Assembly: GCA_006212045.1 (NCBI GenBank)
Contig: PZPK01000004.1
Coordinates: forward strand, 124,001-188,000
DNA length: 64,000 bases
Origin: Oleiphilus sp.
GTDB taxonomy: Bacteria > Pseudomonadota > Gammaproteobacteria > Pseudomonadales > Oleiphilaceae
Direction: 5' to 3'
Shown here: piece after piece, positions 1-64,000 of the stretch
Position numbering within the stretch: the stretch's first letter is position 1
How the letters are laid out: every line of letters begins with the position of its first letter
Position numbers and translations under genes: made by a program
The notes under the pieces: generated by a model
What the model was told of the DNA's origin: nothing
Databases searched by the model: none
The model's input: the letters and a program-made list of their open reading frames with translations, nothing else

Positions 1-681
1 CATGGTATTGGTGGAAAACCGCTGGTGGAAGACACAGATAGACGTCTCAACCGACTCCTCACCCAAATCCAGATAAAAGTTGGGCAAATCAACGGGCATC
101 ATTAGCCCTTTGTAGGAGACGACCTTTTCAGACAGGCTGCAGATATAGAACTCTTGGTCGGACACCAATGCTTCTTCCGCACGCTTTCGTGCCACGAATA
201 ACTTGAGCGCAAACTGACGTTCATCCATACCCGCACCAGGCTCAACGAATACCTGTTCAATCTGAGGCAGGCATTCAAGCGCCATACGCCCCAGGCATTC
301 GTTGTTGGTGGGCACGACACGCCAGCCCTTTACCGACAGCCCTTCAGCCTCCAGGGCCTGATCGAGAACCCGTCTGGACTTTTCTGCCAGATCATTGTCG
401 CGCGAAAGAAAAACCATTCCCAGACCATAGAGAGCGCCGAGCTCCTGACCAAACAGTGCTTTTGCTGTTTTCCTGAGAAAAGCATCCGGTTTCTGCAGCA
501 ATAATCCACACCCGTCACCTGTTTTGCCATCAGCCGCGATCCCGCCACGGTGCGTCATACAGGTCAGGGATTCGATCGCCGTCAACAATAGATCATGACT
601 TGCCTTGCCTTCCATCTGTGCAATCAAGCCAAATCCACAGTTATCTTTAAATTCTTCCGGGCGATACAAACCTGATGCCAT
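1..681 (-). CDS. gltB: Glutamate synthase (NADPH) large subunit, N-terminal part (cut by the left window edge)
   Basis: The first 227 codons of GltB are visible; the family is about 1,480-1,500 residues, so most of the gene lies outside. GltB releases ammonia from glutamine and, with GltD, transfers it to 2-oxoglutarate to make glutamate in the cytoplasm. The start ATG at 681 follows AGAGAG about six bases upstream. After a short propeptide of 14 residues comes Cys15 in [10 protein letters not shown], the N-terminal nucleophile of the class II glutamine amidotransferase domain that is normally exposed by cleavage. MTHRGG and [10 protein letters not shown] motifs of the same domain follow. The gene lies downstream of the damX-like gene on the same strand, as in Pseudomonas, but the 221-base gap leaves room for its own promoter. 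Confidence 0.95.
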
Positions 682-902
682 AACGTTCTCTCTAAAAATA
701 ATCATTTAAAATCAGACACTTAAAATGCATTTCCTTATGCTTTTATCTGACTATGAAAATTGGGGTTGGACATTTTACACATGCGCCTGTGCAAGAACAA
801 ATTTAATTCAGACGCACGCGAAGAGGGTTGGTACGGGGCGGCACCCGAACCCTTGCGGCTAAAAATTCAAAGTGGAAATGGCGCCGGAGACCGGAGGCCA
901 CG
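682..902 (-). promoter_or_regulatory. gltB leader region
   Basis: This 221-base gap between the damX-like stop and the gltB start is AT-rich near gltB. It contains an imperfect inverted repeat at about 825-852 (arms AGGGTT and AACCCT). The repeat is not followed by a T-run on the minus strand, so it does not look like an intrinsic terminator. No convincing sigma-70 or sigma-54 promoter could be assigned by eye. A gltBD promoter here is an inference from gene order. Confidence 0.3.
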
Positions 903-2564
903 CTACATAGGAGGTAGACTCTCCTTGATTCCTTTGTAACTGCGCAACCAGGGCTTCTGTTGACGCACCGGCCTTGCAGCCCCCTTTACCGCCGAACTGG
1001 CCTCGGACTTGTCAGGATAAACGCCAAGCAGGACAACGTACCAGGGCTTTCCTTTATATCGTGACTCAATATAGAAAAGCGCTGACGCTTCTTCGATATG
1101 CCGCTTCACAAACTTGATGGCAGTCGACTCATTGTAACTACCCAGGACCTGGGCCGTATAGGCACTATCGCTCTGCGCAAGAACCCATTTGGCAGAACGA
1201 AAATACGGTTTTTCAGGGACAGTTTCGTCTTCGGACACTATATTTTCAGCCACGACATTGCTTTGATCCGACAACATAACTTCAGAAGGTGTCGCGCTCA
1301 CGGGAGACTTGGCACCGGCAAGTCCGGCTGACTCGTGCAATTCCGTTTCGTCCGAATGCTCACTGTCTGTGGCGGATGGCTCAGAGCGGTTCGCTACGGA
1401 GTCATTCTTCTCTGTCTCAGGATTCTCTTCCACGCTGCCAGCTTCACGAACATCCAACTCCGTAACAGTCGCCTGTTCATGCGCTGAATCCGCGCTTTCC
1501 GTGTCCATCACAATGGGGCCATCCTGCATTTCCAGATCAGAAACCGTTGGACTGACGCCTGAACCCTGCGTCTGCTCGATCGCTCTTTCAATCCTCGCTA
1601 GACGCTGCTCTTTCTGCTTCAGGGTGTCCAGATCCTGTACTTCAAACTGTTTTTCGGCCGTCATATCTTTCTGTTCAATATCGAAAAACCCGTGCTGGTA
1701 CGAAACAAACAAAAATGACGCTACGATTAACAGCGCGATAGAAAAAAGCGCCAGTTGCGGCACATTGGATCGATCACCAGACTCCGTATTCATGCCTCCG
1801 GTTTTGCCTAGCGCGACAAGCGCAAAATAGTCGTTAATTGATTGAGGATTCCCCTGAGCCAAACTTACAAGTTGCGCCAGCTTCTCCTCACTAACCACGT
1901 CATGCCCTACAAAGCCGACGGCTTCCAGGCGGCAGCGCAAATACTCATCGACCTCCGCTGGCGCAAGGGGCTTTAGCTGGACCTGATGCAACCACTCCCG
2001 CTGATCCGGGTGTTCATAGTCCGTCACAAAGGACGTCAGACTGGGCAGGCCGGCGAGCAAAAGCACAACCCCGGCCTCTGGATCCAATGGTGCAATCACC
2101 TGCAGATAGAGCGACAGCTCTCCCTCCGGCAAGGCATGGGCTTCGTCGATAATAATGAGCGTGCGTTTTCCGCTTTTTTCAAAAGAGGCTGTGTACTGGT
2201 CAACCAGATGCTCCAGCACATCCCGATAGGGCTCTTTCTGGGAGACTTCCAAACCACTGATCGCGGCGAGCCTCACAACACTATGGATGCGCTCGGAACC
2301 ACCTCCGGCAGACAAACGGACAATCTCAATTTCGTCAGAAAAACACTTGGAAAACTGTTCGATCAGGCTGGTTTTCCCGGAACCATGGTCGCCGGTCAGC
2401 AATAACACCATGTCTCCAAATATGGAAAGGTGGCGAATCGTTTCAAGATTGTGCCGTCTCTGGGCACCATCGTAAAAAGCATTGACTCTTGCCGAAAACG
2501 GATCTTCGTTCAGCCCAAACGTTTCCTTAAGTTCCGTCAGTAAAGATGCATCATCAATGCTCAT
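903..2564 (-). CDS. DamX-like inner-membrane protein: AAA ATPase plus SPOR domain
   Basis: A 553-residue protein with an ExeA-type AAA ATPase domain at about 20-255: Walker A GDHGSGKTS near 58-66 and Walker B LIIIDEAH near 136-143. One transmembrane segment lies near 269-288, followed by a long acidic, low-complexity periplasmic linker (about 295-450) and a C-terminal SPOR domain (about 455-545), a fold that binds denuded septal peptidoglycan. The same architecture occurs at this locus in Pseudomonas, between aroB and gltB. Enterobacterial DamX has the SPOR end and position after aroKB but lacks a canonical ATPase. A role in septation or cell-wall sensing is inferred. It starts 15 bases after aroB and is probably cotranscribed with it. 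Confidence 0.85.
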   Translation of the reverse strand: MSIDDASLLTELKETFGLNEDPFSARVNAFYDGAQRRHNLETIRHLSIFGDMVLLLTGDHGSGKTSLIEQFSKCFSDEIEIVRLSAGGGSERIHSVVRLAAISGLEVSQKEPYRDVLEHLVDQYTASFEKSGKRTLIIIDEAHALPEGELSLYLQVIAPLDPEAGVVLLLAGLPSLTSFVTDYEHPDQREWLHQVQLKPLAPAEVDEYLRCRLEAVGFVGHDVVSEEKLAQLVSLAQGNPQSINDYFALVALGKTGGMNTESGDRSNVPQLALFSIALLIVASFLFVSYQHGFFDIEQKDMTAEKQFEVQDLDTLKQKEQRLARIERAIEQTQGSGVSPTVSDLEMQDGPIVMDTESADSAHEQATVTELDVREAGSVEENPETEKNDSVANRSEPSATDSEHSDETELHESAGLAGAKSPVSATPSEVMLSDQSNVVAENIVSEDETVPEKPYFRSAKWVLAQSDSAYTAQVLGSYNESTAIKFVKRHIEEASALFYIESRYKGKPWYVVLLGVYPDKSEASSAVKGAARPVRQQKPWLRSYKGIKESLPPM

Positions 2565-2579
2565 CCACTCGCCCCTAGC

Positions 2580-3668
2580 TTATCTCTGTCCCGATGCGGT
2601 GCCGCTGATCACGGACTCAAAGTGCGTTGCGCTGTACTGATCCGTCACATAAGCCGAACCGATCCTGTTCAGCAACACAAGCCGTATCTCACCATCAAGC
2701 ACTTTTTTGTCCAGTCTCATCAAGCGCAGATAGTCGTCACTTTTCATTTCACCCGGTCCGCATACCGGTAAGCCGGCTCGCTTCAGCAGCACTTCTATAC
2801 GCGCCACATCCTGATCACTCAGCGCCCCTTCCAACCTGGATAGCTGCGCAGCCATCATCATTCCTGCACCGACCGCCTCGCCATGCAACCAGTTGCCGTA
2901 CCCGCAAAAAGCTTCTATCGCATGACCAAAGGTGTGCCCCAGATTCAATATCGCCCTGACGCCACCTTCTCTTTCATCCGCAGCCACGACATCCGCCTTG
3001 CAGGCGCAAGACGTTTCTATCGCCTGCTCGAGCGTCGCCGGATCCAGTGCAACCAACGCTTCAATATGCTCTTCAAGCCATGTGAAGAAAACCTCATCCC
3101 TGATCAGACCGTATTTTATAACCTCAGCCAATCCGGCGGACACCTCTCTTGCGGGCAAAGTCTGCAAACTCTGGGTATCAATGACAACAGCCCTGGGCTG
3201 ATAAAAAGCACCAATCATGTTTTTACCCAAAGGGTGATTGATGCCTGTTTTTCCGCCCACGGAAGAGTCAACTTGCGAGAGCAGCGTTGTCGGAACCTGA
3301 ATAAAATCAACACCCCGTTGATAGCTGGCAGCCGCAAAGCCTGCCATATCGCCGACCACGCCTCCACCCAGGGCAATAATCGTTGTTTGCCGGGAATGCT
3401 CTTTTTCCAGAAGGGCGTCGAAGATCTGGTTCAGCGTCTCCCAGTTTTTATAGGCCTCACCGTCGGGCAAAATCACGCTATCGACCTCAAAGCCCTGCAA
3501 TGCCTCCCGCAATTGCAGTTCATACAATGGCGAGACCGTCTCATTGGAGACAATCATCACCTGTTTGTGCCTGACATAGGGCTTAAAAACGTCGGCAAGA
3601 TTACAAAGGCCCGGACCAATAAAAATGGGATAACTTCTCTCTCCAAGCGATACATTTAATTGCTTCAT
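2580..3668 (-). CDS. aroB: 3-dehydroquinate synthase
   Basis: A 362-residue AroB, the usual length. It converts 3-deoxy-D-arabino-heptulosonate 7-phosphate to 3-dehydroquinate, step two of the shikimate pathway, in the cytoplasm using NAD and a divalent metal. Visible motifs are [13 protein letters not shown] and the [15 protein letters not shown] stretch of the nucleotide and substrate site, and the metal-binding [14 protein letters not shown] chose the ATG at 3668 ([10 protein letters not shown]), preceded by GGGAG with five-base spacing, over a GTG-type start six codons upstream. It follows aroK by 54 bases, an arrangement conserved in gammaproteobacteria. Confidence 0.97.
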
Positions 3669-3722
3669 AGCGACTCCCTTGCCCAAGTATTTCCATCTTC
3701 AAGAACCGTTGAAATCAGCTGT

Positions 3723-4259
3723 TCAGGCATTCTCGCAGACCTCCTTAAGAATTTTGGCAACCACAGCCTTCAGGTTTTTGCGGTCAGTTTCGACCACCAG
3801 ATCCGCCACCTGTCTGTACAAAGGGTCTCTGATCTGCATCAAACGGGTAAGTACCTCATAAGCCTCGTCGCCTTTGCCCTGCAACAGGGGACGATTCTTG
3901 TCCTTGCAGGTTCTTTGAAACTGCTGCTCAACCGAGGTGTTGAGATAGATGACGTAACCTGTCCGAGTGACGTAATCACGATTATCCTGCCTCAACATTG
4001 CTCCGCCTCCGGTTGCAACGACGGCACTTTTCTTCATTGACAAATCCTTGATCACCACCGCTTCCCGGTTTCTAAATCCCTCTTCTCCTTCAACGTCGAA
4101 GATCCAGGGAATATCCGCGCCACACCGTTCCTCAATCACTTTATCGGAATCGTAAAATTTATAGGCCAGCTCCTGCGCCAGCAGTTTGCCAATGGTCGAT
4201 TTTCCCGCACCCATCGGCCCGACCAGCACCAGCAGCTCTTTTTTACACGAATAAGACAT
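3723..4259 (-). CDS. aroK: Shikimate kinase
   Basis: A 178-residue shikimate kinase, which phosphorylates shikimate with ATP in aromatic amino-acid biosynthesis. The P-loop GPMGAGKSTIG is near residues 15-25. The shikimate-binding signatures DSDKVIE, the FRNREAVVI stretch and ATGGGAM follow, as does RPLLQGKG of the lid. The ATG at 4259 overlaps by one base the TGA of a 21-codon leader ORF at 4259-4324 (sequence TGATG), and the gene's own ribosome-binding site is weak (GAAG). An in-frame TTG directly before the ATG is less likely. Translational coupling to the leader ORF is therefore plausible. The upstream pilQ gene ends in a terminator-like hairpin. Confidence 0.97.
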   Translation of the reverse strand: MSYSCKKELLVLVGPMGAGKSTIGKLLAQELAYKFYDSDKVIEERCGADIPWIFDVEGEEGFRNREAVVIKDLSMKKSAVVATGGGAMLRQDNRDYVTRTGYVIYLNTSVEQQFQRTCKDKNRPLLQGKGDEAYEVLTRLMQIRDPLYRQVADLVVETDRKNLKAVVAKILKEVCENA

Positions 4260-4324
4260 CAATACTTCGCCACAAAAATCGGCAAGAATACCATGGCTCC
4301 GATGGAGGCAATAGACTGGCGCAT
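4259..4324 (-). CDS. Putative 21-residue leader peptide overlapping aroK
   Basis: A short ORF runs from ATG at 4324 to TGA at 4261-4259, and the last A of the stop is the first base of the aroK ATG. It encodes MRQSIASIGAMVFLPIFVAK plus a final Y, mostly hydrophobic after the first three residues. It has a better ribosome-binding site (GGAG at 4335-4332, seven bases before the ATG) than aroK itself. It lies just beyond the pilQ terminator hairpin. It is not a recognised family. It may be a coupling leader or chance, and conservation in relatives would decide. Confidence 0.4.
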   Translation of the reverse strand: MRQSIASIGAMVFLPIFVAKY

Positions 4325-4348
4325 CAAATTACTCCGCTAACAAAGACA

Positions 4349-4382
4349 GAAACAAAAAAGGCTGCAATACAGCAGCCTTTTT
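4349..4382 (-). terminator. Intrinsic terminator (or attenuator) after pilQ
   Basis: A perfect 11-bp stem (4355-4365 with 4372-4382, core GGCTGC/GCAGCC) with a six-base loop is followed on the minus strand by a T-run (TTTTTTGTTTC). It sits 14 bases after the pilQ stop. Only about 15-20 bases separate it from the ribosome-binding site of the aroK leader ORF, leaving no room for a complete promoter downstream of it. Confidence 0.85.
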
Positions 4383-4396
4383 AATCGGATAACCCA

Positions 4397-6529
4397 CTAC
4401 TGGTCGACGATGCCGTCTTTCAACAGTTTTGGCGTAATGAAGATCAGAAGCTCTGCACGCTGATCCACCTCTTCCGTCTTGGTAAACAAGGCACCGATAT
4501 AAGGAATATCCCCCAGGAAAGGCGTCTTGGTGATCGTTGTTGCACGCTCGGACTGGAATATACCCCCCAGCACTACCGTTTCACCGTTACCAACAAGAAC
4601 CTGGGTAACCACTTCGTTTGTTTCAATACTCGGGATACCCGCTGTGACCTCACCACGTGCATCCTGATTGACGGACAGATCCATAATGACTTTGTCATCT
4701 GGCGTAATCTGTGGCGTAACCTCCAGTGAGAGCACCGCTTCCTTAAAAGAAACCGAGGTGGCACCGGACGAAGATGCTTCCTGATAAGGAATTTCTTCAC
4801 CCGATTTAATGGTGGCTGTCTGGCGATCCGCCGTGACAATTTTTGGCTGCGCAACAATCTCACCTTTGCCATCAGACTCAAAAGCAGACAGCTCCATATC
4901 AATCAGATAGTCGCTTGCGCCAAAACCGATCGCAATCGAGGACGCATTTGTGCGCGTTACACCCAAGTCAACCGCCAGGGCACCAGGGAAATTGATGTCT
5001 GTACCGTTGCCTGCGGCAATCTGACTCAATTCTGCCAGCGTGTCCTGAGACCCACCGATACGGAAAAGGTTGCTGCCATCCTGATCGAGGCCGCCACCAC
5101 CCCACTCAATGCCCAACTCTTCGGTCAGATTCGAGCGTGCACGTACAATGCGCGCCTCAATCAACACCTGACGAACGGGAATATCCCAAGTTGATACCAG
5201 CTTGCGAATCTCTTCCAGCTTGTCTGTCGTCTCACGCACACTGATGGTATTTGTGCGTTCGTCCGAGGAGATAAAACCGCGCTCTGAAATCAACTCGCTG
5301 TCTTGCTGCAGCAGCCCAACAATATCGGCTGCTTTGGCATAATTGACCTGGATAATTTCCAAGCGCACCGGCGCCAGCTCCGCGACCTGTTTATTTGTTT
5401 CAATTTCCAGCTTCTCACGCGCCGCTATTTCATCGGCAGGTGCCACCAGTAAGACATTCCCAACCTTACGTTTGTCCAGTCCTTTGGTTTTCAGAATGAG
5501 CTCCAGCGCCTGATCCCAGGGAACGTTTTGCAAACGCAGAGTGATACTACCGCCGACGGTGTCACTGGCAACCAGGTTCAACCCCGTAAAGTCCGCAATC
5601 AACTGCAGTACAGCCCTGACCTCAATATCCTGGAAGTTCAACGAAAGCTTCTCGCCAGTAAACGGGAACTTCTCTTTGCGGCGATCTTCAACTTCCGCCT
5701 CGGTCAACTCTTCAACACTTACCGTAAACTGGTTGTCGGCCTGATATGCCAGATAGTCATAGTTGCCTTCCGGCTTAATCGAAATGACTGCATCACCATC
5801 CTCGATATAGGAATCAATACGTTTAACAGGCGTTGCAAAATCAACCACATCCAAACGCTGGCGCAATGCTTCGGGCAGTTCAATATTTGCCATCCGCAAT
5901 TGAATATTGCCTCCCACTTCCGACATATCGATATCTGTATTGGCAGAACTGAATTCGATCACGATCTGCCCATCCCCTTTATCACCACGCCTGAAATCAA
6001 TCGCCTTGATCTGATTAACACCGGACGCGACTGACGAACGTGTTGCGGAGTTGCTGCTATCAGACACCATCGTCGCCGCTCCACCCTGCTCCGTCGCGCC
6101 GACTCTGATCACCAGATTATTGCCATCCACAACCGAGTTGTATGGCACGAGCTCGTTCAAATCAATGATAATCCTGGTCCGGTTTTGCGCTTCAATAACC
6201 GTCATACGCTTGGCATTCCCAAGGCCCAAATTATGGTACTTGGCTGACAGCGCATTCGAAACACCGGAAAAATCCAGCGCGATACGCGCTGGCTTCTCAA
6301 TGGTATATCCCTTGGGCTCGGGCGGAGACTCCGAGAACTGAAGCGTTATTTCAGTTGAATCACCAGGCAGCGACGCAAAACGGACGTCTTGCAATTCCGA
6401 AGCATTGATCTTCGACGCAAATAGCACTGCGACAAAGAGTAAACTAATGGATGAACGTAGCTTAACAAGCATCTTGGTCGACCTTATACTCTGTTTTTTA
6501 AACATTTTTCTAGCGCCTGGCATCTTCAT
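4397..6529 (-). CDS. pilQ: Type IV pilus secretin PilQ
   Basis: A 710-residue outer-membrane secretin that forms the gated channel for the type IV pilus fibre. The N-terminus holds a long positively charged signal region with a hydrophobic core (about 28-42) ending near NAS. Two AMIN-like peptidoglycan-binding domains follow (about 45-270), then an STN/N0 domain (about 295-365, LNFQDIEVRAVLQLIAD), a secretin N1 domain (about 390-455) and the secretin barrel (about 460-700, containing VLIEARIV and ending LLIFITPKLL). The ATG at 6529 has AGGAGG about seven bases upstream. An upstream GTG abuts that site and is rejected. It is the last gene of pilMNOPQ, 21 bases after pilP, and a terminator follows. 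Confidence 0.96.
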   Translation of the reverse strand: MKMPGARKMFKKQSIRSTKMLVKLRSSISLLFVAVLFASKINASELQDVRFASLPGDSTEITLQFSESPPEPKGYTIEKPARIALDFSGVSNALSAKYHNLGLGNAKRMTVIEAQNRTRIIIDLNELVPYNSVVDGNNLVIRVGATEQGGAATMVSDSSNSATRSSVASGVNQIKAIDFRRGDKGDGQIVIEFSSANTDIDMSEVGGNIQLRMANIELPEALRQRLDVVDFATPVKRIDSYIEDGDAVISIKPEGNYDYLAYQADNQFTVSVEELTEAEVEDRRKEKFPFTGEKLSLNFQDIEVRAVLQLIADFTGLNLVASDTVGGSITLRLQNVPWDQALELILKTKGLDKRKVGNVLLVAPADEIAAREKLEIETNKQVAELAPVRLEIIQVNYAKAADIVGLLQQDSELISERGFISSDERTNTISVRETTDKLEEIRKLVSTWDIPVRQVLIEARIVRARSNLTEELGIEWGGGGLDQDGSNLFRIGGSQDTLAELSQIAAGNGTDINFPGALAVDLGVTRTNASSIAIGFGASDYLIDMELSAFESDGKGEIVAQPKIVTADRQTATIKSGEEIPYQEASSSGATSVSFKEAVLSLEVTPQITPDDKVIMDLSVNQDARGEVTAGIPSIETNEVVTQVLVGNGETVVLGGIFQSERATTITKTPFLGDIPYIGALFTKTEEVDQRAELLIFITPKLLKDGIVDQ

Positions 6530-6550
6530 TCCCACGCCTCCTATACTTCT

Positions 6551-7099
6551 TTATTCATCTTCCAGCGATACAGACTGCGGCCTCTCAAGCCACCCGCCAT
6601 GCCCGTTGGGAACAATTTCCAGCAAATCGATTCTGCCCTCGACGATCTCGACAATCCTGCCGTGATTACGCCCCATGTACTGGCCCTTTCTGATCATATG
6701 GACGCCACCTTCGTTGTCTGAAATCAGCGCCCATAGTGTTTCCTCCGGCCCCCGCTGCAGCGTTCCGACCATTTTCAGCTCGGCCAGCGAAAAAGACTCC
6801 AATACTTCTTTGGGGCGATCAAAATCAGGTTTTACCGAACTTTGATCGTCTGAAATCTTGATGTCGCTGACCACCACCTCTGCCGGAGGTGTAAATGGAG
6901 ACCGGCTACCAGCGGCACTATAAGTGAATGCCCTGTATACCTGGACTTCCGGCAGCGGTTCTATTTTTCCTCTCGGCTTCTGATCAGCCTCTTTCATATA
7001 ACGGTCAAGATCTTCAAAGCCACTGTTACCTGCACAACCCGCCAGGAAGACAAACAGAAGCAAGCCAATTCGAGACACTATAAATCCTAGCCCTCTCAT
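6551..7099 (-). CDS. pilP: Type IV pilus inner-membrane lipoprotein PilP
   Basis: A 182-residue lipoprotein with signal peptide and lipobox FLAGC (lipidated Cys22). The low-complexity N-terminal linker binds PilN/PilO, and the folded C-terminal HR domain (about 95-175, SLAELKMVGTL and GQYMGRNHGRIVEI) contacts the PilQ secretin. It therefore bridges the inner-membrane alignment complex to the outer-membrane channel. The ATG overlaps the pilO stop by four bases (ATGA), indicating translational coupling. Length and order match the Pseudomonas family. Confidence 0.95.
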   Translation of the reverse strand: MRGLGFIVSRIGLLLFVFLAGCAGNSGFEDLDRYMKEADQKPRGKIEPLPEVQVYRAFTYSAAGSRSPFTPPAEVVVSDIKISDDQSSVKPDFDRPKEVLESFSLAELKMVGTLQRGPEETLWALISDNEGGVHMIRKGQYMGRNHGRIVEIVEGRIDLLEIVPNGHGGWLERPQSVSLEDE

Positions 7100-7761
7100 T
7101 TTCTTCTCCCCTTCCTGCCTTTTCCTTTTTTCTTCTTGGGTTTATCCTGCTCGGACTTGTAACGGTAAGTCTTGGCAGCAATGCTCATGGTCAGCAAATC
7201 GCTGTCTTTCTTGCCTTTCTCTGCAGCGATCTTGAAATCATGTAAGGTCACGATACGAGGAAGACCGGCAACACCGCTGACAAAGGAAGCAATATCGTGA
7301 TACCCGCCCGTGACACTGATGTCTATCGGCAGCTCGACGTAAAACTCCTTCGCGATCTCGGGCTTAAGCTTGATCGACTTGATTTCAAGCCCACTACCGA
7401 GCCCCGTATTAGTGATATCCTCTAGCAACCCGGGTACCTCAGTATCGACCGGAAGCTGCTTCAGCAAGGCTCCAAAGGTTTTTTCCATCTCCTCCATCTG
7501 GGACCGGTAGGCATCCAGATTGGCAACCTTGAATGCTTTTTGCTCGTATTGCTGCTTGAGCTTTTCCTCTTCGGCAGCAATTTTGTCAAAATCAGCATAC
7601 TGATCCTTGATCAAAAACCAGTAGCCACCGAAAACAAGCCCGGCAAACACCACAAAAAACACAATGGCTTTGATTGGCCCTGGCCAGGAACCGGCATTGT
7701 TGAAGTCAAGGTCATTGATATCGAAGCTTTTGAGGCTTTCCATCGATTCTGAGAAACCCAC
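7096..7761 (-). CDS. pilO: Type IV pilus inner-membrane protein PilO
   Basis: A 221-residue bitopic protein with a short cytoplasmic N-terminus (FNNAGSWPGP), one transmembrane helix at about 29-51, a coiled coil at about 55-100 and a periplasmic ferredoxin-like domain. It pairs with PilN in the alignment complex. The C-terminus is very lysine-rich (KPKKKKGKGRKGRRK), longer and more basic than I expect. I keep the GTG start at 7761 because the family N-terminus precedes the first ATG, and because GTG overlaps the pilN stop (TAGTG), as in the other junctions of this operon. Confidence 0.94.
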   Translation of the reverse strand: MGFSESMESLKSFDINDLDFNNAGSWPGPIKAIVFFVVFAGLVFGGYWFLIKDQYADFDKIAAEEEKLKQQYEQKAFKVANLDAYRSQMEEMEKTFGALLKQLPVDTEVPGLLEDITNTGLGSGLEIKSIKLKPEIAKEFYVELPIDISVTGGYHDIASFVSGVAGLPRIVTLHDFKIAAEKGKKDSDLLTMSIAAKTYRYKSEQDKPKKKKGKGRKGRRK

Positions 7762-8329
7762 TATTTCGCTCCTTTCTTATCTTTGGAGATCGCCGGCTTA
7801 ACCTGGGTCACGGTCATCGTGAACTGGTTAAGCGCATCGTCGCCCTTCACGGCGCTCACGTCCGTCAAGTTAGGATTGGCAAACCACTCGGATGCTTCCA
7901 GATTTCGCATCAGCCCTGAAATCCGATTGTTCGATTCCGCCTTTCCCTTGATCAGCACGGTATCTGCAGATTTATTCAGAGAGTCGTAATGCAACCCGTC
8001 CGGCAAGGTCCTGACCAATTCATCAAACACCCTTACAATGACAGGGCGTGTGCCCTGTAAATCCTGGATCACTTTCATTCTGGAGAGCAGGGTCTCCTTA
8101 CGTTTTTTGAGCGTCTGGATTTCCTTGGTTTTCTTGTCCAACACCTCCATCGAGGATTTGATATAGGCATTACGCGACTTCTGATATTCAATTTGTGAGT
8201 CGACCTGGCCCTGCCACAGAAACACCAACCCTCCCGCGACAATCGCAACACCAATCAAGGTGGTCAGGAATTGTTTCTGGCGCTCCGCCCTGAGTTCTTC
8301 GCGCCAGGGCCTTAGATTAATACTCGGCA

Positions 8330-8330
<1 letters not shown>
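7761..8330 (-). CDS. pilN: Type IV pilus inner-membrane protein PilN
   Basis: A 189-residue PilN. The conserved cytoplasmic N-terminus INLRPWREE binds the groove of PilM. One transmembrane helix (about 22-41) is followed by a coiled coil (about 55-90) and a periplasmic domain that dimerises with PilO. It starts with ATG overlapping the pilM TAA by one base (TAATG). It is part of the machinery that couples cytoplasmic ATPases to the secretin. Confidence 0.95.
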
Positions 8331-9406
<1,076 letters not shown>

Positions 9407-9501
9407 TCAAAAATGAAGGCAATTTTGAGTAAGGCTAAAAAGTAATTCTGTTTACTCAACCCCAAAGTACATTTCTTTACTAAAGCGCAAACAAAAAGAC
9501 G

Positions 9502-9507
9502 TATAAT
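9502..9507 (+). promoter_or_regulatory. Candidate -10 box for ponA
   Basis: TATAAT, a perfect sigma-70 -10 hexamer, lies 67 bases before the ponA ATG in the divergent ponA/pilM region. The best -35-like sequence (TTTACT at 9476-9481) has a 20-base spacer, longer than ideal, so the assignment is tentative. Confidence 0.4.
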
Positions 9508-9574
9508 CCTGCACGTCCTTATTAAAGCTATTTCTTAGATAATAGACCTATATTTCTAACTTGCTAGGAAAAAC

Positions 9575-11989
9575 ATGTTTCGAATTGTGAGACTTTCGAC
9601 CTTTTTGGCATGGTGCGGAGCCACCGCGTTATGCGGAACAGCCCTGTTATTGGCTTCTTTCTATTTATACCTTGCGCCGACGCTGCCAAGTGCCGAAAAA
9701 CTGAAAACCACCCAGCTGCAAACTCCGCTGCGCATTTACACCGCCGATAACAAAAAAATTGCCGAGTTCGGCGAGAAACGCAGAACGCCTGTCAGCATGG
9801 ATGAAGTACCCGAAACGTTTATCAACGCTTTTATTGCGGCGGAGGACAATCGTTTTTTCGAGCATGGTGGCATCGACTTCAAAGGACTTGCCAGGGCTAC
9901 AGGCCAATTGATCAGCACCGGACAAATCGTCTCGGGTGGTAGCACCATCACAATGCAGGTCGCCAAAAACTTTTTCCTTTCGAGGGAACGGACCTTCATA
10001 CGTAAGTTCAATGAAATCTTTCTGGCCCTGCAAATTGAAAACGCTTTGAGCAAGAATGATATTCTCGAACTCTACCTGAATAAAATTTATCTGGGCAATC
10101 GTGCTTACGGCATCCACGCAGCAGCGCAGGTTTACTATGGCAAACAGATTGACCAGCTAAGCATCGCCGAAATGGCCATGATTGCCGGGCTACCCAAAGC
10201 ACCATCTCGCTATAACCCGCTCGCAAATGCAGAACGCGCTTTGATCCGGCGGAACTGGATACTCGACCGGATGTCAGAACTCGGAATGATTACCGGCGAA
10301 CAATATGCCACCGCAATTAATGCTCCGATCACAGCCATTTATCATGGCGGCAGCGTCGACCTGGCCGCGCCCTATCTCGCAGAGATGGCCCGCCTCGAAA
10401 CCATCCAGCGCTTCGGTAATGAGGCCTACACATCCGGACTAAGTGTTTATCTTACAATCCACAGCGAGCATCAGGCAGCCGCCAATCGCGCAGTAAAAAG
10501 CGGTCTTGATAATTACGACAAACGCCACGGATATCGTGGCCCTATCAACCAGTTAAGTGCTGAGCAACTCGCGAATACCAGCTTCGTCAAGGACCTGCTA
10601 CGCAATACGAAAGTTGCCAGTCAGCATCGGGCCGCCGTCATCACGAAAATTGAACCCCAGCTAGCAACTGTAGTATTCGGCAATGGAGAAACCGGCCATC
10701 TGAAACTTGAGAATGCCAAGTGGGCCGCACCTTTTATCACTGTCAACCGGGTTGGCAATGCACCCGAATCACTATTGGATGCGTTTAATATTGGTGACGT
10801 CATTGAGCTCTCCGAAGAGACTGACAGCACCGGCGTTAAACGCTGGGCCCTGGCCCAGACACCAGAGGTTCAGGGCGCGCTTGTCTCCCTATCCCCGAAG
10901 GATGGGGCCATACAGGCCCTGGTCGGTGGCTATGATTTCAAACTGAGCCACTACAACCGGGCAACCCAGGCCAAACGCCAACCTGGATCAAACTTTAAAC
11001 CCTTTATCTATTTGGCCGCACTGGAACATGGCAACACAGCCGCAACATTGATCAATGACGCCCCGATTGTCTTCGACGACAAAAATCTGGAAGCGGTTTG
11101 GCGCCCGGAAAATTCCAGCGGAAAATTCTATGGTCCTACGCGACTGCGTCAGGCTTTGTACAACTCTCGCAACCTGGTCTCGATCAGACTCCTGAAAAGA
11201 CTCGGCATCAAGAAAGCCGTTTCTGTTATCAGGAAGTTCGGCTTCGACCCGAACTCGCTTCCCAAGGATCTTTCACTGGCTTTGGGCAGCGCCGGAATCA
11301 CCCCAATGGAGATTGCCGCCGGTTACAGCATGCTCGCCAACGGGGGCCACTATATCGAACCGTACCTGGTTGCAAGAATCGAAAACAGCTTTGGCGAAGT
11401 CATCTACAGGGCGAATCCCTATACCGTCTGCGATCCATGTGAACTGGAAACCACAGAAGACAGCAAGCAGGACCAGCACCCGCGCCCCGCGCCCAGAATA
11501 GCCAATCAACAAGCTATGTACATATTGCACTCGATGCTCAAGGACGTCATTACTAAAGGTACCGGACGCAGAGCACTGGTGCTGAAAAGAGACGACCTGG
11601 CCGGAAAAACCGGAACGACCAACGATCAGAAAGACGCCTGGTTTTCAGGCTTTAACACCGAGCTCCAAACTTCTGTCTGGGTCGGTTTTGATAATCCGAG
11701 AACCCTGGGTCGCAGGGAATATGGCGCCAGAGCGGCGCTTCCGATTTGGATTGATTACATGAAAGTCGCCCTGCGAGGCAAAGAAAGCGCGCACATGGCC
11801 AGACCGGAAGGCATCATAACCGCCAGAATCAACCCCAAGACGGGCAACCTGGCCCGGCCCGGCGACAGCGGGGCTATCTTCGAGCTTTTCCGTCGCGAAT
11901 ATGCACCATCCATCTTCTCAACACCTTACGAGAGAGATAGCCAGAACGACGAAAACAAGCCAGCCCTGGCACCAGAAGATATTTTCTGA
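9575..11989 (+). CDS. mrcA: Penicillin-binding protein 1A (bifunctional transglycosylase/transpeptidase)
   Basis: An 804-residue class A PBP (also called ponA) that polymerises and cross-links peptidoglycan on the periplasmic side. A short cytoplasmic tail and signal anchor (about 8-34) precede the GT51 domain. Its catalytic Glu90 lies in AAEDNRFFEHGGID, and GGSTITMQVAKNF follows. An OB-like insert at about 320-420 is typical of gammaproteobacterial PBP1a. The transpeptidase has the SxxK motif in QPGSNFKPF, SRN, and KTGTTND. AGGA lies six bases before the ATG. It diverges from pilM and ends at a strong terminator shared with the convergent malic enzyme gene. Confidence 0.96.
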   Translation: MFRIVRLSTFLAWCGATALCGTALLLASFYLYLAPTLPSAEKLKTTQLQTPLRIYTADNKKIAEFGEKRRTPVSMDEVPETFINAFIAAEDNRFFEHGGIDFKGLARATGQLISTGQIVSGGSTITMQVAKNFFLSRERTFIRKFNEIFLALQIENALSKNDILELYLNKIYLGNRAYGIHAAAQVYYGKQIDQLSIAEMAMIAGLPKAPSRYNPLANAERALIRRNWILDRMSELGMITGEQYATAINAPITAIYHGGSVDLAAPYLAEMARLETIQRFGNEAYTSGLSVYLTIHSEHQAAANRAVKSGLDNYDKRHGYRGPINQLSAEQLANTSFVKDLLRNTKVASQHRAAVITKIEPQLATVVFGNGETGHLKLENAKWAAPFITVNRVGNAPESLLDAFNIGDVIELSEETDSTGVKRWALAQTPEVQGALVSLSPKDGAIQALVGGYDFKLSHYNRATQAKRQPGSNFKPFIYLAALEHGNTAATLINDAPIVFDDKNLEAVWRPENSSGKFYGPTRLRQALYNSRNLVSIRLLKRLGIKKAVSVIRKFGFDPNSLPKDLSLALGSAGITPMEIAAGYSMLANGGHYIEPYLVARIENSFGEVIYRANPYTVCDPCELETTEDSKQDQHPRPAPRIANQQAMYILHSMLKDVITKGTGRRALVLKRDDLAGKTGTTNDQKDAWFSGFNTELQTSVWVGFDNPRTLGRREYGARAALPIWIDYMKVALRGKESAHMARPEGIITARINPKTGNLARPGDSGAIFELFRREYAPSIFSTPYERDSQNDENKPALAPEDIF

Positions 11990-11994
11990 AGTGC

Positions 11995-12034
11995 AAAAAA
12001 AAGCCCCTGCAGTTGCAGGGGCTTTTGATATCTC
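11995..12034. terminator. Bidirectional terminator between ponA and maeB
   Basis: A stem AAAAGCCCCTGC/GCAGGGGCTTTT with a four-base loop AGTT, flanked by A-tract and T-tract, lies between two convergent genes. It can terminate on both strands. Confidence 0.85.
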
Positions 12035-12042
12035 AGTTATGC

Positions 12043-13308
12043 TTACTTGATATCATCCACTGAAGTCAGTGGATAGTGCTCGGGGTAGCCGAAACGGGCA
12101 ACACCACTATCAACAGCGGCACGTGCAACAGCCGCTGAAACTGCACCCAGCAATCGCGTATCCAGAGGCTTGGGAATAATATAGTCCTTGCCATACTCCA
12201 GATGATCGCCGCCATAGGCATCAATCACGTCCTGAGGCACAGGCTCTTTGGCCAGATCCTTGATGGCATTGACTGCTGCAACTTTCATCTCTTCGTTAAT
12301 CGCTGTCGCTCTTACATCAAGAGCGCCACGGAAGATGAACGGAAATCCAAGCACATTGTTTACCTGGTTAGGGTAATCCGAACGACCGGTTGCCATAATG
12401 ATATCGTCACGTGCCTCCAACGCTGTTTCCGGTTTGATCTCGGGGTCAGGATTGGAGCAGGCAAAGATAACGGGGTTTGGTGCCATTCTATTCAAGTCGT
12501 CAACAGACAACAGATTGGGACCAGAAAGACCGACAAAAACATCTGCGCCGTCACAAGCATCGGACAGCGTGCGCTTGTCTGTATCATTGGCAAACATCGC
12601 CTTGTACTGATTCAAGTCATCACGACCGGTATGAATCACGCCCTTTCTGTCCAGCATAAAGATGTTTTCCTGCTTCATGCCACAGCTGATCAACAGCTTC
12701 ATACAGGCGATTGCAGCAGCGCCAGCACCGAGACACACCACTTTGGAATCTTCAATCTTTTTACCCTGAAGCTCCAAAGCATTGATCATTCCCGCCGCCG
12801 TCACGATAGCCGTACCATGCTGATCATCGTGGAAAATCGGAATATTGCACTGCTCAATCAGGATACGCTCGATTTCAAAACATTCAGGCGCCTTGATATC
12901 TTCCAGGTTAATACCGCCAAAGGTATCTGCGATGCGCTTGGTGGTATCAATGAATGCCTGCGGGCTTTCCGCGTCTACTTCGATATCGAACACATCAATT
13001 CCAGCAAAACGCTTAAACAGAACACCTTTACCTTCCATCACGGGTTTACTTGCCAACGGGCCCAGATTTCCCAATCCCAGGATAGCCGACCCATCTGAAA
13101 TCACGGCAACCAGATTGCCTTTGGCTGTGTATTTATAGGCATTCTCAGGATCAGCGGCAATCTCCCTAACCGGTTCTGCAACGCCTGGGCTATAAGCCAA
13201 CGACAGGTCGCGAGAAGTCGCAGTGGGTTTAGAAATTTCTACGCTGATTTTCCCCGGCTTGGGATTCGCGTGGTAATCGAGTGCCGCGGTTTTCAAATCG
13301 TCTGACAT
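12043..13308 (-). CDS. maeB: NADP-dependent malic enzyme, short form
   Basis: A 421-residue malic enzyme, decarboxylating L-malate to pyruvate with NAD(P)H and carbon dioxide in the cytoplasm. Motifs: LAYSPGVAEPV, catalytic-lysine region TAKGNLVAVISDG, metal-binding FHDDQHGTAIV, and Rossmann VCLGAGAAAIA. It has only the malic enzyme domains. The phosphotransacetylase-like C-terminal half of enterobacterial MaeB (about 760 residues) is absent, as in the Pseudomonas protein at the same locus. Cofactor preference cannot be read with certainty. Convergent with ponA; 234 bases separate it from rpmE. Confidence 0.93.
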   Translation of the reverse strand: MSDDLKTAALDYHANPKPGKISVEISKPTATSRDLSLAYSPGVAEPVREIAADPENAYKYTAKGNLVAVISDGSAILGLGNLGPLASKPVMEGKGVLFKRFAGIDVFDIEVDAESPQAFIDTTKRIADTFGGINLEDIKAPECFEIERILIEQCNIPIFHDDQHGTAIVTAAGMINALELQGKKIEDSKVVCLGAGAAAIACMKLLISCGMKQENIFMLDRKGVIHTGRDDLNQYKAMFANDTDKRTLSDACDGADVFVGLSGPNLLSVDDLNRMAPNPVIFACSNPDPEIKPETALEARDDIIMATGRSDYPNQVNNVLGFPFIFRGALDVRATAINEEMKVAAVNAIKDLAKEPVPQDVIDAYGGDHLEYGKDYIIPKPLDTRLLGAVSAAVARAAVDSGVARFGYPEHYPLTSVDDIK

Positions 13309-13485
13309 TATTAAGTACCATTTAACAGTAAATTAGAGACCTGGAGGTCCTGATATCCGGGGCGCGAGACCCTTTGTTATCTTACTCGCTGCCTTGCCGG
13401 CACCACCGGAGCAGTATCCGACATCAGGCAGAGGGTAATGTTTTGCTTGAACTGTTCTTTCCCTACTCGCTCAATCGCTGTAGAC

Positions 13486-13514
13486 GAAAAAAGAGCGACC
13501 GGCGCTCTTTTTTC
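13486..13514 (-). terminator. Terminator after rpmE
   Basis: A perfect 12-bp stem (GAAAAAAGAGCG with CGCTCTTTTTTC) and five-base loop lies 29 bases beyond the rpmE stop. The T-tract inside the stem works on either strand, but rpmE is the adjacent gene ending here. Confidence 0.85.
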
Positions 13515-13542
13515 ATAAAGTTTCCAATGGATGCGAAACAGC

Positions 13543-13755
13543 CTAGCTTCCCATTCTGCTGCCGAAGCGCTTCTTGAACTTGTCGATACGGCCACCGGTA
13601 TCCATCACTTTCTGCTTACCAGTGTAAAATGGGTGGCATGCTGAACAGACGTCCAACAAGATATCTTTGCAGAGCGTGGAGCGTGTTTTGATCACGTTGC
13701 CACAGCTGCATTTGGCTTCGATTTCCTGATAATCAGGATGAATGTTCTCTTTCAT
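13543..13755 (-). CDS. rpmE: 50S ribosomal protein L31 (zinc-binding type)
   Basis: A 70-residue L31. The start [12 protein letters not shown] is chosen at 13755, behind GAGGTGA; a longer frame starting at 13797 adds non-family sequence. Cys16, Cys18, Cys37 and Cys40 (KCSCGN and [12 protein letters not shown]) form the zinc site of the C+ type, so this is the zinc-replete form rather than the zinc-free paralogue. It sits in the central protuberance of the large subunit. Monocistronic with its own terminator, and divergent from priA. Confidence 0.96.
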
Positions 13756-14021
13756 TTTATTCACCTCAAGCTCTGTTTTGCCGCCACTCGCCACCATAGG
13801 GCCAGCACCGCAATCAAGAAGGCTAAGTTGTTACATCCGCTTCGCACAGTCGTCTGAGCGAAAATTAAGACGGCGCATGGTACCAAAACATACAGTTTTA
13901 GCAAGCAGGAATTACAGTTTCCTTGGCCCGGCCACAACAGCTGTGAAATAATGCCTGAAAAGTCGAGTCTGATGACTCGCGAACCGCAAATTCTCCAGGC
14001 GCAAAGAACGCATGAAATTCC

Positions 14022-16235
14022 GTGAATGCTACCAGTAAAGTAGTTGCAGTTGCCGTCCCGGCACCGCTTTATCAAACCTATGATTACCAACTGGCCCCTC
14101 AAGATCCGGGCAAAAACGATCAACAGGAGAGATTGATTGGCCGCCGTGTCGCCGTTGAGTTTGGCCATCGGGGGCTCATCGGCATCATCGTGGAAGTGCG
14201 TGAAGAAGCGCATCACGACCAGTCTGCGCTAAAGACTGCACAATTGTTTAAGGATGAAGAGCCAGTATTCAGCAAGGACATGCTCGCCACGCTGCTATGG
14301 GCTTCGACCTACTATTGCCACCCGCTCGGTGAATGTTTTCATGCGGCACTGCCATCGATGGCACGTAAAAAAGCAACACTGCCCACACTGCGAGTCAGAA
14401 AATGGCACCGCACCCCGAAGCCTTTCGAGGGCCGGGCCAACGCGACACACCAGAAACAGATTCTGGACCTGGTTGCTAGCCACCGTGATGGTATTTGGGA
14501 GGACGCACTGCGTCTGATCAAGGCCAGTCCCGGGCAACTCAAATTACTGGAGCAAAAGGGATATCTGGAATTTAGTGAACATGTCCATTTTTCAGCGACC
14601 CAGAGAAGAGCCGCACCTGACAAAGCCCTGCCACTCAATCCGGAACAACAGAAAGTGTATGAGTCCCTGCACGCCCTGAATGGGTTTTCTCCCGCCCTGC
14701 TCGAGGGTATCACTGGTTCCGGCAAGACCGAGGTGTATATCCGCCTGGTAGAGGAGTACATTAAACAGGGTCGGCAGGCGCTCATTCTGATCCCCGAGAT
14801 CAACCTTTCCCCCCAAACCTTTGCGCGCTTCCAGAGCAAGCTTTCCGAAGCCGTTGTGCTGGTTCACTCGGCCCTTGGAGACAAGGAAAAGTACCAGGCC
14901 TGGCAGATGGCCCGGCTTGGCCACGCCAAGGTGGTGATCGGCACCCGATCGGCTATTTTTACGCCTTTCAAGGCGCTTGGGCTGATCATCGTCGACGAGG
15001 AACACGATAACTCTTACAAACAAAACGACGGCTTCAAGTACTCGGCCCGTGATCTGGCAGTCAAACGCGCACAACAGCAGCAGTGCCCGGTCATTCTCGG
15101 TACTGCAACCCCATCACTGGAGACCCTGTATAAAGTAGAACAAGGCCACTACAGCTATCAGCGCCTGAATACCCGAGCCGGCAATGCGTCCTTGCCGGAT
15201 GTTGCACTGATCGACATCCGCAGCCGACCATTGACTGACGGCCTGTCGCCACCACTACTCAAAGCCATTGGCGATACGCTTGAAGCCGGGAATCAGGTCA
15301 TCGTATTTCAGAACCGGAGGGGCTACGCGCCAACCCTGATGTGCGAAAGTTGTGGCACGCTGGTACAGTGCCCAAATTGTGATGCGCGCTTGACCGTTCA
15401 CAGCCATCCCCCCCATCTGCATTGCCACCATTGCGACCTGAAAACCGACATTCCGAAACAATGTAGCAGCTGCCATGGCGTGCATTTTGCGGCACTTGGT
15501 GCGGGTACCGAACGCATCGAGTCGTCACTGGCACAGCGATTCTCGGAGTATGACATTGTTCGCCTCGACCGGGATACCATCAAGAATCCAACAACCCTGA
15601 ACCATGCGCTGAACAAAATTCACGAGGGATCACCCGCCATGATTGTCGGCACCCAAATGCTAAGCAAGGGACATGACTTCCACAACGTAACATTAGTGGC
15701 TGTTCTGGATGCCGATGGCCTGTTCTTCAGCGCCGATTTTCGCGCGATTGAAAAGGGCGCCCAACAGCTGATCCAGCTGGCAGGCCGAACCGGGCGGGGC
15801 GACAAACAGGGGCAGGTACTGATTCAGACCCGCTTACCAGAGCACCCCCTGTTTCAGTACATTGGGGCGCACGACTATCATGCCTGCGCTTTGGAGCAAC
15901 TGCAGGAACGCATGCAATGCCAGTTGCCACCGCACCTGAAAATGATCAGCATTCGCGCCGATGCCCGCGATGTGCAATCCACTCTGGATGCCCTGAGCAG
16001 GCTGAACGCAGCCTTAGCCAACAGCGTTTCTGCTTTGCGCGAGGCCCAAGTCATAGGCCCGATTGAGGCCAGCATGACGCGTAAACAGGGCATATTCAGA
16101 AGCTACCTGACCATACTGCACAACAATCCGAGCGCGCGAAGAGATGTGCTTCTGGCCCTGCCGGCTGCGCTGCATCAAGCCAAGTCGCGTGGCGTCCGTT
16201 TCGCGATCGACGTCGATCCAATCGAATACATGTAA
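14022..16235 (+). CDS. priA: Primosomal protein N', replication restart helicase
   Basis: A 737-residue superfamily 2 DNA helicase that reloads the replisome at stalled forks. The N-terminal 3'-DNA-binding domain is followed by the helicase core: Walker A GITGSGKTEVY, DEEH box in IVDEEHDNSYKQ, and later helicase motifs GRTGRGDKQGQ. A zinc-binding insertion carries paired cysteines (CESCGTLVQCPNC and CHHCDL...CSSC). The start is GTG at 14022, with a poor ribosome-binding site; no better start is visible before the conserved VPAPLYQTYDY. Divergent from rpmE, as in Pseudomonas. Confidence 0.96.
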   Translation: MNATSKVVAVAVPAPLYQTYDYQLAPQDPGKNDQQERLIGRRVAVEFGHRGLIGIIVEVREEAHHDQSALKTAQLFKDEEPVFSKDMLATLLWASTYYCHPLGECFHAALPSMARKKATLPTLRVRKWHRTPKPFEGRANATHQKQILDLVASHRDGIWEDALRLIKASPGQLKLLEQKGYLEFSEHVHFSATQRRAAPDKALPLNPEQQKVYESLHALNGFSPALLEGITGSGKTEVYIRLVEEYIKQGRQALILIPEINLSPQTFARFQSKLSEAVVLVHSALGDKEKYQAWQMARLGHAKVVIGTRSAIFTPFKALGLIIVDEEHDNSYKQNDGFKYSARDLAVKRAQQQQCPVILGTATPSLETLYKVEQGHYSYQRLNTRAGNASLPDVALIDIRSRPLTDGLSPPLLKAIGDTLEAGNQVIVFQNRRGYAPTLMCESCGTLVQCPNCDARLTVHSHPPHLHCHHCDLKTDIPKQCSSCHGVHFAALGAGTERIESSLAQRFSEYDIVRLDRDTIKNPTTLNHALNKIHEGSPAMIVGTQMLSKGHDFHNVTLVAVLDADGLFFSADFRAIEKGAQQLIQLAGRTGRGDKQGQVLIQTRLPEHPLFQYIGAHDYHACALEQLQERMQCQLPPHLKMISIRADARDVQSTLDALSRLNAALANSVSALREAQVIGPIEASMTRKQGIFRSYLTILHNNPSARRDVLLALPAALHQAKSRGVRFAIDVDPIEYM

Positions 16236-16250
16236 GCACTGTGATGCTGT

Positions 16251-16278
16251 TTGCATAGTTTACGGAATCAGTGATAAT
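16251..16278 (+). promoter_or_regulatory. Candidate sigma-70 promoter for argS
   Basis: TTGCAT (16251-16256), a 16-base spacer and GATAAT (16273-16278) lie in the short priA-argS gap, about 36 bases before the argS ATG. Four or five of six bases match in each hexamer. Confidence 0.5.
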
Positions 16279-16313
16279 ACGCGCCTCGAATTACCACTGA
16301 CTTTTTGCCTTTC

Positions 16314-18071
16314 ATGAAAGACTCTATTGCAGCACATATTGAACGATCCATCGACCACCTGAAGCAACAGGGACTGATCCCGGAATCTGTCTCTGCGCGC
16401 ATCAATGTTGATGCCACCAAAGACAAAAAGTTTGGCGATTTCGCCAGTAACGTCGCATTGGTACTGGCCAAACAAGCGGGTATGCCACCACGTGCGCTGG
16501 CTGAAAAAATTGTGGCGGACCTGGAATCCGGATCCCAGAACGACATTGAAAAGATGGAGATTGCCGGCCCGGGCTTTATCAACTTCTTTGTCAGCAATGC
16601 CAGCAACTATACCGCACTGCAAGAGATCTTCGAGAAGACAGAAGCGTTCGGAAAATCGACTGTCGGCGAAGGCCAAAAATACCAGGTTGAATTTGTTTCA
16701 GCCAATCCGACCGGACCGCTGCATGTTGGACATGGCAGAGGCGCGGCATATGGCGCCAGCGTTGCCGACCTTCTTGAAGCGGCCGGATATCAGGTCGACC
16801 GGGAATACTATGTCAATGACGCCGGCCGTCAAATGAATATCCTGGCGGTCAGTGTCTGGATTCGATATCTGCAAGGGCAAGGGCTGGATTTTCCGTTTCC
16901 GGACAATGCTTATAAAGGCGACTATATTCTGGACATCGCGCAGCGACTGTCCGAGCGCTTTGGATCAGAGCTGGGCTGTTCAATCGAGCAGCTCAGTGAA
17001 GAGCTTCCGCTCGACGAGTCCCAGGGGGGCGACAAGGAACAATATATAGACGCCCTGATACAGCGTGCAAGACAGCTGTTGGGTGATCGTTATCAGGACG
17101 TGTTCAACCAGGGGCTGAACGCCATCGTAGAAGACATTCGGGAAGATCTTGGCGAATTTGGTGTGCACTACAACAACTGGTTTTCCGAAGCCTCATTGAG
17201 CGAAGATATCGAACAGGCACTGGAACGATTGCAATCAAAAGGCCATCTGTATGAAAAAGAAGGCGCCTTGTGGTTCCGTTCAACGGCCTTTGGTGATGAT
17301 AAAGACCGGGTAGTCAGGCGCGACAATGGCGAAACGACCTATTTTGCCTCGGATATCGCCTATCACATGAACAAATTCAAGCGCGGTTATGACAAGGTCA
17401 TCAATATCTGGGGCGCCGACCACCATGGCTACATTGCTCGGGTCAAGGCAGCCCTGCAGGCCATGGAACTGGACGCCGAAAAACTGGATGTTCGGCTCGT
17501 TCAGTTTGCCATCCTCTACCGCGGGCAGGAGCGCGTTCAAATGTCTACACGCAGCGGCTCATTTGTCACCCTCAGAGAGCTTCGCGACGAGGTTGGCAAT
17601 GATGCTGCCCGCTTCTTCTATGTCACACGTAAAGCCGAACAGCATATGGACTTTGACCTTGACTTGGCCAAGTCAGAAAGCAAGGATAACCCGGTCTACT
17701 ACATACAGTATGCCCATGCCAGAATCGCCAGCATGATACGCAAAGCACGGGATATGGGTGTAGAGTGTGACACAAGCGCAGGTATAGATTATCTGGGCAG
17801 CAATGGCACCGACAACGAGATTGATCTGGCGAAACGTCTTTCTATTTACCCAGAGACGCTGGCCACGGCAGCGACACAGTTGGAACCACATATGCTGACA
17901 CACTACCTGAGAGACCTGGCTAGCGAATTCCATACGTACTACAACGCGCACAAAGTGCTGGTTGACGATACAGAATTACGCAACGCGAGAATGACCTTGA
18001 GCCTTGCCGTCCAGCAAGTTATCCATAACGGACTGCGACTATTGGGTGTCAGCGCACCGAACGAGATGTAA
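16314..18071 (+). CDS. argS: Arginyl-tRNA synthetase
   Basis: A 585-residue class I aminoacyl-tRNA synthetase that charges tRNA-Arg. Visible are the N-terminal Add1 domain, the HIGH-type signature PLHVGHGRGAAYG, and the catalytic-core segments NVWGADHHGY-like (INIWGADHHGYI) and QERVQMSTRSG (KMSK-like loop), then the C-terminal DALR anticodon-binding domain ending in NGLRLLGVSAPNEM. The ATG at 16314 is preferred over an in-frame TTG three codons upstream. A small promoter-like sequence precedes it. Confidence 0.96.
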   Translation: MKDSIAAHIERSIDHLKQQGLIPESVSARINVDATKDKKFGDFASNVALVLAKQAGMPPRALAEKIVADLESGSQNDIEKMEIAGPGFINFFVSNASNYTALQEIFEKTEAFGKSTVGEGQKYQVEFVSANPTGPLHVGHGRGAAYGASVADLLEAAGYQVDREYYVNDAGRQMNILAVSVWIRYLQGQGLDFPFPDNAYKGDYILDIAQRLSERFGSELGCSIEQLSEELPLDESQGGDKEQYIDALIQRARQLLGDRYQDVFNQGLNAIVEDIREDLGEFGVHYNNWFSEASLSEDIEQALERLQSKGHLYEKEGALWFRSTAFGDDKDRVVRRDNGETTYFASDIAYHMNKFKRGYDKVINIWGADHHGYIARVKAALQAMELDAEKLDVRLVQFAILYRGQERVQMSTRSGSFVTLRELRDEVGNDAARFFYVTRKAEQHMDFDLDLAKSESKDNPVYYIQYAHARIASMIRKARDMGVECDTSAGIDYLGSNGTDNEIDLAKRLSIYPETLATAATQLEPHMLTHYLRDLASEFHTYYNAHKVLVDDTELRNARMTLSLAVQQVIHNGLRLLGVSAPNEM

Positions 18072-18110
18072 GCCAGACCAGCTACTGAACAATCACCTTC
18101 GGAACCTGCC

Positions 18111-18731
18111 ATGACCCGGGATTACGCCAAGCCCTCAACCACCCGCAAGAAAACGCCGGTACGAAAGAAACCGGCGCGTGCAACCGGGAAGACGCGCAAA
18201 GGGGCAGCGCCGCCACCTCCCCCACCCCCAAAACGTTGGAAACTTCTGGCAATTTTGCTGGCATTGGTGGCCGGCTTTGGCGCCGGCATTTATAGTCTGA
18301 CCCGGATCCCTGCAACACAGGCACCGGAAACGCCAAAGAAGAGCACTCAGTCCGGCACTAAAACCGGAGTCAAAACGACGCCTAAAACGTTACCGGAGCA
18401 ACGTTTCAAGTTTTATGATCTGCTGGAAGAGTCAGAAGTCATCGCCCCAAAGGTAGACACGTATACCTTTAAGGAAAAAAACAAGGACAATGATTTTTAT
18501 TATATGGTTCAGACCGGCTCCTTTCGTTCCAGCGTTGATGCTGAAAGGCAGAAAGCGACGATAGCATTCCAGGGTCTGAAAGCCAGTATCAAACCGGTAC
18601 AGAATGATCAGGGAACACTCTGGTACCGTGTGATGACAGGCCCGTTCTATTCTCGTACCGAAATGAACAGTGCGCTCGACAAGCTGGTGGCCATCAATAT
18701 TGAGCCATTGGTCAAAAAGGTCAAAAAGTAA
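18111..18731 (+). CDS. SPOR-domain inner-membrane protein, FtsN-like
   Basis: A 206-residue bitopic protein: basic, proline-rich cytoplasmic N-terminus (a run of seven prolines near residue 35), one transmembrane helix at about 44-63, a Thr/Lys/Pro-rich linker and a C-terminal SPOR domain (about 125-205; YYMVQTGSFRSSVDAE and WYRVMTGPF). SPOR domains bind septal peptidoglycan. The position argS-SPOR-hslVU is the same as in Pseudomonas and in enterobacteria, where ftsN lies next to hslVU. A late divisome role is inferred, but the sequence is shorter than E. coli FtsN (319 residues). Confidence 0.8.
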   Translation: MTRDYAKPSTTRKKTPVRKKPARATGKTRKGAAPPPPPPPKRWKLLAILLALVAGFGAGIYSLTRIPATQAPETPKKSTQSGTKTGVKTTPKTLPEQRFKFYDLLEESEVIAPKVDTYTFKEKNKDNDFYYMVQTGSFRSSVDAERQKATIAFQGLKASIKPVQNDQGTLWYRVMTGPFYSRTEMNSALDKLVAINIEPLVKKVKK

Positions 18732-18758
18732 CTCCCGTCAAGATAATCCCGGCTGACG

Positions 18759-18786
18759 CTTGAATTTATTCGACTCGCTCCCATAT
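18759..18786 (+). promoter_or_regulatory. Candidate sigma-32 (heat-shock) promoter for hslVU
   Basis: CTTGAAT (18759-18765), a 13-base spacer and TCCCATAT (18779-18786) match the RpoH consensus CTTGAAA-N11-16-CCCCATNT at six of seven and seven of eight bases. It lies about 200 bases before the hslV ATG in a 252-base gap otherwise without a gene. hslVU is a classical sigma-32 operon in E. coli, which supports the call. Confidence 0.7.
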
Positions 18787-18983
18787 AGCCACATTCAAGC
18801 TCGAAGTCAGCAGCAGGTTAAAGGGCATGCATATGCTCCATGCGTATTCGTGTGCCCTTGTCGACCTGACAACGACAAACACTCCGGGTCCGGACTGGAA
18901 AACCCGACATACTCGGAGCAGGCATCAAGCATAAACGTCCCGGCTGCGGATGTAACATACAGAATCGTTCCAAGGAGATTGGC

Positions 18984-19511
18984 ATGACTACCATATTATC
19001 CGTCCGTCGTGGCGACGAAGTCGCCTTGGGTGGTGACGGTCAGGTATCGCTGGGCAACACCATTATGAAAGGCAATGCGAAGAAAGTGCGCAGACTGTAT
19101 CGGGATCAGGTCATTGCGGGCTTTGCCGGCGGTACCGCTGATGCATTCACCCTGTTCGAGAGATTCGAAGCCAAACTGGAAAAACACCAGGGACATCTGA
19201 TCAGGGCCGCCGTCGAACTGGCCAAAGACTGGCGCACAGACAGAGCTTTAAGAAGACTGGAAGCCCTACTCGCGGTGGCAGATAAAGACGCCTCGCTCAT
19301 TATTACAGGTAACGGAGATGTCATTGAGCCCGAGGATAGCCTGATCGCGATCGGGTCAGGCGGCCCTTTTGCCCAGGCCAGTGCGCGCGCTTTGCTGGAC
19401 AATACGGATCTGGGCGCACGCGATATCGTCGAGAAAGGGCTCAATATTGCGGCCGATATCTGCGTCTTCACCAATCACAGCCGCACCATCGAAGAATTGA
19501 AAACCCGCTAA
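18984..19511 (+). CDS. hslV: ATP-dependent protease proteolytic subunit HslV (ClpQ)
   Basis: A 175-residue threonine peptidase of the proteasome-beta fold. After removal of Met1 the chain begins [12 protein letters not shown], giving the N-terminal Thr nucleophile; [10 protein letters not shown] and [17 protein letters not shown] are family signatures, and [15 protein letters not shown] follows. It forms dodecamers gated by HslU and degrades misfolded cytoplasmic proteins. AAGGAG seven bases before the ATG is a strong ribosome-binding site. hslU begins 25 bases later, and a heat-shock type promoter lies upstream. Confidence 0.97.
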
Positions 19512-19536
19512 CGTTTTGCAAGAAGAGTTCACATCC

Positions 19537-20868
19537 ATGGCCAACATGACACCCAGAGAAATCGTACACGAACTGGACCAACACATTATCGGGCAAAGTG
19601 ATGCCAAGCGTGCGGTAGCCATTGCGCTGCGAAATCGCTGGCGCCGCATGCAGCTTCCCAACGAAATGCGCGAAGAAATTTCCCCCAAGAATATCCTGAT
19701 GATCGGGCCAACCGGTGTCGGTAAAACCGAAATTGCGCGGCGCCTGGCAAAACTCGCCGACGCACCATTCATCAAAGTTGAAGCCACCAAATTTACAGAA
19801 GTTGGCTACGTTGGACGCGATGTTGAATCGATCATACGGGATATTGCCGATCACGCGCTCAAGATGTACCGCGAAAAGGAAATGGCCCAGGTTGCGACCC
19901 GCGCTGAAGACGCCGCCGAAGATCGCATTCTGGACGCACTGCTGCGCCCTGCCCGCGACACGTCTGTGGTAGATGAACAGATACAGAACGAATCCTCAAC
20001 GCGTCAGATATTTCGCAAGAAGCTTCGCGAAGGTGATCTCGACGACAAGGAAATTGATATTGAAGTGAGCTCAATGCCGGTAGGGGTCGAAATCATGGCG
20101 CCCCCAGGCATGGAAGAGATGAGCAACCAGCTACAGAATATTTTCTCGAATATGTCAGGCGAGAAAAAACGCAGCAAGAAAATGAAAGTCTCTCAGGCCT
20201 TGAAGCAACTTAAAGAAGAAGAAGCTTCCAAACTGATCAATGAAGAGGACATCAAAACCAAAGCCCTCCAGGCGGTGGAGCAGAACGGCATCGTGTTCCT
20301 CGATGAAATTGACAAAGTGGCAAAAAAAGCCGAAGGCAGCTCTGGCGATGTCAGTCGCGAGGGCGTCCAACGCGACCTTCTGCCATTAATTGAGGGCTGC
20401 ACGGTGACCACCAAACTGGGCAGCATCCGCACGGACCACATACTGTTTATCGCCTCTGGCGCCTTTCATCTGGCCAAACCTTCCGATCTGATTCCTGAAC
20501 TGCAAGGCAGGCTGCCTATCCGGGTCGAATTAAAAGCACTGTCGGCCGACGACTTCAAACGTATCCTGTCCGAACCCAATGCCTCATTGATAGAACAATA
20601 TATGGCACTCATGCGTACAGAAGGGGTGGATCTGGAATTTGCGGATGATGCGCTCGAAAAAATTGCACATATCGCTTGGAAAGTGAATGAGAAAACCGAG
20701 AATATCGGCGCCAGACGTTTGCACACAGTTCTGGAGCGCCTGCTTGAAAGTATCTCCTTCGAAGCAGGCGACAAAACGCAGGGCAACGTCCGGATTGATT
20801 CAGCCTATGTGGAATCGCAGCTGGATGACCTGTCCGAAGATGAAGATCTGAGCCAGTACATTCTCTAG
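19537..20868 (+). CDS. hslU: ATP-dependent protease ATPase subunit HslU (ClpY)
   Basis: A 443-residue AAA+ unfoldase partner of HslV. Walker [13 protein letters not shown] (about 57-68) and the pore loop segment [10 protein letters not shown] follow the N-terminus [17 protein letters not shown]. The I domain (about 110-240) is rich in charged residues. Walker [13 protein letters not shown] and sensor [11 protein letters not shown] are present, and the C-terminus ends LSQYIL, the tail that inserts into HslV. The ATG at 19537 gives the family N-terminus; a TTG seven codons upstream is rejected. Confidence 0.97.
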
Positions 20869-20875
20869 CGAGCGT

Positions 20876-21238
20876 ATGATGTCCCCAGCACCCAAGCGCG
20901 TGACAGTGAAAGCCGGCTCAGGCCTGCTTTGTCTGGAATACGATGACGGAGAATTCGAACTCAGTTTTGAATTTCTGCGGGTGCATTCTCCTTCCGCAGA
21001 AGTCCGCGGTCACGGGCGCGGCTCGGAAGTGCTGCAATCCGGCAAAAAATACGTTGTTCTGGAAGGCATCGAACCCGTCGGCAACTACGGACTGAAGCTG
21101 ATCTTCAATGACGGGCACGATTCCGGCATCTATACCTGGGATATCCTGAGAGACTATGCGCTCAATCAGGACGTCCTTTGGCATACCTATCTGGAAAAAC
21201 TGGCGCAAGCCGGCCAGGCAAGAGAGCCTCATTCCTGA
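20876..21238 (+). CDS. DUF971 / gamma-butyrobetaine hydroxylase N-terminal-like protein
   Basis: A 120-residue protein of the DUF971 (GBBH-like N-terminal) family, seven bases after hslU and thus likely cotranscribed. Recognisable stretches are FEFLRVHSPSAEV, VGNYGLKLIFNDGHDSGIY and TWDILRDYA. In eukaryotic hydroxylases this fold precedes the dioxygenase domain and binds zinc, but the metal cysteines are not seen here. The gene follows hslU in many proteobacteria, suggesting a link to proteostasis or Fe-S handling; its function is unknown. ATG at 20876 or 20879 is possible. Confidence 0.85.
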   Translation: MMSPAPKRVTVKAGSGLLCLEYDDGEFELSFEFLRVHSPSAEVRGHGRGSEVLQSGKKYVVLEGIEPVGNYGLKLIFNDGHDSGIYTWDILRDYALNQDVLWHTYLEKLAQAGQAREPHS

Positions 21239-21408
21239 AGCTGCCTCTCAAAATAATCGACACTTTATAGTTGTGTCAAAGCACCGTGCAAACATCTTCG
21301 CAAGCTTCGATAAAACGTTTCTATTTACTGGTGATCCGAACATGGCAGGGCTGCGTATTTATCCCTGACAGATGATCACTTCTGTTTTGAAGTGCACACC
21401 CTACTTTT

Positions 21409-21440
21409 GCTGCCGATCACGCTTTACGGCAGCCTTTTTT
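21409..21440 (+). terminator. Terminator of the hslVU-DUF971 operon
   Basis: Stem GCTGCCG/CGGCAGC with an 11-base loop followed by CTTTTTT, about 170 bases after the DUF971 stop. Confidence 0.7.
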
Positions 21441-21487
21441 ACAAACAACGTGCTTTTCCGGGGCTCTAGCCAGATCCTGAAACCTTA

Positions 21488-23140
21488 TCAATTGATCGCG
21501 TACTGATAATGCACCGGGAGTCCCTTACGCATTACGATTACCGAGACTTTTTCTTCCGTTTCCAGTGCGTCAAACAGGTTATTCTGGGCTTCGTGTACCC
21601 ACTCCCCGTTGACACGCATCACGACATCCCCTTCCCTTAAGCCCAGTGTCTGATAAAACTCACTGTCCTTCACACCCTTCAGTTTCAGCAAATGTACACC
21701 TTCCACCTCCAGCTCACCTGGCTGAAAATGTGCCCTGAGCGATGATTGCGCAACCAATTGGTCGTCCAGCCATTCGCGCGACAAGGGCGACTCTCCTTTG
21801 GGTGCAACCACACCGCGATACTGATACTCAATATCTGCAGGCGGCAACTCATCCGTATCCAGTACATTTCCGGAAGCAATCACCGCCTGCTCGATGTCAT
21901 TCAGGCGCTTTTCCAGATCCGGCTGATCAATCTCATTCAGGGGCTCATCTGTGGCCGCTGCCTGGTTTTCCGCGACACCAGTGTTTCCATGCGCAAGCCT
22001 TAGCTTTTCCTTTTTCCCATGATTATCCAGCACGACATGGCGTGGATGAATTTCCAGCAGAATCACATTCTCCAATACAAGGTCCGCAACCTTGTAATCC
22101 CCGGTCTCATCCGACTCGGTTTTCAGAATCAGCGCACGTGCGCTTGCTCCATTGTCATCGTTACCGGCTCCAATCACGCCTTCCAGACGAAGAGGCAGCG
22201 CTGTATCTTCCAGTTTCTCTTCGCCAGACATTGAACCGGCCATTCCGGTACCACTATCTGCCCCACTTGCCGCCAGGCGTTCAAGCTCCTGATCAATAAA
22301 GAAACGCAGCACATGCAGGTCCTTGGGGCCGTTCAAATACAAACCATTAATGAGTGTCACGGGGACATTACTGAAGCCAAGCTCCTGGGCAAGCGCAACA
22401 TTGCCACGAATGGCGTTCTCAACCTCGGCGCTATCGAGACAGGCTTCGAACCCGGCCTGGTCCAGTTTCAACTGCTTTGCGATACGCAGATAAGCGTCTT
22501 TGTTCAGATTATTGGGATCAACCCATAAGGCTTTGTGAAAACGCTCAAACTCACCCCCTGAAAATGCGCAACGTGCCGCCTGACTGGCTCCGACGGAAAA
22601 GCGATGAAAACGCAACGGGAAATCATAATAAACGAAGCGAATACGATCTCCATAAATTTGTTCCAGCTGTGCATAGGTGTCCTGCATGCCAACACAATGG
22701 GTGGATTGATAATTGCAAAATACGGACAGTTCAATTGGCGCATCGGAGCGCCCTTTCCCCGGTTGAGTGCCGGGACGCGACCAATCCAGTCTGGGGGGTT
22801 GTGGCGGGCGGATCAACACTTCCACAGAAGCATCCTCTGTCGGCTTACCCTGAAGCTTCTCATCCAGGTGCTCTGCCAACGCCAGACGTCGCGTCTCATA
22901 CTTTGCCCATTCCAGTTTAAAAAGCTCCAATTGTGCGCGCTCGTCGATATCACTTTGCAGGATATCCTTGCCGCTGATTCTGGCAACGACAGGGTTGTCC
23001 AAAAACGCTGGCGCTGCCGAAAGAGAAGCAGCTGGATCAGAACCGCTGTCGGGCCCTGCGCTATCAGAATTGGTATCATGGCTACATGCAGCCTGCATTA
23101 AAGAAAGAAAAAGAAGGGTTAAGACGATGGTCACTCGCAT
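21488..23140 (-). CDS. Lipoprotein fusing a DsbA-like domain to GspC-like HR and PDZ domains
   Basis: A 550-residue protein. A signal peptide ends in LMQAAC (lipidated Cys19), followed by a Ser/Asp-rich linker. A helical segment at about 50-98 begins VVARISGKDI, like the N-terminal helices of SurA and of DsbA-family chaperone fusions. A DsbA/thioredoxin-fold domain (about 133-290) has PIELSVFCNYQSTHC where the family has FSDFQCPYC, so the catalytic CPYC reads STHC. The resolving Cys149 and the cis-proline loop NVPVT are kept. A GspC-type homology region (about 314-382: LRLEGVIGAGN, VLENVILLEIHPRHVVLDN) and a PDZ domain (about 478-548) follow, as in type II secretion GspC. No T2SS genes are adjacent. 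A fixed redox or structural role, perhaps capturing exoproteins, is inference. Confidence 0.75.
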   Translation of the reverse strand: MRVTIVLTLLFLSLMQAACSHDTNSDSAGPDSGSDPAASLSAAPAFLDNPVVARISGKDILQSDIDERAQLELFKLEWAKYETRRLALAEHLDEKLQGKPTEDASVEVLIRPPQPPRLDWSRPGTQPGKGRSDAPIELSVFCNYQSTHCVGMQDTYAQLEQIYGDRIRFVYYDFPLRFHRFSVGASQAARCAFSGGEFERFHKALWVDPNNLNKDAYLRIAKQLKLDQAGFEACLDSAEVENAIRGNVALAQELGFSNVPVTLINGLYLNGPKDLHVLRFFIDQELERLAASGADSGTGMAGSMSGEEKLEDTALPLRLEGVIGAGNDDNGASARALILKTESDETGDYKVADLVLENVILLEIHPRHVVLDNHGKKEKLRLAHGNTGVAENQAAATDEPLNEIDQPDLEKRLNDIEQAVIASGNVLDTDELPPADIEYQYRGVVAPKGESPLSREWLDDQLVAQSSLRAHFQPGELEVEGVHLLKLKGVKDSEFYQTLGLREGDVVMRVNGEWVHEAQNNLFDALETEEKVSVIVMRKGLPVHYQYAIN

Positions 23141-23247
23141 GATCGGGGCTCTTCAAAATTCGGTTATTGTTATTTCATTCGCACATGGCAGGTCGCCTGA
23201 AGAAGTGCGTTCAGCGAAAGAAAAAAGGGAATACATCCCCCACTGAC

Positions 23248-23286
23248 AGTAAAAAGGTTAACAGACCGGCCGCCGGCCTGTTAACC
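23248..23286 (-). terminator. Terminator after the SGNH hydrolase gene
   Basis: A long inverted repeat with outer arms GGTTAACAG/CTGTTAACC (23256-23264 and 23278-23286), one mismatch and inner CCGG/CCGG is followed on the minus strand by TTTTTACTG. Confidence 0.75.
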
Positions 23287-23324
23287 AAATTTCCATTTCG
23301 TTTTTGTTATTGTTTCACCGGAGC

Positions 23325-24266
23325 TTATTTATCCGGATTGTGGTTCCACATCAGGTTGGCCGCAGTATTCTGGCCCTGAAGGCTTGGGTGGAAGCAGTCA
23401 CCGCCATCAATATCGTTTCTCTGGAAACTGAAAGTTCCGACAGTGGACGCATTTTCACCCTGGTAGCTGGCAACAACTTCAACACCATTGGTGCCGTTGT
23501 AAGAAGCCGCTTCTTCCGCCAGGATCTCGTTGTAACGCTGCTGCTTGGCCTCGATCGCTGCCAGACGCTGAGCGCTTGATTCACCATTCATGGTGCCACC
23601 ATAGGTCGCAACACTACAGATATCATAAGAGTTCCAGATATTTTCGCAGCGGATACGATAAGTCGTAGCCTGCTTGGCAAGACCAGCTGCGCGCAGATCC
23701 TGCACGCGTGGAACACCGCCCAGATAGACAGTTGAACCGCTAGGCAAACCCGATACCAGTGTATTCAGACCCGCCTGCACGGAAGAACGCCATTGTGAAT
23801 CAGTGTACAGTGGGTTGGTACAATTTGCCGGATCCGTACAGTCACGGTTACAGATATCGTTTCCGCCCAGCAGCACTTCCACATGATCAGGCGTCGTGCT
23901 TTGCGCTACGATGTTAGCCGCTTGGGTCGCAAAGTTATTGGAACCACCACGCAACTCTGAGCCTGAGGCCGCAGCGCTCTTGTTGGCCGAAATAGAGCCA
24001 TTGAGCTGCTTGTACTTGTCATGCACAGAGTTCACACTGGAATCCCAGCCATCAAACCAGGAATGCTCTGGCTGATCACCACCCAACAGGCAGAACAGAT
24101 CCCAGAACCAGTAGTTATAGCGGCAGTCAGCGGCGAAGCCCATGGTAATACTATCGCCCGCTGCTGTAGTTTTCGAAGGTAAGGCACTGGCTTGCATGCT
24201 CGCCAGAGATAAACAAATTGCGATGGCGGGCGCAACGGCCCATGAAGCTAATGTTTTTATTCTCAT
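23325..24266 (-). CDS. Secreted SGNH/GDSL-family hydrolase
   Basis: A 313-residue exported esterase or lipase-like enzyme. The signal peptide ends near SALP (residue 29). Block I is AAGDSITMG (nucleophile Ser39), block III is LLGGNDIC (Asn136), and block V is DGGDCFHPS (Asp290 and His293), completing the catalytic set. Eight cysteines remain in the mature protein (48, 59, 139, 143, 149, 207, 217, 291), suggesting several disulfides and stability outside the cell. Substrate is unknown; related proteins are annotated as extracellular lipases. It is monocistronic, followed by a terminator and preceded by a 333-base intergenic region shared with a divergent AraC gene. Confidence 0.85.
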   Translation of the reverse strand: MRIKTLASWAVAPAIAICLSLASMQASALPSKTTAAGDSITMGFAADCRYNYWFWDLFCLLGGDQPEHSWFDGWDSSVNSVHDKYKQLNGSISANKSAAASGSELRGGSNNFATQAANIVAQSTTPDHVEVLLGGNDICNRDCTDPANCTNPLYTDSQWRSSVQAGLNTLVSGLPSGSTVYLGGVPRVQDLRAAGLAKQATTYRIRCENIWNSYDICSVATYGGTMNGESSAQRLAAIEAKQQRYNEILAEEAASYNGTNGVEVVASYQGENASTVGTFSFQRNDIDGGDCFHPSLQGQNTAANLMWNHNPDK

Positions 24267-24599
24267 GTTATTATCCTAGATTTGTTAATTGCTGTATTCC
24301 CTCATTAAGTCGACTACTCCCTGATTATGTCTCGCTACGACTTCGATTCAGCGAGCGTCGGGAGTCTATCAGTTAAATAGATAAACAGGACAGATGACTC
24401 TTTCACGACAATGGCAGGCTAAGCTAATATGCCAATAATCATATCTTTAAGGATAAATACATAAGCCTGAAGAACATCAAGGTGGCGAGCGTGGAAGAAC
24501 CTCGCATAAAAGTGAAGATTCCCTCACATTTTATCTTTCAAGGCATAGACAGCGATTCGAAAGACGCCATAGAATGACTCAATAACAATAATACAGGTA
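24267..24599. other. Intergenic region between the SGNH hydrolase and AraC genes
   Basis: This 333-base AT-rich gap separates two divergent genes and must hold promoters for both. A 6-bp inverted repeat CTCGCT-N13-AGCGAG (24331-24355) could be a regulator site, but it is weak. No reading frame with a credible start was seen. Confidence 0.3.
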
Positions 24600-25625
24600 A
24601 TGTCGCTTATGCTGTTTTCCGAATACAGTCCTCTGCGCTTCGCCAACGCCTATGCGATCCTGCTGAAACGGTATCTGCACAAATTCACCGGAAATTCGCT
24701 GGATACGGGGGAAACCTCGTCCATCAACCTTCGCCAGCTTGACCAATTGGTTCGTGATATCTACCAAACCACGGGCGACCTCGGATTCGGATTAGACATA
24801 GGCAGAAATATTCACCCCTCCGATTATGGCATTGCCGGCTACGCCATGCTGAACTGCGCAACCTTGTTGGATGCCATCAAAACATCCAACCAATACCGCC
24901 ATAAACTTAAATCCGGGTTCAGTACCGAATTTGAAATCAGCGAACGCTGCGTACGCTATCGAGTGACCAATGCGGACGATCTGATTTGTCTGTTTCCGAT
25001 GGTTGAGCTGGATTTCGCATCAGGCTTGCAGTTTGCCCGCTTGCTGGTAGGCCCACAGCAGGCGAAAAACATTCGATTGCAATCAGTCAGATTCAAACAT
25101 CTCCCCCTTCGCCCGGTTGATGATTATGAAAATTTCTTCGGTTGCAAGGTGCACTTTGATGCAGAGCAGAATGTCGTAGAGCTACACAGGGACAGCGCAG
25201 ACATTCCAGTCCACGGAGCTAATCCGAAATTATTCAGCCTTTTCGACAAGAAACTTGGCAATTACTTCCTTAACAAAAACACCAAAGGCTCACTTCCCGA
25301 CCAGGTAAGGTATTTTCTCAAACAGCATATTGATCATGAGTTCCCCAATCAGGAGCAGGTCGCCAAACATTTTTTTATGAGTGTCAGCTGCCTGAAAAAC
25401 CGGCTGAAAAAACTCGGAACGAGCTTTCAATTCATACTGGACGAGGTGCGCGGGGAAGAAGCGAAACGGCTACTGGCAGACTCCGACAAACCCATCAAGG
25501 AGATTAGCTCCGGGCTCGGTTTTGCCAATCAAAGTGCATTCAATCGCGCATTCAAGCGATGGACCGGAGCAAATCCGCGCGACTATCGCAAACACTGTAA
25601 CGAAAACAGTTCGATCCCCGCTTAA
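24600..25625 (+). CDS. AraC-family transcriptional regulator
   Basis: A 341-residue regulator with the OruR/ArgR-type N-terminal ligand-sensing domain (about 15-195; DLGFGLDIGRNIHPSDYGIAGYA is shared in spirit with that group, seen at 56-80) and a C-terminal double helix-turn-helix (about 240-335; VAKHFFMSVSCLKNRLKKLG, then LGFANQSAFNRAFKRWTG and NPRDYRK). It probably binds DNA near its own gene or the following SDR/acyl-CoA dehydrogenase pair, which starts 88 bases downstream on the same strand. Effector unknown. The ATG at 24600 has AGG a few bases upstream. Confidence 0.88.
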   Translation: MSLMLFSEYSPLRFANAYAILLKRYLHKFTGNSLDTGETSSINLRQLDQLVRDIYQTTGDLGFGLDIGRNIHPSDYGIAGYAMLNCATLLDAIKTSNQYRHKLKSGFSTEFEISERCVRYRVTNADDLICLFPMVELDFASGLQFARLLVGPQQAKNIRLQSVRFKHLPLRPVDDYENFFGCKVHFDAEQNVVELHRDSADIPVHGANPKLFSLFDKKLGNYFLNKNTKGSLPDQVRYFLKQHIDHEFPNQEQVAKHFFMSVSCLKNRLKKLGTSFQFILDEVRGEEAKRLLADSDKPIKEISSGLGFANQSAFNRAFKRWTGANPRDYRKHCNENSSIPA

Positions 25626-25713
25626 ACACCTTTCGCTTTATTGGTATTCTTTCAGTCTTTCTACAGTTCATTTCTGCGTAGCCTGAATCGCTGCGCCCAT
25701 ACAGAGGTAAATC

Positions 25714-26475
25714 ATGAACCTGAATAACGTCCCTGCAATTGTCACCGGCGGCGCATCCGGATTGGGCGAAGCGACGGCCCGCATGCTGGCCGAACACGGC
25801 GCCAAAGTCACTATCTTCGACGTACAGGCAGACAAGGCTAACAAGGTTGCCCGGGAAATCGGCGGACTGGCTGTCAGCTGTGATGTCACCAATGCGGAGA
25901 GTGCAGAACAGGCATTTGCGCAGGCCCGCGAGGCTCACGGAAATTGCGGTATCGCCGTGAATTGCGCCGGTATAGGTGTACCAGCCAAGATTCTCGGCAA
26001 GGAAGGACCGATGGCCATGGACTTTTTCAACAAGGTCATTCAGGTGAATTTATGCGGTAGCTTCAATATCCTACGCTTGGCGGCTGCCGAAATGCAGGAT
26101 CGCGAAGCCAATGCCGACGGCGAGCGTGGCGTTATTATTTCCACAGCCTCCGTGGCGGCTTATGAAGGACAAATCGGACAAGCCGCTTATTCCGCCTCGA
26201 AAGGCGGCATTGTGGCCATGACCTTGCCTGCCGCAAGGGAACTGGCCCGCTATGGCATCCGGGTACTGGCGATCGCCCCCGGCCTGTTTATGACCCCCAT
26301 GATGGAAGCTTTGCCTGAAGCCGCACAGGAGAGCCTGGCCGCCACACTTCCCTTCCCTCAGCGACTCGGCCAGCCCAGCGAATATGCACGAATTGTCAGG
26401 GAAATGGTTGAAAATCCGATTTTGAATGGTGAAGTCATCAGAATCGATTGCGCCTTACGCATGGCGCCACGCTAG
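25714..26475 (+). CDS. SDR-family oxidoreductase, 3-hydroxyacyl-CoA dehydrogenase type II-like
   Basis: A 253-residue classical short-chain dehydrogenase. The cofactor motif TGGASGLG (11-18) with Asp36 of IFDVQ suggests NAD(H). NCAGIG follows, and the catalytic Ser/Tyr/Lys lie in ISTASVAAYEG and YSASK (Tyr159, Lys163). The stretch EGQIGQAAYSASKGGI is characteristic of the HSD10-like 3-hydroxyacyl-CoA dehydrogenases of fatty-acid beta-oxidation. It is followed nine bases later by a short acyl-CoA dehydrogenase-like gene, which fits acyl-CoA oxidation. The true substrate cannot be read from sequence. Confidence 0.88.
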   Translation: MNLNNVPAIVTGGASGLGEATARMLAEHGAKVTIFDVQADKANKVAREIGGLAVSCDVTNAESAEQAFAQAREAHGNCGIAVNCAGIGVPAKILGKEGPMAMDFFNKVIQVNLCGSFNILRLAAAEMQDREANADGERGVIISTASVAAYEGQIGQAAYSASKGGIVAMTLPAARELARYGIRVLAIAPGLFMTPMMEALPEAAQESLAATLPFPQRLGQPSEYARIVREMVENPILNGEVIRIDCALRMAPR

Positions 26476-26484
26476 GGGCCGCCG

Positions 26485-27441
26485 ATGTGGACAAACAGCG
26501 CCGCATTTCTGGATAGACTCCTCACCGAGCAGCGACCTGAAAAGCCTGTCACGATCGGAAAATGGTTTCGGGACTTCAAAGCGCAAGTACCCAGTCACTT
26601 TTCTTCAATCGAGCGTGCGGCCCTGGGAGGCCGAAGGGCGCGCTGTGTCGGCCATGCATTTACTGCCGGATACCAGTCCGCACTGGAACATCTGTTCGCG
26701 GCGCACTTTGACCCGGGGTCGCCAGCTCTCGCGTCTTTCTGTGTAAGCGAAACCAAAGGCAATCACCCGCGCGCGATCGAAACCTGCCTGAGTCAGGCAG
26801 AAGCTACGTTTATTCTGTCCGGAGACAAAACCTTTGTCTCCGGCGCGCACGAAGCCCAACAACTATTTGTCGCCTGCCGGGAGCATAGTAACGAACAGCA
26901 AAGACCCAATATCAAGGTCGTTGTGGTGTCGGCAAGAGCTCCCGGGGTAAAAATAGAGTCTTTACCCACGCTCCCTTTTATTCCGGAGGTCAGTCACGGT
27001 CGCGTGAATTTTGATCAGGTTGAACTGGACCCCGTGAACCTGCTGGCCGGCGATGGTTATTCTGAGTACATCAAGCCATTTCGTACTTGTGAGGACCTTC
27101 ACGTCATGGCATCGGTACTGGCCTATGTTCTGGGGGAGATCATCTCGGAACACCTCCCGAAGTCGCTGGCAGAAGACGCCCTGGGAGCGTTAGCCGGCTT
27201 TATGTCATTGAGTCATATAGACCTCAAACACCCCGGGAGCCATCTTGCGCTGGCCGGCTTGCGTCGCCAGCTCAATGCCGTTCTGCAACGTTTCAAAGCT
27301 GAACTGGCCAGCTGCAATACTGCGTTACTTTCAGATTGGGAGCGCGATTCCGCTTTACTGAAAGTCGCCGGAAAAGCACATGAAGCGCGCACAAAAAAAG
27401 CCTGGGAGGCATATCTTTCCTCCCAGGCTTTGTCTGAATGA
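26485..27441 (+). CDS. Short, divergent acyl-CoA dehydrogenase-like protein
   Basis: A 318-residue protein recognisable by the central beta-domain of acyl-CoA dehydrogenases: FCVSETKGNHPRAIET (about 88-103), then FILSGDKTFVSGAHEAQQLFVACR, and GRVNFDQVELDP (about 172-183). The family is usually 380-600 residues; here the N-terminal helical domain is only about 85 residues and the C-terminal helical domain is shortened, so FAD binding or catalysis may be altered. No catalytic glutamate could be assigned. It is nine bases downstream of the SDR gene and likely cotranscribed. A minus-strand terminator for the convergent gene overlaps its 3' end. Confidence 0.65.
   Translation: MWTNSAAFLDRLLTEQRPEKPVTIGKWFRDFKAQVPSHFSSIERAALGGRRARCVGHAFTAGYQSALEHLFAAHFDPGSPALASFCVSETKGNHPRAIETCLSQAEATFILSGDKTFVSGAHEAQQLFVACREHSNEQQRPNIKVVVVSARAPGVKIESLPTLPFIPEVSHGRVNFDQVELDPVNLLAGDGYSEYIKPFRTCEDLHVMASVLAYVLGEIISEHLPKSLAEDALGALAGFMSLSHIDLKHPGSHLALAGLRRQLNAVLQRFKAELASCNTALLSDWERDSALLKVAGKAHEARTKKAWEAYLSSQALSE
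27393..27431 (-). terminator. Terminator of the Cache-like gene, embedded in the 3' end of the convergent CDS
   Basis: Stem AAAGCCTGGGAGG/CCTCCCAGGCTTT (27419-27431 and 27397-27409) with a nine-base loop is followed on the minus strand by seven T in total. On the plus strand only a short TTTG follows. It therefore serves the minus-strand gene that ends at 27482, although it lies inside codons of the plus-strand gene. Confidence 0.75.
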
Positions 27442-27481
27442 CAGGCAGGCAGTTGCCCGATTAAGGCAATTAACCTTTCCG

Positions 27482-28021
27482 CTACATATCGTCCAGATTA
27501 ACTCCAATGGTCATGGCACCAATTGCTTTTCCGCCCTCGTTGACTGAAACTGAAACTTGAACCAGATAAGCTTGGGCACTGTCATCGAACTCTACCTCAC
27601 CTACATGGATACCGCCTTTTCCGCCATTGAACGACTTTTGCCACTTGGCTTCATCACCCTGCCAGTAATCCGATGTCTTGTTGGTCATGGCAACATTGGC
27701 ACCCTGGTTATCCATCAGGAACATTTCGAACAGAAAGCCCTTGGAAGACTCCAGCTCCAGCATACGTTTTGCTGCCGGGCTTTCCATCATAGCCTTCATC
27801 TGGTCATCCAGACCCTCAACTTTGCGCCATTCAGCATCGCGCGCCTTGATCGCATCCAGAGTAATACCTTTGCCATTCTGTTCTTTTACAGCGGCAATCA
27901 AAACGGGGTCATCACCCCAAGTGGCCAGCTCTGAGGCAAGGGCTTTTACTTCTGCAGGCGCTTCTTCAGCCAATGAAGTGGTGGACAGTGTCAATGCCAG
28001 AATCAGCATAAGAAATCTCAT
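27482..28021 (-). CDS. Periplasmic Cache/PDC-like sensor-domain protein, standing alone
   Basis: A 179-residue protein with a signal peptide ending near SLAEE and one domain. The long N-terminal helix (about 25-95) and the segment FEMFLMDNQGANVAMTNKTSDYWQGDE, then VSVSVNEGGKAIGAMTIGVNL, resemble the extracellular Cache/PDC ligand-binding domains of chemoreceptors and histidine kinases. Here no transmembrane or signalling module is attached, so it would be a free periplasmic binding protein. Partner unknown. Monocistronic, with a terminator reaching into the convergent gene. Confidence 0.65.
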   Translation of the reverse strand: MRFLMLILALTLSTTSLAEEAPAEVKALASELATWGDDPVLIAAVKEQNGKGITLDAIKARDAEWRKVEGLDDQMKAMMESPAAKRMLELESSKGFLFEMFLMDNQGANVAMTNKTSDYWQGDEAKWQKSFNGGKGGIHVGEVEFDDSAQAYLVQVSVSVNEGGKAIGAMTIGVNLDDM

Positions 28022-28192
28022 AAAACCTCCCAGGGTTTATGAGCGGTTATCAGAGAACGCTTAGAATCCGACATAGAAAAGCCTCTCTGGTTTTAGCATA
28101 GTCGTCCCCCACTTAATTTCCAGCTTCGTTTGTGTGGCCGTTTTGTTTCAAATCTGCAGAATCCTGGGGGGATCACAAATCAGACAATTAGG

Positions 28193-28222
28193 CTGACGGC
28201 GGACTTGGCATTACGTTAGAAT
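28193..28222 (+). promoter_or_regulatory. Candidate promoter for the outer-membrane barrel/lipoprotein pair
   Basis: CTGACG (28193-28198), an 18-base spacer and TAGAAT (28217-28222) lie about 90 bases before the ATG at 28311. Moderate match to sigma-70. Confidence 0.35.
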
Positions 28223-28310
28223 TTCAAAAAGACGAGGGCCCCTCAGCAAACATTCAATACAAACCTGCTGACCCACTCTGCGCCGAACTTAACTGTGAAC
28301 AAGGATATCC

Positions 28311-28856
28311 ATGACAGGGCAAATCAAACACGCGCACTATTTCATTCTTGTAGCCCTGGTGACGACCGCCCTGCTGAGCAGTAAGGTACAGGCCCTGGAC
28401 GTCTACGGAGAAGCCGGCGTTGGCTTTATGAAAACTTCCATCAGCAGCACTTCCTTCCGCATGAGCGCGGCTGAAGCGCGTGTTGGGGCCTATGTCACCA
28501 AAGGGCTTGGAGTCGAGCTGCATGCAGCCAAAGGCGTGGGTAGCGACACCGTGAATGCCATCGAAGTCGATCTGGATTACAGCACCAGCATTCAGGCCCG
28601 GTTTGAAACGCCGGAAAAAGACGGCGGCAGATTATTTATGCTACTTGGCTATGGCCAGACTTCCCTGGACATGAATCGTAGTAACACTGGAAAACCTGGC
28701 GCGGATGATTTCAAAAGCGGTAATTTTGGCGGTGGTGCAGAGTACCACTTCAGTAAGCTGCCCGGGCTTCATCTCAATATCAAATGGAACCGACTGTACG
28801 CTCAGGGTGGGGTGGAAATAGACTGCACCAGCCTCGGTCTTCGTTTTACATACTAA
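28311..28856 (+). CDS. Small outer-membrane beta-barrel protein
   Basis: A 181-residue exported protein. The signal peptide ends KVQA (about residue 28), and mature LDVYGEAGVGFMKTS begins an eight-stranded OmpA/OmpX/OmpW-like barrel with alternating hydrophobic strands (LFMLLGYGQTSL, FGGGAEYHF, LNIKWNRLY). The C-terminus ends in aromatic FTY, the usual signal for the BAM complex. The single cysteine near the end is unusual for a barrel. The gene is 21 bases before an Ig-like lipoprotein gene, suggesting a surface pair. Function unknown. Confidence 0.75.
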   Translation: MTGQIKHAHYFILVALVTTALLSSKVQALDVYGEAGVGFMKTSISSTSFRMSAAEARVGAYVTKGLGVELHAAKGVGSDTVNAIEVDLDYSTSIQARFETPEKDGGRLFMLLGYGQTSLDMNRSNTGKPGADDFKSGNFGGGAEYHFSKLPGLHLNIKWNRLYAQGGVEIDCTSLGLRFTY

Positions 28857-28877
28857 TGCACCAATAGGACAGCATAC

Positions 28878-30125
28878 ATGCTTCAGAGAACTGCCTTTCC
28901 AAATGCCATACTAACGCTGCTTTGGGCATGCCTGCTTAGCGCCTGTGGCAGCGAACAGGCTGAACAGGCCTTCCTTGAAGCAGTAGAAATCAACCAGCTA
29001 AACATCGCCAGCATTGCCATGACCATGGACTCGGGCAATGACATTCTGGAAGCAGGAACCAGCGAAACCCTGACGGTGATGGCACAACTGGATAATGGCG
29101 GACAGCTGGATGTCACTAATAAAGTTACACTGTCTTCTTCAGACACCTCGGTTTTCACGGTCAATCCTTCCGGCCGGGTCAAAGCAAAGAATACCGATAG
29201 TACGGCAAACGTCTGGGCTCATTGGGCCGACCTAAGCACCTCATTGTCTCTGGAAGTCTCGACTGCAGCATTAACCAGCATTACAGTCATTGGCCCTTCT
29301 GATGTTTCTGTCTGTGACAATGGCCTGCAGTACAGCGCGGAAGGGACATATGGCGTCGGCGACACCCGAAATATTTCACATTTGGTGTCATGGAGCAGCA
29401 GCGATGCGGCTCTGGCTCAAATCGGAGATACAGGTGTTGCCGATACCTACGCAAATGGCGCAGTCAATATCCGTGCGTCACACAATGGCATCAATTCAAT
29501 GGATAGTAGCGACTTCACATTGAATATCCGGGACAACCTGTCCACAGTCACCTTATCGCCCTACACCGCTCAGACGCTCACGACAGACGACACCCTTCAG
29601 TTTATTGCGAACGCATCCTATAGCGATGGCAGCCCGAACCTGGACATTACCTCAAGCGCAGACTGGAACAGTACCAACACCTCGATCATCAGTATTCAGG
29701 AACGCGATCAGGAAGCCGGATTTGCAAGCGCCGGATCAACCGGTACAGCAGACATTACTGCCTCATGTGATGATAATAACCTTGTAACGTCACCCGCGGT
29801 TGCCGTGACCGTGGAAGCCAGAAAAACACTGACTGATGTGGAGATACGCTACAACGGCTCCGCAGCAACGGTCGATCTGGAGGTGTCCGATGGACCGATT
29901 CAGCTTGAGGCATTTCTGGTCTACAGCAATGGCGACACTGGAGAAGAGGTTACCGAGAGCGACGACATTTCTTGGCGCGTCACCGCTGGCAGCAGTGCAG
30001 AAGTGAACAATGACTCCGACAAGGGTGAAGTGCGTTTTGTGAGTACCGGCAGAACCACGATTGAAGTCATATACGATGATGATACCTACAATTTTGATGA
30101 CACCATCGACATCGATCTGGATTAG
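28878..30125 (+). CDS. Ig-like (Big_2/BID_2) repeat lipoprotein
   Basis: A 415-residue lipoprotein with lipobox LLSAC (Cys23). The rest is a chain of about four beta-sandwich repeats of the bacterial Ig-like 2 type, each about 85-100 residues, with recurring features such as LTVMAQLDNGGQLDVTNK, LVSWSSSDAALAQI and ADWNSTNTSIISI. These domains commonly occur in adhesins and surface lipoproteins. No enzymatic domain is seen, and the mature chain is acidic. It follows the barrel gene at 21 bases. Attachment to the outer membrane is inferred, because residue +2 is Gly rather than Asp. Confidence 0.75.
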   Translation: MLQRTAFPNAILTLLWACLLSACGSEQAEQAFLEAVEINQLNIASIAMTMDSGNDILEAGTSETLTVMAQLDNGGQLDVTNKVTLSSSDTSVFTVNPSGRVKAKNTDSTANVWAHWADLSTSLSLEVSTAALTSITVIGPSDVSVCDNGLQYSAEGTYGVGDTRNISHLVSWSSSDAALAQIGDTGVADTYANGAVNIRASHNGINSMDSSDFTLNIRDNLSTVTLSPYTAQTLTTDDTLQFIANASYSDGSPNLDITSSADWNSTNTSIISIQERDQEAGFASAGSTGTADITASCDDNNLVTSPAVAVTVEARKTLTDVEIRYNGSAATVDLEVSDGPIQLEAFLVYSNGDTGEEVTESDDISWRVTAGSSAEVNNDSDKGEVRFVSTGRTTIEVIYDDDTYNFDDTIDIDLD

Positions 30126-30182
30126 GCAGCCTTTTGCAAACAGGTGGTCTGCAAACCATGGCGAGCTCGATTCCTATAGGGA

Positions 30183-31118
30183 TTATTTGGAACGCTGGCC
30201 GTAAAGATTGATGGCATCCGGATCCGGGCAGGTTTTGAAGCGACGATGCATCCAAAGATACTGCTCTGGCGCTTTAAGAATATTCGCCTCCAGGATCTTA
30301 TTGAGCCGTTCGGCATCGTGGTGTAAATCCTCCCCGGGGAAGTCCGTTAGGGCCTCCTCGAAGTAAATATCATAGCCTCCGGATTTATCTCGCCGAAAAT
30401 GTGAAAAAGGGATCACGGCTGCACCACTGGCTTTGGCAAGCTTCATGGTAGATACCAGGGTAGAGCACGGAACCCCGAAAAACGGTACAAATACGGTATT
30501 GTTCCTCCCATAGTCCTGGTCCGTGGCATACCAGACAATGCGGTTTTGGCGCAGGCGCCTGAGCATCTGGCGGACGTTGTCTTTGGAAATGACAGCCCCA
30601 TAGAGCCGCTGCCTTGAGCGGGTCATGAAGGCATTGAATAAGGGGTTGGAATGCCCCCGGTGCATCACATCGGCTTCAAACACCAGAGTCGTCAGACTGC
30701 CCGCAAGATCCAGTGTTGAATAATGCCCGCCAAGCAGAATGACTCCTTTGCCTCGCTCCAGTGCCTGATCCAGATGCTCAAGACCATGAAAACGAACCTG
30801 TTTCTCAAGAAGAGAAGGGCTGGCATACCAGGAACGCAAGGCCTCAATCAGCCCAATGGCATTCGAACGAAAGCTCTGTCTCACCAGTTGCTGCCGGGCG
30901 TGGCCATCCATCTCGGGAAAACAGGCTGCCAGATTTATTTCAGTGATGTGCCGCCTTCGCTTCAAAACCCGATATGCCAGTGCACCGGTTATGCTTCCCA
31001 ACGTATATTGAATCCGGAGAGGCAAGATTGAAACCAACTTGCAGATACCCAGCAATATCCAGGTAGGCCAGTATCTGACCCCAAAATAGTGACGATAATC
31101 CAAATCTCTTGCGGTCAT
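30183..31118 (-). CDS. Lipid A biosynthesis acyltransferase (LpxL/HtrB family)
   Basis: A 311-residue membrane-associated acyltransferase that adds a secondary acyl chain to lipid A precursor. One N-terminal membrane segment (about 18-38) precedes the HX4D catalytic motif in GGHYSTLDLAG. The conserved RQNRIVWYATDQDYGRN block and VFVPFFGVPCSTLVST follow, ending EQYLWMHRRFKTCP. The ATG at 31118 (MTARDLDYRHYFG) has AGGA just upstream; a GTG 15 codons earlier is less likely. LpxL versus LpxM or LpxP cannot be settled here. It is divergent from thpR. Confidence 0.88.
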   Translation of the reverse strand: MTARDLDYRHYFGVRYWPTWILLGICKLVSILPLRIQYTLGSITGALAYRVLKRRRHITEINLAACFPEMDGHARQQLVRQSFRSNAIGLIEALRSWYASPSLLEKQVRFHGLEHLDQALERGKGVILLGGHYSTLDLAGSLTTLVFEADVMHRGHSNPLFNAFMTRSRQRLYGAVISKDNVRQMLRRLRQNRIVWYATDQDYGRNNTVFVPFFGVPCSTLVSTMKLAKASGAAVIPFSHFRRDKSGGYDIYFEEALTDFPGEDLHHDAERLNKILEANILKAPEQYLWMHRRFKTCPDPDAINLYGQRSK

Positions 31119-31231
31119 TTTCCTGAAATTGTGGTCTGATGATGCTATCGGATCGGTGAACACCGGAATACTACAAAACTATACATGCCGGGAAAACCGA
31201 CTTTCAATTCTTCGGTATGATGGTGACTATA

Positions 31232-31819
31232 ATGCGTTTGTTCTTTGCCTTACCCGTGGATATCGAAAACAAGCTCGCCATTGAGCACTGGCGCAACCGG
31301 GTATTCCCGCCCGACATTCGCCCGGTCCCGATCGACAACTTCCATATCACTCTGAACTTTTTGGGCGAGGTGAAAGCTTCCTCACTGGATCGACTTTGCG
31401 AAGGGGCAACAGAGCTGCTGGCTAGACTGAGTCTGAAGCGATTCCGGATAGAGATTGACCAATGTGCCTATTGGTCCGGCTCCGGCATTTTATGGATAGG
31501 CCCCGAACAATGGCCCGATGAACTCGATCAACTGCAACGCAAGTTGGCCTCGCTCGCCCATACGCTCGGCGTTGCACAGTCCAAACGCCCTTATCAACCA
31601 CACATCACCCTGTTCAGAAGCAAGGCGGCTTTGCCCAAGCCTTTGTTGGAGCCGTCGTTTACACTTGAAGCCGATGAAGTTGTGTTGTTTGAGTCGATCC
31701 AAAAAAAGCAGGGGGTCCAGTACGAATGCATCGAACACTGGACGCTCAGCGGTCAAACAGATATCGACAAGCGCTTTGGCGCACAGTCGCTAAAACGCAG
31801 GAGGAGACCTTCTGTTTGA
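31232..31819 (+). CDS. thpR: RNA 2',3'-cyclic phosphodiesterase
   Basis: A 195-residue 2H phosphoesterase (formerly LigT). Both HxT motifs are present: HITLNFLGE (about 41-49) and HITLFRSK (about 127-134). The start at 31232 (MRLFFALPVD) is the typical N-terminus and has GGTGA five bases upstream; an ATG five codons earlier is in frame but less likely. The enzyme hydrolyses 2',3'-cyclic phosphates and can ligate tRNA halves in vitro. Convergent with alr. Confidence 0.9.
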   Translation: MRLFFALPVDIENKLAIEHWRNRVFPPDIRPVPIDNFHITLNFLGEVKASSLDRLCEGATELLARLSLKRFRIEIDQCAYWSGSGILWIGPEQWPDELDQLQRKLASLAHTLGVAQSKRPYQPHITLFRSKAALPKPLLEPSFTLEADEVVLFESIQKKQGVQYECIEHWTLSGQTDIDKRFGAQSLKRRRRPSV

Positions 31820-31839
31820 GTCCTGTTTAAAAAAAGGGC

Positions 31840-32943
31840 TTATGTAACTGAAACTGACTTGTAGTTTCGCGGCACACGCGCCGTCACTTGCGTGAGCAAT
31901 TCATAGCTGATGGTGCCGGCATGGTCGGCAACCTCATCGATATTCAGCTCCTGCCCCCATAGCTCCACCCTGGAACCCAGCGCCACACCGGGCACATCAG
32001 TCACATCCACAGTAATCATATCCATTGAAACGCGTCCGGCTAAGGTTGCTCGTAAGCCATTGACCAAAACAGGCGTACCGGACGGGGCATGTCGCGGATA
32101 ACCATCGCCATAGCCGCATGCCACGGTCGCAATAAGCGAAGGACGTTTGGCCGTCCAGATTCCTCCGTACCCGACAGATTCACCTTGCGCGACCTTGCGC
32201 AATGCGATCACCGCTGACTCTAGCGTCATGACAGCCTTATATGGAGCCGCATCGCAAGAAAAGCCACCATACAGTGAAATACCGGGGCGAACCCAGGCTC
32301 TTCGCGCCTCGGGACAATGAAGTATCGCCGCTGAATTGCACAGGGATTGCGGTAACCCAATGAGACCGTTGTCCTCCAGAACCCTGTCAAAGGTCTTGAT
32401 CTGAAGCTCTACAGAGGGATCTCCCACGACCTCACTGCTGGCAAAGTGGGTCATCACTCCCTGAAGTTGCAGCGTTTCGGATGCCTCGATAATGGAAAGC
32501 GCTTCGGGTACCCACTCGGGTACAAACCCGAGTCGATGCATCCCCGTATCTACTTTCAGCCAGATACAAGCGTCTGAGCCATCGGCTACATGTTGCTTTA
32601 TCAAGGCCAACTGTTGCGGGCAATGCACGACCCATATCAGGGAAGCGGCCTCCCGCTGCAAAGCCATACAACGACGATCAAAAGGGCCTTCAAGAACCCA
32701 GATCGTATTCCTGACCCCAGCTCGAATGAGGATTTCAGCTTCATTGGAGGTCGCGACTGCGAGCTGGCGATCACCGGCGGCCTTTGCCAGTTGAAGCATG
32801 CCATGACCATAGGCATCCGCTTTGATAACCACCAACACTTCGGATTGAGGGCATAATGTCTGGGCAAGCGCGATATTTTGTGAAAAAGCAGCTGTATCAA
32901 TCAGGGCTCTCAGGGGCCTTCCCCGGAAATCCGCCACTGACAT
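31840..32943 (-). CDS. alr: Alanine racemase
   Basis: A 367-residue fold-type III PLP enzyme that makes D-alanine for peptidoglycan. The PLP lysine is Lys41 in VVIKADAYGHG, and the catalytic tyrosine is Tyr259 in ESVGYGGIW. MHRLGF, RPGISLYGG and MDMITVDVTDVP are family blocks. The ATG overlaps the dnaB stop by one base (TAATG), so dnaB and alr are coupled. The order rplI-dnaB-alr is conserved in Pseudomonas. Confidence 0.96.
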   Translation of the reverse strand: MSVADFRGRPLRALIDTAAFSQNIALAQTLCPQSEVLVVIKADAYGHGMLQLAKAAGDRQLAVATSNEAEILIRAGVRNTIWVLEGPFDRRCMALQREAASLIWVVHCPQQLALIKQHVADGSDACIWLKVDTGMHRLGFVPEWVPEALSIIEASETLQLQGVMTHFASSEVVGDPSVELQIKTFDRVLEDNGLIGLPQSLCNSAAILHCPEARRAWVRPGISLYGGFSCDAAPYKAVMTLESAVIALRKVAQGESVGYGGIWTAKRPSLIATVACGYGDGYPRHAPSGTPVLVNGLRATLAGRVSMDMITVDVTDVPGVALGSRVELWGQELNIDEVADHAGTISYELLTQVTARVPRNYKSVSVT

Positions 32944-34319
32944 TAAAAGTCGCCCCCGTAATCCACATGCGACAAGTCATTAAACTTGGTGAACTGCCCC
33001 TGGAACGATAATCGAACCTTACCGATTGGCCCGTTCCGCTGCTTACCTATAATAATTTCCGCGATGCCTTTGTCAGGACTTTCTTCGTGGTAGTACTCAT
33101 CACGATAAATGAACATGATCACGTCAGCATCCTGCTCGATGGCTCCGGATTCACGCAGGTCCGAGTTCATGGGGCGTTTATCGGTACGGCTCTCGAGCCC
33201 CCGGTTCAGCTGCGACAGGGCAACTACCGGACAATTCAATTCTTTGGCCAAAGCTTTCAGTGACCGTGATATCTCGGAGATCTCGGCGGTGCGCCCTTCA
33301 TTCATTCCCGGCACCTGCATCAACTGCAAATAATCAACCATAATCATGCCGAAATCCTGCTTGATCTCTCGGGCAACTCGTCGGGCACGTGAGCGCAATT
33401 CCGCCGGACTAAGGCCGGCTGTATCATCAATGTAAAGGGGGCGATCTTTTAGCATATTGACGGCAGAAGTCAGGCGAGGCCAATCATCCTCTTCCAGCTT
33501 CCCACTTCTTACGCGCGTCTGATTGATCTGACCCAATGAGGAAATCATCCGCATCAGAATAGAGTCGGCGGGCATTTCCATGCTGAACACCAGCACCGGT
33601 TTTTCACCCTTGATCAAGACCGACTCCACCAGGTTCATTGCAAAAGCTGTTTTACCCATCGAAGGCCGGGCCGCCACAATCACCAAATCCGAGTTCTGGA
33701 GCCCAGATGTCATCTCATCAAGATCCTTGAAGCCGGTGGTCACACCCGTAATGGAATCTGTCGAATTAAACAGTTCATCGATACGCTCAAGCGTTTTGGT
33801 CAGTACCGGATTAACTGCCTGCGGCCCACCCTCCTGACCTGTGCGGCTCTCGGATATTTTGAACACCTTTCGCTCGGCTTCATCAAGCAGTTCTGCGGTT
33901 TTTCTGCCATTCGGGTTAAAAGCGCTGTCGGATATTTCGCCCGAAACAGAAATCAGGCGTCTTAGAACAGCGCGTTCGTGCACGATTTCAGCATAGGCAC
34001 GAACATTGGTCGCACTCGGCGTTTTTTCGACCAGCTCTCCCAGGTAAGCCATGCCGCCGGCACTTTCTATTTCGTTCAGCCGCTCCAGCTCTTCTCCCAC
34101 CGTGACCACGTCAACCGGATTTCCCTCATTTGCCAGACGCGCAATCACCCGGTAAATAAGACGATGATCGTGGCGATAGAAATCGTCCTCGATGACCATA
34201 TCACCCACCACATCCCACTTGCTGTTGTCGAGTAACAATCCGCCCAGTATCGATTGCTCGGCCTCAATGGAATGTGGCGGGGTTTTTAGGCCAAGAGCAT
34301 CTTGTTCGAGCACAGCCAA
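32943..34319 (-). CDS. dnaB: Replicative DNA helicase
   Basis: A 458-residue DnaB of normal length. The N-terminal collar domain (about 15-160, starting PPHSIEAEQSILGGLLLDN) is followed by a RecA-type ATPase: Walker A AARPSMGKTAF, Walker B FGMIMVDYLQLM, then LSRSLKALAKELNCPV-like text (ISRSLKALAKELNCPVVALS) and the arginine-finger region QRNGPIGKVRL. No intein is present. It unwinds DNA at the fork as a hexamer. It follows rplI across 360 bases with a terminator, so it probably has its own promoter. Confidence 0.97.
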   Translation of the reverse strand: MAVLEQDALGLKTPPHSIEAEQSILGGLLLDNSKWDVVGDMVIEDDFYRHDHRLIYRVIARLANEGNPVDVVTVGEELERLNEIESAGGMAYLGELVEKTPSATNVRAYAEIVHERAVLRRLISVSGEISDSAFNPNGRKTAELLDEAERKVFKISESRTGQEGGPQAVNPVLTKTLERIDELFNSTDSITGVTTGFKDLDEMTSGLQNSDLVIVAARPSMGKTAFAMNLVESVLIKGEKPVLVFSMEMPADSILMRMISSLGQINQTRVRSGKLEEDDWPRLTSAVNMLKDRPLYIDDTAGLSPAELRSRARRVAREIKQDFGMIMVDYLQLMQVPGMNEGRTAEISEISRSLKALAKELNCPVVALSQLNRGLESRTDKRPMNSDLRESGAIEQDADVIMFIYRDEYYHEESPDKGIAEIIIGKQRNGPIGKVRLSFQGQFTKFNDLSHVDYGGDF

Positions 34320-34480
34320 GGATTAAAACTCCTATGAAAAAACGGTGAAGTCAGCGGCTCATGGGCCACCGGAATTCATGATTAAATCGCCTCGGCGATG
34401 TTTAATCAAGAGACATTTTTCGGGATCGCATGGTGCGAACAGAACATACTGCACCAGAACCCACGGATCGTTCAAGGCGC
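34320..34480 (-). promoter_or_regulatory. dnaB upstream region with an inverted repeat
   Basis: This part of the 360-base dnaB-rplI gap should hold the dnaB promoter. It includes a hyphenated palindrome at 34380-34407: GATTAAA-TCGCC-TC-GGCGA-TG-TTTAATC, a 12-bp stem with a two-base bulge and two-base loop. No T-run follows on either strand, so it is not a standard terminator; a protein-binding site is possible. No reading frame with a credible start was seen. Confidence 0.35.
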
Positions 34481-34516
34481 AAAAAAATACCCAGGCAACC
34501 TACGCTGCCCGGGTAT
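34481..34516 (-). terminator. Terminator of the rpsF-rplI operon
   Basis: Stem ATACCCGGGCA/TGCCTGGGTAT (one G-U pair in RNA) with an eight-base loop is followed on the minus strand by a T-run. It lies about 165 bases beyond the rplI stop. The 34517-34679 stretch before it holds no visible gene. Confidence 0.75.
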
Positions 34517-34679
34517 TCTGTTGTACACCTGTAAGGGGTAAGCCTTAACGACAGTCACTGCATCCGGCTTGTTGGAAACGAAACGCCAAAACGCAGAGAC
34601 CCTTCAGTCAATGGCCAAAAGGACTTCAAGCCTGACAACTGTCACCTTACCACTTACCGCAAATAAGACCTTGCCGGAC

Positions 34680-35126
34680 TTATTCTGCCACAATCACCAG
34701 AGTGATTGTGGCTGTCACATCACTGTGAAGCTGAATGGCTATCTCGTATTCGCCTACTTCGCGAATCGGTCCTTCCGGCAAGCGTACTTCCGACTTGCTC
34801 ACTTCGATTCCCGCAGCCGTCACGGCATCAGCCACGTCACGTACACCTACAGAGCCAAAGAGCTTGCCTTCGTCACCGGCTTTGGAAGTGATGGTCACTG
34901 ACTTCTCGTTCAACTGTTCGGCACGTGCTTCTGCAGCCGCCAGTTTTTCAGCGGCCGCTTTTTCAAGATCAGCACGGCGTGCTTCAAACTCGGCAATATT
35001 TGCTGCATTCGCTGGTACCGCCTTGCCATATGGAACCAGATAGTTTCGACCGAAACCTGCTTTTACGGAGACCTGATCACCCAGGCCACCCAGCTTACCA
35101 ACTTTTTCGAGTAGAATGACTTCCAT
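34680..35126 (-). CDS. rplI: 50S ribosomal protein L9
   Basis: A 148-residue L9, standard length. The N-terminal rRNA-binding domain [19 protein letters not shown] is followed by the long connecting helix (about 40-75, Ala/Glu-rich) and the C-terminal domain ([18 protein letters not shown]). It stabilises the L1 region and affects frame maintenance. It is downstream of the DUF2232-like gene in the rpsF-rpsR operon. Confidence 0.97.
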
Positions 35127-35202
35127 CTCGCTATCCTCAATAATTAATCATCAAATGTTTTGTAGCGTCCCCAATGGGTTCAGCCGCTTTCCGGGAGAAG
35201 CC

Positions 35203-36081
35203 TTACCCCGAGTTCGGGTCCCGACTCTCCATGCTGCTGCGGAAATCGATAACGCTATCCAGCAGCGCCAGCATCGCGACAACCATCAGCACGGTCGGAA
35301 ACAGCATTACGACCAAAAAGTAGAAGCCGAATAACCATTGCCCACCTAAATTCTTCTTGCCAATCACGCCATGCACCAACGCCAAACCACACAGGGTAAG
35401 AGGCACCAGCGCGATGATAAGCACAAGGCTTCCATCTACGCCTGCCACTGGCATCAACACAATCGCCACCAACAAACCCAAGAGGGTTTTGGGCGCCAGA
35501 CGAAGACTGTGAAACTCCTGTCTCCAGCCGCCTGGATGATACAGCTGTGACTGCCAGGAGCGCGCCAAACAAAGCGCTCCCAAAGCCATGCCAAAAAATG
35601 AAGCGGCAAAGCTGGCAATCATCAAGGACCGAAACGAAGTCTTAAGCTGATCATTCGCCTCAAGATCGGCATTGTCTGCCAGATTCCTGAACACCTGATC
35701 CGCCATATCTACCAGCGTATCGATCAATTCCGGCGTCAGCCAGGGCACCAGAATTCCAACCAGTACGCTCCAGCCAACACCTGTTACAAGTGTGAACTGC
35801 CAGGAAACTGTGGCTCGTAAAACCAGAGCCATCAGATAGACCGAGACCAGTACGATACTCGCTCCGGGATCCTGCAATCCCAGCCACCAACCCAATGCGG
35901 GAAGAATGGCCCAAACCAGCACTGCCAAACCCTGTGATGCACCCTGTCTGAGGGTGACCAGCCCGATCACCGCAGCGCCGAGCCAGAACATCATAGGTAT
36001 CAGAGTACAAAGCAGGGCCACCATGGCAGCCTGCTTGGGCCCGCGCATGACATAAGCTGCCAGATCACGCATTTGGGACAC
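35203..36081 (-). CDS. DUF2232-like polytopic membrane protein (YybS-like)
   Basis: A 292-residue integral membrane protein with about eight hydrophobic segments. It begins MRDLAAYVMRGPKQAAMVAL and contains the VGWSVLVGILVPWLTPE stretch. A gene of this family sits between rpsR and rplI in many gammaproteobacteria, including Pseudomonas. Function is unknown; the S-component-like fold of DUF2232 proteins suggests but does not prove a transport role. It lies 84 bases after rpsR, probably in the same transcript. Confidence 0.75.
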   Translation of the reverse strand: MSQMRDLAAYVMRGPKQAAMVALLCTLIPMMFWLGAAVIGLVTLRQGASQGLAVLVWAILPALGWWLGLQDPGASIVLVSVYLMALVLRATVSWQFTLVTGVGWSVLVGILVPWLTPELIDTLVDMADQVFRNLADNADLEANDQLKTSFRSLMIASFAASFFGMALGALCLARSWQSQLYHPGGWRQEFHSLRLAPKTLLGLLVAIVLMPVAGVDGSLVLIIALVPLTLCGLALVHGVIGKKNLGGQWLFGFYFLVVMLFPTVLMVVAMLALLDSVIDFRSSMESRDPNSG

Positions 36082-36165
36082 TCTTAAATGGCAATTTTCG
36101 CCTGCCTGAAGCAGGCATTTCTCCGACGCAGATATTCCATCCCACGCCGGTACAGTTAATGCCGC

Positions 36166-36396
36166 TTATTCGCGGTGATTATCCGTGTAAGGCAACAAGG
36201 CAACGTAACGCGCACGCTTGATGGCTGTCGCCAGCTGGCGTTGATATCGCGCTTTGGTACCCGTAATACGGCTGGGCACAATCTTGCCAGTTTCTGTTAT
36301 GTAGCCTTTCAGTGTGTCGAGATCTTTATAATCAATCTCTTTGACGCCTTCTGCAGTAAATCGGCAGAACTTACGACGACGTAAAAAACGAGACAT
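36166..36396 (-). CDS. rpsR: 30S ribosomal protein S18
   Basis: A 76-residue S18 with the family blocks [31 protein letters not shown] and [22 protein letters not shown]. It pairs with S6 on the small-subunit platform. It starts 22 bases after rpsF and belongs to the same operon. Confidence 0.97.
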
Positions 36397-36418
36397 AGTC
36401 TTCTCCTGAATTCAGTAA

Positions 36419-36844
36419 TTACTCTTCGGTTTTGTCAGCGCTGTCATCAGCCGCAGCTTCAGTCGGCTCGGCTGCGGCTTCGGCAGCAGGAGCTTCCTGT
36501 CGCGGCGGGCGACGCTCTTCACGTGAAGCCGCTGCTTTGATCGGAGAATCTTCAGTAATCGCTTCTTTGCGGCGTACCACCAAGTCACGAATGATGGCAT
36601 CGTTAAAACGGAAGTTGTGTGCCAGCTCTTCCAGAACTTCGCCACTGCACTCGATATTCATCAAGATGTAGTGCGCTTTGTGGATTTTGTTGATGGGGTA
36701 AGCCAAGTGACGTCTTCCCCAATCCTCCAGACGGTGGATAGTGCCACCACCATTGGTAATCAGGCTGGAGTATCGCTCAACCATACCTGGAACCTGTTCG
36801 CTTTGATCAGGATGCACCAGGAATACGATCTCGTAATGTCGCAT
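36419..36844 (-). CDS. rpsF: 30S ribosomal protein S6
   Basis: A 141-residue S6: the core [34 protein letters not shown] and HYILMNIE is followed by a low-complexity, acidic Ala/Glu C-terminal tail (about 100-141), where E. coli S6 carries its oligoglutamate extension. First gene of the operon. GGGAG precedes the ATG. A weak promoter-like pair (TTGCTT with GATAGA, 16-base spacer) lies about 40-70 bases upstream. I looked for the S6:S18-binding leader motif and did not find a clear one. Confidence 0.96.
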
Positions 36845-37079
36845 AAATTCTCCCTTTGGATATGCAGCCTTCTATCTTTTAATTTCTATAGAAAGCAAGG
36901 AGTTACATTTAAACGCGCCAAATTCCAGATATGCGTTTTGCATACACGAAGCTTCGACCCGCAGTTTTTCGAGCCGCGTATTCTAGAGATAAACACCTGC
37001 GCATGCAAGGCACGTATTGGCGAATGCCTGAATTAGGCGTCAAAAACTTCGAAGGATGCAAACTTTCCATCCGATGCAC

Positions 37080-37874
37080 TTAGTCGCATCGGATCACAAG
37101 CTCCTCAATCTTCCCAAGATGGGCTGCGGTCCGTGAAAACGAACTGCGAAAGGAACCAATTAACTTGTGGGTTCGGGACAAGGCAAAAAGCTCAACAACT
37201 GCGCCGCAAATACCCTGAAGGTCGGAACGGGATGCCTGCTGCTCATTGGTCATCAAACGCTCGCCAAACCGGGCCTTCATTTCTTGCTTAACCCCACTGT
37301 CATCTGAAGCAAGGTAAAATCTGGTTGCTGGATCACTCTCGATCTCCTTCTCCATCGCGTCGATAAAAGCTTCCAGCGGGCTTTGCCGAATCGCGTCTTC
37401 GTGATCACTTCGTCTCACGTGCACCCCGACGACACGCTCAGAAAACCGTTTAGTTTCTTCAGAGATTAGCGCTTCTATACTCTCCACCGGAACAAACGCG
37501 CTAAAGCGATCAGGGTTTTCGTAGAAGGGAAGAAACCCGGAAATAAAAGGTCTTTGGTACTTTCCTAACTCTGTGAAATCAAATCCGGCTTTTGACAGTC
37601 GCTTGCACTCATCATGATCAATCATAATATCGTACTTGGCGGCTTCCCTTTTTTTGTACCATTTGGATCGGGTGATAGCCGAAGTTTTGGTTTCGACCAC
37701 CTGTACCGGCAGCTCCGTAATCGGCTGGAACAAATCGGAAAAGCGGGCATTCAATCCTTTGTTTCTTACCCACTTGACCTCCAGACTCTGGCCCAGATCC
37801 TTGCTCAGAGCAATTGCCGCATCGAGCGCCCTCATCCGATTACACAACCCCCCGGTTGGCTCAATCGTAAGCAT
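37080..37874 (-). CDS. Fucosyltransferase-like glycosyltransferase (GT23/NodZ-like fold)
   Basis: A 264-residue protein I assign from three motifs of the O-/alpha-1,6-fucosyltransferase superfamily: the N-terminal GGLCNRMRAL (8-17), the GDP-sugar arginine motif VHVRRSDH (151-158), and FYLASDD (186-192) with LIGSFRSSFSRTA (238-250). There is no signal peptide or membrane segment, so it would act in the cytoplasm. Such enzymes decorate exopolysaccharide, O-antigen or glycolipid, but the acceptor is unknown and no polysaccharide cluster is adjacent. It follows tilS by 39 bases, where pyrG stands in Pseudomonas. That suggests insertion of an accessory gene. Confidence 0.65.
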   Translation of the reverse strand: MLTIEPTGGLCNRMRALDAAIALSKDLGQSLEVKWVRNKGLNARFSDLFQPITELPVQVVETKTSAITRSKWYKKREAAKYDIMIDHDECKRLSKAGFDFTELGKYQRPFISGFLPFYENPDRFSAFVPVESIEALISEETKRFSERVVGVHVRRSDHEDAIRQSPLEAFIDAMEKEIESDPATRFYLASDDSGVKQEMKARFGERLMTNEQQASRSDLQGICGAVVELFALSRTHKLIGSFRSSFSRTAAHLGKIEELVIRCD

Positions 37875-37913
37875 GAAAACCCTCCTCGCAAGGACGACAA
37901 CTAGCGGAACACA

Positions 37914-39380
37914 TCAATCTCTCTCCTGTAACGGCTTATCCACATTATCCGGTTTTTGCTCCGGCCGTATCAACAGGAACCGGTATAAACGACGCTGATT
38001 GGCCTCTCCATGACAGGCACGAAATCGCGTGCCCAAAACATCTCCGCCAGCCCAAACAAGCTCATCCCCACACATCAGTAATGGCCACGAGTCTCGCTGC
38101 CATGGCGGTACCCGCAATTGCTGAAACAGCTTTTTGAGCGAAACGGACCCCGAAGCACCCTTTAAAGCAGAGGAATCGATCCGTTTTCTTGGCCGCAGAA
38201 TCAAGGCTTCTCCGGCTTCAGGAAGCGCAATCACGCCCTCCTCTGCACTGGAGCTATTTTCAAGAGCACCCGGATTTACGGGCTCGACCCGGATGACAAA
38301 GCGCCCAAAATGCACTGTCTGCCCTTGCTGACCCGGCGTGATCATCTGGTCCTTCGGCAACGCTTCCGCCAGGCTGTCAGCATCGACCAGATAAAGACTG
38401 CCGGCATACCGGCGCAATTGGTGGCGCCCCCACTGAATCATTGGCATACGGTCTCGGCCTGCGTCCAATACTTCTTCCCACAATCGCTCCATAATCTTTT
38501 CGGAAGGCTGCCTGATACCTGTGCGATCAATCCAGTGACGAAGCAGCTCATACTGAGCCACCCTCGACAAGCGCCGAAGATAGGTCAGTGGCATCAGGGT
38601 TTTATCCGCGCCACAAGATTTGATGGCCAAATCGAGCAAAGCACGCTTGCCCGCTTTCAGCCGGCTAACTTTGCGTGACAAACCCAGCAGGTCATCATCC
38701 AAGTGGCAATAGCGGCGCCGAATACGCGGCAAATCCTGATGCCGGACCCGGTTTCGCTCAAAATGGATATCCTGGTTGCTTTCATCTTCTACCCATTGCC
38801 AGCCCTGTTCTTCCGCCACTTGCCGGATATCACGCCTGGCAACCTCCAGCCATGGCCTGAAAATACGCCCGCCTCCGGACAAATCTCTTTGTTTTGGAAT
38901 CCCGGCCAGGGTCATCAAGTGGCGGTGACGCGACAGACGCATAAAAACAGTTTCTATCTGGTCATCCAAATGGTGCGCCTGCAGTAATATACCGCCAACG
39001 TCCATGTGCTTTTGAAACACCCTGTATCGCTCACGCCTGGCCGCTGCCTCCCAGCCTTCACGCCCGGAGCTTATGTTTACCCGCTCGATGACACAATCCA
39101 AGTCGAACTGCTGACACAGACTATGACAGAACTGTTCCCAATTCGTGGCATATGCACTCAGCCCATGATTGACATGCACAACCCGCAGCACAACGCCCCG
39201 CTGTTTAAGCAAAGGGACAGCCAGTCGCAACAGGGCAGACGAATCAAGCCCTCCACTGAGTGCAATCAGGGCAAAAGAGGTTTCGGGAATGCGTTCGAGC
39301 GCACGAATCAGGCGCCTCGAAGCCTCGGAAGAGGCAGGCGCATTGTCAGCGGCAGAATCATCAGTTTCAATCCCTGACAT
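37914..39380 (-). CDS. tilS: tRNA(Ile)-lysidine synthase
   Basis: A 488-residue TilS, slightly long. It converts the wobble C34 of tRNA-Ile(CAU) to lysidine using ATP and lysine, an essential decoding modification. The PP-loop [12 protein letters not shown] (about 39-50) is followed by [18 protein letters not shown] and the two C-terminal domains (a TilS substrate-binding region and a C-terminal domain near [13 protein letters not shown]). The first 25 residues are a low-complexity extension. The ATG overlaps the accA 3' end by 14 bases, an arrangement that favours coupling. Confidence 0.95.
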
Positions 39381-40317
39381 AGGCGGTCAGGCGTCTGTAC
39401 CGTTGCTCATAGAGCTCATCGAAATCCATGCCCTCCAGCTCCGCAAGCGTTGACACTATACTTCGCTTGACCGACTGCGCCGCATCTTCAAGGTTTCGAT
39501 GCGCGCCTCCCAAGGGCTCTTCGATGACTTGATCAACCAGCTTCAATTCATGCAAGCGTGCCGCAGTGACCCCCATCGCTTCTGCAGCATCCGCCGCAAA
39601 TTCTGCACTTTTCCATAGAATCGACGCACAACCTTCAGGTGAAATGACGGAGTACGTTGCATATTGCAGCATCAACAGGCGATCGCATACACCAATCGCC
39701 AAGGCCCCTCCTGAACCACCTTCACCGATCACGGTCGAAATAATGGGTGTGCGTAAGCTGGACATAGTAGCGATATTGCGCGCGATCGCCTCACTCTGAC
39801 CCCGCTCTTCCGCATCAATCCCGGGATAAGCGCCAGGCGTATCGATAAAGGTCAGAATCGGCAGGCTGAAACGCTCTGCCAGCTCCATCAGGCGACGGGC
39901 TTTTCGGTATCCTTCCGGGCGAGGCATCCCGAAATTTCTTTTCACCTTCTCCTTCACTTCGCGGCCTTTCTGGTGTCCAATCACCATTACAGGCCGCCCT
40001 TCCAGACGCGCCATACCGCCAACGATCGAAGGGTCATCCGCAAAGGCGCGATCACCATGCAGCTCTTCAAAATCGGTCACGATATGCTGCAGATAGTCCA
40101 GTGTATAAGGCCGTTTCGGATGCCGTGCCAAACGCGTAATATCCCAGGAACTCAGATTGGAAAAAATCTCTCTTGTTCTCTGGGTACAGTCACGCTCCAA
40201 GCGCTCGATCGCCTCAGCAATGTTAATTTCCTGATCACTGCCAACCAGTCGCAGCTCCTGGATTTTCTCTTCCAGTTCAATGATGGGCTGTTCAAAATCA
40301 AGATAATGAAGATTCAT
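39367..40317 (-). CDS. accA: Acetyl-CoA carboxylase carboxyltransferase subunit alpha
   Basis: A 316-residue AccA. With AccD it transfers carboxyl from biotin to acetyl-CoA, the first committed step of fatty-acid synthesis. Visible are [14 protein letters not shown], the coiled N-terminal region, [42 protein letters not shown] and [12 protein letters not shown] of the crotonase-like core. Order dnaE-accA-tilS is conserved; it starts 94 bases after dnaE. Confidence 0.97.
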
Positions 40318-40411
40318 AATGGGGACGTCAGAAGCCTGTCTATGGGTGGGAGATCTTTACTGAGGGCAATGATACTCGCGGGGCAAAGCATTAGTAAACA
40401 CGAGCGAAGTT

Positions 40412-43400
40412 CTAGGCATAGACCATACTGACCTGATCTTTACCCAGAAGATAGGCCAGGTCCTGCAACAACTCATCACTGGGATTGACGGCCCACTGAT
40501 CGCCGAAAACAAGTGTCGACTCAACATCCTCTCGGCAATACTTTAGCGCAACGCGGCATGCGCCGTCTGCCGCTGCCTTCTGATGGGGAGAGATCGTGCG
40601 CTTGAGTTCATGCAGAAACCCATTTCCGAACTGCGTATCCGAAACCTTCAATGCAAGGTGCTTGGCAAAGCGCGCTCTTGCCTCATCTACACCGTAAAGT
40701 GCACTGCCTCGCATTTTGAGTTCTCCCGAGCCGGAGTAGTCGTCGATACTGACGACACCCTCCACAATCACCACCCGGTCTTTGACAATGGCTTCCCTGT
40801 ATTCCTCATAAGCGTCTGAAAAAAACGTCGCTTCAATGCGGGCAGTCCGATCATCCAGGGTGACAAAACACATATTCTGCCCGCGCTTGTTCTTCATCAG
40901 ACGCACTGCCACGATCAGACCCGCTACCATCGTCCGCTTTTTGCTGGATTTCAGGTTGAGGATCGAGGTGGACACAAAATTGCGCACCTCACGCTCATAT
41001 TCGTCAAAGGGGTGGCCGGTCAGATAAAGCCCCAGGGTATCTTTTTCGAGCGTGAGCCGGTACTTTTCACTCCACTCACGAATCCCTTCCGAAGCCCCAT
41101 ATACGTCCTGATCTTCGGTCGGCACGACCTCACCGAAAAGATCCTCCATGCCGGCATTCTGGTTGCGGGAGTTCTGATCTGCACATTTTACTGCTTCCTC
41201 TATCGAAGCCATCAGGCGCGAACGGCTCGGCCCTATCTTGTCCATCGCCCCGGCATAGATGAGCGCTTCGAGTGCTCGCTTGTTCACCTTGCGCAAATCC
41301 ACCCGGTCACAAAACTCGAACAGATTATTGAAGCCACCATGCTCCTGCCGGGCCTGCAGAATACTTTCTACCGGACCTTCTCCGAGACCTTTGATCGCGC
41401 CCAAACCATAAACCACTTGCCCCGCGTCGTTTACAGTAAATGTGTACTCACTGACATTGACATCAGGCAACACCAGATCCAGCCCCATCTGACGGCATTC
41501 TTCGACCAAGGTGACCACCTTGTCGGTGTTTTGCATATCCGCCGTCAATACGGCCGCCATAAACTCGGCAGGATAGTGACGCTTAAGCCAAAGCGTTTGA
41601 TATGAAACCAGCGCGTAAGCCGCAGAGTGCGACTTGTTGAAGCCATAGCCGGCGAATTTTTCTACCAGATCAAAAATCTTGAGCGCAAGATCTCCATCGA
41701 TACCGTTATCAATAGCACCCTGCTCAAACAGACCCCGCTGCTTCGCCATTTCTTCCGGTTTTTTCTTACCCATTGCACGCCGCAGCACGTCCGCGCCACC
41801 GAGGGTATATCCGGCCAGCGTCTGGGCGATCTGCATGACCTGTTCCTGATAGACGATGACACCGTAGGTAGGCTCAAGAATCGGTTTCAAACTTTCATGC
41901 TGAAAATCCGGGTGTGGATAGGCCACCTCTGCGCGACCATGCTTACGATTGATAAAGTCGTCAACCATGCCCGATTCAAGCGGGCCAGGCCTGAACAGGG
42001 CAACCAGGGCAATCATGTCTTCGAGGTTGTCGGGCTGCAGACGCCGGATCAGGTCTTTCATACCGCGTGATTCCAGCTGGAATACGGCCGTCGTTTGTGC
42101 CGTTTTCAGCAAATCGAAAGAAGCCTGATCGTCCAACGGAATATGCTCAATCTCGATCGGCTCCCTGCCTTCGGAAAGCAAGCGCGGATTGATCATTTTC
42201 AGGGCCCAGTCCACGATCGTCAGGGTTCGCAAACCGAGGAAGTCAAACTTGACCAGACCGGCATCCTCAACATCGTTTTTGTCGAACTGCGTGACCAGCC
42301 CGCCCCCTTCTTCGTCACAATAGAGCGGCGAGAAGTCCGTCAGCTTTGTCGGCGCAATAACGACACCCCCGGCATGTTTGCCGACATTACGCGTTACCCC
42401 TTCAAGCTTGAGCGCCATTTCCCAAATTTCCTGAGCCTCCTCATCCTGCTCAAGGAATTCTTTCAATGCCGGCTCCTGCTCAATGGCCTTGGCCAGAGTC
42501 ATGCCGACCTCAAAGGGAATCATCTTGGATAGCCGATCAGCCAGCCCATACGATTTACCTTGCACGCGGGCCACATCACGCACAACGGCCTTGGCCGCCA
42601 TGGTACCGAAGGTAATGATCTGTGATACCGCTTCCCGACCATAATGGTCAGCGACATAATCAATAACGCGATCGCGTCCGTCCATGCAGAAATCAACATC
42701 GAAATCCGGCATCGAAACCCTTTCCGGATTCAGAAATCTTTCGAACAGCAAATCGTACTGCAGCGGATCCAGATCGGTGATTTTGAGTGCATAAGCCACC
42801 AGCGAGCCAGCACCGGATCCACGCCCGGGCCCAACCGGAATATCATGGTTTTTGGCCCACTGGATAAAATCCATAACGATCAGGAAGTACCCCGGAAAGC
42901 CCATCTGTAGAATGATATTGAGCTCAAAATCCAGACGATCATAGTAGTCCTTGCGTGCTCCCGGTGTATCTCGCCCTTGCAGAATGACCTGCAATCGCTC
43001 GTCCAGTCCCTCTCGACAGATTTTCCGGAAGAACTCGTCCATCGTCATGCCTTCAGGGACCGGATACTGTGGCAGGAAATATTCACCGAGCCGGACTTCG
43101 ACATTGCAGCGTTTAGCAATTTCCAGGGTATTCTCGATCGCTTCGGGAATATCCGAAAACAATTCCCGCATTTCCTGCGCGGACTTCAGATATTGCTGGT
43201 CACTGTATTTACGGCGACGCCGGGGATCATCGAGGGTTTCGCCATCCGCAATACAGACGCGCGCTTCGTGCGCATCATAATCCTCTTGCTTTAAAAACTG
43301 GACATCATTGGTCGCGACCACCGGACAACCGGTGACACGGGCAAGAGCCACGCTGGCATGCACACACTCTTCATCATTGGGGCGCTGGGTGCGTTGCAAC

Positions 43401-43903
43401 TCCAGATAGAAACTTTCCGGAAAGACCGACATCCATTTGGACAGACAGCTTTGCGCCTGATCGACCTTGCCGGAGAGCAGCAGACGGCCGATTTCGCCGT
43501 CTTTGGCGCCGGACAGAGCAATTAAGCCTTCAGAAGCTTCATGCATCCAACCCTGACGGACGATCGCCCGGCCCAAGGACTGTCCTTCGGTGAACGCTTT
43601 GGAAATCAGTTCGGTGAGATTGCGATACCCTTTGGCGTTTTTCGCCAACAAGGTCATCACGCTGGGATGCTCGGGCTCATCCATATTTTCCAGCCAGATA
43701 CAGGCCCCGATAATCGGCTTGATCCCCTCTGCGCGCAGCGTTTTATAGCACTTGACCAAGGCACAGAGATTGGACTGATCCGTCAGTGCCACGGCAGGCA
43801 TATCAAGTGACCGCAGCGCGCCTGCCAGGGGCTTGATGCGCACCAGGCCGTTCACAAGTGAAAATTCAGAGTGGACTTTGAGATGGATAAAATCAGCGGG
43901 CAT
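40412..43903 (-). CDS. dnaE: DNA polymerase III subunit alpha
   Basis: A 1,163-residue replicative polymerase (DnaE1 type). The PHP domain begins FIHLKVHSEFSLVNG. The catalytic aspartates lie in SMPDFDVDFCMDGRDRV, preceded by GPGRGSGAGSLVAYAL. The helix-hairpin-helix region follows, then the OB fold (about 960-1060: MVAGLIVAVR and FVTLDDRTARIE) and the C-terminal tau-binding end. No intein is seen. It extends the leading and lagging strands with the beta clamp. Confidence 0.97.
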   Translation of the reverse strand: MPADFIHLKVHSEFSLVNGLVRIKPLAGALRSLDMPAVALTDQSNLCALVKCYKTLRAEGIKPIIGACIWLENMDEPEHPSVMTLLAKNAKGYRNLTELISKAFTEGQSLGRAIVRQGWMHEASEGLIALSGAKDGEIGRLLLSGKVDQAQSCLSKWMSVFPESFYLELQRTQRPNDEECVHASVALARVTGCPVVATNDVQFLKQEDYDAHEARVCIADGETLDDPRRRRKYSDQQYLKSAQEMRELFSDIPEAIENTLEIAKRCNVEVRLGEYFLPQYPVPEGMTMDEFFRKICREGLDERLQVILQGRDTPGARKDYYDRLDFELNIILQMGFPGYFLIVMDFIQWAKNHDIPVGPGRGSGAGSLVAYALKITDLDPLQYDLLFERFLNPERVSMPDFDVDFCMDGRDRVIDYVADHYGREAVSQIITFGTMAAKAVVRDVARVQGKSYGLADRLSKMIPFEVGMTLAKAIEQEPALKEFLEQDEEAQEIWEMALKLEGVTRNVGKHAGGVVIAPTKLTDFSPLYCDEEGGGLVTQFDKNDVEDAGLVKFDFLGLRTLTIVDWALKMINPRLLSEGREPIEIEHIPLDDQASFDLLKTAQTTAVFQLESRGMKDLIRRLQPDNLEDMIALVALFRPGPLESGMVDDFINRKHGRAEVAYPHPDFQHESLKPILEPTYGVIVYQEQVMQIAQTLAGYTLGGADVLRRAMGKKKPEEMAKQRGLFEQGAIDNGIDGDLALKIFDLVEKFAGYGFNKSHSAAYALVSYQTLWLKRHYPAEFMAAVLTADMQNTDKVVTLVEECRQMGLDLVLPDVNVSEYTFTVNDAGQVVYGLGAIKGLGEGPVESILQARQEHGGFNNLFEFCDRVDLRKVNKRALEALIYAGAMDKIGPSRSRLMASIEEAVKCADQNSRNQNAGMEDLFGEVVPTEDQDVYGASEGIREWSEKYRLTLEKDTLGLYLTGHPFDEYEREVRNFVSTSILNLKSSKKRTMVAGLIVAVRLMKNKRGQNMCFVTLDDRTARIEATFFSDAYEEYREAIVKDRVVIVEGVVSIDDYSGSGELKMRGSALYGVDEARARFAKHLALKVSDTQFGNGFLHELKRTISPHQKAAADGACRVALKYCREDVESTLVFGDQWAVNPSDELLQDLAYLLGKDQVSMVYA

Positions 43904-44121
43904 GAATCACACGATAGCGTTCAGAAACAGGACATCATTCAGGCGGCAGATAATAGCATGCATCGAAGTCATCGACATTATTTTTGCACCGAATGACCGC
44001 TATGGGTCACACAAACAACCTATAGTCTATTTATGTACCATATATATATAAACAATATTTTAACTATGTATTATTTCAGCCTACACTCGCAGAAACTGAA
44101 GCGACACCACAAAGGGAAACC

Positions 44122-45051
44122 ATGAAACTTGCACGCCTGTTAACGCTCTCGAAATACAAACTGATCTGCACACTCATTCTGGGCATAAGTCTGGCGATGG
44201 CTCAAAAAAGCAACGCGCAACCTGGAGCCGGCGAGATTGGCTTTTCAGTGCTGCACACAGGTGTCTCTGCCGGCGCCCTTGAAGCAACGGTCGTCGACAC
44301 CGGCTCATGGTGGCGACTCAGAAAACTGGTGCATGTTGCCATACTCATTCAGCATCCTGAGGGCGATATATTGCTGGATACCGGTCTGGGCAAAAATATC
44401 GATGCGCAGTTCCGGGAGAACGACCTGTTTGACCGGGCACTATTCAACTATCAGGATGTGCGGCCTGCCGCAGATCAGTTGAAACAACAAGGCTACGATT
44501 TTCAGCAACTGACCCGCATTCTCCCGAGCCACCTGCATTGGGATCATGCCAGCGGCCTGGAGGACTTTCCCGGCACTCCGGTCTGGGTGCAAGAAAAAGA
44601 GTATGACCAGGCACAGAAAGGTGAAGCGCCTGCGCACCTCAAGTCGCAATTGGACAGCCCCGAGATCAACTGGCATTTTTTCACACTGAATGATGAACCA
44701 TTTGCAGGCTTTGAACGAAGCCTCGATGTCTATGGCGACGGTCATGTTGTGATGGTTGACCTGTCCGGTCACTCCGCCGGACACATTGGCCTGTTTCTGA
44801 CTACGAGCTCAGGCCAGGTTGTTTTCTTTATCGGGGATACGTCCTGGACGATTAAGGGAATCAAAGACAATGCGGGTCGGCCCGGGTTTCTCAAAACACT
44901 GGCCAAAGTTGACTGGAAGGAATCACAGAATCTCACCCGGCTGGCTAACATCCACAAACAACAGAAGACACAGCCCAACCTTTTGATTGTGCCGGCACAT
45001 GATGAATTTGTGATGGCAACATTACCCCAATACCCGCAATTCAGGTACTAA
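44122..45051 (+). CDS. Exported metallo-beta-lactamase-fold hydrolase (N-acyl homoserine lactonase-like)
   Basis: A 309-residue MBL-fold enzyme with a signal peptide (hydrophobic core about 13-27, possible cleavage at SNAQ). The zinc-binding HxHxDH motif is HLHWDH (137-142), with DTGLG (86-90), later GDGHVVMVDLSGHSAGHIG and FFIGDT, and a C-terminal VPAHDEF. The pattern VAILIQHPEGDILLDTGLG resembles AiiA/AttM lactonases, which are cytoplasmic; here export to the periplasm is expected. Substrate may be a lactone or other ester. Four bases before a LysR gene, so the pair is likely cotranscribed. The upstream 43990-44090 is very AT-rich. Confidence 0.75.
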   Translation: MKLARLLTLSKYKLICTLILGISLAMAQKSNAQPGAGEIGFSVLHTGVSAGALEATVVDTGSWWRLRKLVHVAILIQHPEGDILLDTGLGKNIDAQFRENDLFDRALFNYQDVRPAADQLKQQGYDFQQLTRILPSHLHWDHASGLEDFPGTPVWVQEKEYDQAQKGEAPAHLKSQLDSPEINWHFFTLNDEPFAGFERSLDVYGDGHVVMVDLSGHSAGHIGLFLTTSSGQVVFFIGDTSWTIKGIKDNAGRPGFLKTLAKVDWKESQNLTRLANIHKQQKTQPNLLIVPAHDEFVMATLPQYPQFRY

Positions 45052-45055
45052 ACAT

Positions 45056-45913
45056 ATGGATCTCAGATCTTTACGCTATTTTGTAGCCGCCCTTGAGGAA
45101 GGCAGTATCAGTGCCGCCGCAACCCGTATGCACATTGCACAGCCCTCTATATCCGTGGCTGTGGCAAAACTCGAAAGCCAGCTGGACACGCAGCTGCTGG
45201 TTCGTGGCAGACAGGGCGTACACGCGACCCGCGATGGTGAGATTCTGTATCAGCAAGCCAAAAGCCTGCTGCAACACGCCCAGGCTATCACCCACCTGTT
45301 CGAAACCGATGAAAAACAGCCCTCCATCGAAATCAATGTTTCACCCACCGTTTCCCTGCACCATCTTGGCGTCCTTATGGCCCTGATACAGGGACATTTC
45401 CCGAAACTGCAGTGCCGAATAAAACGGGACAGCATGAGTGCAGACATTCACATCCTACCGGAGTATCAGGTCGCGCCGGAGTCGATTTTTATCCCGATGG
45501 CACAAGAAAGCTATCAACTGCTTATTCCCAAGAACAATGTACTATCGTTTGCGGAAACGCTGCGCCTAGAGGACCTGCAAGGCGAACGTTTTATCATGCG
45601 AAGCTTTTGTGAACGCAACCAGGAACTGATCGCCTTTCTGGAAAGTACCAACACTAAACTCGAAACAGTGGCTGAAGTCGATAATGAAGAATGGGCGATG
45701 ATGCTCGTGGAACAGGGCCTGGGCTGTTCAATCCTGCCGATCTCTCGTGCTGGAACACATCAGCGGAACTTTGTTGCCCGCTCGCTTCAAACCACGCTCG
45801 GCGATATTGCCCTTGAACGCACGGTAGGGATTGCCATGGACTTCACCCTGACCCAACAACCCCGCATGCAGGCATTGATCGACATTCTGCGGCAACAGCC
45901 ATGGCCGGCTTAA
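45056..45913 (+). CDS. LysR-family transcriptional regulator
   Basis: A 285-residue LTTR. The winged helix-turn-helix at about 1-60 (MDLRSLRYFVAALEEGSISAAA, of which only the first twenty are the helix-turn-helix start) is followed by a periplasmic-binding-like effector domain at about 90-280. It is read in the same direction as and between two hydrolase genes, instead of the divergent layout usual for this family, so it may be expressed with its targets. Effector unknown. Confidence 0.9.
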   Translation: MDLRSLRYFVAALEEGSISAAATRMHIAQPSISVAVAKLESQLDTQLLVRGRQGVHATRDGEILYQQAKSLLQHAQAITHLFETDEKQPSIEINVSPTVSLHHLGVLMALIQGHFPKLQCRIKRDSMSADIHILPEYQVAPESIFIPMAQESYQLLIPKNNVLSFAETLRLEDLQGERFIMRSFCERNQELIAFLESTNTKLETVAEVDNEEWAMMLVEQGLGCSILPISRAGTHQRNFVARSLQTTLGDIALERTVGIAMDFTLTQQPRMQALIDILRQQPWPA

Positions 45914-45939
45914 ACCTTTTCCGAGACAGGAACTGAATC

Positions 45940-46881
45940 ATGATCTTACTGAAACGCCTGCGCTTTTTACTCTTAAGTCTTGGACTGATCGCCGTAGCGG
46001 GAATTAGTTTTCTCTATGCCACCAAAACGCATGAGACCCAAGTATTCGAAGCCGATAACCCGCCAAAGACATCCTGGTCGTATGCCAGACTGTCTCAGGG
46101 CCTCGTGCATTATCAGCTGGAGGGAGACAGACACAAACCGCTGGTTGTTCTGGTGCATGGCTTTTCCATACCAGCCTACATATGGGAGCCGACCTATACT
46201 TACCTGCGTCGACAGGGATTCAGGGTGTTGCGTTTCGATCTCTATGGGCGGGGCTTTTCCAGTCGCCCTGATATCGACTACAACATGGAAGACTATGTCA
46301 CGCAGCTGGATGAACTGCTGGACCATCTGGGTGTCGACCAGCCGATCCAACTGATCGGTCTCTCAATGGGTGGCGCGGTTGTCGCGCATTACACCGCGCA
46401 ATACCCAGACAAAGTAGCTCGCCTAGCCTTGCTGGCACCGCTGGTCCGATCTCCATCTCAAGCGATGCTGTACCCTTTGCTGGTGCCGGGCCTGGGCAAT
46501 GTTCTGGCAGAGATTGCGATTGTACCAAGGCTTCGCAAGGGCCTTTCCAAAGCCGTATTTGACTCCTCATCATTTCCGGATTGGGAGCAAAAGCTGGAAC
46601 CCCAAACACGCTATCAAGGATTTTCCCGCGCGATCCTCAGAACCGCCAGACACTTATTCAATCGGGACTTTACCGATGTCTACGCAAAACTTGCCGCACT
46701 GAACAAACCGACCTTACTTGTTTGGGGAAAAGAAGACCAAACCCTGCCCTATCAGGATCACAGGCTCCTGCTTGAGCTGTTCGAAACCATCCAATTCCAG
46801 AGTCTTGAGCAGTGTGGTCACCTGCCGCACTATGAGCACCCGCAAAAGGTCAATGCATGGCTGAATGGTTTTCTGAACTGA
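45940..46881 (+). CDS. Alpha/beta-fold hydrolase with an N-terminal membrane anchor
   Basis: A 313-residue alpha/beta hydrolase. The N-terminal hydrophobic helix (about 6-27) suggests an uncleaved anchor or signal peptide. VLVHGFSIPAYIWEP carries the oxyanion residues; the nucleophile elbow is IGLSMGGAVV (Ser142). The acid is in WGKEDQTLPY and the His in CGHLPHYEHP. It lies 26 bases after the LysR gene, so the MBL hydrolase, regulator and this esterase-like enzyme form a plausible operon. It abuts, without a gap, the convergent tlpA-like stop at 46882. Confidence 0.85.
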   Translation: MILLKRLRFLLLSLGLIAVAGISFLYATKTHETQVFEADNPPKTSWSYARLSQGLVHYQLEGDRHKPLVVLVHGFSIPAYIWEPTYTYLRRQGFRVLRFDLYGRGFSSRPDIDYNMEDYVTQLDELLDHLGVDQPIQLIGLSMGGAVVAHYTAQYPDKVARLALLAPLVRSPSQAMLYPLLVPGLGNVLAEIAIVPRLRKGLSKAVFDSSSFPDWEQKLEPQTRYQGFSRAILRTARHLFNRDFTDVYAKLAALNKPTLLVWGKEDQTLPYQDHRLLLELFETIQFQSLEQCGHLPHYEHPQKVNAWLNGFLN

Positions 46882-47343
46882 TCAGTGCGACGCTTGCAAT
46901 TTAGAGATGATGCCTGCTTTGGTTTGTGGTCCCATGAGCCAGGAATGAAACTCCCCGCTTGGAGAAATCACCATGGTCGCAGGCAAGGCCCCCGGCTGTT
47001 TCTGTTCAAAAAGTGAGATCGGATTTGTCGCCAGCAAGGGGAAAGAAATACCCAATTTTGTCGCCTGCGCACGCAATCGATCGCCACTTTCCCGGTCAAA
47101 ATTGAAACCGAGCACATTGAATCCTTCAATGTTATGCAATTCGTTAAGTTCCGGAATTTCTTCAATGCATGGCTTACACCAGACGGCCCAATAGTTCACA
47201 AGCAACCACTCGCCGTGATATTTGTCCAAAGGTGCTTTCGAACCGTCTGCCAGCTCAAACTCGGGTGAAGCACAGCCGATGAGCATCAACGTGAGCCCTA
47301 AAAGCACCACCACCCTTCTGATTGATAAAAAAAGCGCATTCAC
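46882..47343 (-). CDS. TlpA/ResA-like thioredoxin lipoprotein
   Basis: A 153-residue lipoprotein (lipobox LIGC, Cys24) with a thioredoxin fold. The active site is WAVWCKPC (Cys56 and Cys59), followed by IEEIPELNELHN and the cis-proline region GALPATMVI. The family reduces disulfides in periplasmic proteins, for instance apocytochrome c, but membrane partners are not adjacent. It is divergent from arsC across 58 bases. Periplasmic location is inferred from the lipobox. Confidence 0.85.
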   Translation of the reverse strand: MNALFLSIRRVVVLLGLTLMLIGCASPEFELADGSKAPLDKYHGEWLLVNYWAVWCKPCIEEIPELNELHNIEGFNVLGFNFDRESGDRLRAQATKLGISFPLLATNPISLFEQKQPGALPATMVISPSGEFHSWLMGPQTKAGIISKLQASH

Positions 47344-47401
47344 TCTTCAACTTGTCTCCGCTAGAATGCCTGCTTTTGCAGACAGTATAAAAAGCGAAAC
47401 C

Positions 47402-47752
47402 ATGACAGACATCCAGATTTATCACAACCCGCGCTGTTCGAAATCGAGGCAAACGCTGTCCCTGATCGAAGAAAAGGGGATTACGCCAGAGATCGTTCTT
47501 TATCTCGAGAACACTCCGGACGCCGGCACACTCAAGGAAATTATTGCAAAGCTCGGCATCGGTGCCAGAGACTTGCTGCGCAAAGGTGAGCAGGCGTACA
47601 AGGACAATCAACTAAAAGACGAAAGCCTGAGCGATGACACCCTGATCGACATGATGGTGGCACACCCGAAATTGATCGAGCGGCCTATTGTCATTAAAGG
47701 TGAGCGCGCAGTGCTGGGACGGCCTCCGGAAAACGTACTGGACCTTCTCTAA
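47402..47752 (+). CDS. arsC: Arsenate reductase, glutaredoxin-coupled ArsC family
   Basis: A 116-residue ArsC. The catalytic cysteine is Cys12 in IYHNPRCSKSRQTL, and the downstream arginines lie in LIERPIVIKGERAVLGRP. The start ATG at 47402 gives the family N-terminus; the frame is open for 60 further codons upstream, but those overlap the divergent gene. The family reduces arsenate to arsenite with glutathione and glutaredoxin. No arsB or arsR is adjacent, so an arsenic role is unproven; the arsC-wrbA-DUF2069 order is a conserved housekeeping block. Confidence 0.9.
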   Translation: MTDIQIYHNPRCSKSRQTLSLIEEKGITPEIVLYLENTPDAGTLKEIIAKLGIGARDLLRKGEQAYKDNQLKDESLSDDTLIDMMVAHPKLIERPIVIKGERAVLGRPPENVLDLL

Positions 47753-48379
<627 letters not shown>

Positions 48380-48454
48380 GACGATCGGTCTGAGCAGTAT
48401 TATTTTGGCTACCTACCCCATTCATTTCAGCCTGATGCTGAACACAGGAAAGCA

Positions 48455-48820
48455 ATGACACTCCAACAGAAAAGTGCTTACACACAACACATATGCCAGC
48501 TTGGGTACTTGATCCTGCTGCTACTGATGATCCTGACCAGTCTGCCATCCGAGTTACCAGCAGGTGCTGCCATGTGGCCGGTACTGGTGATCAAACTGAC
48601 GCCTTTGCTAATCCTGCTTCCGGGTCTATGGTTAAATAAGCTTCGGTCATATATCTGGCTGTGCTTTATTGTGCTGTTTTACTTTACGCAGTCTGTAGTA
48701 GAAACTTTCCTGTCACTGGGAGCCCATATGGACCTGGTGATTACCATCACAACCACCATCGTATTTCTTGCCGCCATGATGCATGTAAAATGGGAGCGGC
48801 AACTGGGTCGCCCACTTTAG
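48455..48820 (+). CDS. DUF2069 membrane protein
   Basis: A 121-residue protein with about four hydrophobic segments (about 17-31, 41-56, 64-82 and 92-108). It belongs to the DUF2069 family that follows wrbA in many gammaproteobacteria. Recognisable stretches are LPSELPAGAAMWPVLVI and SVVETFLSLGAH. Function is unknown. Probably cotranscribed with arsC and wrbA. Confidence 0.85.
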   Translation: MTLQQKSAYTQHICQLGYLILLLLMILTSLPSELPAGAAMWPVLVIKLTPLLILLPGLWLNKLRSYIWLCFIVLFYFTQSVVETFLSLGAHMDLVITITTTIVFLAAMMHVKWERQLGRPL

Positions 48821-48860
48821 AGCATGGGCGCGCAAACATCCGTTTATCGAGGAGCCATCA

Positions 48861-50630
48861 ATGAAACCTGCAAAACCAGTCAATCAGTTACTGACCCTGC
48901 AGGATCTGGTTTCCCAACTTCGATCAGAGGATAAACTGTCCGCCGAAGACGCTGACAAACTGATCACAACGCCCAAAGGCCGTAAACAGGCCAACCAGCA
49001 CCCCCTTGAAACCATTGCCCAGGCCGGGCTGAAACAGCCGGATGAAACGCCTTTGGATCTGGACTTTCTGGTGAACTGGCTGGGTCAGTGGTCAGGTCAG
49101 ACGGTGTACAACATTGACCCTCTCAAAATTGATTCATTGCGCATTGCGCAGGTCATGTCATTTGCCTTCGCTCAACGCCATCAGATTCTGGCTGTCGAGA
49201 TCAAACCCGATGCTGTCGTGATTGCCAGCGCCCAGCCCTTCAATGACAGCTGGGAATCCGACCTTCAGCACGTGCTTAAGAAAGACATCATTCGGGTCGT
49301 CGCAAACCCGGAAGAGATCAGGCGTTTCACCCTGGAGTTTTATGAGCTGGCGAAATCGGTGACCAAGGCGGGCGCCAGTGATGGGGGCACCGGCTTTACC
49401 CAAAACTTCGAACAGATGCTGGAGCTCGGGGCGCAAGGCAACCCGGACGCCAATGACCAACATATCGTCAATATTGTCGATTGGTTGCTGCAATACGCCT
49501 ATGACCAGCGCGCCAGTGACATCCACATCGAACCCCGTCGCGAAATCGCACAGATGCGTTTTCGAATCGACGGTATCCTGCATAATGTCTACGAATTTCC
49601 AGCCAAAGTCGGGATCGCGGTCACTAGCCGCCTGAAGATTCTGGGCCGTTTGAATGTTGCGGAAAAACGCAAACCGCAGGATGGTCGTATTAAGACGCGC
49701 AATACCCAGAACAAGGAAATCGAGCTGAGGCTCTCGACGTTGCCAACGGCTTTTGGTGAAAAACTGGTCATGCGCATCTTCGATCCGGATGTACTGCAGT
49801 GCTCATTTGAAGACCTGGGATTTTCAAAAGAAGATCTGAACCGCTGGGAAGGTATGATCAAGCAACCGCATGGCATCATTCTGGTGACGGGGCCCACCGG
49901 GTCCGGTAAAACCACAACGCTGTATTCAACCTTGCGCGAACTTGCCACGCCTGAAGTGAATGTGAGCACCATTGAAGACCCGATCGAAATGGTAGAGCCC
50001 GCGTTTAACCAAATGCAGGTGCAACATTCGATTGACCTCGGATTTTCCGACGGAATTAAAGCGCTGATGCGACAGGACCCCGACATCATTATGATCGGTG
50101 AGATTCGGGATCTGGAGACCGCGGAAATGGCGGTACAGGCGGCACTGACCGGACACCTGGTGTTGTCGACACTGCACACCAATGATGCACCGAGCAGCCT
50201 GAACCGGCTATTGGAACTGGGCATTCCTTCTTACCTGATTCGCGCAACCGTGCTTGGCATCATGGCGCAACGACTGGTTCGAACACTTTGCCCAAACTGT
50301 AAACAACCGACACACATTGATAACGATGACTGGACCATGCTAACCCAGCCATGGAAGACCTCAGTACCGCAAAAAGCCTGCGAACCGGTAGGCTGTCTGG
50401 AATGTCGCAATACCGGTTATCGCGGTCGCGCCGGTGTTTACGAGATCATGCCTCTAAGCGAATCGGTCAAGAACATGATCTCGGATGACACTGACAGCAA
50501 TGCCATTCGAAAACAGGCGATGAAAGAAGGCATGCATTCCCTGCGTCTGAGCGGCGCACATAAAATTGCCAGTGGCCTGACTACCATCGACGAAGTGCTG
50601 CGGGTCACACCGCTAAGCCTGCAACGCTAG
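48861..50630 (+). CDS. Orphan GspE/PulE-type secretion ATPase
   Basis: A 589-residue cytoplasmic ATPase of the type II secretion / type IV pilus family. An N1E/N2E-like N-terminal region (about 1-170) is followed by the catalytic domain: ASDIHIEPRR (218-227), Walker A VTGPTGSGKTTT (342-353), the Asp box IEDPIE, Walker B IIMIGEIRD, the His box LHTNDAPSS, and a zinc-binding CPNC...CEPVGCLEC cluster typical of GspE. All catalytic motifs appear intact. No GspF/GspG-like genes are adjacent and PilB/PilC are not in this window, so the partner machine is unknown. It ends in a CTAG shared with the convergent gene stop. Confidence 0.85.
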   Translation: MKPAKPVNQLLTLQDLVSQLRSEDKLSAEDADKLITTPKGRKQANQHPLETIAQAGLKQPDETPLDLDFLVNWLGQWSGQTVYNIDPLKIDSLRIAQVMSFAFAQRHQILAVEIKPDAVVIASAQPFNDSWESDLQHVLKKDIIRVVANPEEIRRFTLEFYELAKSVTKAGASDGGTGFTQNFEQMLELGAQGNPDANDQHIVNIVDWLLQYAYDQRASDIHIEPRREIAQMRFRIDGILHNVYEFPAKVGIAVTSRLKILGRLNVAEKRKPQDGRIKTRNTQNKEIELRLSTLPTAFGEKLVMRIFDPDVLQCSFEDLGFSKEDLNRWEGMIKQPHGIILVTGPTGSGKTTTLYSTLRELATPEVNVSTIEDPIEMVEPAFNQMQVQHSIDLGFSDGIKALMRQDPDIIMIGEIRDLETAEMAVQAALTGHLVLSTLHTNDAPSSLNRLLELGIPSYLIRATVLGIMAQRLVRTLCPNCKQPTHIDNDDWTMLTQPWKTSVPQKACEPVGCLECRNTGYRGRAGVYEIMPLSESVKNMISDDTDSNAIRKQAMKEGMHSLRLSGAHKIASGLTTIDEVLRVTPLSLQR

Positions 50631-52420
50631 GTTTCTTTCTGCCCCGACGCGCCTTCGCAGTAGTTTTGGTACATGCTTTCGAGGGCATCCGAAAATTCCT
50701 TTGCAAAACGTTGCACGGACATCAGGGGACTCGTCTGCATCCGCTCACGCAACTGCTCCCGCCCGGCACGCAAAGCACTCAGATCCGCGGCTTGTTCAAC
50801 AGCCGTTTCAACATAGCCTTTGCGGTCCTCTGCAATAAAATGGCCTAGTCCAACCTGATGCAATATGCTGTTGCCGACACGGGAACGGTGGCTATGCCCT
50901 TTGAATGTCACTGTCGGCACGCCCTGCCACAAAGCTTCACAGGTGGTTGTAGTGCCATTGTAGGGGAAGGTATCGAGATGGATATCCACCTTGCCATACA
51001 GTTTCAAGTGCTCGCGCCGACTCGGCGTATGGTCCAGCAAGTGTAAACGCTTTGCAGACACGCCAAGCGCCTCAAACTTTTTCTGCAATGTGCGCCGAAC
51101 CTCGGGCTCTTTAAACGAGAAACTTTTGAACAACAGCGTCGAGTTTTCCACTCTTTCCAACACTTCTGCCCAGCTTGCAATGACCTCATCATTCACCTTC
51201 TGAAAGGCGTTAAAACTGCCGAAGCGTACATATGGTTCAGGATGTTGAGCCAGCTCCGGTGACGGTGCTTCCGGGTCGGGTTCAAAACAAAGAAAGCCGC
51301 CAGGTAAACGAATCAGACGTTCGCTATAAAAATCGTTCCCAAACGCCTCGGGGTCAGCCCATTCGTCAGTCAGGCGATAATCGATTCTGCTCAGGCCGGT
51401 TGTGTTAGGGTATCCCAAATAACTGAGCTGCACCGGGGCAGCTTTCTGTGCAAACAAATCAAAACGGAACTTCCCGGTATACCCATTGAGGTCAACCAGA
51501 ATATCAATACCGTCGTCCCTTACCAGCTTAAGCACTGACTCACTGGCCATATTGCGCGTTTCACGCCAATGGCCACACAATGCCTTTATTTGCCCGGTAA
51601 AGCTGTCCTCGACCTCTGTGTCCGAATAACAGTAAACATCGTAACGCGTGATATCCAAACCTTTCAGGAGTGGCAGAAAAAAATAGGTGATGGAGTGGCA
51701 ACGAAACTCGCCCGAGACAAAGCCTATTTTTAGCCTTTCTGGACGGGAAGCCGGTGGAGCATGCTTCAAGGGCTTAAATTTTCGCTCCTGCTGACGACCA
51801 TAATCAAGATGCTCCTGGCTGACACGCGCCTCATCCAGCAAAGGCATGGCGTTGGTCGAATACAGGAAATTGGCCCGGAAGTTGGCTTCTTCCGGCGCCA
51901 GAGCGATCCCCTTTTCAAAGTTTTCCAGAGCGCGCTCGTGCTGGCCGGTAAACATCTGGGCTTCCGCCATGTAACGATATACCCAGGCATTCCTGCTGCC
52001 TTCCCTTGCCAGATTCTGGAACATTTCAATCGCAGCGCAGTATCGATTGGATCGACTCAGGAACAGGCCCAGGAAGAAACGGGAATCCTCTGATTTGGGA
52101 GCAACTTTCACCCAGTCTCGCGCACATTCCAGCCCCAGCGCATTGATATCATTGTGCGCACAGATACTGCTTGCTTTCTGCAGCAGGGGCACCGGTTTCA
52201 CTTGACCACTTTTTCGCTTGGCCAGTTTCTGCAATAAGCGAGCAGCTTCAGCGTAAAACCCTTCTGCCACAAATATGTCGGACAACAGCCAATTTACTTC
52301 CGGGTCATACGGGTGCTTTTGATGCAAAGGAGAAACGATATTCTTTGCTTGAACATAGTTTCCGGCCCTGATTGCGTCTGCCGCCATTTGCAGTTGCTGT
52401 CTTGGGAGTGCCTGTTTCAT
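50627..52420 (-). CDS. TPR protein with O-GlcNAc-transferase-like (GT41, SPINDLY) domain
   Basis: A 597-residue protein with about five tetratricopeptide repeats (about 10-205) followed by a bacterial GT41 catalytic region (about 225-590). Key blocks are IGFVSGEFRCHSITYF, DILVDLNGYTGKFR, LSYLGYPNTTGL, LDTFPYNGTTTTCEALWQG (donor-binding) and SRVGNSILHQVG. Such proteins O-glycosylate proteins or act in flagellar or surface glycan assembly; the acceptor is unknown. There is no signal peptide. The ATG at 52420 (MKQALPRQQLQ) is preferred over a start 20 codons upstream. The TAG stop overlaps the convergent gspE-like TAG (CTAG at 50627-50630). Confidence 0.85.
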   Translation of the reverse strand: MKQALPRQQLQMAADAIRAGNYVQAKNIVSPLHQKHPYDPEVNWLLSDIFVAEGFYAEAARLLQKLAKRKSGQVKPVPLLQKASSICAHNDINALGLECARDWVKVAPKSEDSRFFLGLFLSRSNRYCAAIEMFQNLAREGSRNAWVYRYMAEAQMFTGQHERALENFEKGIALAPEEANFRANFLYSTNAMPLLDEARVSQEHLDYGRQQERKFKPLKHAPPASRPERLKIGFVSGEFRCHSITYFFLPLLKGLDITRYDVYCYSDTEVEDSFTGQIKALCGHWRETRNMASESVLKLVRDDGIDILVDLNGYTGKFRFDLFAQKAAPVQLSYLGYPNTTGLSRIDYRLTDEWADPEAFGNDFYSERLIRLPGGFLCFEPDPEAPSPELAQHPEPYVRFGSFNAFQKVNDEVIASWAEVLERVENSTLLFKSFSFKEPEVRRTLQKKFEALGVSAKRLHLLDHTPSRREHLKLYGKVDIHLDTFPYNGTTTTCEALWQGVPTVTFKGHSHRSRVGNSILHQVGLGHFIAEDRKGYVETAVEQAADLSALRAGREQLRERMQTSPLMSVQRFAKEFSDALESMYQNYCEGASGQKET

Positions 52421-52670
52421 TAATCTCGTGTTCTTCTTTGAGAAACAAAAGCGGCAAGATAGCACAAGCCGATTACGCAAAACACGAAGCGCTGCACTAA
52501 ATCATGGCAGCATAATCAAAGTCAGAAACAATTTTATCCCCTCGGTTGTAAACCAATTTTGTCCAAAGCCCGTAAACCAGTTCGAGCTCCTTGAAAAGAC
52601 CGGTCTTCTCATTTCAAAAAAACAGTCGGGCAATCGAATAAGCCGCCCTAACAAACTTGAGGAAATCCAC

Positions 52671-53828
52671 ATGAAACTGAAACGCAACAAGCTCCTGATG
52701 TTAGGGGTATTACTCTTGGGAAGTTTGCTGTCCGTGCAAGCGCATGCCTGGTACTTTTATAAAGGCACTTGGCATAAGTCTGAAGCGAGCATTACCGAGA
52801 TTGTGCTGAAAAGTGGCGGGGACTTTGACAGCAAACGCGGAGACTACGACATCCTGCTCAATGCAGTGGTGATAGCCGGCCTTGCGGATGCGTTGGCAGA
52901 TCCGGACGCCGATTTCACAGTTTTTGCTCCCACCGATCTGGCCTTTATTCGTCTGGCACGCGATCTCGGTTACACGGGCTACGATGAAGCGGGCGCCTTT
53001 GAAACAATTGTTGAGACTCTGACAGTGCTTGGAGATGGTGATCCCGTCCCTGTGTTGAAGAACATCCTTCTCTACCATGTGAGTCCCGGAGCAAAACCAG
53101 GGCGTAAGGTACTACGCGGTGGGCCCATCGAAACCTTGCTGGAAGATGCGAGCATCCTTCCAGTCTTTAATCGCCTGGTGGACAACGATCCCGAGTTCAG
53201 AAATCCCAAACTAAGCTTTTGGGCGCGGGGCACCAAGGCCAGCAATGGCATTATTCATCGTATCGGCAGAGTGTTAATTCCGGCAGATTTACCAGCTCCC
53301 GGTCAAAGCGAACTGCCCACGATCACAGCTACAGTCGCATCAAGTGGTGGTGATTTTGATAACAACTCGCATGACTTTGATATTCTTCTGAACGCCGTAC
53401 TGGCGGCTAATCTCCAGGGCGCTCTCGGCGACGCTAGTGCGCAGTTGACTGTTTTCGCTCCAAATGACCTCGCTTTCATCCGCCTTGCCAGAGACCTTGG
53501 CTATGACGGCTGGGACGAAGCTGGCGCGTTTTCCGCGATCGCTGCAGCGCTTACGGAATTGGGAGATGGCGAGCTAATCCCGGTTCTGACAAACGTTTTG
53601 CTCTACCACGTCCTGCCTTCATCAGTCACGCTCAAAAACGTCATAGAAGCGGACCGTCTGGAAACCTTGCTAGACGGCGCAGAAATCAGCCCTGATTTCC
53701 TGCAGCTCGGCGACAATGCGCCCGCACTGCGTGACCCCTATGTGCTGTTTAATCAGGCCGACCTGTTAACCGGGAATGGCCGCATACACACCATCAATCG
53801 CGTATTGATTCCCGTCGCCATTCCATAG
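52671..53828 (+). CDS. Secreted protein with two fasciclin (FAS1) domains
   Basis: A 385-residue protein with a signal peptide ending VQAHA (about 27) and two FAS1 domains (about 38-205 and 212-380). The domains are clearly duplicated: both contain SGGDFD, LLNAV, LTVFAPNDLAFIRLARDLGY-like text and NVLLYHVLP-like text. FAS1 domains mediate cell adhesion and biofilm matrix contacts. The ATG at 52671 has GAGGAAA upstream; the longer frame from 52428 is intergenic sequence. Monocistronic with a terminator at 53856-53887. Confidence 0.9.
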   Translation: MKLKRNKLLMLGVLLLGSLLSVQAHAWYFYKGTWHKSEASITEIVLKSGGDFDSKRGDYDILLNAVVIAGLADALADPDADFTVFAPTDLAFIRLARDLGYTGYDEAGAFETIVETLTVLGDGDPVPVLKNILLYHVSPGAKPGRKVLRGGPIETLLEDASILPVFNRLVDNDPEFRNPKLSFWARGTKASNGIIHRIGRVLIPADLPAPGQSELPTITATVASSGGDFDNNSHDFDILLNAVLAANLQGALGDASAQLTVFAPNDLAFIRLARDLGYDGWDEAGAFSAIAAALTELGDGELIPVLTNVLLYHVLPSSVTLKNVIEADRLETLLDGAEISPDFLQLGDNAPALRDPYVLFNQADLLTGNGRIHTINRVLIPVAIP

Positions 53829-53855
53829 GGAGAACGTTCACGACAGGCGCATGAA

Positions 53856-53887
53856 AAAGCCGAACTAACCTTTCACAGTTCGGCTTT
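53856..53887. terminator. Bidirectional terminator between the FAS1 gene and a small lipoprotein gene
   Basis: Stem AAAGCCGAACT/AGTTCGGCTTT with a ten-base loop, A-tract on the left and T-rich on the right, between two convergent genes. Confidence 0.75.
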
Positions 53888-53895
53888 CTATTAGG

Positions 53896-54108
53896 CTAGT
53901 TTACGACAGATGCTTTTTTACACACGGCTTCACCAGTGCCTGAGCTACAGTGATATATACCATTTTTCTTCAAGTCGCCCGCTGGTTTCTCAATAAATAT
54001 CCAGGTTTGTGTCTGATCATTGTCAGCGTGAGATATGGGGGTTATCAGCGCCTGGGTTTCACAACCTGCCAGAACCAATGCCGCGATCATGGTGGTAAAT
54101 TTTGTCAT
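53896..54108 (-). CDS. Small lipoprotein of unknown function
   Basis: A 70-residue protein beginning MTKFTTMIAALVLAGCETQA, a compact signal peptide with lipobox LAGC (Cys16). The mature chain is about 55 residues with two further cysteines near the end (YHCSSGTGEAVCKK), which may form a disulfide. The longer frame to 54180 lacks a signal-peptide-like start and is not preferred. No family is recognised. Monocistronic, sharing a terminator with the FAS1 gene. Confidence 0.6.
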   Translation of the reverse strand: MTKFTTMIAALVLAGCETQALITPISHADNDQTQTWIFIEKPAGDLKKNGIYHCSSGTGEAVCKKASVVN

Positions 54109-54646
54109 GACTGTTTTCCTGACGGTCTCTCGGTTACCTTTCACTCGACCTATCCTAAGCGAGATTAACTGTGCAAACAATGCACAATCATAGACGGGTT
54201 CAGATACAAGCTTTTTATGGCCAGCGTATGTTTATCTCATCCGGCGGCCAGACGCCCATTGTCCCATCAATCGCTACCAGTTAAATTCTGACCTCAAACT
54301 TCTCAGTAATTTGGAACAATGTTTTTCCCTTGCACGGCCATTACTCTGAGGATATGCTTCTGGCCTTACATATGACCAGCAGTCACAGACAGCATTGCCT
54401 GCCGATGCATTCATTCCATTTGCCAACTTTGCTATCTTGGCGTTTTGGGATGACGGGATAAACAGGGAACCTGAATGTGCGACTGTAAGCGCCATCCAAC
54501 ACACTGCGCACCGGCTTTTCCTGTTGCGCCTGACTCCGCCCAGGATCATTCGATCTCAGAACAGCTGTATCAGGCCGGGAATTTTTTAGTCGCTTAGCGT
54601 TTGCCTGACCGGGACCATGAGATCACCACTCAAGGAGAATAACACC
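54109..54646. other. Intergenic region before the LolA-like gene
   Basis: This 538-base gap holds no confident gene. A 91-codon minus-strand frame at 54274-54549 starts with a basic stretch followed by CAVCWMALTVAHSG, loosely like a signal peptide, but has a poor ribosome-binding site and no known family. A 64-codon plus-strand frame overlaps it. Promoters for the flanking divergent genes are expected here. Confidence 0.35.
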
Positions 54647-55459
54647 ATGACACTTCCGCAAATCTGCCGAAGCTTTTATATCGGGGCACTCGTTTCTCTG
54701 GCCCTGACACCATTGACCGGAAATGAGGTCTTGGCCGAAACAGCCGAAGAGAAAGGCCTGGCGATCGCCATAGAAGCTGACAAACGTGATACCGGCTGGC
54801 AAGACAGTTCGGCGAATATGACCATGACTTTGCGAAACAAGCGGGGCGAAGAAAGTATTCGCCACCTTCGGGTCAAAAGCCTGGAAGTGGAGAATGACGG
54901 AGACAAGAGTCTGACCATATTTGACGAACCCAAAGATGTGCGCGGCACGGCATTGTTGACCTTTTCACACAAAAACGAACCTGATGACCAATGGCTATAT
55001 CTGCCGGCACTGAAACGTGTCAAACGGATCGCTTCCAAGAACAAGTCCGGCCCATTCATGGGCAGCGAATTTGCCTTTGAGGATCTAAGCTCCCAGGAGG
55101 TCGAAAAATACACCTACAAATATCTGCGTGACGAGGCCTGTGGAGAACTGACCTGTTTTGTCGTCGAGCGCTATCCTGTCGACAAAAACTCCGGTTACAC
55201 TCGCCAGATCGCCTGGATTGACCAAACCGAATACCGTGTACAAAAAGTCGAGTTTTATGATCGCAAAAAAAGCCTTCTGAAAACACTTGTAGCTTCGGAT
55301 TTCAACGAGTATTTGGGGCAATACTGGCGACCGGGGAAAATGGCCATGCAAAATCACCAGACCGGCAAGAGTACCGATCTGGACTGGTCAGACTATGTTT
55401 TCAAATCAGGCCTGGATGAAGGGGACTTCACCAAGAACAGCCTGAAGCGTGCGCGATAG
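54647..55459 (+). CDS. LolA-like outer-membrane lipoprotein-sorting protein (orphan)
   Basis: A 270-residue exported protein of the LolA-like (PF17131-type) family. The signal peptide ends near VLAE (about residue 30). The fold is signalled by ANMTMTLRNKRGEE, DEPKDVRGTALLTFSH, WLYLPALKRVKRIASKNKSGPFMGSEFAFEDLS (a family block at about 119-150) and the paired cysteines in DEACGELTCFVVER. Relatives usually sit next to an RND/MMPL exporter and are thought to carry lipid; no exporter is adjacent here. The ATG at 54647 has AAGGAGA upstream. A terminator follows at 55475. Confidence 0.85.
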   Translation: MTLPQICRSFYIGALVSLALTPLTGNEVLAETAEEKGLAIAIEADKRDTGWQDSSANMTMTLRNKRGEESIRHLRVKSLEVENDGDKSLTIFDEPKDVRGTALLTFSHKNEPDDQWLYLPALKRVKRIASKNKSGPFMGSEFAFEDLSSQEVEKYTYKYLRDEACGELTCFVVERYPVDKNSGYTRQIAWIDQTEYRVQKVEFYDRKKSLLKTLVASDFNEYLGQYWRPGKMAMQNHQTGKSTDLDWSDYVFKSGLDEGDFTKNSLKRAR

Positions 55460-55474
55460 CAGCCAATCATCTTC

Positions 55475-55500
55475 AGCCACAGGCCTGCGCCTGTGGCTTT
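55475..55500 (+). terminator. Terminator after the LolA-like gene
   Basis: Stem AGCCACAGGC/GCCTGTGGCT with a four-base loop followed by TTTGTT. A modest T-run. Confidence 0.6.
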
Positions 55501-55668
55501 GTTCCGTCCCTGACACCTGACAATTTCTGATCACTCCTTTCTTTTTTGCTGCGATTCCACAATCTGACACATTCCTGTTTTAGGCTTGAGACTTGGTTAT
55601 CGGCGAACAAACGGTTTCCCGCTACACTGATTAGTACTGTTTAAAATTATAAAAGGTTGAACGTTTCC

Positions 55669-56859
55669 ATGGAGTCTTTCCATCCCCCTCACCGAGTACT
55701 GATGGGCCCCGGACCATCTGATGTTTCCGAACGCGTACTTAAAGCCTTGTCACAACAAACCATCGGACATCTGGACCCAAGCTTCGTCACCCTGATGGAC
55801 CAGATCAAGAGCCTGCTGCAGTATGCCTTCCAGACCAAAAATGAATTAACCATTCCGGTGTCGGCACCGGGTTCAGCAGGCATGGAAACCTGTTTTATGA
55901 ATGTCGTTCATCCGGGCGATAGGGTGCTGGTCTGCATCAATGGCGTTTTTGGCATGCGTATGCAGGAAGTTGCTAAACGTGCAGGCGCCGATGTCGTTGC
56001 ACTGGAATTTGACTGGGGCTCCCCCGTCGATCCGGCTCGGGTTGAAGCCACTCTGGCATCCGACCCGGCAATCAACTGCATTGCCTTTGTGCATGCAGAA
56101 ACCTCGACCGGCGTCCGGTCGGACGCCAAAGCGCTTTGCAAGATCGCACGTGAACACAAGTGCCTGAGCATCGTAGATGCCGTCACTTCGCTGGCAGGCA
56201 TAGAATTGCGCGTGGACGAATGGGGCATTGACGCGATTTACTCCGGCACCCAAAAATGTCTGTCCTGCATTCCGGGCCTGGCCCCCGTCAGTTTTAGTGA
56301 GCGCGCAGTCGCCCGTATCAAGGAACGAACGACACCCAGCGACAGCTGGTTTCTGGATTTAAACCTGGTCATGGGATATTGGGGAGAGGGTAATAAACGC
56401 ACCTACCACCACACCGCGCCGGTCAACAGTCTTTATGCTTTACATGAGGCGCTGTTAATTGTGCAGGAAGAGGGGCTGGAAAACGCCTGGGCCAGACACC
56501 AGACTCACCATCATGCTTTGGCAAAGGGGCTTGCAATGCTCGGAATCGAGCTGATTGTAGACGAAGCCCATCGCCTTCCCGAACTCAATACCGTCGCCAT
56601 TCCGGAAGGGATCGACGATGCCACCGTGCGCTCTGCCCTGCTGCAGCGTTTTGACCTGGAAATTGGCGCCGGGCTCGGTAAGTTCGCCGGCAATGCCTGG
56701 CGCATTGGGTTGATGGGGAACGGCTGCACCAGACAGAATGTCCTGCATTGCCTTTCGGCCTTGGGGACGGTTTTGCAGGAACAAGGCTACCATTGCGATC
56801 CAGATAGCGCCCTGAATGCTGCGGAAAGAGCTTATGACACCCCAACCTCCGCATACTAA
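55669..56859 (+). CDS. Class V aminotransferase, alanine/serine-glyoxylate type
   Basis: A 396-residue PLP-dependent aminotransferase of the AGXT/SPT family. It begins with LMGPGPSDVSERVL and TIGHLDP typical of that family. The PLP lysine is Lys196 in YSGTQKCLSCIPG, preceded by SIVDAVTSLAG. The likely reaction is amino transfer from alanine or serine to glyoxylate, or a related reaction; substrate preference is not readable. The ATG at 55669 is preferred over a TTG four codons upstream. Monocistronic, with a hairpin 33 bases downstream. Confidence 0.88.
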   Translation: MESFHPPHRVLMGPGPSDVSERVLKALSQQTIGHLDPSFVTLMDQIKSLLQYAFQTKNELTIPVSAPGSAGMETCFMNVVHPGDRVLVCINGVFGMRMQEVAKRAGADVVALEFDWGSPVDPARVEATLASDPAINCIAFVHAETSTGVRSDAKALCKIAREHKCLSIVDAVTSLAGIELRVDEWGIDAIYSGTQKCLSCIPGLAPVSFSERAVARIKERTTPSDSWFLDLNLVMGYWGEGNKRTYHHTAPVNSLYALHEALLIVQEEGLENAWARHQTHHHALAKGLAMLGIELIVDEAHRLPELNTVAIPEGIDDATVRSALLQRFDLEIGAGLGKFAGNAWRIGLMGNGCTRQNVLHCLSALGTVLQEQGYHCDPDSALNAAERAYDTPTSAY

Positions 56860-56891
56860 ACTCAATACATTTTTGCTGATTTGATCAACCC

Positions 56892-56923
56892 CATGTCCTG
56901 CCCACTGCGGCGGGACATGCTTT
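56892..56923 (+). terminator. Weak terminator after the class V aminotransferase gene
   Basis: Stem CATGTCCTGCC/GGCGGGACATG with one G-T pair and a six-base loop, followed by only CTTTG. Hairpin clear, T-tract poor. Confidence 0.45.
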
Positions 56924-56952
56924 GAAACAATGCAATGAGAAGCCGAAGGCAT

Positions 56953-57864
56953 CTATCCAACTGGGTAGCCCAGGGCTTCCATCACAGCAGCATTCTTGGC
57001 CAGAAACTTGTCTTTGTGTTTGGTCTGAATATTCTTGAGCTGATTGGTATTTATATCGGATTTAAAGTGACTTCCTACTGTATCCGGCGAATACCAAACA
57101 ATGCTCCGATCATCTTTTCCAAGGTCAATCGCTTTGCCTTGAGCATCAACCGTTGATTTCCTTTGAAAACGGAATTTTTGCACTGCAGCATAATCCAGTT
57201 TCACAAAACTGTAGATCTGCTTTATCGAAGCGATCGGCGCATCTACGATATCTTCATACCTGATCGTCATATAATTGTCATAGCAAGCTCGATACTCCAA
57301 CATACGCTGGCTGACTTCATGATAGAAATCAATAAATTTATCGATATCATGACCGCGCCGAATATGGCTTTCAAGAAGTGCTAGCCCATTGCGTGTAACA
57401 CAAACAAATGAAGCATCCGGATAGGCTTGTTGGAACACTGGAGTCAGATATACGAGGGCACTAATATTCTTGCAGACGAGACGCGCCGCCTTTAACTGAT
57501 CAGGCAAATATTTCTCATTTTCACTTCGGTAAAAATTATGGCTTCCGGATCGACCTGCATTCACTTTTTCATTGTATAGAATCCAGTCAATATATAGCTG
57601 CACAATGCGTGAGGGCTTCTTTCTTTCTACGGCTTGATCAAGCGCGAAATAGTACTTCCCCAAAAGTAAGCTGAGGGGCAGTTCATACAAATACTTTTTC
57701 CTGAAGTTATCTCTCGGCCGATCCCCATTTGCATACCCGCGAATCACTTTCTGTAACTCACCTGAAGGCATTGCCGTATCAGGGTGAGATAACAAAATAT
57801 TCATCAGTATGTTCGTTCCACCGCGAGCAACACCGTTGACAAATATGGGCTGTCTATTCCGCAT
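56953..57864 (-). CDS. Sulfotransferase-family protein
   Basis: A 303-residue protein with the PAPS 5'-phosphosulfate loop FVNGVARGGTNILMNILLSH (8-27), in place of the usual RSGTT form, and a likely 3'-phosphate segment near FVCVTRNGLALLESH (about 153-167). These enzymes move sulfate from PAPS to sugars, lipids or other acceptors. No signal peptide. The gene and its flanks are visibly richer in A and T than the neighbours, which fits recent acquisition. Acceptor unknown. Confidence 0.75.
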   Translation of the reverse strand: MRNRQPIFVNGVARGGTNILMNILLSHPDTAMPSGELQKVIRGYANGDRPRDNFRKKYLYELPLSLLLGKYYFALDQAVERKKPSRIVQLYIDWILYNEKVNAGRSGSHNFYRSENEKYLPDQLKAARLVCKNISALVYLTPVFQQAYPDASFVCVTRNGLALLESHIRRGHDIDKFIDFYHEVSQRMLEYRACYDNYMTIRYEDIVDAPIASIKQIYSFVKLDYAAVQKFRFQRKSTVDAQGKAIDLGKDDRSIVWYSPDTVGSHFKSDINTNQLKNIQTKHKDKFLAKNAAVMEALGYPVG

Positions 57865-58060
57865 AAAATCCCTAAATCTGGTTCAGGCGCCCCCATAAGA
57901 GATGATCGGATCGCCAGGTTAAACAAAAAAGGAGAATGAACAGCCTCCGAATTTCATTCCATCCGACCAGGCGTTGGTATGAAACTAGTGTGTCTGACTG
58001 CTAAACTTTTCGAAACTGATGTAACCTTCAGTCGCTTATATTATTCTCACACAAGAGAGT

Positions 58061-58525
58061 ATGATGAAACATCTATTACTGATTGCACACTGCCCTTCGC
58101 CAAATACCACCGCTCTGAAAGATGCGGCGCTAAGCGCCATTGAAAAACTATCTCTGGAAAACACCAGATTTGAGCACATCCCGCCTCTTGAAACGCGCCC
58201 CGAGGATTTACTGAAAGCAGATGCCGTTATTCTCGGCACCACTGAAAACCTGGGCTATATGAGTGGTGCGATGAAAGACTTCTTTGATCGCTGCTACTAT
58301 CCCGTGATTGAGAAAAAACAGGGCTTACCCTGTGCCGCCTATATTCGAGCCGGGCACGATGGAACCGGAACGGTTCGTGCGTTGCAAAGCATCACCGCAG
58401 GCTTGAAATGGCGATGGGTTCAGGAGCCATTGGTACTACGGGGAGATTTCCAGCCGGCGTTTAGCGATCAGGTTGCAGAACTCGGTGCAGCAATAGCCTG
58501 TGCGCTCGACGATGGAATTATCTGA
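58061..58525 (+). CDS. Flavodoxin-fold NAD(P)H-dependent FMN reductase-like protein
   Basis: A 154-residue small flavoprotein. The FMN phosphate loop is AHCPSPNTTALKDA (about 9-22), and GTTENLGYMSGAMKDFFDR (about 65-83) is the flavin-contact block seen in the flavodoxin/NADPH-FMN reductase group. The substrate is unknown. ATG at 58061 or 58064, behind AAGAGAG. Monocistronic between a sulfotransferase and a MAPEG gene. Confidence 0.75.
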   Translation: MMKHLLLIAHCPSPNTTALKDAALSAIEKLSLENTRFEHIPPLETRPEDLLKADAVILGTTENLGYMSGAMKDFFDRCYYPVIEKKQGLPCAAYIRAGHDGTGTVRALQSITAGLKWRWVQEPLVLRGDFQPAFSDQVAELGAAIACALDDGII

Positions 58526-58602
58526 TCCAGTTTAGCGGATCAACGACTCAAGGCCCCGTGTTATGATCTGCATCTATTTCATCTGCCAATAACTAACGTT
58601 TT

Positions 58603-59025
58603 ATGAACCAGACGCTCATTCTTTATCCCGCGATTGCCATGTTCTTTTTGAGTATTGGCTGCATCTTTTCCATGGGCTTGGCCCGATTTCGGGCGATCCA
58701 TAACCGTGAGGTCAAAATAAGCTTTTACAGCACGTATACCAAGGGTTCCCAGCCAGCCCGACTGCATCTTCTGGCGAGGCACGTACAAAACCATTTCGAA
58801 GTGCCTCCGATGTTTTATGCCGCAACGATTCTGCTGTATGTCACCGAGGCCGTCATAGCCTCTACACTGGTGCTCGCATGGAGCTTTTTTGCCGCGAGGG
58901 TATTACACACCTTCATCCATCTGGGACGCAACAATGTCAGCCAGCGTTTTTTCATGTTTGGCTTCAGCTTATTGTGCCTGACCGGATTATGGGCTTTATT
59001 GCTAATCGCGTTGCTATCACGCTAG
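58603..59025 (+). CDS. MAPEG-family membrane protein
   Basis: A 140-residue integral membrane protein with four hydrophobic helices (about 4-26, 66-90, 92-106 and 118-138). The family block HVQNHFEVPPMFYAA (about 59-73) and the ARVLHTFIH (about 97-105) arrangement are those of MAPEG proteins (microsomal glutathione transferase / leukotriene synthase relatives). Bacterial members lack a proven reaction. Convergent with the M48 peptidase gene, 40 bases apart. Confidence 0.85.
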   Translation: MNQTLILYPAIAMFFLSIGCIFSMGLARFRAIHNREVKISFYSTYTKGSQPARLHLLARHVQNHFEVPPMFYAATILLYVTEAVIASTLVLAWSFFAARVLHTFIHLGRNNVSQRFFMFGFSLLCLTGLWALLLIALLSR

Positions 59026-59064
59026 GTTCTTGCTCTGGGACGAAGGGGTTGGGTCGTCTCCCGT

Positions 59065-61029
59065 TCATATCCCGTGCACCGGGCAATCCCAGATCTGTGC
59101 TATTACGGCAATCATCAACTGTTCGTGCGCATTGATGTGACCGTCGTGCCTAGCCGCGCTCACCAGACCTTTTAATAAGCGCGGTTTCAACAGCGGATAA
59201 CAGCGGCTTAGTTCTCTCACGGCTTTGGTAAATGTGGCCCCAGAGCATTGTTCGGGAGTGAGCAAGGTTGCCGTATAAACACCCGCACTATTTGCAGACT
59301 TCCCGAAGGCCTTGCGACTCTCCTGTTCACTGCCCTCCCCGTAATGCACCAGTCTTGAAGCGACAATCGCATAGTGATCCACGATTTCATTTGGCTTGCG
59401 ATACTTTGGTTTCATTTCCCTGACCAGCCCGAAATGTCGATCTCCATGCTGTCTCACCAACTCAAAAATCAGCCACTCAATCAAATCCACCCTGTCATCA
59501 GCCCGAATGAGAATCGGCATTAAGGTGCGCAAACTGCGGTATTGTGCAACTGACAGACTTTTGACCGCGGGCATCAAACGTTCCAGCAGTGGGCAACGTG
59601 ATTCCAGCGGTAGCTGGCGACATTCCTCGCTGTAGCGCTGCACCAGTGGAAGCCAGGAAGCCGCATGAACCTGCAACAGCTCAAGCTGCTGCGCTAACAC
59701 TGAGGGCTCAGGGTCCAGCAGCAGTGACAGGACCATCGCGGCAGCATCAAGAGGTTCGCGGGCTCCAAGCACCAGCGACGAAGGGATCTTGGCTCCAAGC
59801 CAGACCTCTCTATCCTGGAATGCAGAACCGGAAATGGGCAGATTATTGTCCTGCTTTTCCGGACGCAGATTTTGTTGGACAAACTCTGTGCCTGCCAAAG
59901 AAGCAACGGTGGCGGCCTGCTCCCGCATTTGCTGCATCGGATCGACCGGAGCCTCAGGAGGCAATTGTTGTTGAGGCCTCAGGTAATCACCCTGCCAGCG
60001 CGGCAAGACTTTGCGGATACGCTCATCCAAAGGTGGGTGTGTCGCAAACAATCGAGAGCGAAAGGATTGAGCAAAAAATAAATGGCCCAGTTCGTGGGCG
60101 CCAGGGTGCTGCAACAGCGCCTGGGTTTGATGTCCGCCTATTGTCCTCAGTGCACCACCGATGCCATTCGGATTGCGGGTAAACTGCACTGCAGATGCAT
60201 CCGCCAAAAACTCTCTTTGTCGGCTGACTGCTGCTTTTATCAGGGCGCCGAAAAACTGTCCCAGCCAGCCAAGGACCATTAAAGCCAGACCCAACAGAAT
60301 GATAGCCCCGACACCCTTGTTGTCCCGCTGACTTCTCCGGCTGGAAGAACGCGAGCTAATCCTGAACAGGCCCCAGCCTGCTTCACCGATCATTAGTATC
60401 CCATGCAGCACTGCGACAATTTTCAGATTCAGGCGCATGTCACCGTTCAGGATATGGCTGAACTCATGCGCCACTACGCCCTGCAATTGCTCCCGATCCA
60501 GCAACTGCATGGCTCCCTGACTAACGCCGATTACCGCGTCTTTTAGCGAGAGCCCTGCCGCAAACGCATTGATACCGTTTTCATGTGGCATTAAGTAGAC
60601 GGGAGGGACCGGGACGCCAGAGGCTAAAGCCATTTCTTCGACGATATTCAGCAACTGCTGCTCTTTCAGATTACCAGTGTTGGTTTGCAAATGTCGTCCA
60701 CCCAGCGACTCAGCTACCACCCGGCCACCAGTTCTTAACGAAAGCCATTTGAACAGCATAGCCATGGCAATCGTTCCGCAAACAAGCATGCTGACGGCAA
60801 TTGCTTTTGGCCAACCAAGGGCTCCGATAATCGCCCAAAACTTGTACATACCCGAGTAAGAATCAACCCCGGCTTGCGCTGTCATAAGACTCGCCGGATC
60901 GCTGTACCAGACAAAAATTGCGACCACGAGGTTGGTCAATATCACAAGGGAGAGCACAGCAAGAATAAACAGGAAAAGCAGCCAAAAGGTCTGCTTCCTC
61001 GCCTCATCCTGCGCGCGATAAAAGTTCAT
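59065..61029 (-). CDS. M48-family membrane metallopeptidase with a long C-terminal domain
   Basis: A 654-residue zinc peptidase of the HtpX/Ste24 group. Two N-terminal membrane helices (about 15-40 and 75-95) precede VYLMPHENGINAFAAG and the zinc site VVAHEFSHILNGD (HEFSH at 188-192). Further membrane segments follow (about 235-265), then FLADASAVQFTRNPNG with the third ligand and HPPLDERIRKVLP. The last 300 residues are a cytoplasmic-like helical domain (TerB-like near its end is possible), beyond normal HtpX length of about 290. It is paired with LemA 15 bases upstream, as in many proteobacteria. Confidence 0.88.
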   Translation of the reverse strand: MNFYRAQDEARKQTFWLLFLFILAVLSLVILTNLVVAIFVWYSDPASLMTAQAGVDSYSGMYKFWAIIGALGWPKAIAVSMLVCGTIAMAMLFKWLSLRTGGRVVAESLGGRHLQTNTGNLKEQQLLNIVEEMALASGVPVPPVYLMPHENGINAFAAGLSLKDAVIGVSQGAMQLLDREQLQGVVAHEFSHILNGDMRLNLKIVAVLHGILMIGEAGWGLFRISSRSSSRRSQRDNKGVGAIILLGLALMVLGWLGQFFGALIKAAVSRQREFLADASAVQFTRNPNGIGGALRTIGGHQTQALLQHPGAHELGHLFFAQSFRSRLFATHPPLDERIRKVLPRWQGDYLRPQQQLPPEAPVDPMQQMREQAATVASLAGTEFVQQNLRPEKQDNNLPISGSAFQDREVWLGAKIPSSLVLGAREPLDAAAMVLSLLLDPEPSVLAQQLELLQVHAASWLPLVQRYSEECRQLPLESRCPLLERLMPAVKSLSVAQYRSLRTLMPILIRADDRVDLIEWLIFELVRQHGDRHFGLVREMKPKYRKPNEIVDHYAIVASRLVHYGEGSEQESRKAFGKSANSAGVYTATLLTPEQCSGATFTKAVRELSRCYPLLKPRLLKGLVSAARHDGHINAHEQLMIAVIAQIWDCPVHGI

Positions 61030-61044
61030 AAATGTTGGATCAAC

Positions 61045-61647
61045 CTAAAACTGAACTTTTGGCGCTTCCTGTATCGCGGCACTGTCTTCAAACTCCAACA
61101 GGCTCGCATCCTGCTTGTGGCCAAAGGTCGGTGCAAAAAAGTTCTGAGGAAAACTCTGTTTGTAGGCATTGTATTCAGTCACGGCATCGTTAAAGGCCTG
61201 ACGCGCAAAAGCCACTCTGTTTTCCGTACTGGTCAGCTCTTCATTCAATTGCATAATCGTGTCGTTGGCTTTCAGATCCGGATACGCCTCTACCACAACG
61301 TTTAGGCGTCCTAGCGCGTTTTGCAGAATACCTTCCTGACTCGCCAGTTTCGCGATAGCAGAGGGATTCGAGGGGTCCTGAGCTGCAGCCTTCAAGCCTG
61401 AAGCCGCATCATTTCTAGCCGATATGACCGCTTCCAGGGTTTCTTTTTCGTGACTGAGGTAAGCCTTGGTGGCCTCGACCAGATTCGGGATCAGGTCATA
61501 GCGCCGCTTGAGCTGAACTTCTATCTGGGCAAATGCATTTTCGAACCGATTCTTGTAAAGCACCAGCGTGTTGAAGATCCGGATGATATAAAAAATCACA
61601 AAGATCACGAGCAACCACGAAACGATGGTACCGATATCCATATTCAT
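61045..61647 (-). CDS. LemA-family protein
   Basis: A 200-residue LemA protein: N-terminal membrane helix (about 8-30), then NRFENAFAQIEVQLKRRYDLIPNLV (a block at about 33-57) and the helical bundle ending NFFAPTFGHKQDASLLEFED. The family is membrane-anchored and conserved beside M48 peptidases, but its role is unknown. The ATG at 61647 has GGAG upstream. A short hairpin (stem GCGTCC/GGACGC, 61662-61678) without T-run separates it from serA, so readthrough from serA is possible. Confidence 0.88.
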   Translation of the reverse strand: MNMDIGTIVSWLLVIFVIFYIIRIFNTLVLYKNRFENAFAQIEVQLKRRYDLIPNLVEATKAYLSHEKETLEAVISARNDAASGLKAAAQDPSNPSAIAKLASQEGILQNALGRLNVVVEAYPDLKANDTIMQLNEELTSTENRVAFARQAFNDAVTEYNAYKQSFPQNFFAPTFGHKQDASLLEFEDSAAIQEAPKVQF

Positions 61648-61701
61648 ACTCCATTGCAGTGGCGTCCGTCAGGGACGCATTGATCTGGGATTAACGATTA
61701 T

Positions 61702-62871
61702 TCAAAGTACACGCACGTTAACAACATGCTCTACCGACTGGATTTTATCCAGAACAGCCTGACTCGGCGTTTCTTCAAGGTCCAGTATATTGTAGGCCAG
61801 ATTTTCGCGGCTCTTGTTCAACATATCGACGACATTCAAAGAAGCATCCGCCAGGATCGACAAAACATTTCCAAGTACGCCGGACACATTTTCGTTGGTG
61901 AAGGTGAGTCTGAAATCCGTCGTGCGCGGCAAATCGGCCGGAGGGAAATTGACCGAATTCCTGATATTGCCATGTTCCAGAAATTCACGCACCTGATTGG
62001 CCGCCATGACCGCGCAGTTTTCTTCTGCTTCGCGTGTCGACGCGCCAATGTGCGGCATGAGAATCGCATTCTCATTGTGCAGCAGGGCCTGCACCGGAAA
62101 ATCAGTCACATACTTGCCGACTTTCCCCTGCTCCATGGCGGTCACGATTGCATCGACATCGACAATTTGCTCTCGCGCAAAATTTAATATGACGACACCC
62201 GGTCTGGCACTGGCCAAACTATCCTTGTTTATTAAGTGATGCGTCGCATCAATGGCTGGCACATGCAGGGAAACAAAGTCTGAACGCGAAAGGAGCGATG
62301 ACAGGTTGTCCATTTTTTCAACCTCACTGGACAACCGCCAGGCCGCCTCTATCGAAATTGCCGGATCGAACCCTGCCACCTTCATGCCCAGGGAAATTGC
62401 CATGTTTGCGACCAGAGAACCGATCGCTCCCAACCCCACAACCCCCAGCGTTTTGCCAGCCAGCTCAGTGCCTTTAAAGCGCTTTTTCTGGGCTTCCATT
62501 TCCTTGGCAAGTGCAGAGTCATCCAGCTCCCCCTGCATGCCACGAATATAGTTCATGCCCTGAACAATTCCGCGACTGCTCAGCAACAAGCCAGCCAGCA
62601 CCAACTCCTTTACGGCATTTGCGTTAGCACCGGGCGTATTGAACACGACAATGCCCTGCTCGGAGCATCTCTGTACGGGTACGTTATTGGTACCCGCGCC
62701 AGCCCGGGCTATGCATTGCAAGGTTTCAGGAAACACTTCATTCAGCAGATTATGGCTTCGCAGCACGATCGCATCCGGGTGCGTGATCTCGCTCGCGACT
62801 TCATAGCTGTCACGTGGAAATTGCTCCAGCCCTATCGTTGCAATGGTGTTATACGTGCGCACTTTCTTCAT
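61702..62871 (-). CDS. serA: D-3-phosphoglycerate dehydrogenase
   Basis: A 389-residue NAD-dependent dehydrogenase, first step of phosphorylated serine biosynthesis. The Rossmann motif is LGVVGLGAIG (142-151), the catalytic Arg/Glu/His lie in NFAREQ, and LMPHIGASTREAEENCA follows. A C-terminal ACT domain (about 315-389) suggests serine feedback or another ligand; the ASB domain of longer SerA is absent. The ATG at 62871 has GGGG five bases upstream; a GTG two codons earlier is less likely. It follows serC by 140 bases. Confidence 0.93.
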   Translation of the reverse strand: MKKVRTYNTIATIGLEQFPRDSYEVASEITHPDAIVLRSHNLLNEVFPETLQCIARAGAGTNNVPVQRCSEQGIVVFNTPGANANAVKELVLAGLLLSSRGIVQGMNYIRGMQGELDDSALAKEMEAQKKRFKGTELAGKTLGVVGLGAIGSLVANMAISLGMKVAGFDPAISIEAAWRLSSEVEKMDNLSSLLSRSDFVSLHVPAIDATHHLINKDSLASARPGVVILNFAREQIVDVDAIVTAMEQGKVGKYVTDFPVQALLHNENAILMPHIGASTREAEENCAVMAANQVREFLEHGNIRNSVNFPPADLPRTTDFRLTFTNENVSGVLGNVLSILADASLNVVDMLNKSRENLAYNILDLEETPSQAVLDKIQSVEHVVNVRVL

Positions 62872-63011
62872 TTTCACCCCAATCTTGTTATTCTGTTTGA
62901 AACATTAGTTAAGGCGACAACCACGAGTACCAGACTCGCGCACACTATGCTGCAGAGAAGAGATCTGCTGGCACGAGGCACAGCCTAGCCATACCCGTGC
63001 CGGAATATCCT

Positions 63012-64000
63012 TTAATTGACTTGCTGATAGGCCCAAGCCAACCAGGGCATCAGGGCTTCCAGATCCGAACACTCAACCGTGCCACCGCACCATATACGCA
63101 AGCCATCAGGCGCATCACGGTAAGCACCGATATCGTAGGCCACGCCTTCCGACTCAAGCAGTTTAATCAGGGCTTTGGTTTGATCTGCACCTAGCTTCAG
63201 GGTCAAACATACGCTTGTATTCGAACGCGTAGCCGGATCTTCTGCCAGAAACTCAATCCAGTCATGTGCGGCCACAAATTCTTCGATCACTGACAGGTTC
63301 TGCCTGGAGCGGTCGATCAAGGCAGACACGCCTCCGAGGCGGTCAACCCAAGCCAGCGCATCGAGATAATCCGCGACGCATAACATCGACGGCGTATTAA
63401 TCGTTGCTCCCTTGAAAATCCCATCAATCAGTTTGCCGCCTTTGGTCATGCGGAAGATTTTAGGCAAAGGCCAAGCGGGTGTGTAGGATTCCAGCCGTTC
63501 AACCGCTTTTGGGCTTAGAATCAGCATGCCATGAGCGCCTTCGCCGCCAAGGACTTTCTGCCAGCTGAACGTCACAACATCAAGTTTTTCCCAAGGCAGC
63601 TCCATCGCAAATACCGCCGAAGTGGCATCGCAAATCGTTAAGCCTTTGCGCTGATCGTCTATCCAATTCGCGTCGGGCACTTTGACACCGGAAGTTGTTC
63701 CGTTCCAGGTGAACACGACATCATGCTCGGCACTCGCCCGAGAGAGATCAGGCAACTTGCCATAGTCTGCGGTGTACGTGCTGACATTCTCCAACTTTAG
63801 CTGTTTGACCACATCTGTTACCCAACCGGAGCCAAATGACTCCCATGCAAAAATATCAAGCGGTTTGGCACCAAGCAGTGACCACATCGCCATTTCCATT
63901 GCGCCGGTATCCGAAGCCGGTACGACACCAACGCGGTATCCCTGCGGCAAGCCCAGCAGACGCGCTGTTTCAGTACAGGCTTTTTCCAGTGCCTGCTTGC
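63012..64000 (-). CDS. serC: Phosphoserine aminotransferase (alternative, TIGR01365-type), cut by the right window edge
   Basis: The C-terminal 328 residues are visible; the frame is open at 64000, so about 50-60 N-terminal residues lie outside. It resembles the alphaproteobacterial-type SerC of about 370-390 residues rather than the shorter E. coli form. The PLP lysine is in [40 protein letters not shown] and IWCGGTVE are other blocks. It converts 3-phosphohydroxypyruvate to phosphoserine. Upstream of serA on the same strand, forming a serine pathway pair. Confidence 0.88.

Follow-up and report, generated by a model that had tools for sequence, protein, structure and literature searches.

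A lipoprotein that joins a DsbA-fold domain with an altered active site to GspC-type modules is encoded beside an SGNH hydrolase in Oleiphilus and other bacteria

Introduction

The clamp protein of the type II secretion system (T2SS), known as GspC, OutC or EpsC, is the closest described relative of one half of the protein reported here. According to PMC3169554, the homology region (HR) of GspC binds the N0 domain of the secretin GspD, and GspC and GspD meet via their periplasmic domains. The HR of GspB also binds the N-terminal domain of the secretin, according to PMC9239104. With regard to the second module, PMC12369372 describes the EpsC PDZ domain as fully required to secrete one known substrate, VesB, and the GspC PDZ domain as dispensable for all but a subset of the substrates. 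Separate from these machine components are the membrane-anchored T2SS chaperones LipB and CpaB, which are encoded next to their effector in the account of PMC4713064. Within Table 1 of the same source, no chaperone is named as a DsbA- or PDZ-type protein, and several entries are given only as 'hypothetical'.

Here we describe a 550-residue lipoprotein encoded in a 64,000-nucleotide stretch of DNA from Oleiphilus sp. (the window; contig PZPK01000004.1, positions 124,001 to 188,000). Like GspC, OutC and EpsC, the lipoprotein carries an HR and a PDZ domain in the same order, and profiles of the two groups align collinearly. It differs from them in having a lipobox cysteine, Cys19, right after the N-terminal helix in place of a transmembrane anchor, in the addition of a DsbA domain, in the occasional loss of the HR within its family, and in being encoded beside a single putative client. 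It shares with Lif/LipB and CpaB a gene that adjoins a putative effector gene and an N-terminal membrane anchor; unlike theirs, this anchor is a predicted lipid in 30 of 32 family members rather than a transmembrane segment, the protein carries GspC modules, and its fold is one that we take to be unrelated to that of Lif. The Com1/ScsC/alpha-DsbA group has in common with the lipoprotein the fold, Cys191, Cys234 and the cis-proline. In contrast to that group, the lipoprotein has C142-x3-S-x2-C149 where a CXXC centre would be, has lost the acid at position 140 and is fused to HR-PDZ. The separate parts are known already, as is the general concept of a T2SS chaperone encoded next to its effector; what appears to be new is the way the domains are combined, the strict pairing with a hydrolase gene and the fixed C-x3-S-x2-C centre. 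In searches of the open-licence PMC literature, we found no description of a DsbA-HR-PDZ protein.

Results

Domain layout of the lipoprotein. The original prediction, made from the sequence alone, read one intact frame encoding a lipobox, a DsbA-fold domain, a GspC-type HR and a PDZ domain. The frame runs uninterrupted on the minus strand with no internal stop (Table 1); read on the plus strand, the region contains stops. One profile search returned a match that extended a few codons beyond the stop codon of the window gene. A frameshift or artefact is ruled out by the 32 open members found across several genera, and the DsbA and GspC segments each have matches, as set out below.

Table 1. Features of the locus, in window coordinates
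Feature	Position	Strand	Basis
Gene of the 550-aa lipoprotein	21488..23140 (stop codon included)	-	ORF list; 31 further open homologues
Lipobox Cys19, predicted lipid anchor, residue +2 = Ser	23084..23086	-	Aligned Cys in 31/32 members
N-terminal strand pair and long helices, aa 51-96	22853..22990	-	AlphaFold2 model
DsbA/Com1/ScsC-type domain, aa 127-283	22292..22762	-	Pfam, fold search, PDB sequence search
Remodelled active site, C142-N-Y-Q-S146-T-H-C149	22694..22717	-	C142, S146 and C149 in 32/32
GspC-type homology region (HR), aa 311-382	21995..22210	-	Pfam T2SSC; 7oio/6hcg/2lnv; hhalign
Low-confidence linker, aa 383-449	21794..21994	-	pLDDT <50 at 386-410 and 425-442
GspC-type PDZ domain, aa 450-550	21491..21793	-	NCBIfam; hhalign; all 101 columns occupied in 32/32
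Intergenic terminator-like hairpin with 14 pairs and a T tail	23256..23286	-	Pattern scan
Partner gene, encoding an SGNH hydrolase of 313 aa with eight conserved Cys and, by eye, a signal peptide	23325..24266	-	Pfam; alignments; family neighbour

The assignment of the DsbA fold was borne out by Pfam (Thioredoxin_4 at aa 127-283, E 8.6e-14; DSBA at aa 138-279, E 6.2e-13) and by a fold search, in which the domain resembled Com1/ScsC/BdbD-type proteins and superposed on 3gyk (Z 22.6, rmsd 2.0, 170 residues aligned) and 7rgv (Z 22.1, rmsd 1.8, 171 aligned). The VIA-align and Foldseek lists for the lipoprotein were taken up by this domain and say nothing on the HR or PDZ. For the HR, the second half of the T2SSC profile, which is the HR part of GspC, scored 29.9 bits against a cut-off of 27, and the HR of a 31-row family profile matched the solved GspC/OutC chains 7oio (E 1.3e-7), 6hcg (E 1.3e-5) and 2lnv (E 2.3e-5). 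The HR and PDZ together aligned collinearly with eight canonical GspCs picked for possessing a PDZ (hhalign probability 99.1, E 6.2e-19, 184 columns), and the claimed GspC-like pair of modules is thus upheld. The top NCBIfam match of the PDZ (aa 480-550) was GspC_delta at 57.5 bits, under the equivalog cut-off of 150, and TIGR01713 scored 42.3 against a cut-off of 101.6. The AlphaFold2 model had a mean pLDDT of 82; in ten-residue blocks the DsbA and PDZ domains were mostly above 90 and the HR lay between 62 and 93. Besides the linker in Table 1, values below 50 were confined to residues 20-46, 296-308 and 326-330.

Other thioredoxin-lipoprotein and thioredoxin-PDZ proteins exist. Among the NCBIfam matches below cut-off were the Rcas_1661 thioredoxin-like (seleno)lipoprotein at aa 129-284 and a Trx7/PDZ (seleno)protein at aa 494-544, within the PDZ. 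Longer DsbA relatives have, by eye, a similar-looking region ahead of the DsbA domain. Rfam gave zero matches in the window.

A remodelled active site. The sequence STHC at residues 146-149, the cis-proline loop (Val259-cisPro260) and the lipobox Cys19 all lie where the original prediction placed them. That prediction had also noted a serine in place of the first CXXC cysteine, which proved general: position 146 is Ser throughout the 32 members, and in DsbA relatives without HR-PDZ positions 146 and 149 are the CXXC cysteines in 35/35 rows. This comparison set came from the same searches, and its 35 rows represent 32 distinct genes (G014, G024 and G034 occur twice each). The cysteine said to remain in the centre, Cys149, is indeed invariant in the family (32/32). 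It is not the only one, however: a second cysteine, Cys142, has been gained and the acid at position 140 lost family-wide, and the invariant Cys142 had been overlooked. In the relatives, position 142 is Ala (Thr in one row) and never Cys, and position 140 is Glu save for Lys in two; in every family member position 140 is hydrophobic (Val, Ile or Leu). By the usual numbering, we take position 140 to be the buried acid of DsbA and thioredoxin, and position 142 to lie four residues ahead of the first CXXC cysteine. Cys191, Cys234 and Pro260 are invariant in the family, and these two cysteines and the cis-proline are also present in 35/35 rows of the relatives; the residue preceding the cis-proline is Val, not Thr, in 31 of the 32 members. 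Three positions of the catalytic site therefore differ as a set and are fixed throughout the family, a pattern that speaks for a replaced centre and against decay; judged by conservation, the active site is a replaced centre rather than the product of random loss. In the AlphaFold2 model, the central strand ends at residue 142 and a helix with Cys149 in its first turn begins at 147, so that Cys142 and Cys149 could be near each other in the modelled fold.

Family membership and modular core. A search of 58 relatives gave matches in 35 genomes, six with a full-length or near full-length copy and the rest matching in no more than the DsbA or the HR part. Named genomes contributed 24 loci, in Oleiphilus MAGs, 'Hellea' MAGs, Microbulbifer, Exilibacterium and Hahella. 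Together with the order search, these sources yielded 31 distinct rows, to which G502, from outside the order, was added to make 32. Matches to the DsbA part only were left out of the family; these accounted for 8 of the 19 genomes over threshold in the order (profile positions 80-292 of 537) and for 6 of 8 in the class sample (51-316 of 515). The two 'Hellea' loci (L040, L041) bear an alphaproteobacterial name, yet cluster with an Oleiphilus copy. A plasmid-borne module was considered and rejected: tblastn against PLSDB returned 48 records, none spanning 80% of the protein, and the ten matches listed fall within aa 86-337, which covers the DsbA part and its surroundings.

The DsbA part is missing from none of the 32 members, and the PDZ columns are full in all of them. 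The HR is mostly absent in three (L033, L036 and L060) and partly so in L071; because three members have lost it, the HR is not essential, and on these alignments the DsbA and PDZ domains seem to form the core of the family. When 16 lipoprotein copies from 15 genomes were scored with T2SSC, ten were over the Pfam cut-off, three were under it and in three the domain was not found. A cysteine aligns with the lipobox cysteine in 31 of 32 members (L048 has Tyr), and that of G502 lies outside any lipobox by eye, which leaves 30 counted lipoproteins. A residue other than Asp after the lipidated cysteine directs sorting to the outer membrane (the +2 rule). Since Asp occupies this position in only 2 of the 30, and another residue in 28, most members would go to the outer membrane.

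The partner hydrolase. The neighbouring hydrolase, which the original prediction had passed over, is the likely client. It matched Lipase_GDSL (E 2.7e-8, Pfam), and its GDS (G37, D38, S39), GGND (G134, G135, N136, D137) and D-x-x-H (D290, H293) blocks are invariant in 30 hydrolase rows. Six cysteine positions are conserved in 32/32 sequences and two more, 143 and 149, in 31/32; both of the latter are gone in L070, and their joint loss suggests that the two pair. The hydrolase model is weak (pLDDT 69.5). With this low-confidence model as query, Foldseek gave nine matches with E <1e-3, all of them chains of acyloxyacyl hydrolase (AOAH), and the hydrolase profile had four PDB matches, again all AOAH, the best at a weak E of 0.0043. 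The window hydrolase thus resembles AOAH in its three motifs and in its best structure and profile matches; it differs in its length of 313 residues and in that Pfam found no saposin domain. Secreted enzymes often carry extra domains, and some hydrolases of this family have additional N-terminal ones: PPC in L032, L040 and L041, and an InlB-repeat-like domain in G502.

The hydrolase ends in N-P/T-D-K exactly in 23 of 32 sequences, with variants in the others, and this C-terminus is a possible PDZ recognition tail. The hairpin in Table 1 separates the two genes, so the hydrolase and lipoprotein may be expressed at different levels; the pattern scan found seven terminator-like sites in the stretch compared with 3.7 in shuffles. 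Divergent from the hydrolase gene lies what appears by eye to be an AraC-type regulator (window 24600-25625, plus strand), and the pairs of L031 and L033 may have regulators of similar appearance close by.

Gene pairing and co-occurrence. The pairing of lipoprotein and hydrolase is well shown. A hydrolase gene lies beside the lipoprotein gene in all 24 named-genome loci and is adjacent, with a gap of at most 337 bp, in 30 of the 32 members. The exceptions are L034, where an HD-domain gene intervenes and the gap is 889 bp, and L080, where 6.1 kb separate the two genes. The link is kept in both gene orders, six tandem with the hydrolase first and 26 facing. When 17 loci of different lineages were scanned for common neighbours, with flanks as long as each locus permitted, to a maximum of 8 kb, the hydrolase was the sole neighbour family common to more than four and was present in all 17; one family of unidentified type occurred in four loci, another in three, and no others in more.

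The two families also occur together at the level of genomes. A search of 390 genomes from the order detected the full-length lipoprotein in 11, and exactly these 11 also gave the hydrolase (Fisher 1.4e-21, ignoring phylogeny), which by genus corresponds to 5 of 143 (Fisher 2.2e-9, again ignoring phylogeny). The thresholds were E 1e-30 or better for the lipoprotein and E 1e-20 or better for the hydrolase, with the best three or four candidates scored per genome. Relaxing the threshold to E 0.001 in 254 of these genomes added one hydrolase match, partial and at E 4.9e-6 (G218); the hydrolase family is therefore well separated. A class sample of 274 genomes had both proteins in the same two, the window's genome and G502, and among 299 genomes sampled from the phylum the hydrolase profile matched two (G000 and G051), both of them bearing the pair. 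Genome G002 contains two pairs, and in both of them the two nearest relatives of the lipoprotein coincide with those of the hydrolase. The distance matrices of the partners correlate (r 0.75; 0 of 5000 permutations), a result that common descent alone could yield. For G502 and L070 the distances give the lipoprotein and the hydrolase different nearest relatives, yet these two members group together in either tree.

Connection to type II secretion. The original prediction had suggested a link to exoprotein secretion, which gained support from two observations. Canonical GspC and GspD scored over curated cut-offs in 15 of 15 pair-bearing genomes, a result that shows compatibility and not enrichment. 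In G502, gspA (GspA_C39-like, E 5.5e-6) and gspB (T2SSB, E 4.7e-13) lie immediately upstream of the lipoprotein gene on the same strand. G502 is the only case in which the lipoprotein was seen beside gsp genes; none were recognised by eye near the pair in the window stretch (ORFs at 18000-27000) or in L031-L036, L080 and L081. The description of the protein as a lipid-anchored GspC holds insofar as its HR and PDZ are homologous to those of GspC. It does not hold in the sense that the lipoprotein is GspC itself, a reading rejected on the grounds of equivalog scores under cut-off, a lipobox in place of a transmembrane anchor, a position outside the gsp operon and separate canonical GspCs in all 15 genomes; three of the 32 members, moreover, lack most of the HR.

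In the window's genome, the gspC genes lie on contigs C28 and C79, away from the lipoprotein gene, and encode a PDZ-bearing protein of 289 aa (L102) and one of 213 aa without a PDZ (L116). The two loci are L132 on C28 and L037 on C79; one has the PDZ-bearing gene beside gspD, and the other has the PDZ-less gene near gspE-F-G-like genes. A single GspD in this genome (G000) is over cut-off. Directly after the PDZ-less gspC lies a gene for a Peptidase_C93 transglutaminase-like cysteine proteinase (L037, 9172-9840, minus strand). The canonical GspCs of the Microbulbifer group (L107-L113) are 227-261 aa long and, by eye, end without a PDZ in 7/7 cases, so in this group the lipoprotein may hold the sole GspC-type PDZ. 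As a general account, the idea that the lipoprotein supplies a PDZ missing from the genome's GspC is true only in part, since the window's genome has the PDZ-bearing L102.

Discussion

We propose that the lipoprotein is probably a dedicated, client-specific T2SS chaperone or adaptor for the neighbouring disulfide-rich SGNH hydrolase. The domain make-up, the invariant altered active site, the near-perfect gene pairing and the presence of a T2SS are consistent with such a role. Points that count against it are the hairpin between the two genes in the window, the PDZ-bearing canonical GspC of the window's genome, the three members with little of the HR, the two that seem not to be lipoproteins, and the restriction of gsp neighbours to G502 among the loci inspected. 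The hydrolase would be exported by Sec to the periplasm and bound there by the lipid-anchored DsbA-fold domain. This domain has no canonical CXXC oxidase centre; going by the residues at the site, it should not act as a normal oxidase and would work mainly as a client-binding domain, either foldase or holdase. The HR-PDZ half would then bring the loaded complex to the secretin entrance, the HR, where present, contacting the N0 domain of GspD and the PDZ contacting either the client or a part of the machine. Release of the hydrolase to the outside would follow. A more specific version of this proposal, which we put forward tentatively, is that the lipoprotein is a client-specific 'portable GspC': its domain with the C-x3-S-x2-C centre would complete disulfide folding for a single AOAH-like lipase, and its own HR-PDZ would pass this enzyme on to the secretin.

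The main rival explanation keeps the T2SS docking modules and assigns a different chemistry to the active site: Cys142 and Cys149 would form a displaced CX6C redox pair that oxidises, reduces or isomerises the client, making the lipoprotein a dedicated disulfide enzyme. The two cysteines are invariant in 32/32 members, Cys142 is absent from the DsbA relatives in all 35 rows (32 distinct genes), the model would allow the pair to come close, and the client has eight conserved cysteines. Loss of the buried acid should weaken thiol reactivity in DsbA and thioredoxin chemistry, however, and the corresponding position is hydrophobic in every member; a purely structural disulfide, moreover, would look identical. 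Given these opposing points, we regard a displaced redox pair as possible but rather doubtful. Engineered trapping mutants have a Ser and Cys arrangement like that of Ser146 and Cys149, both invariant here, and the original prediction had mentioned substrate trapping. In a monothiol trap of this kind, Cys149 would form a mixed disulfide with the client and hold it until secretion. Such a mechanism leaves the co-conserved Cys142 unexplained, the conserved client cysteines are even in number so that none need be free, and Cys149 is presumably the counterpart of the normally buried cysteine; we consider it unlikely.

Two further alternatives were considered. Lipoprotein immunity partners of phospholipase effectors exist, and strict pairing of a lipid-anchored protein with a lipase-like enzyme would be expected if it blocked the hydrolase in the periplasm and thereby shielded the cell's own membranes. 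A simple inhibitor would not be expected to carry a GspC-type HR and PDZ or to be encoded beside gspA-gspB, as in G502, and we give an immunity function little credence. It is also conceivable that the lipoprotein leaves the cell along with the hydrolase and holds the enzyme at the cell surface, and the non-Asp residue after the lipidated cysteine in 28/30 members fits the outer-membrane sorting that this would entail. According to PMC3169554, however, GspC and GspD meet via periplasmic domains, so the HR-PDZ half would be expected inside the cell, and a surface anchor seems very improbable.

How the T2SS recognises folded clients is an open question. In the chaperone/adaptor reading that we favour, HR-PDZ modules sit on a separate protein that is tied to one putative client gene, and the two-gene module isolates the recruitment step in a form amenable to deletion, swapping and testing in culturable Microbulbifer. 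The family also offers a natural, family-wide exchange of the DsbA CXXC centre for another fixed cysteine arrangement, and its hydrolase suggests that acyloxyacyl hydrolase may have relatives in bacteria. If the 'portable GspC' reading is true, folding control and secretion recruitment would be joined in one lipid-anchored protein, which would represent an undescribed class of T2SS accessory factor.
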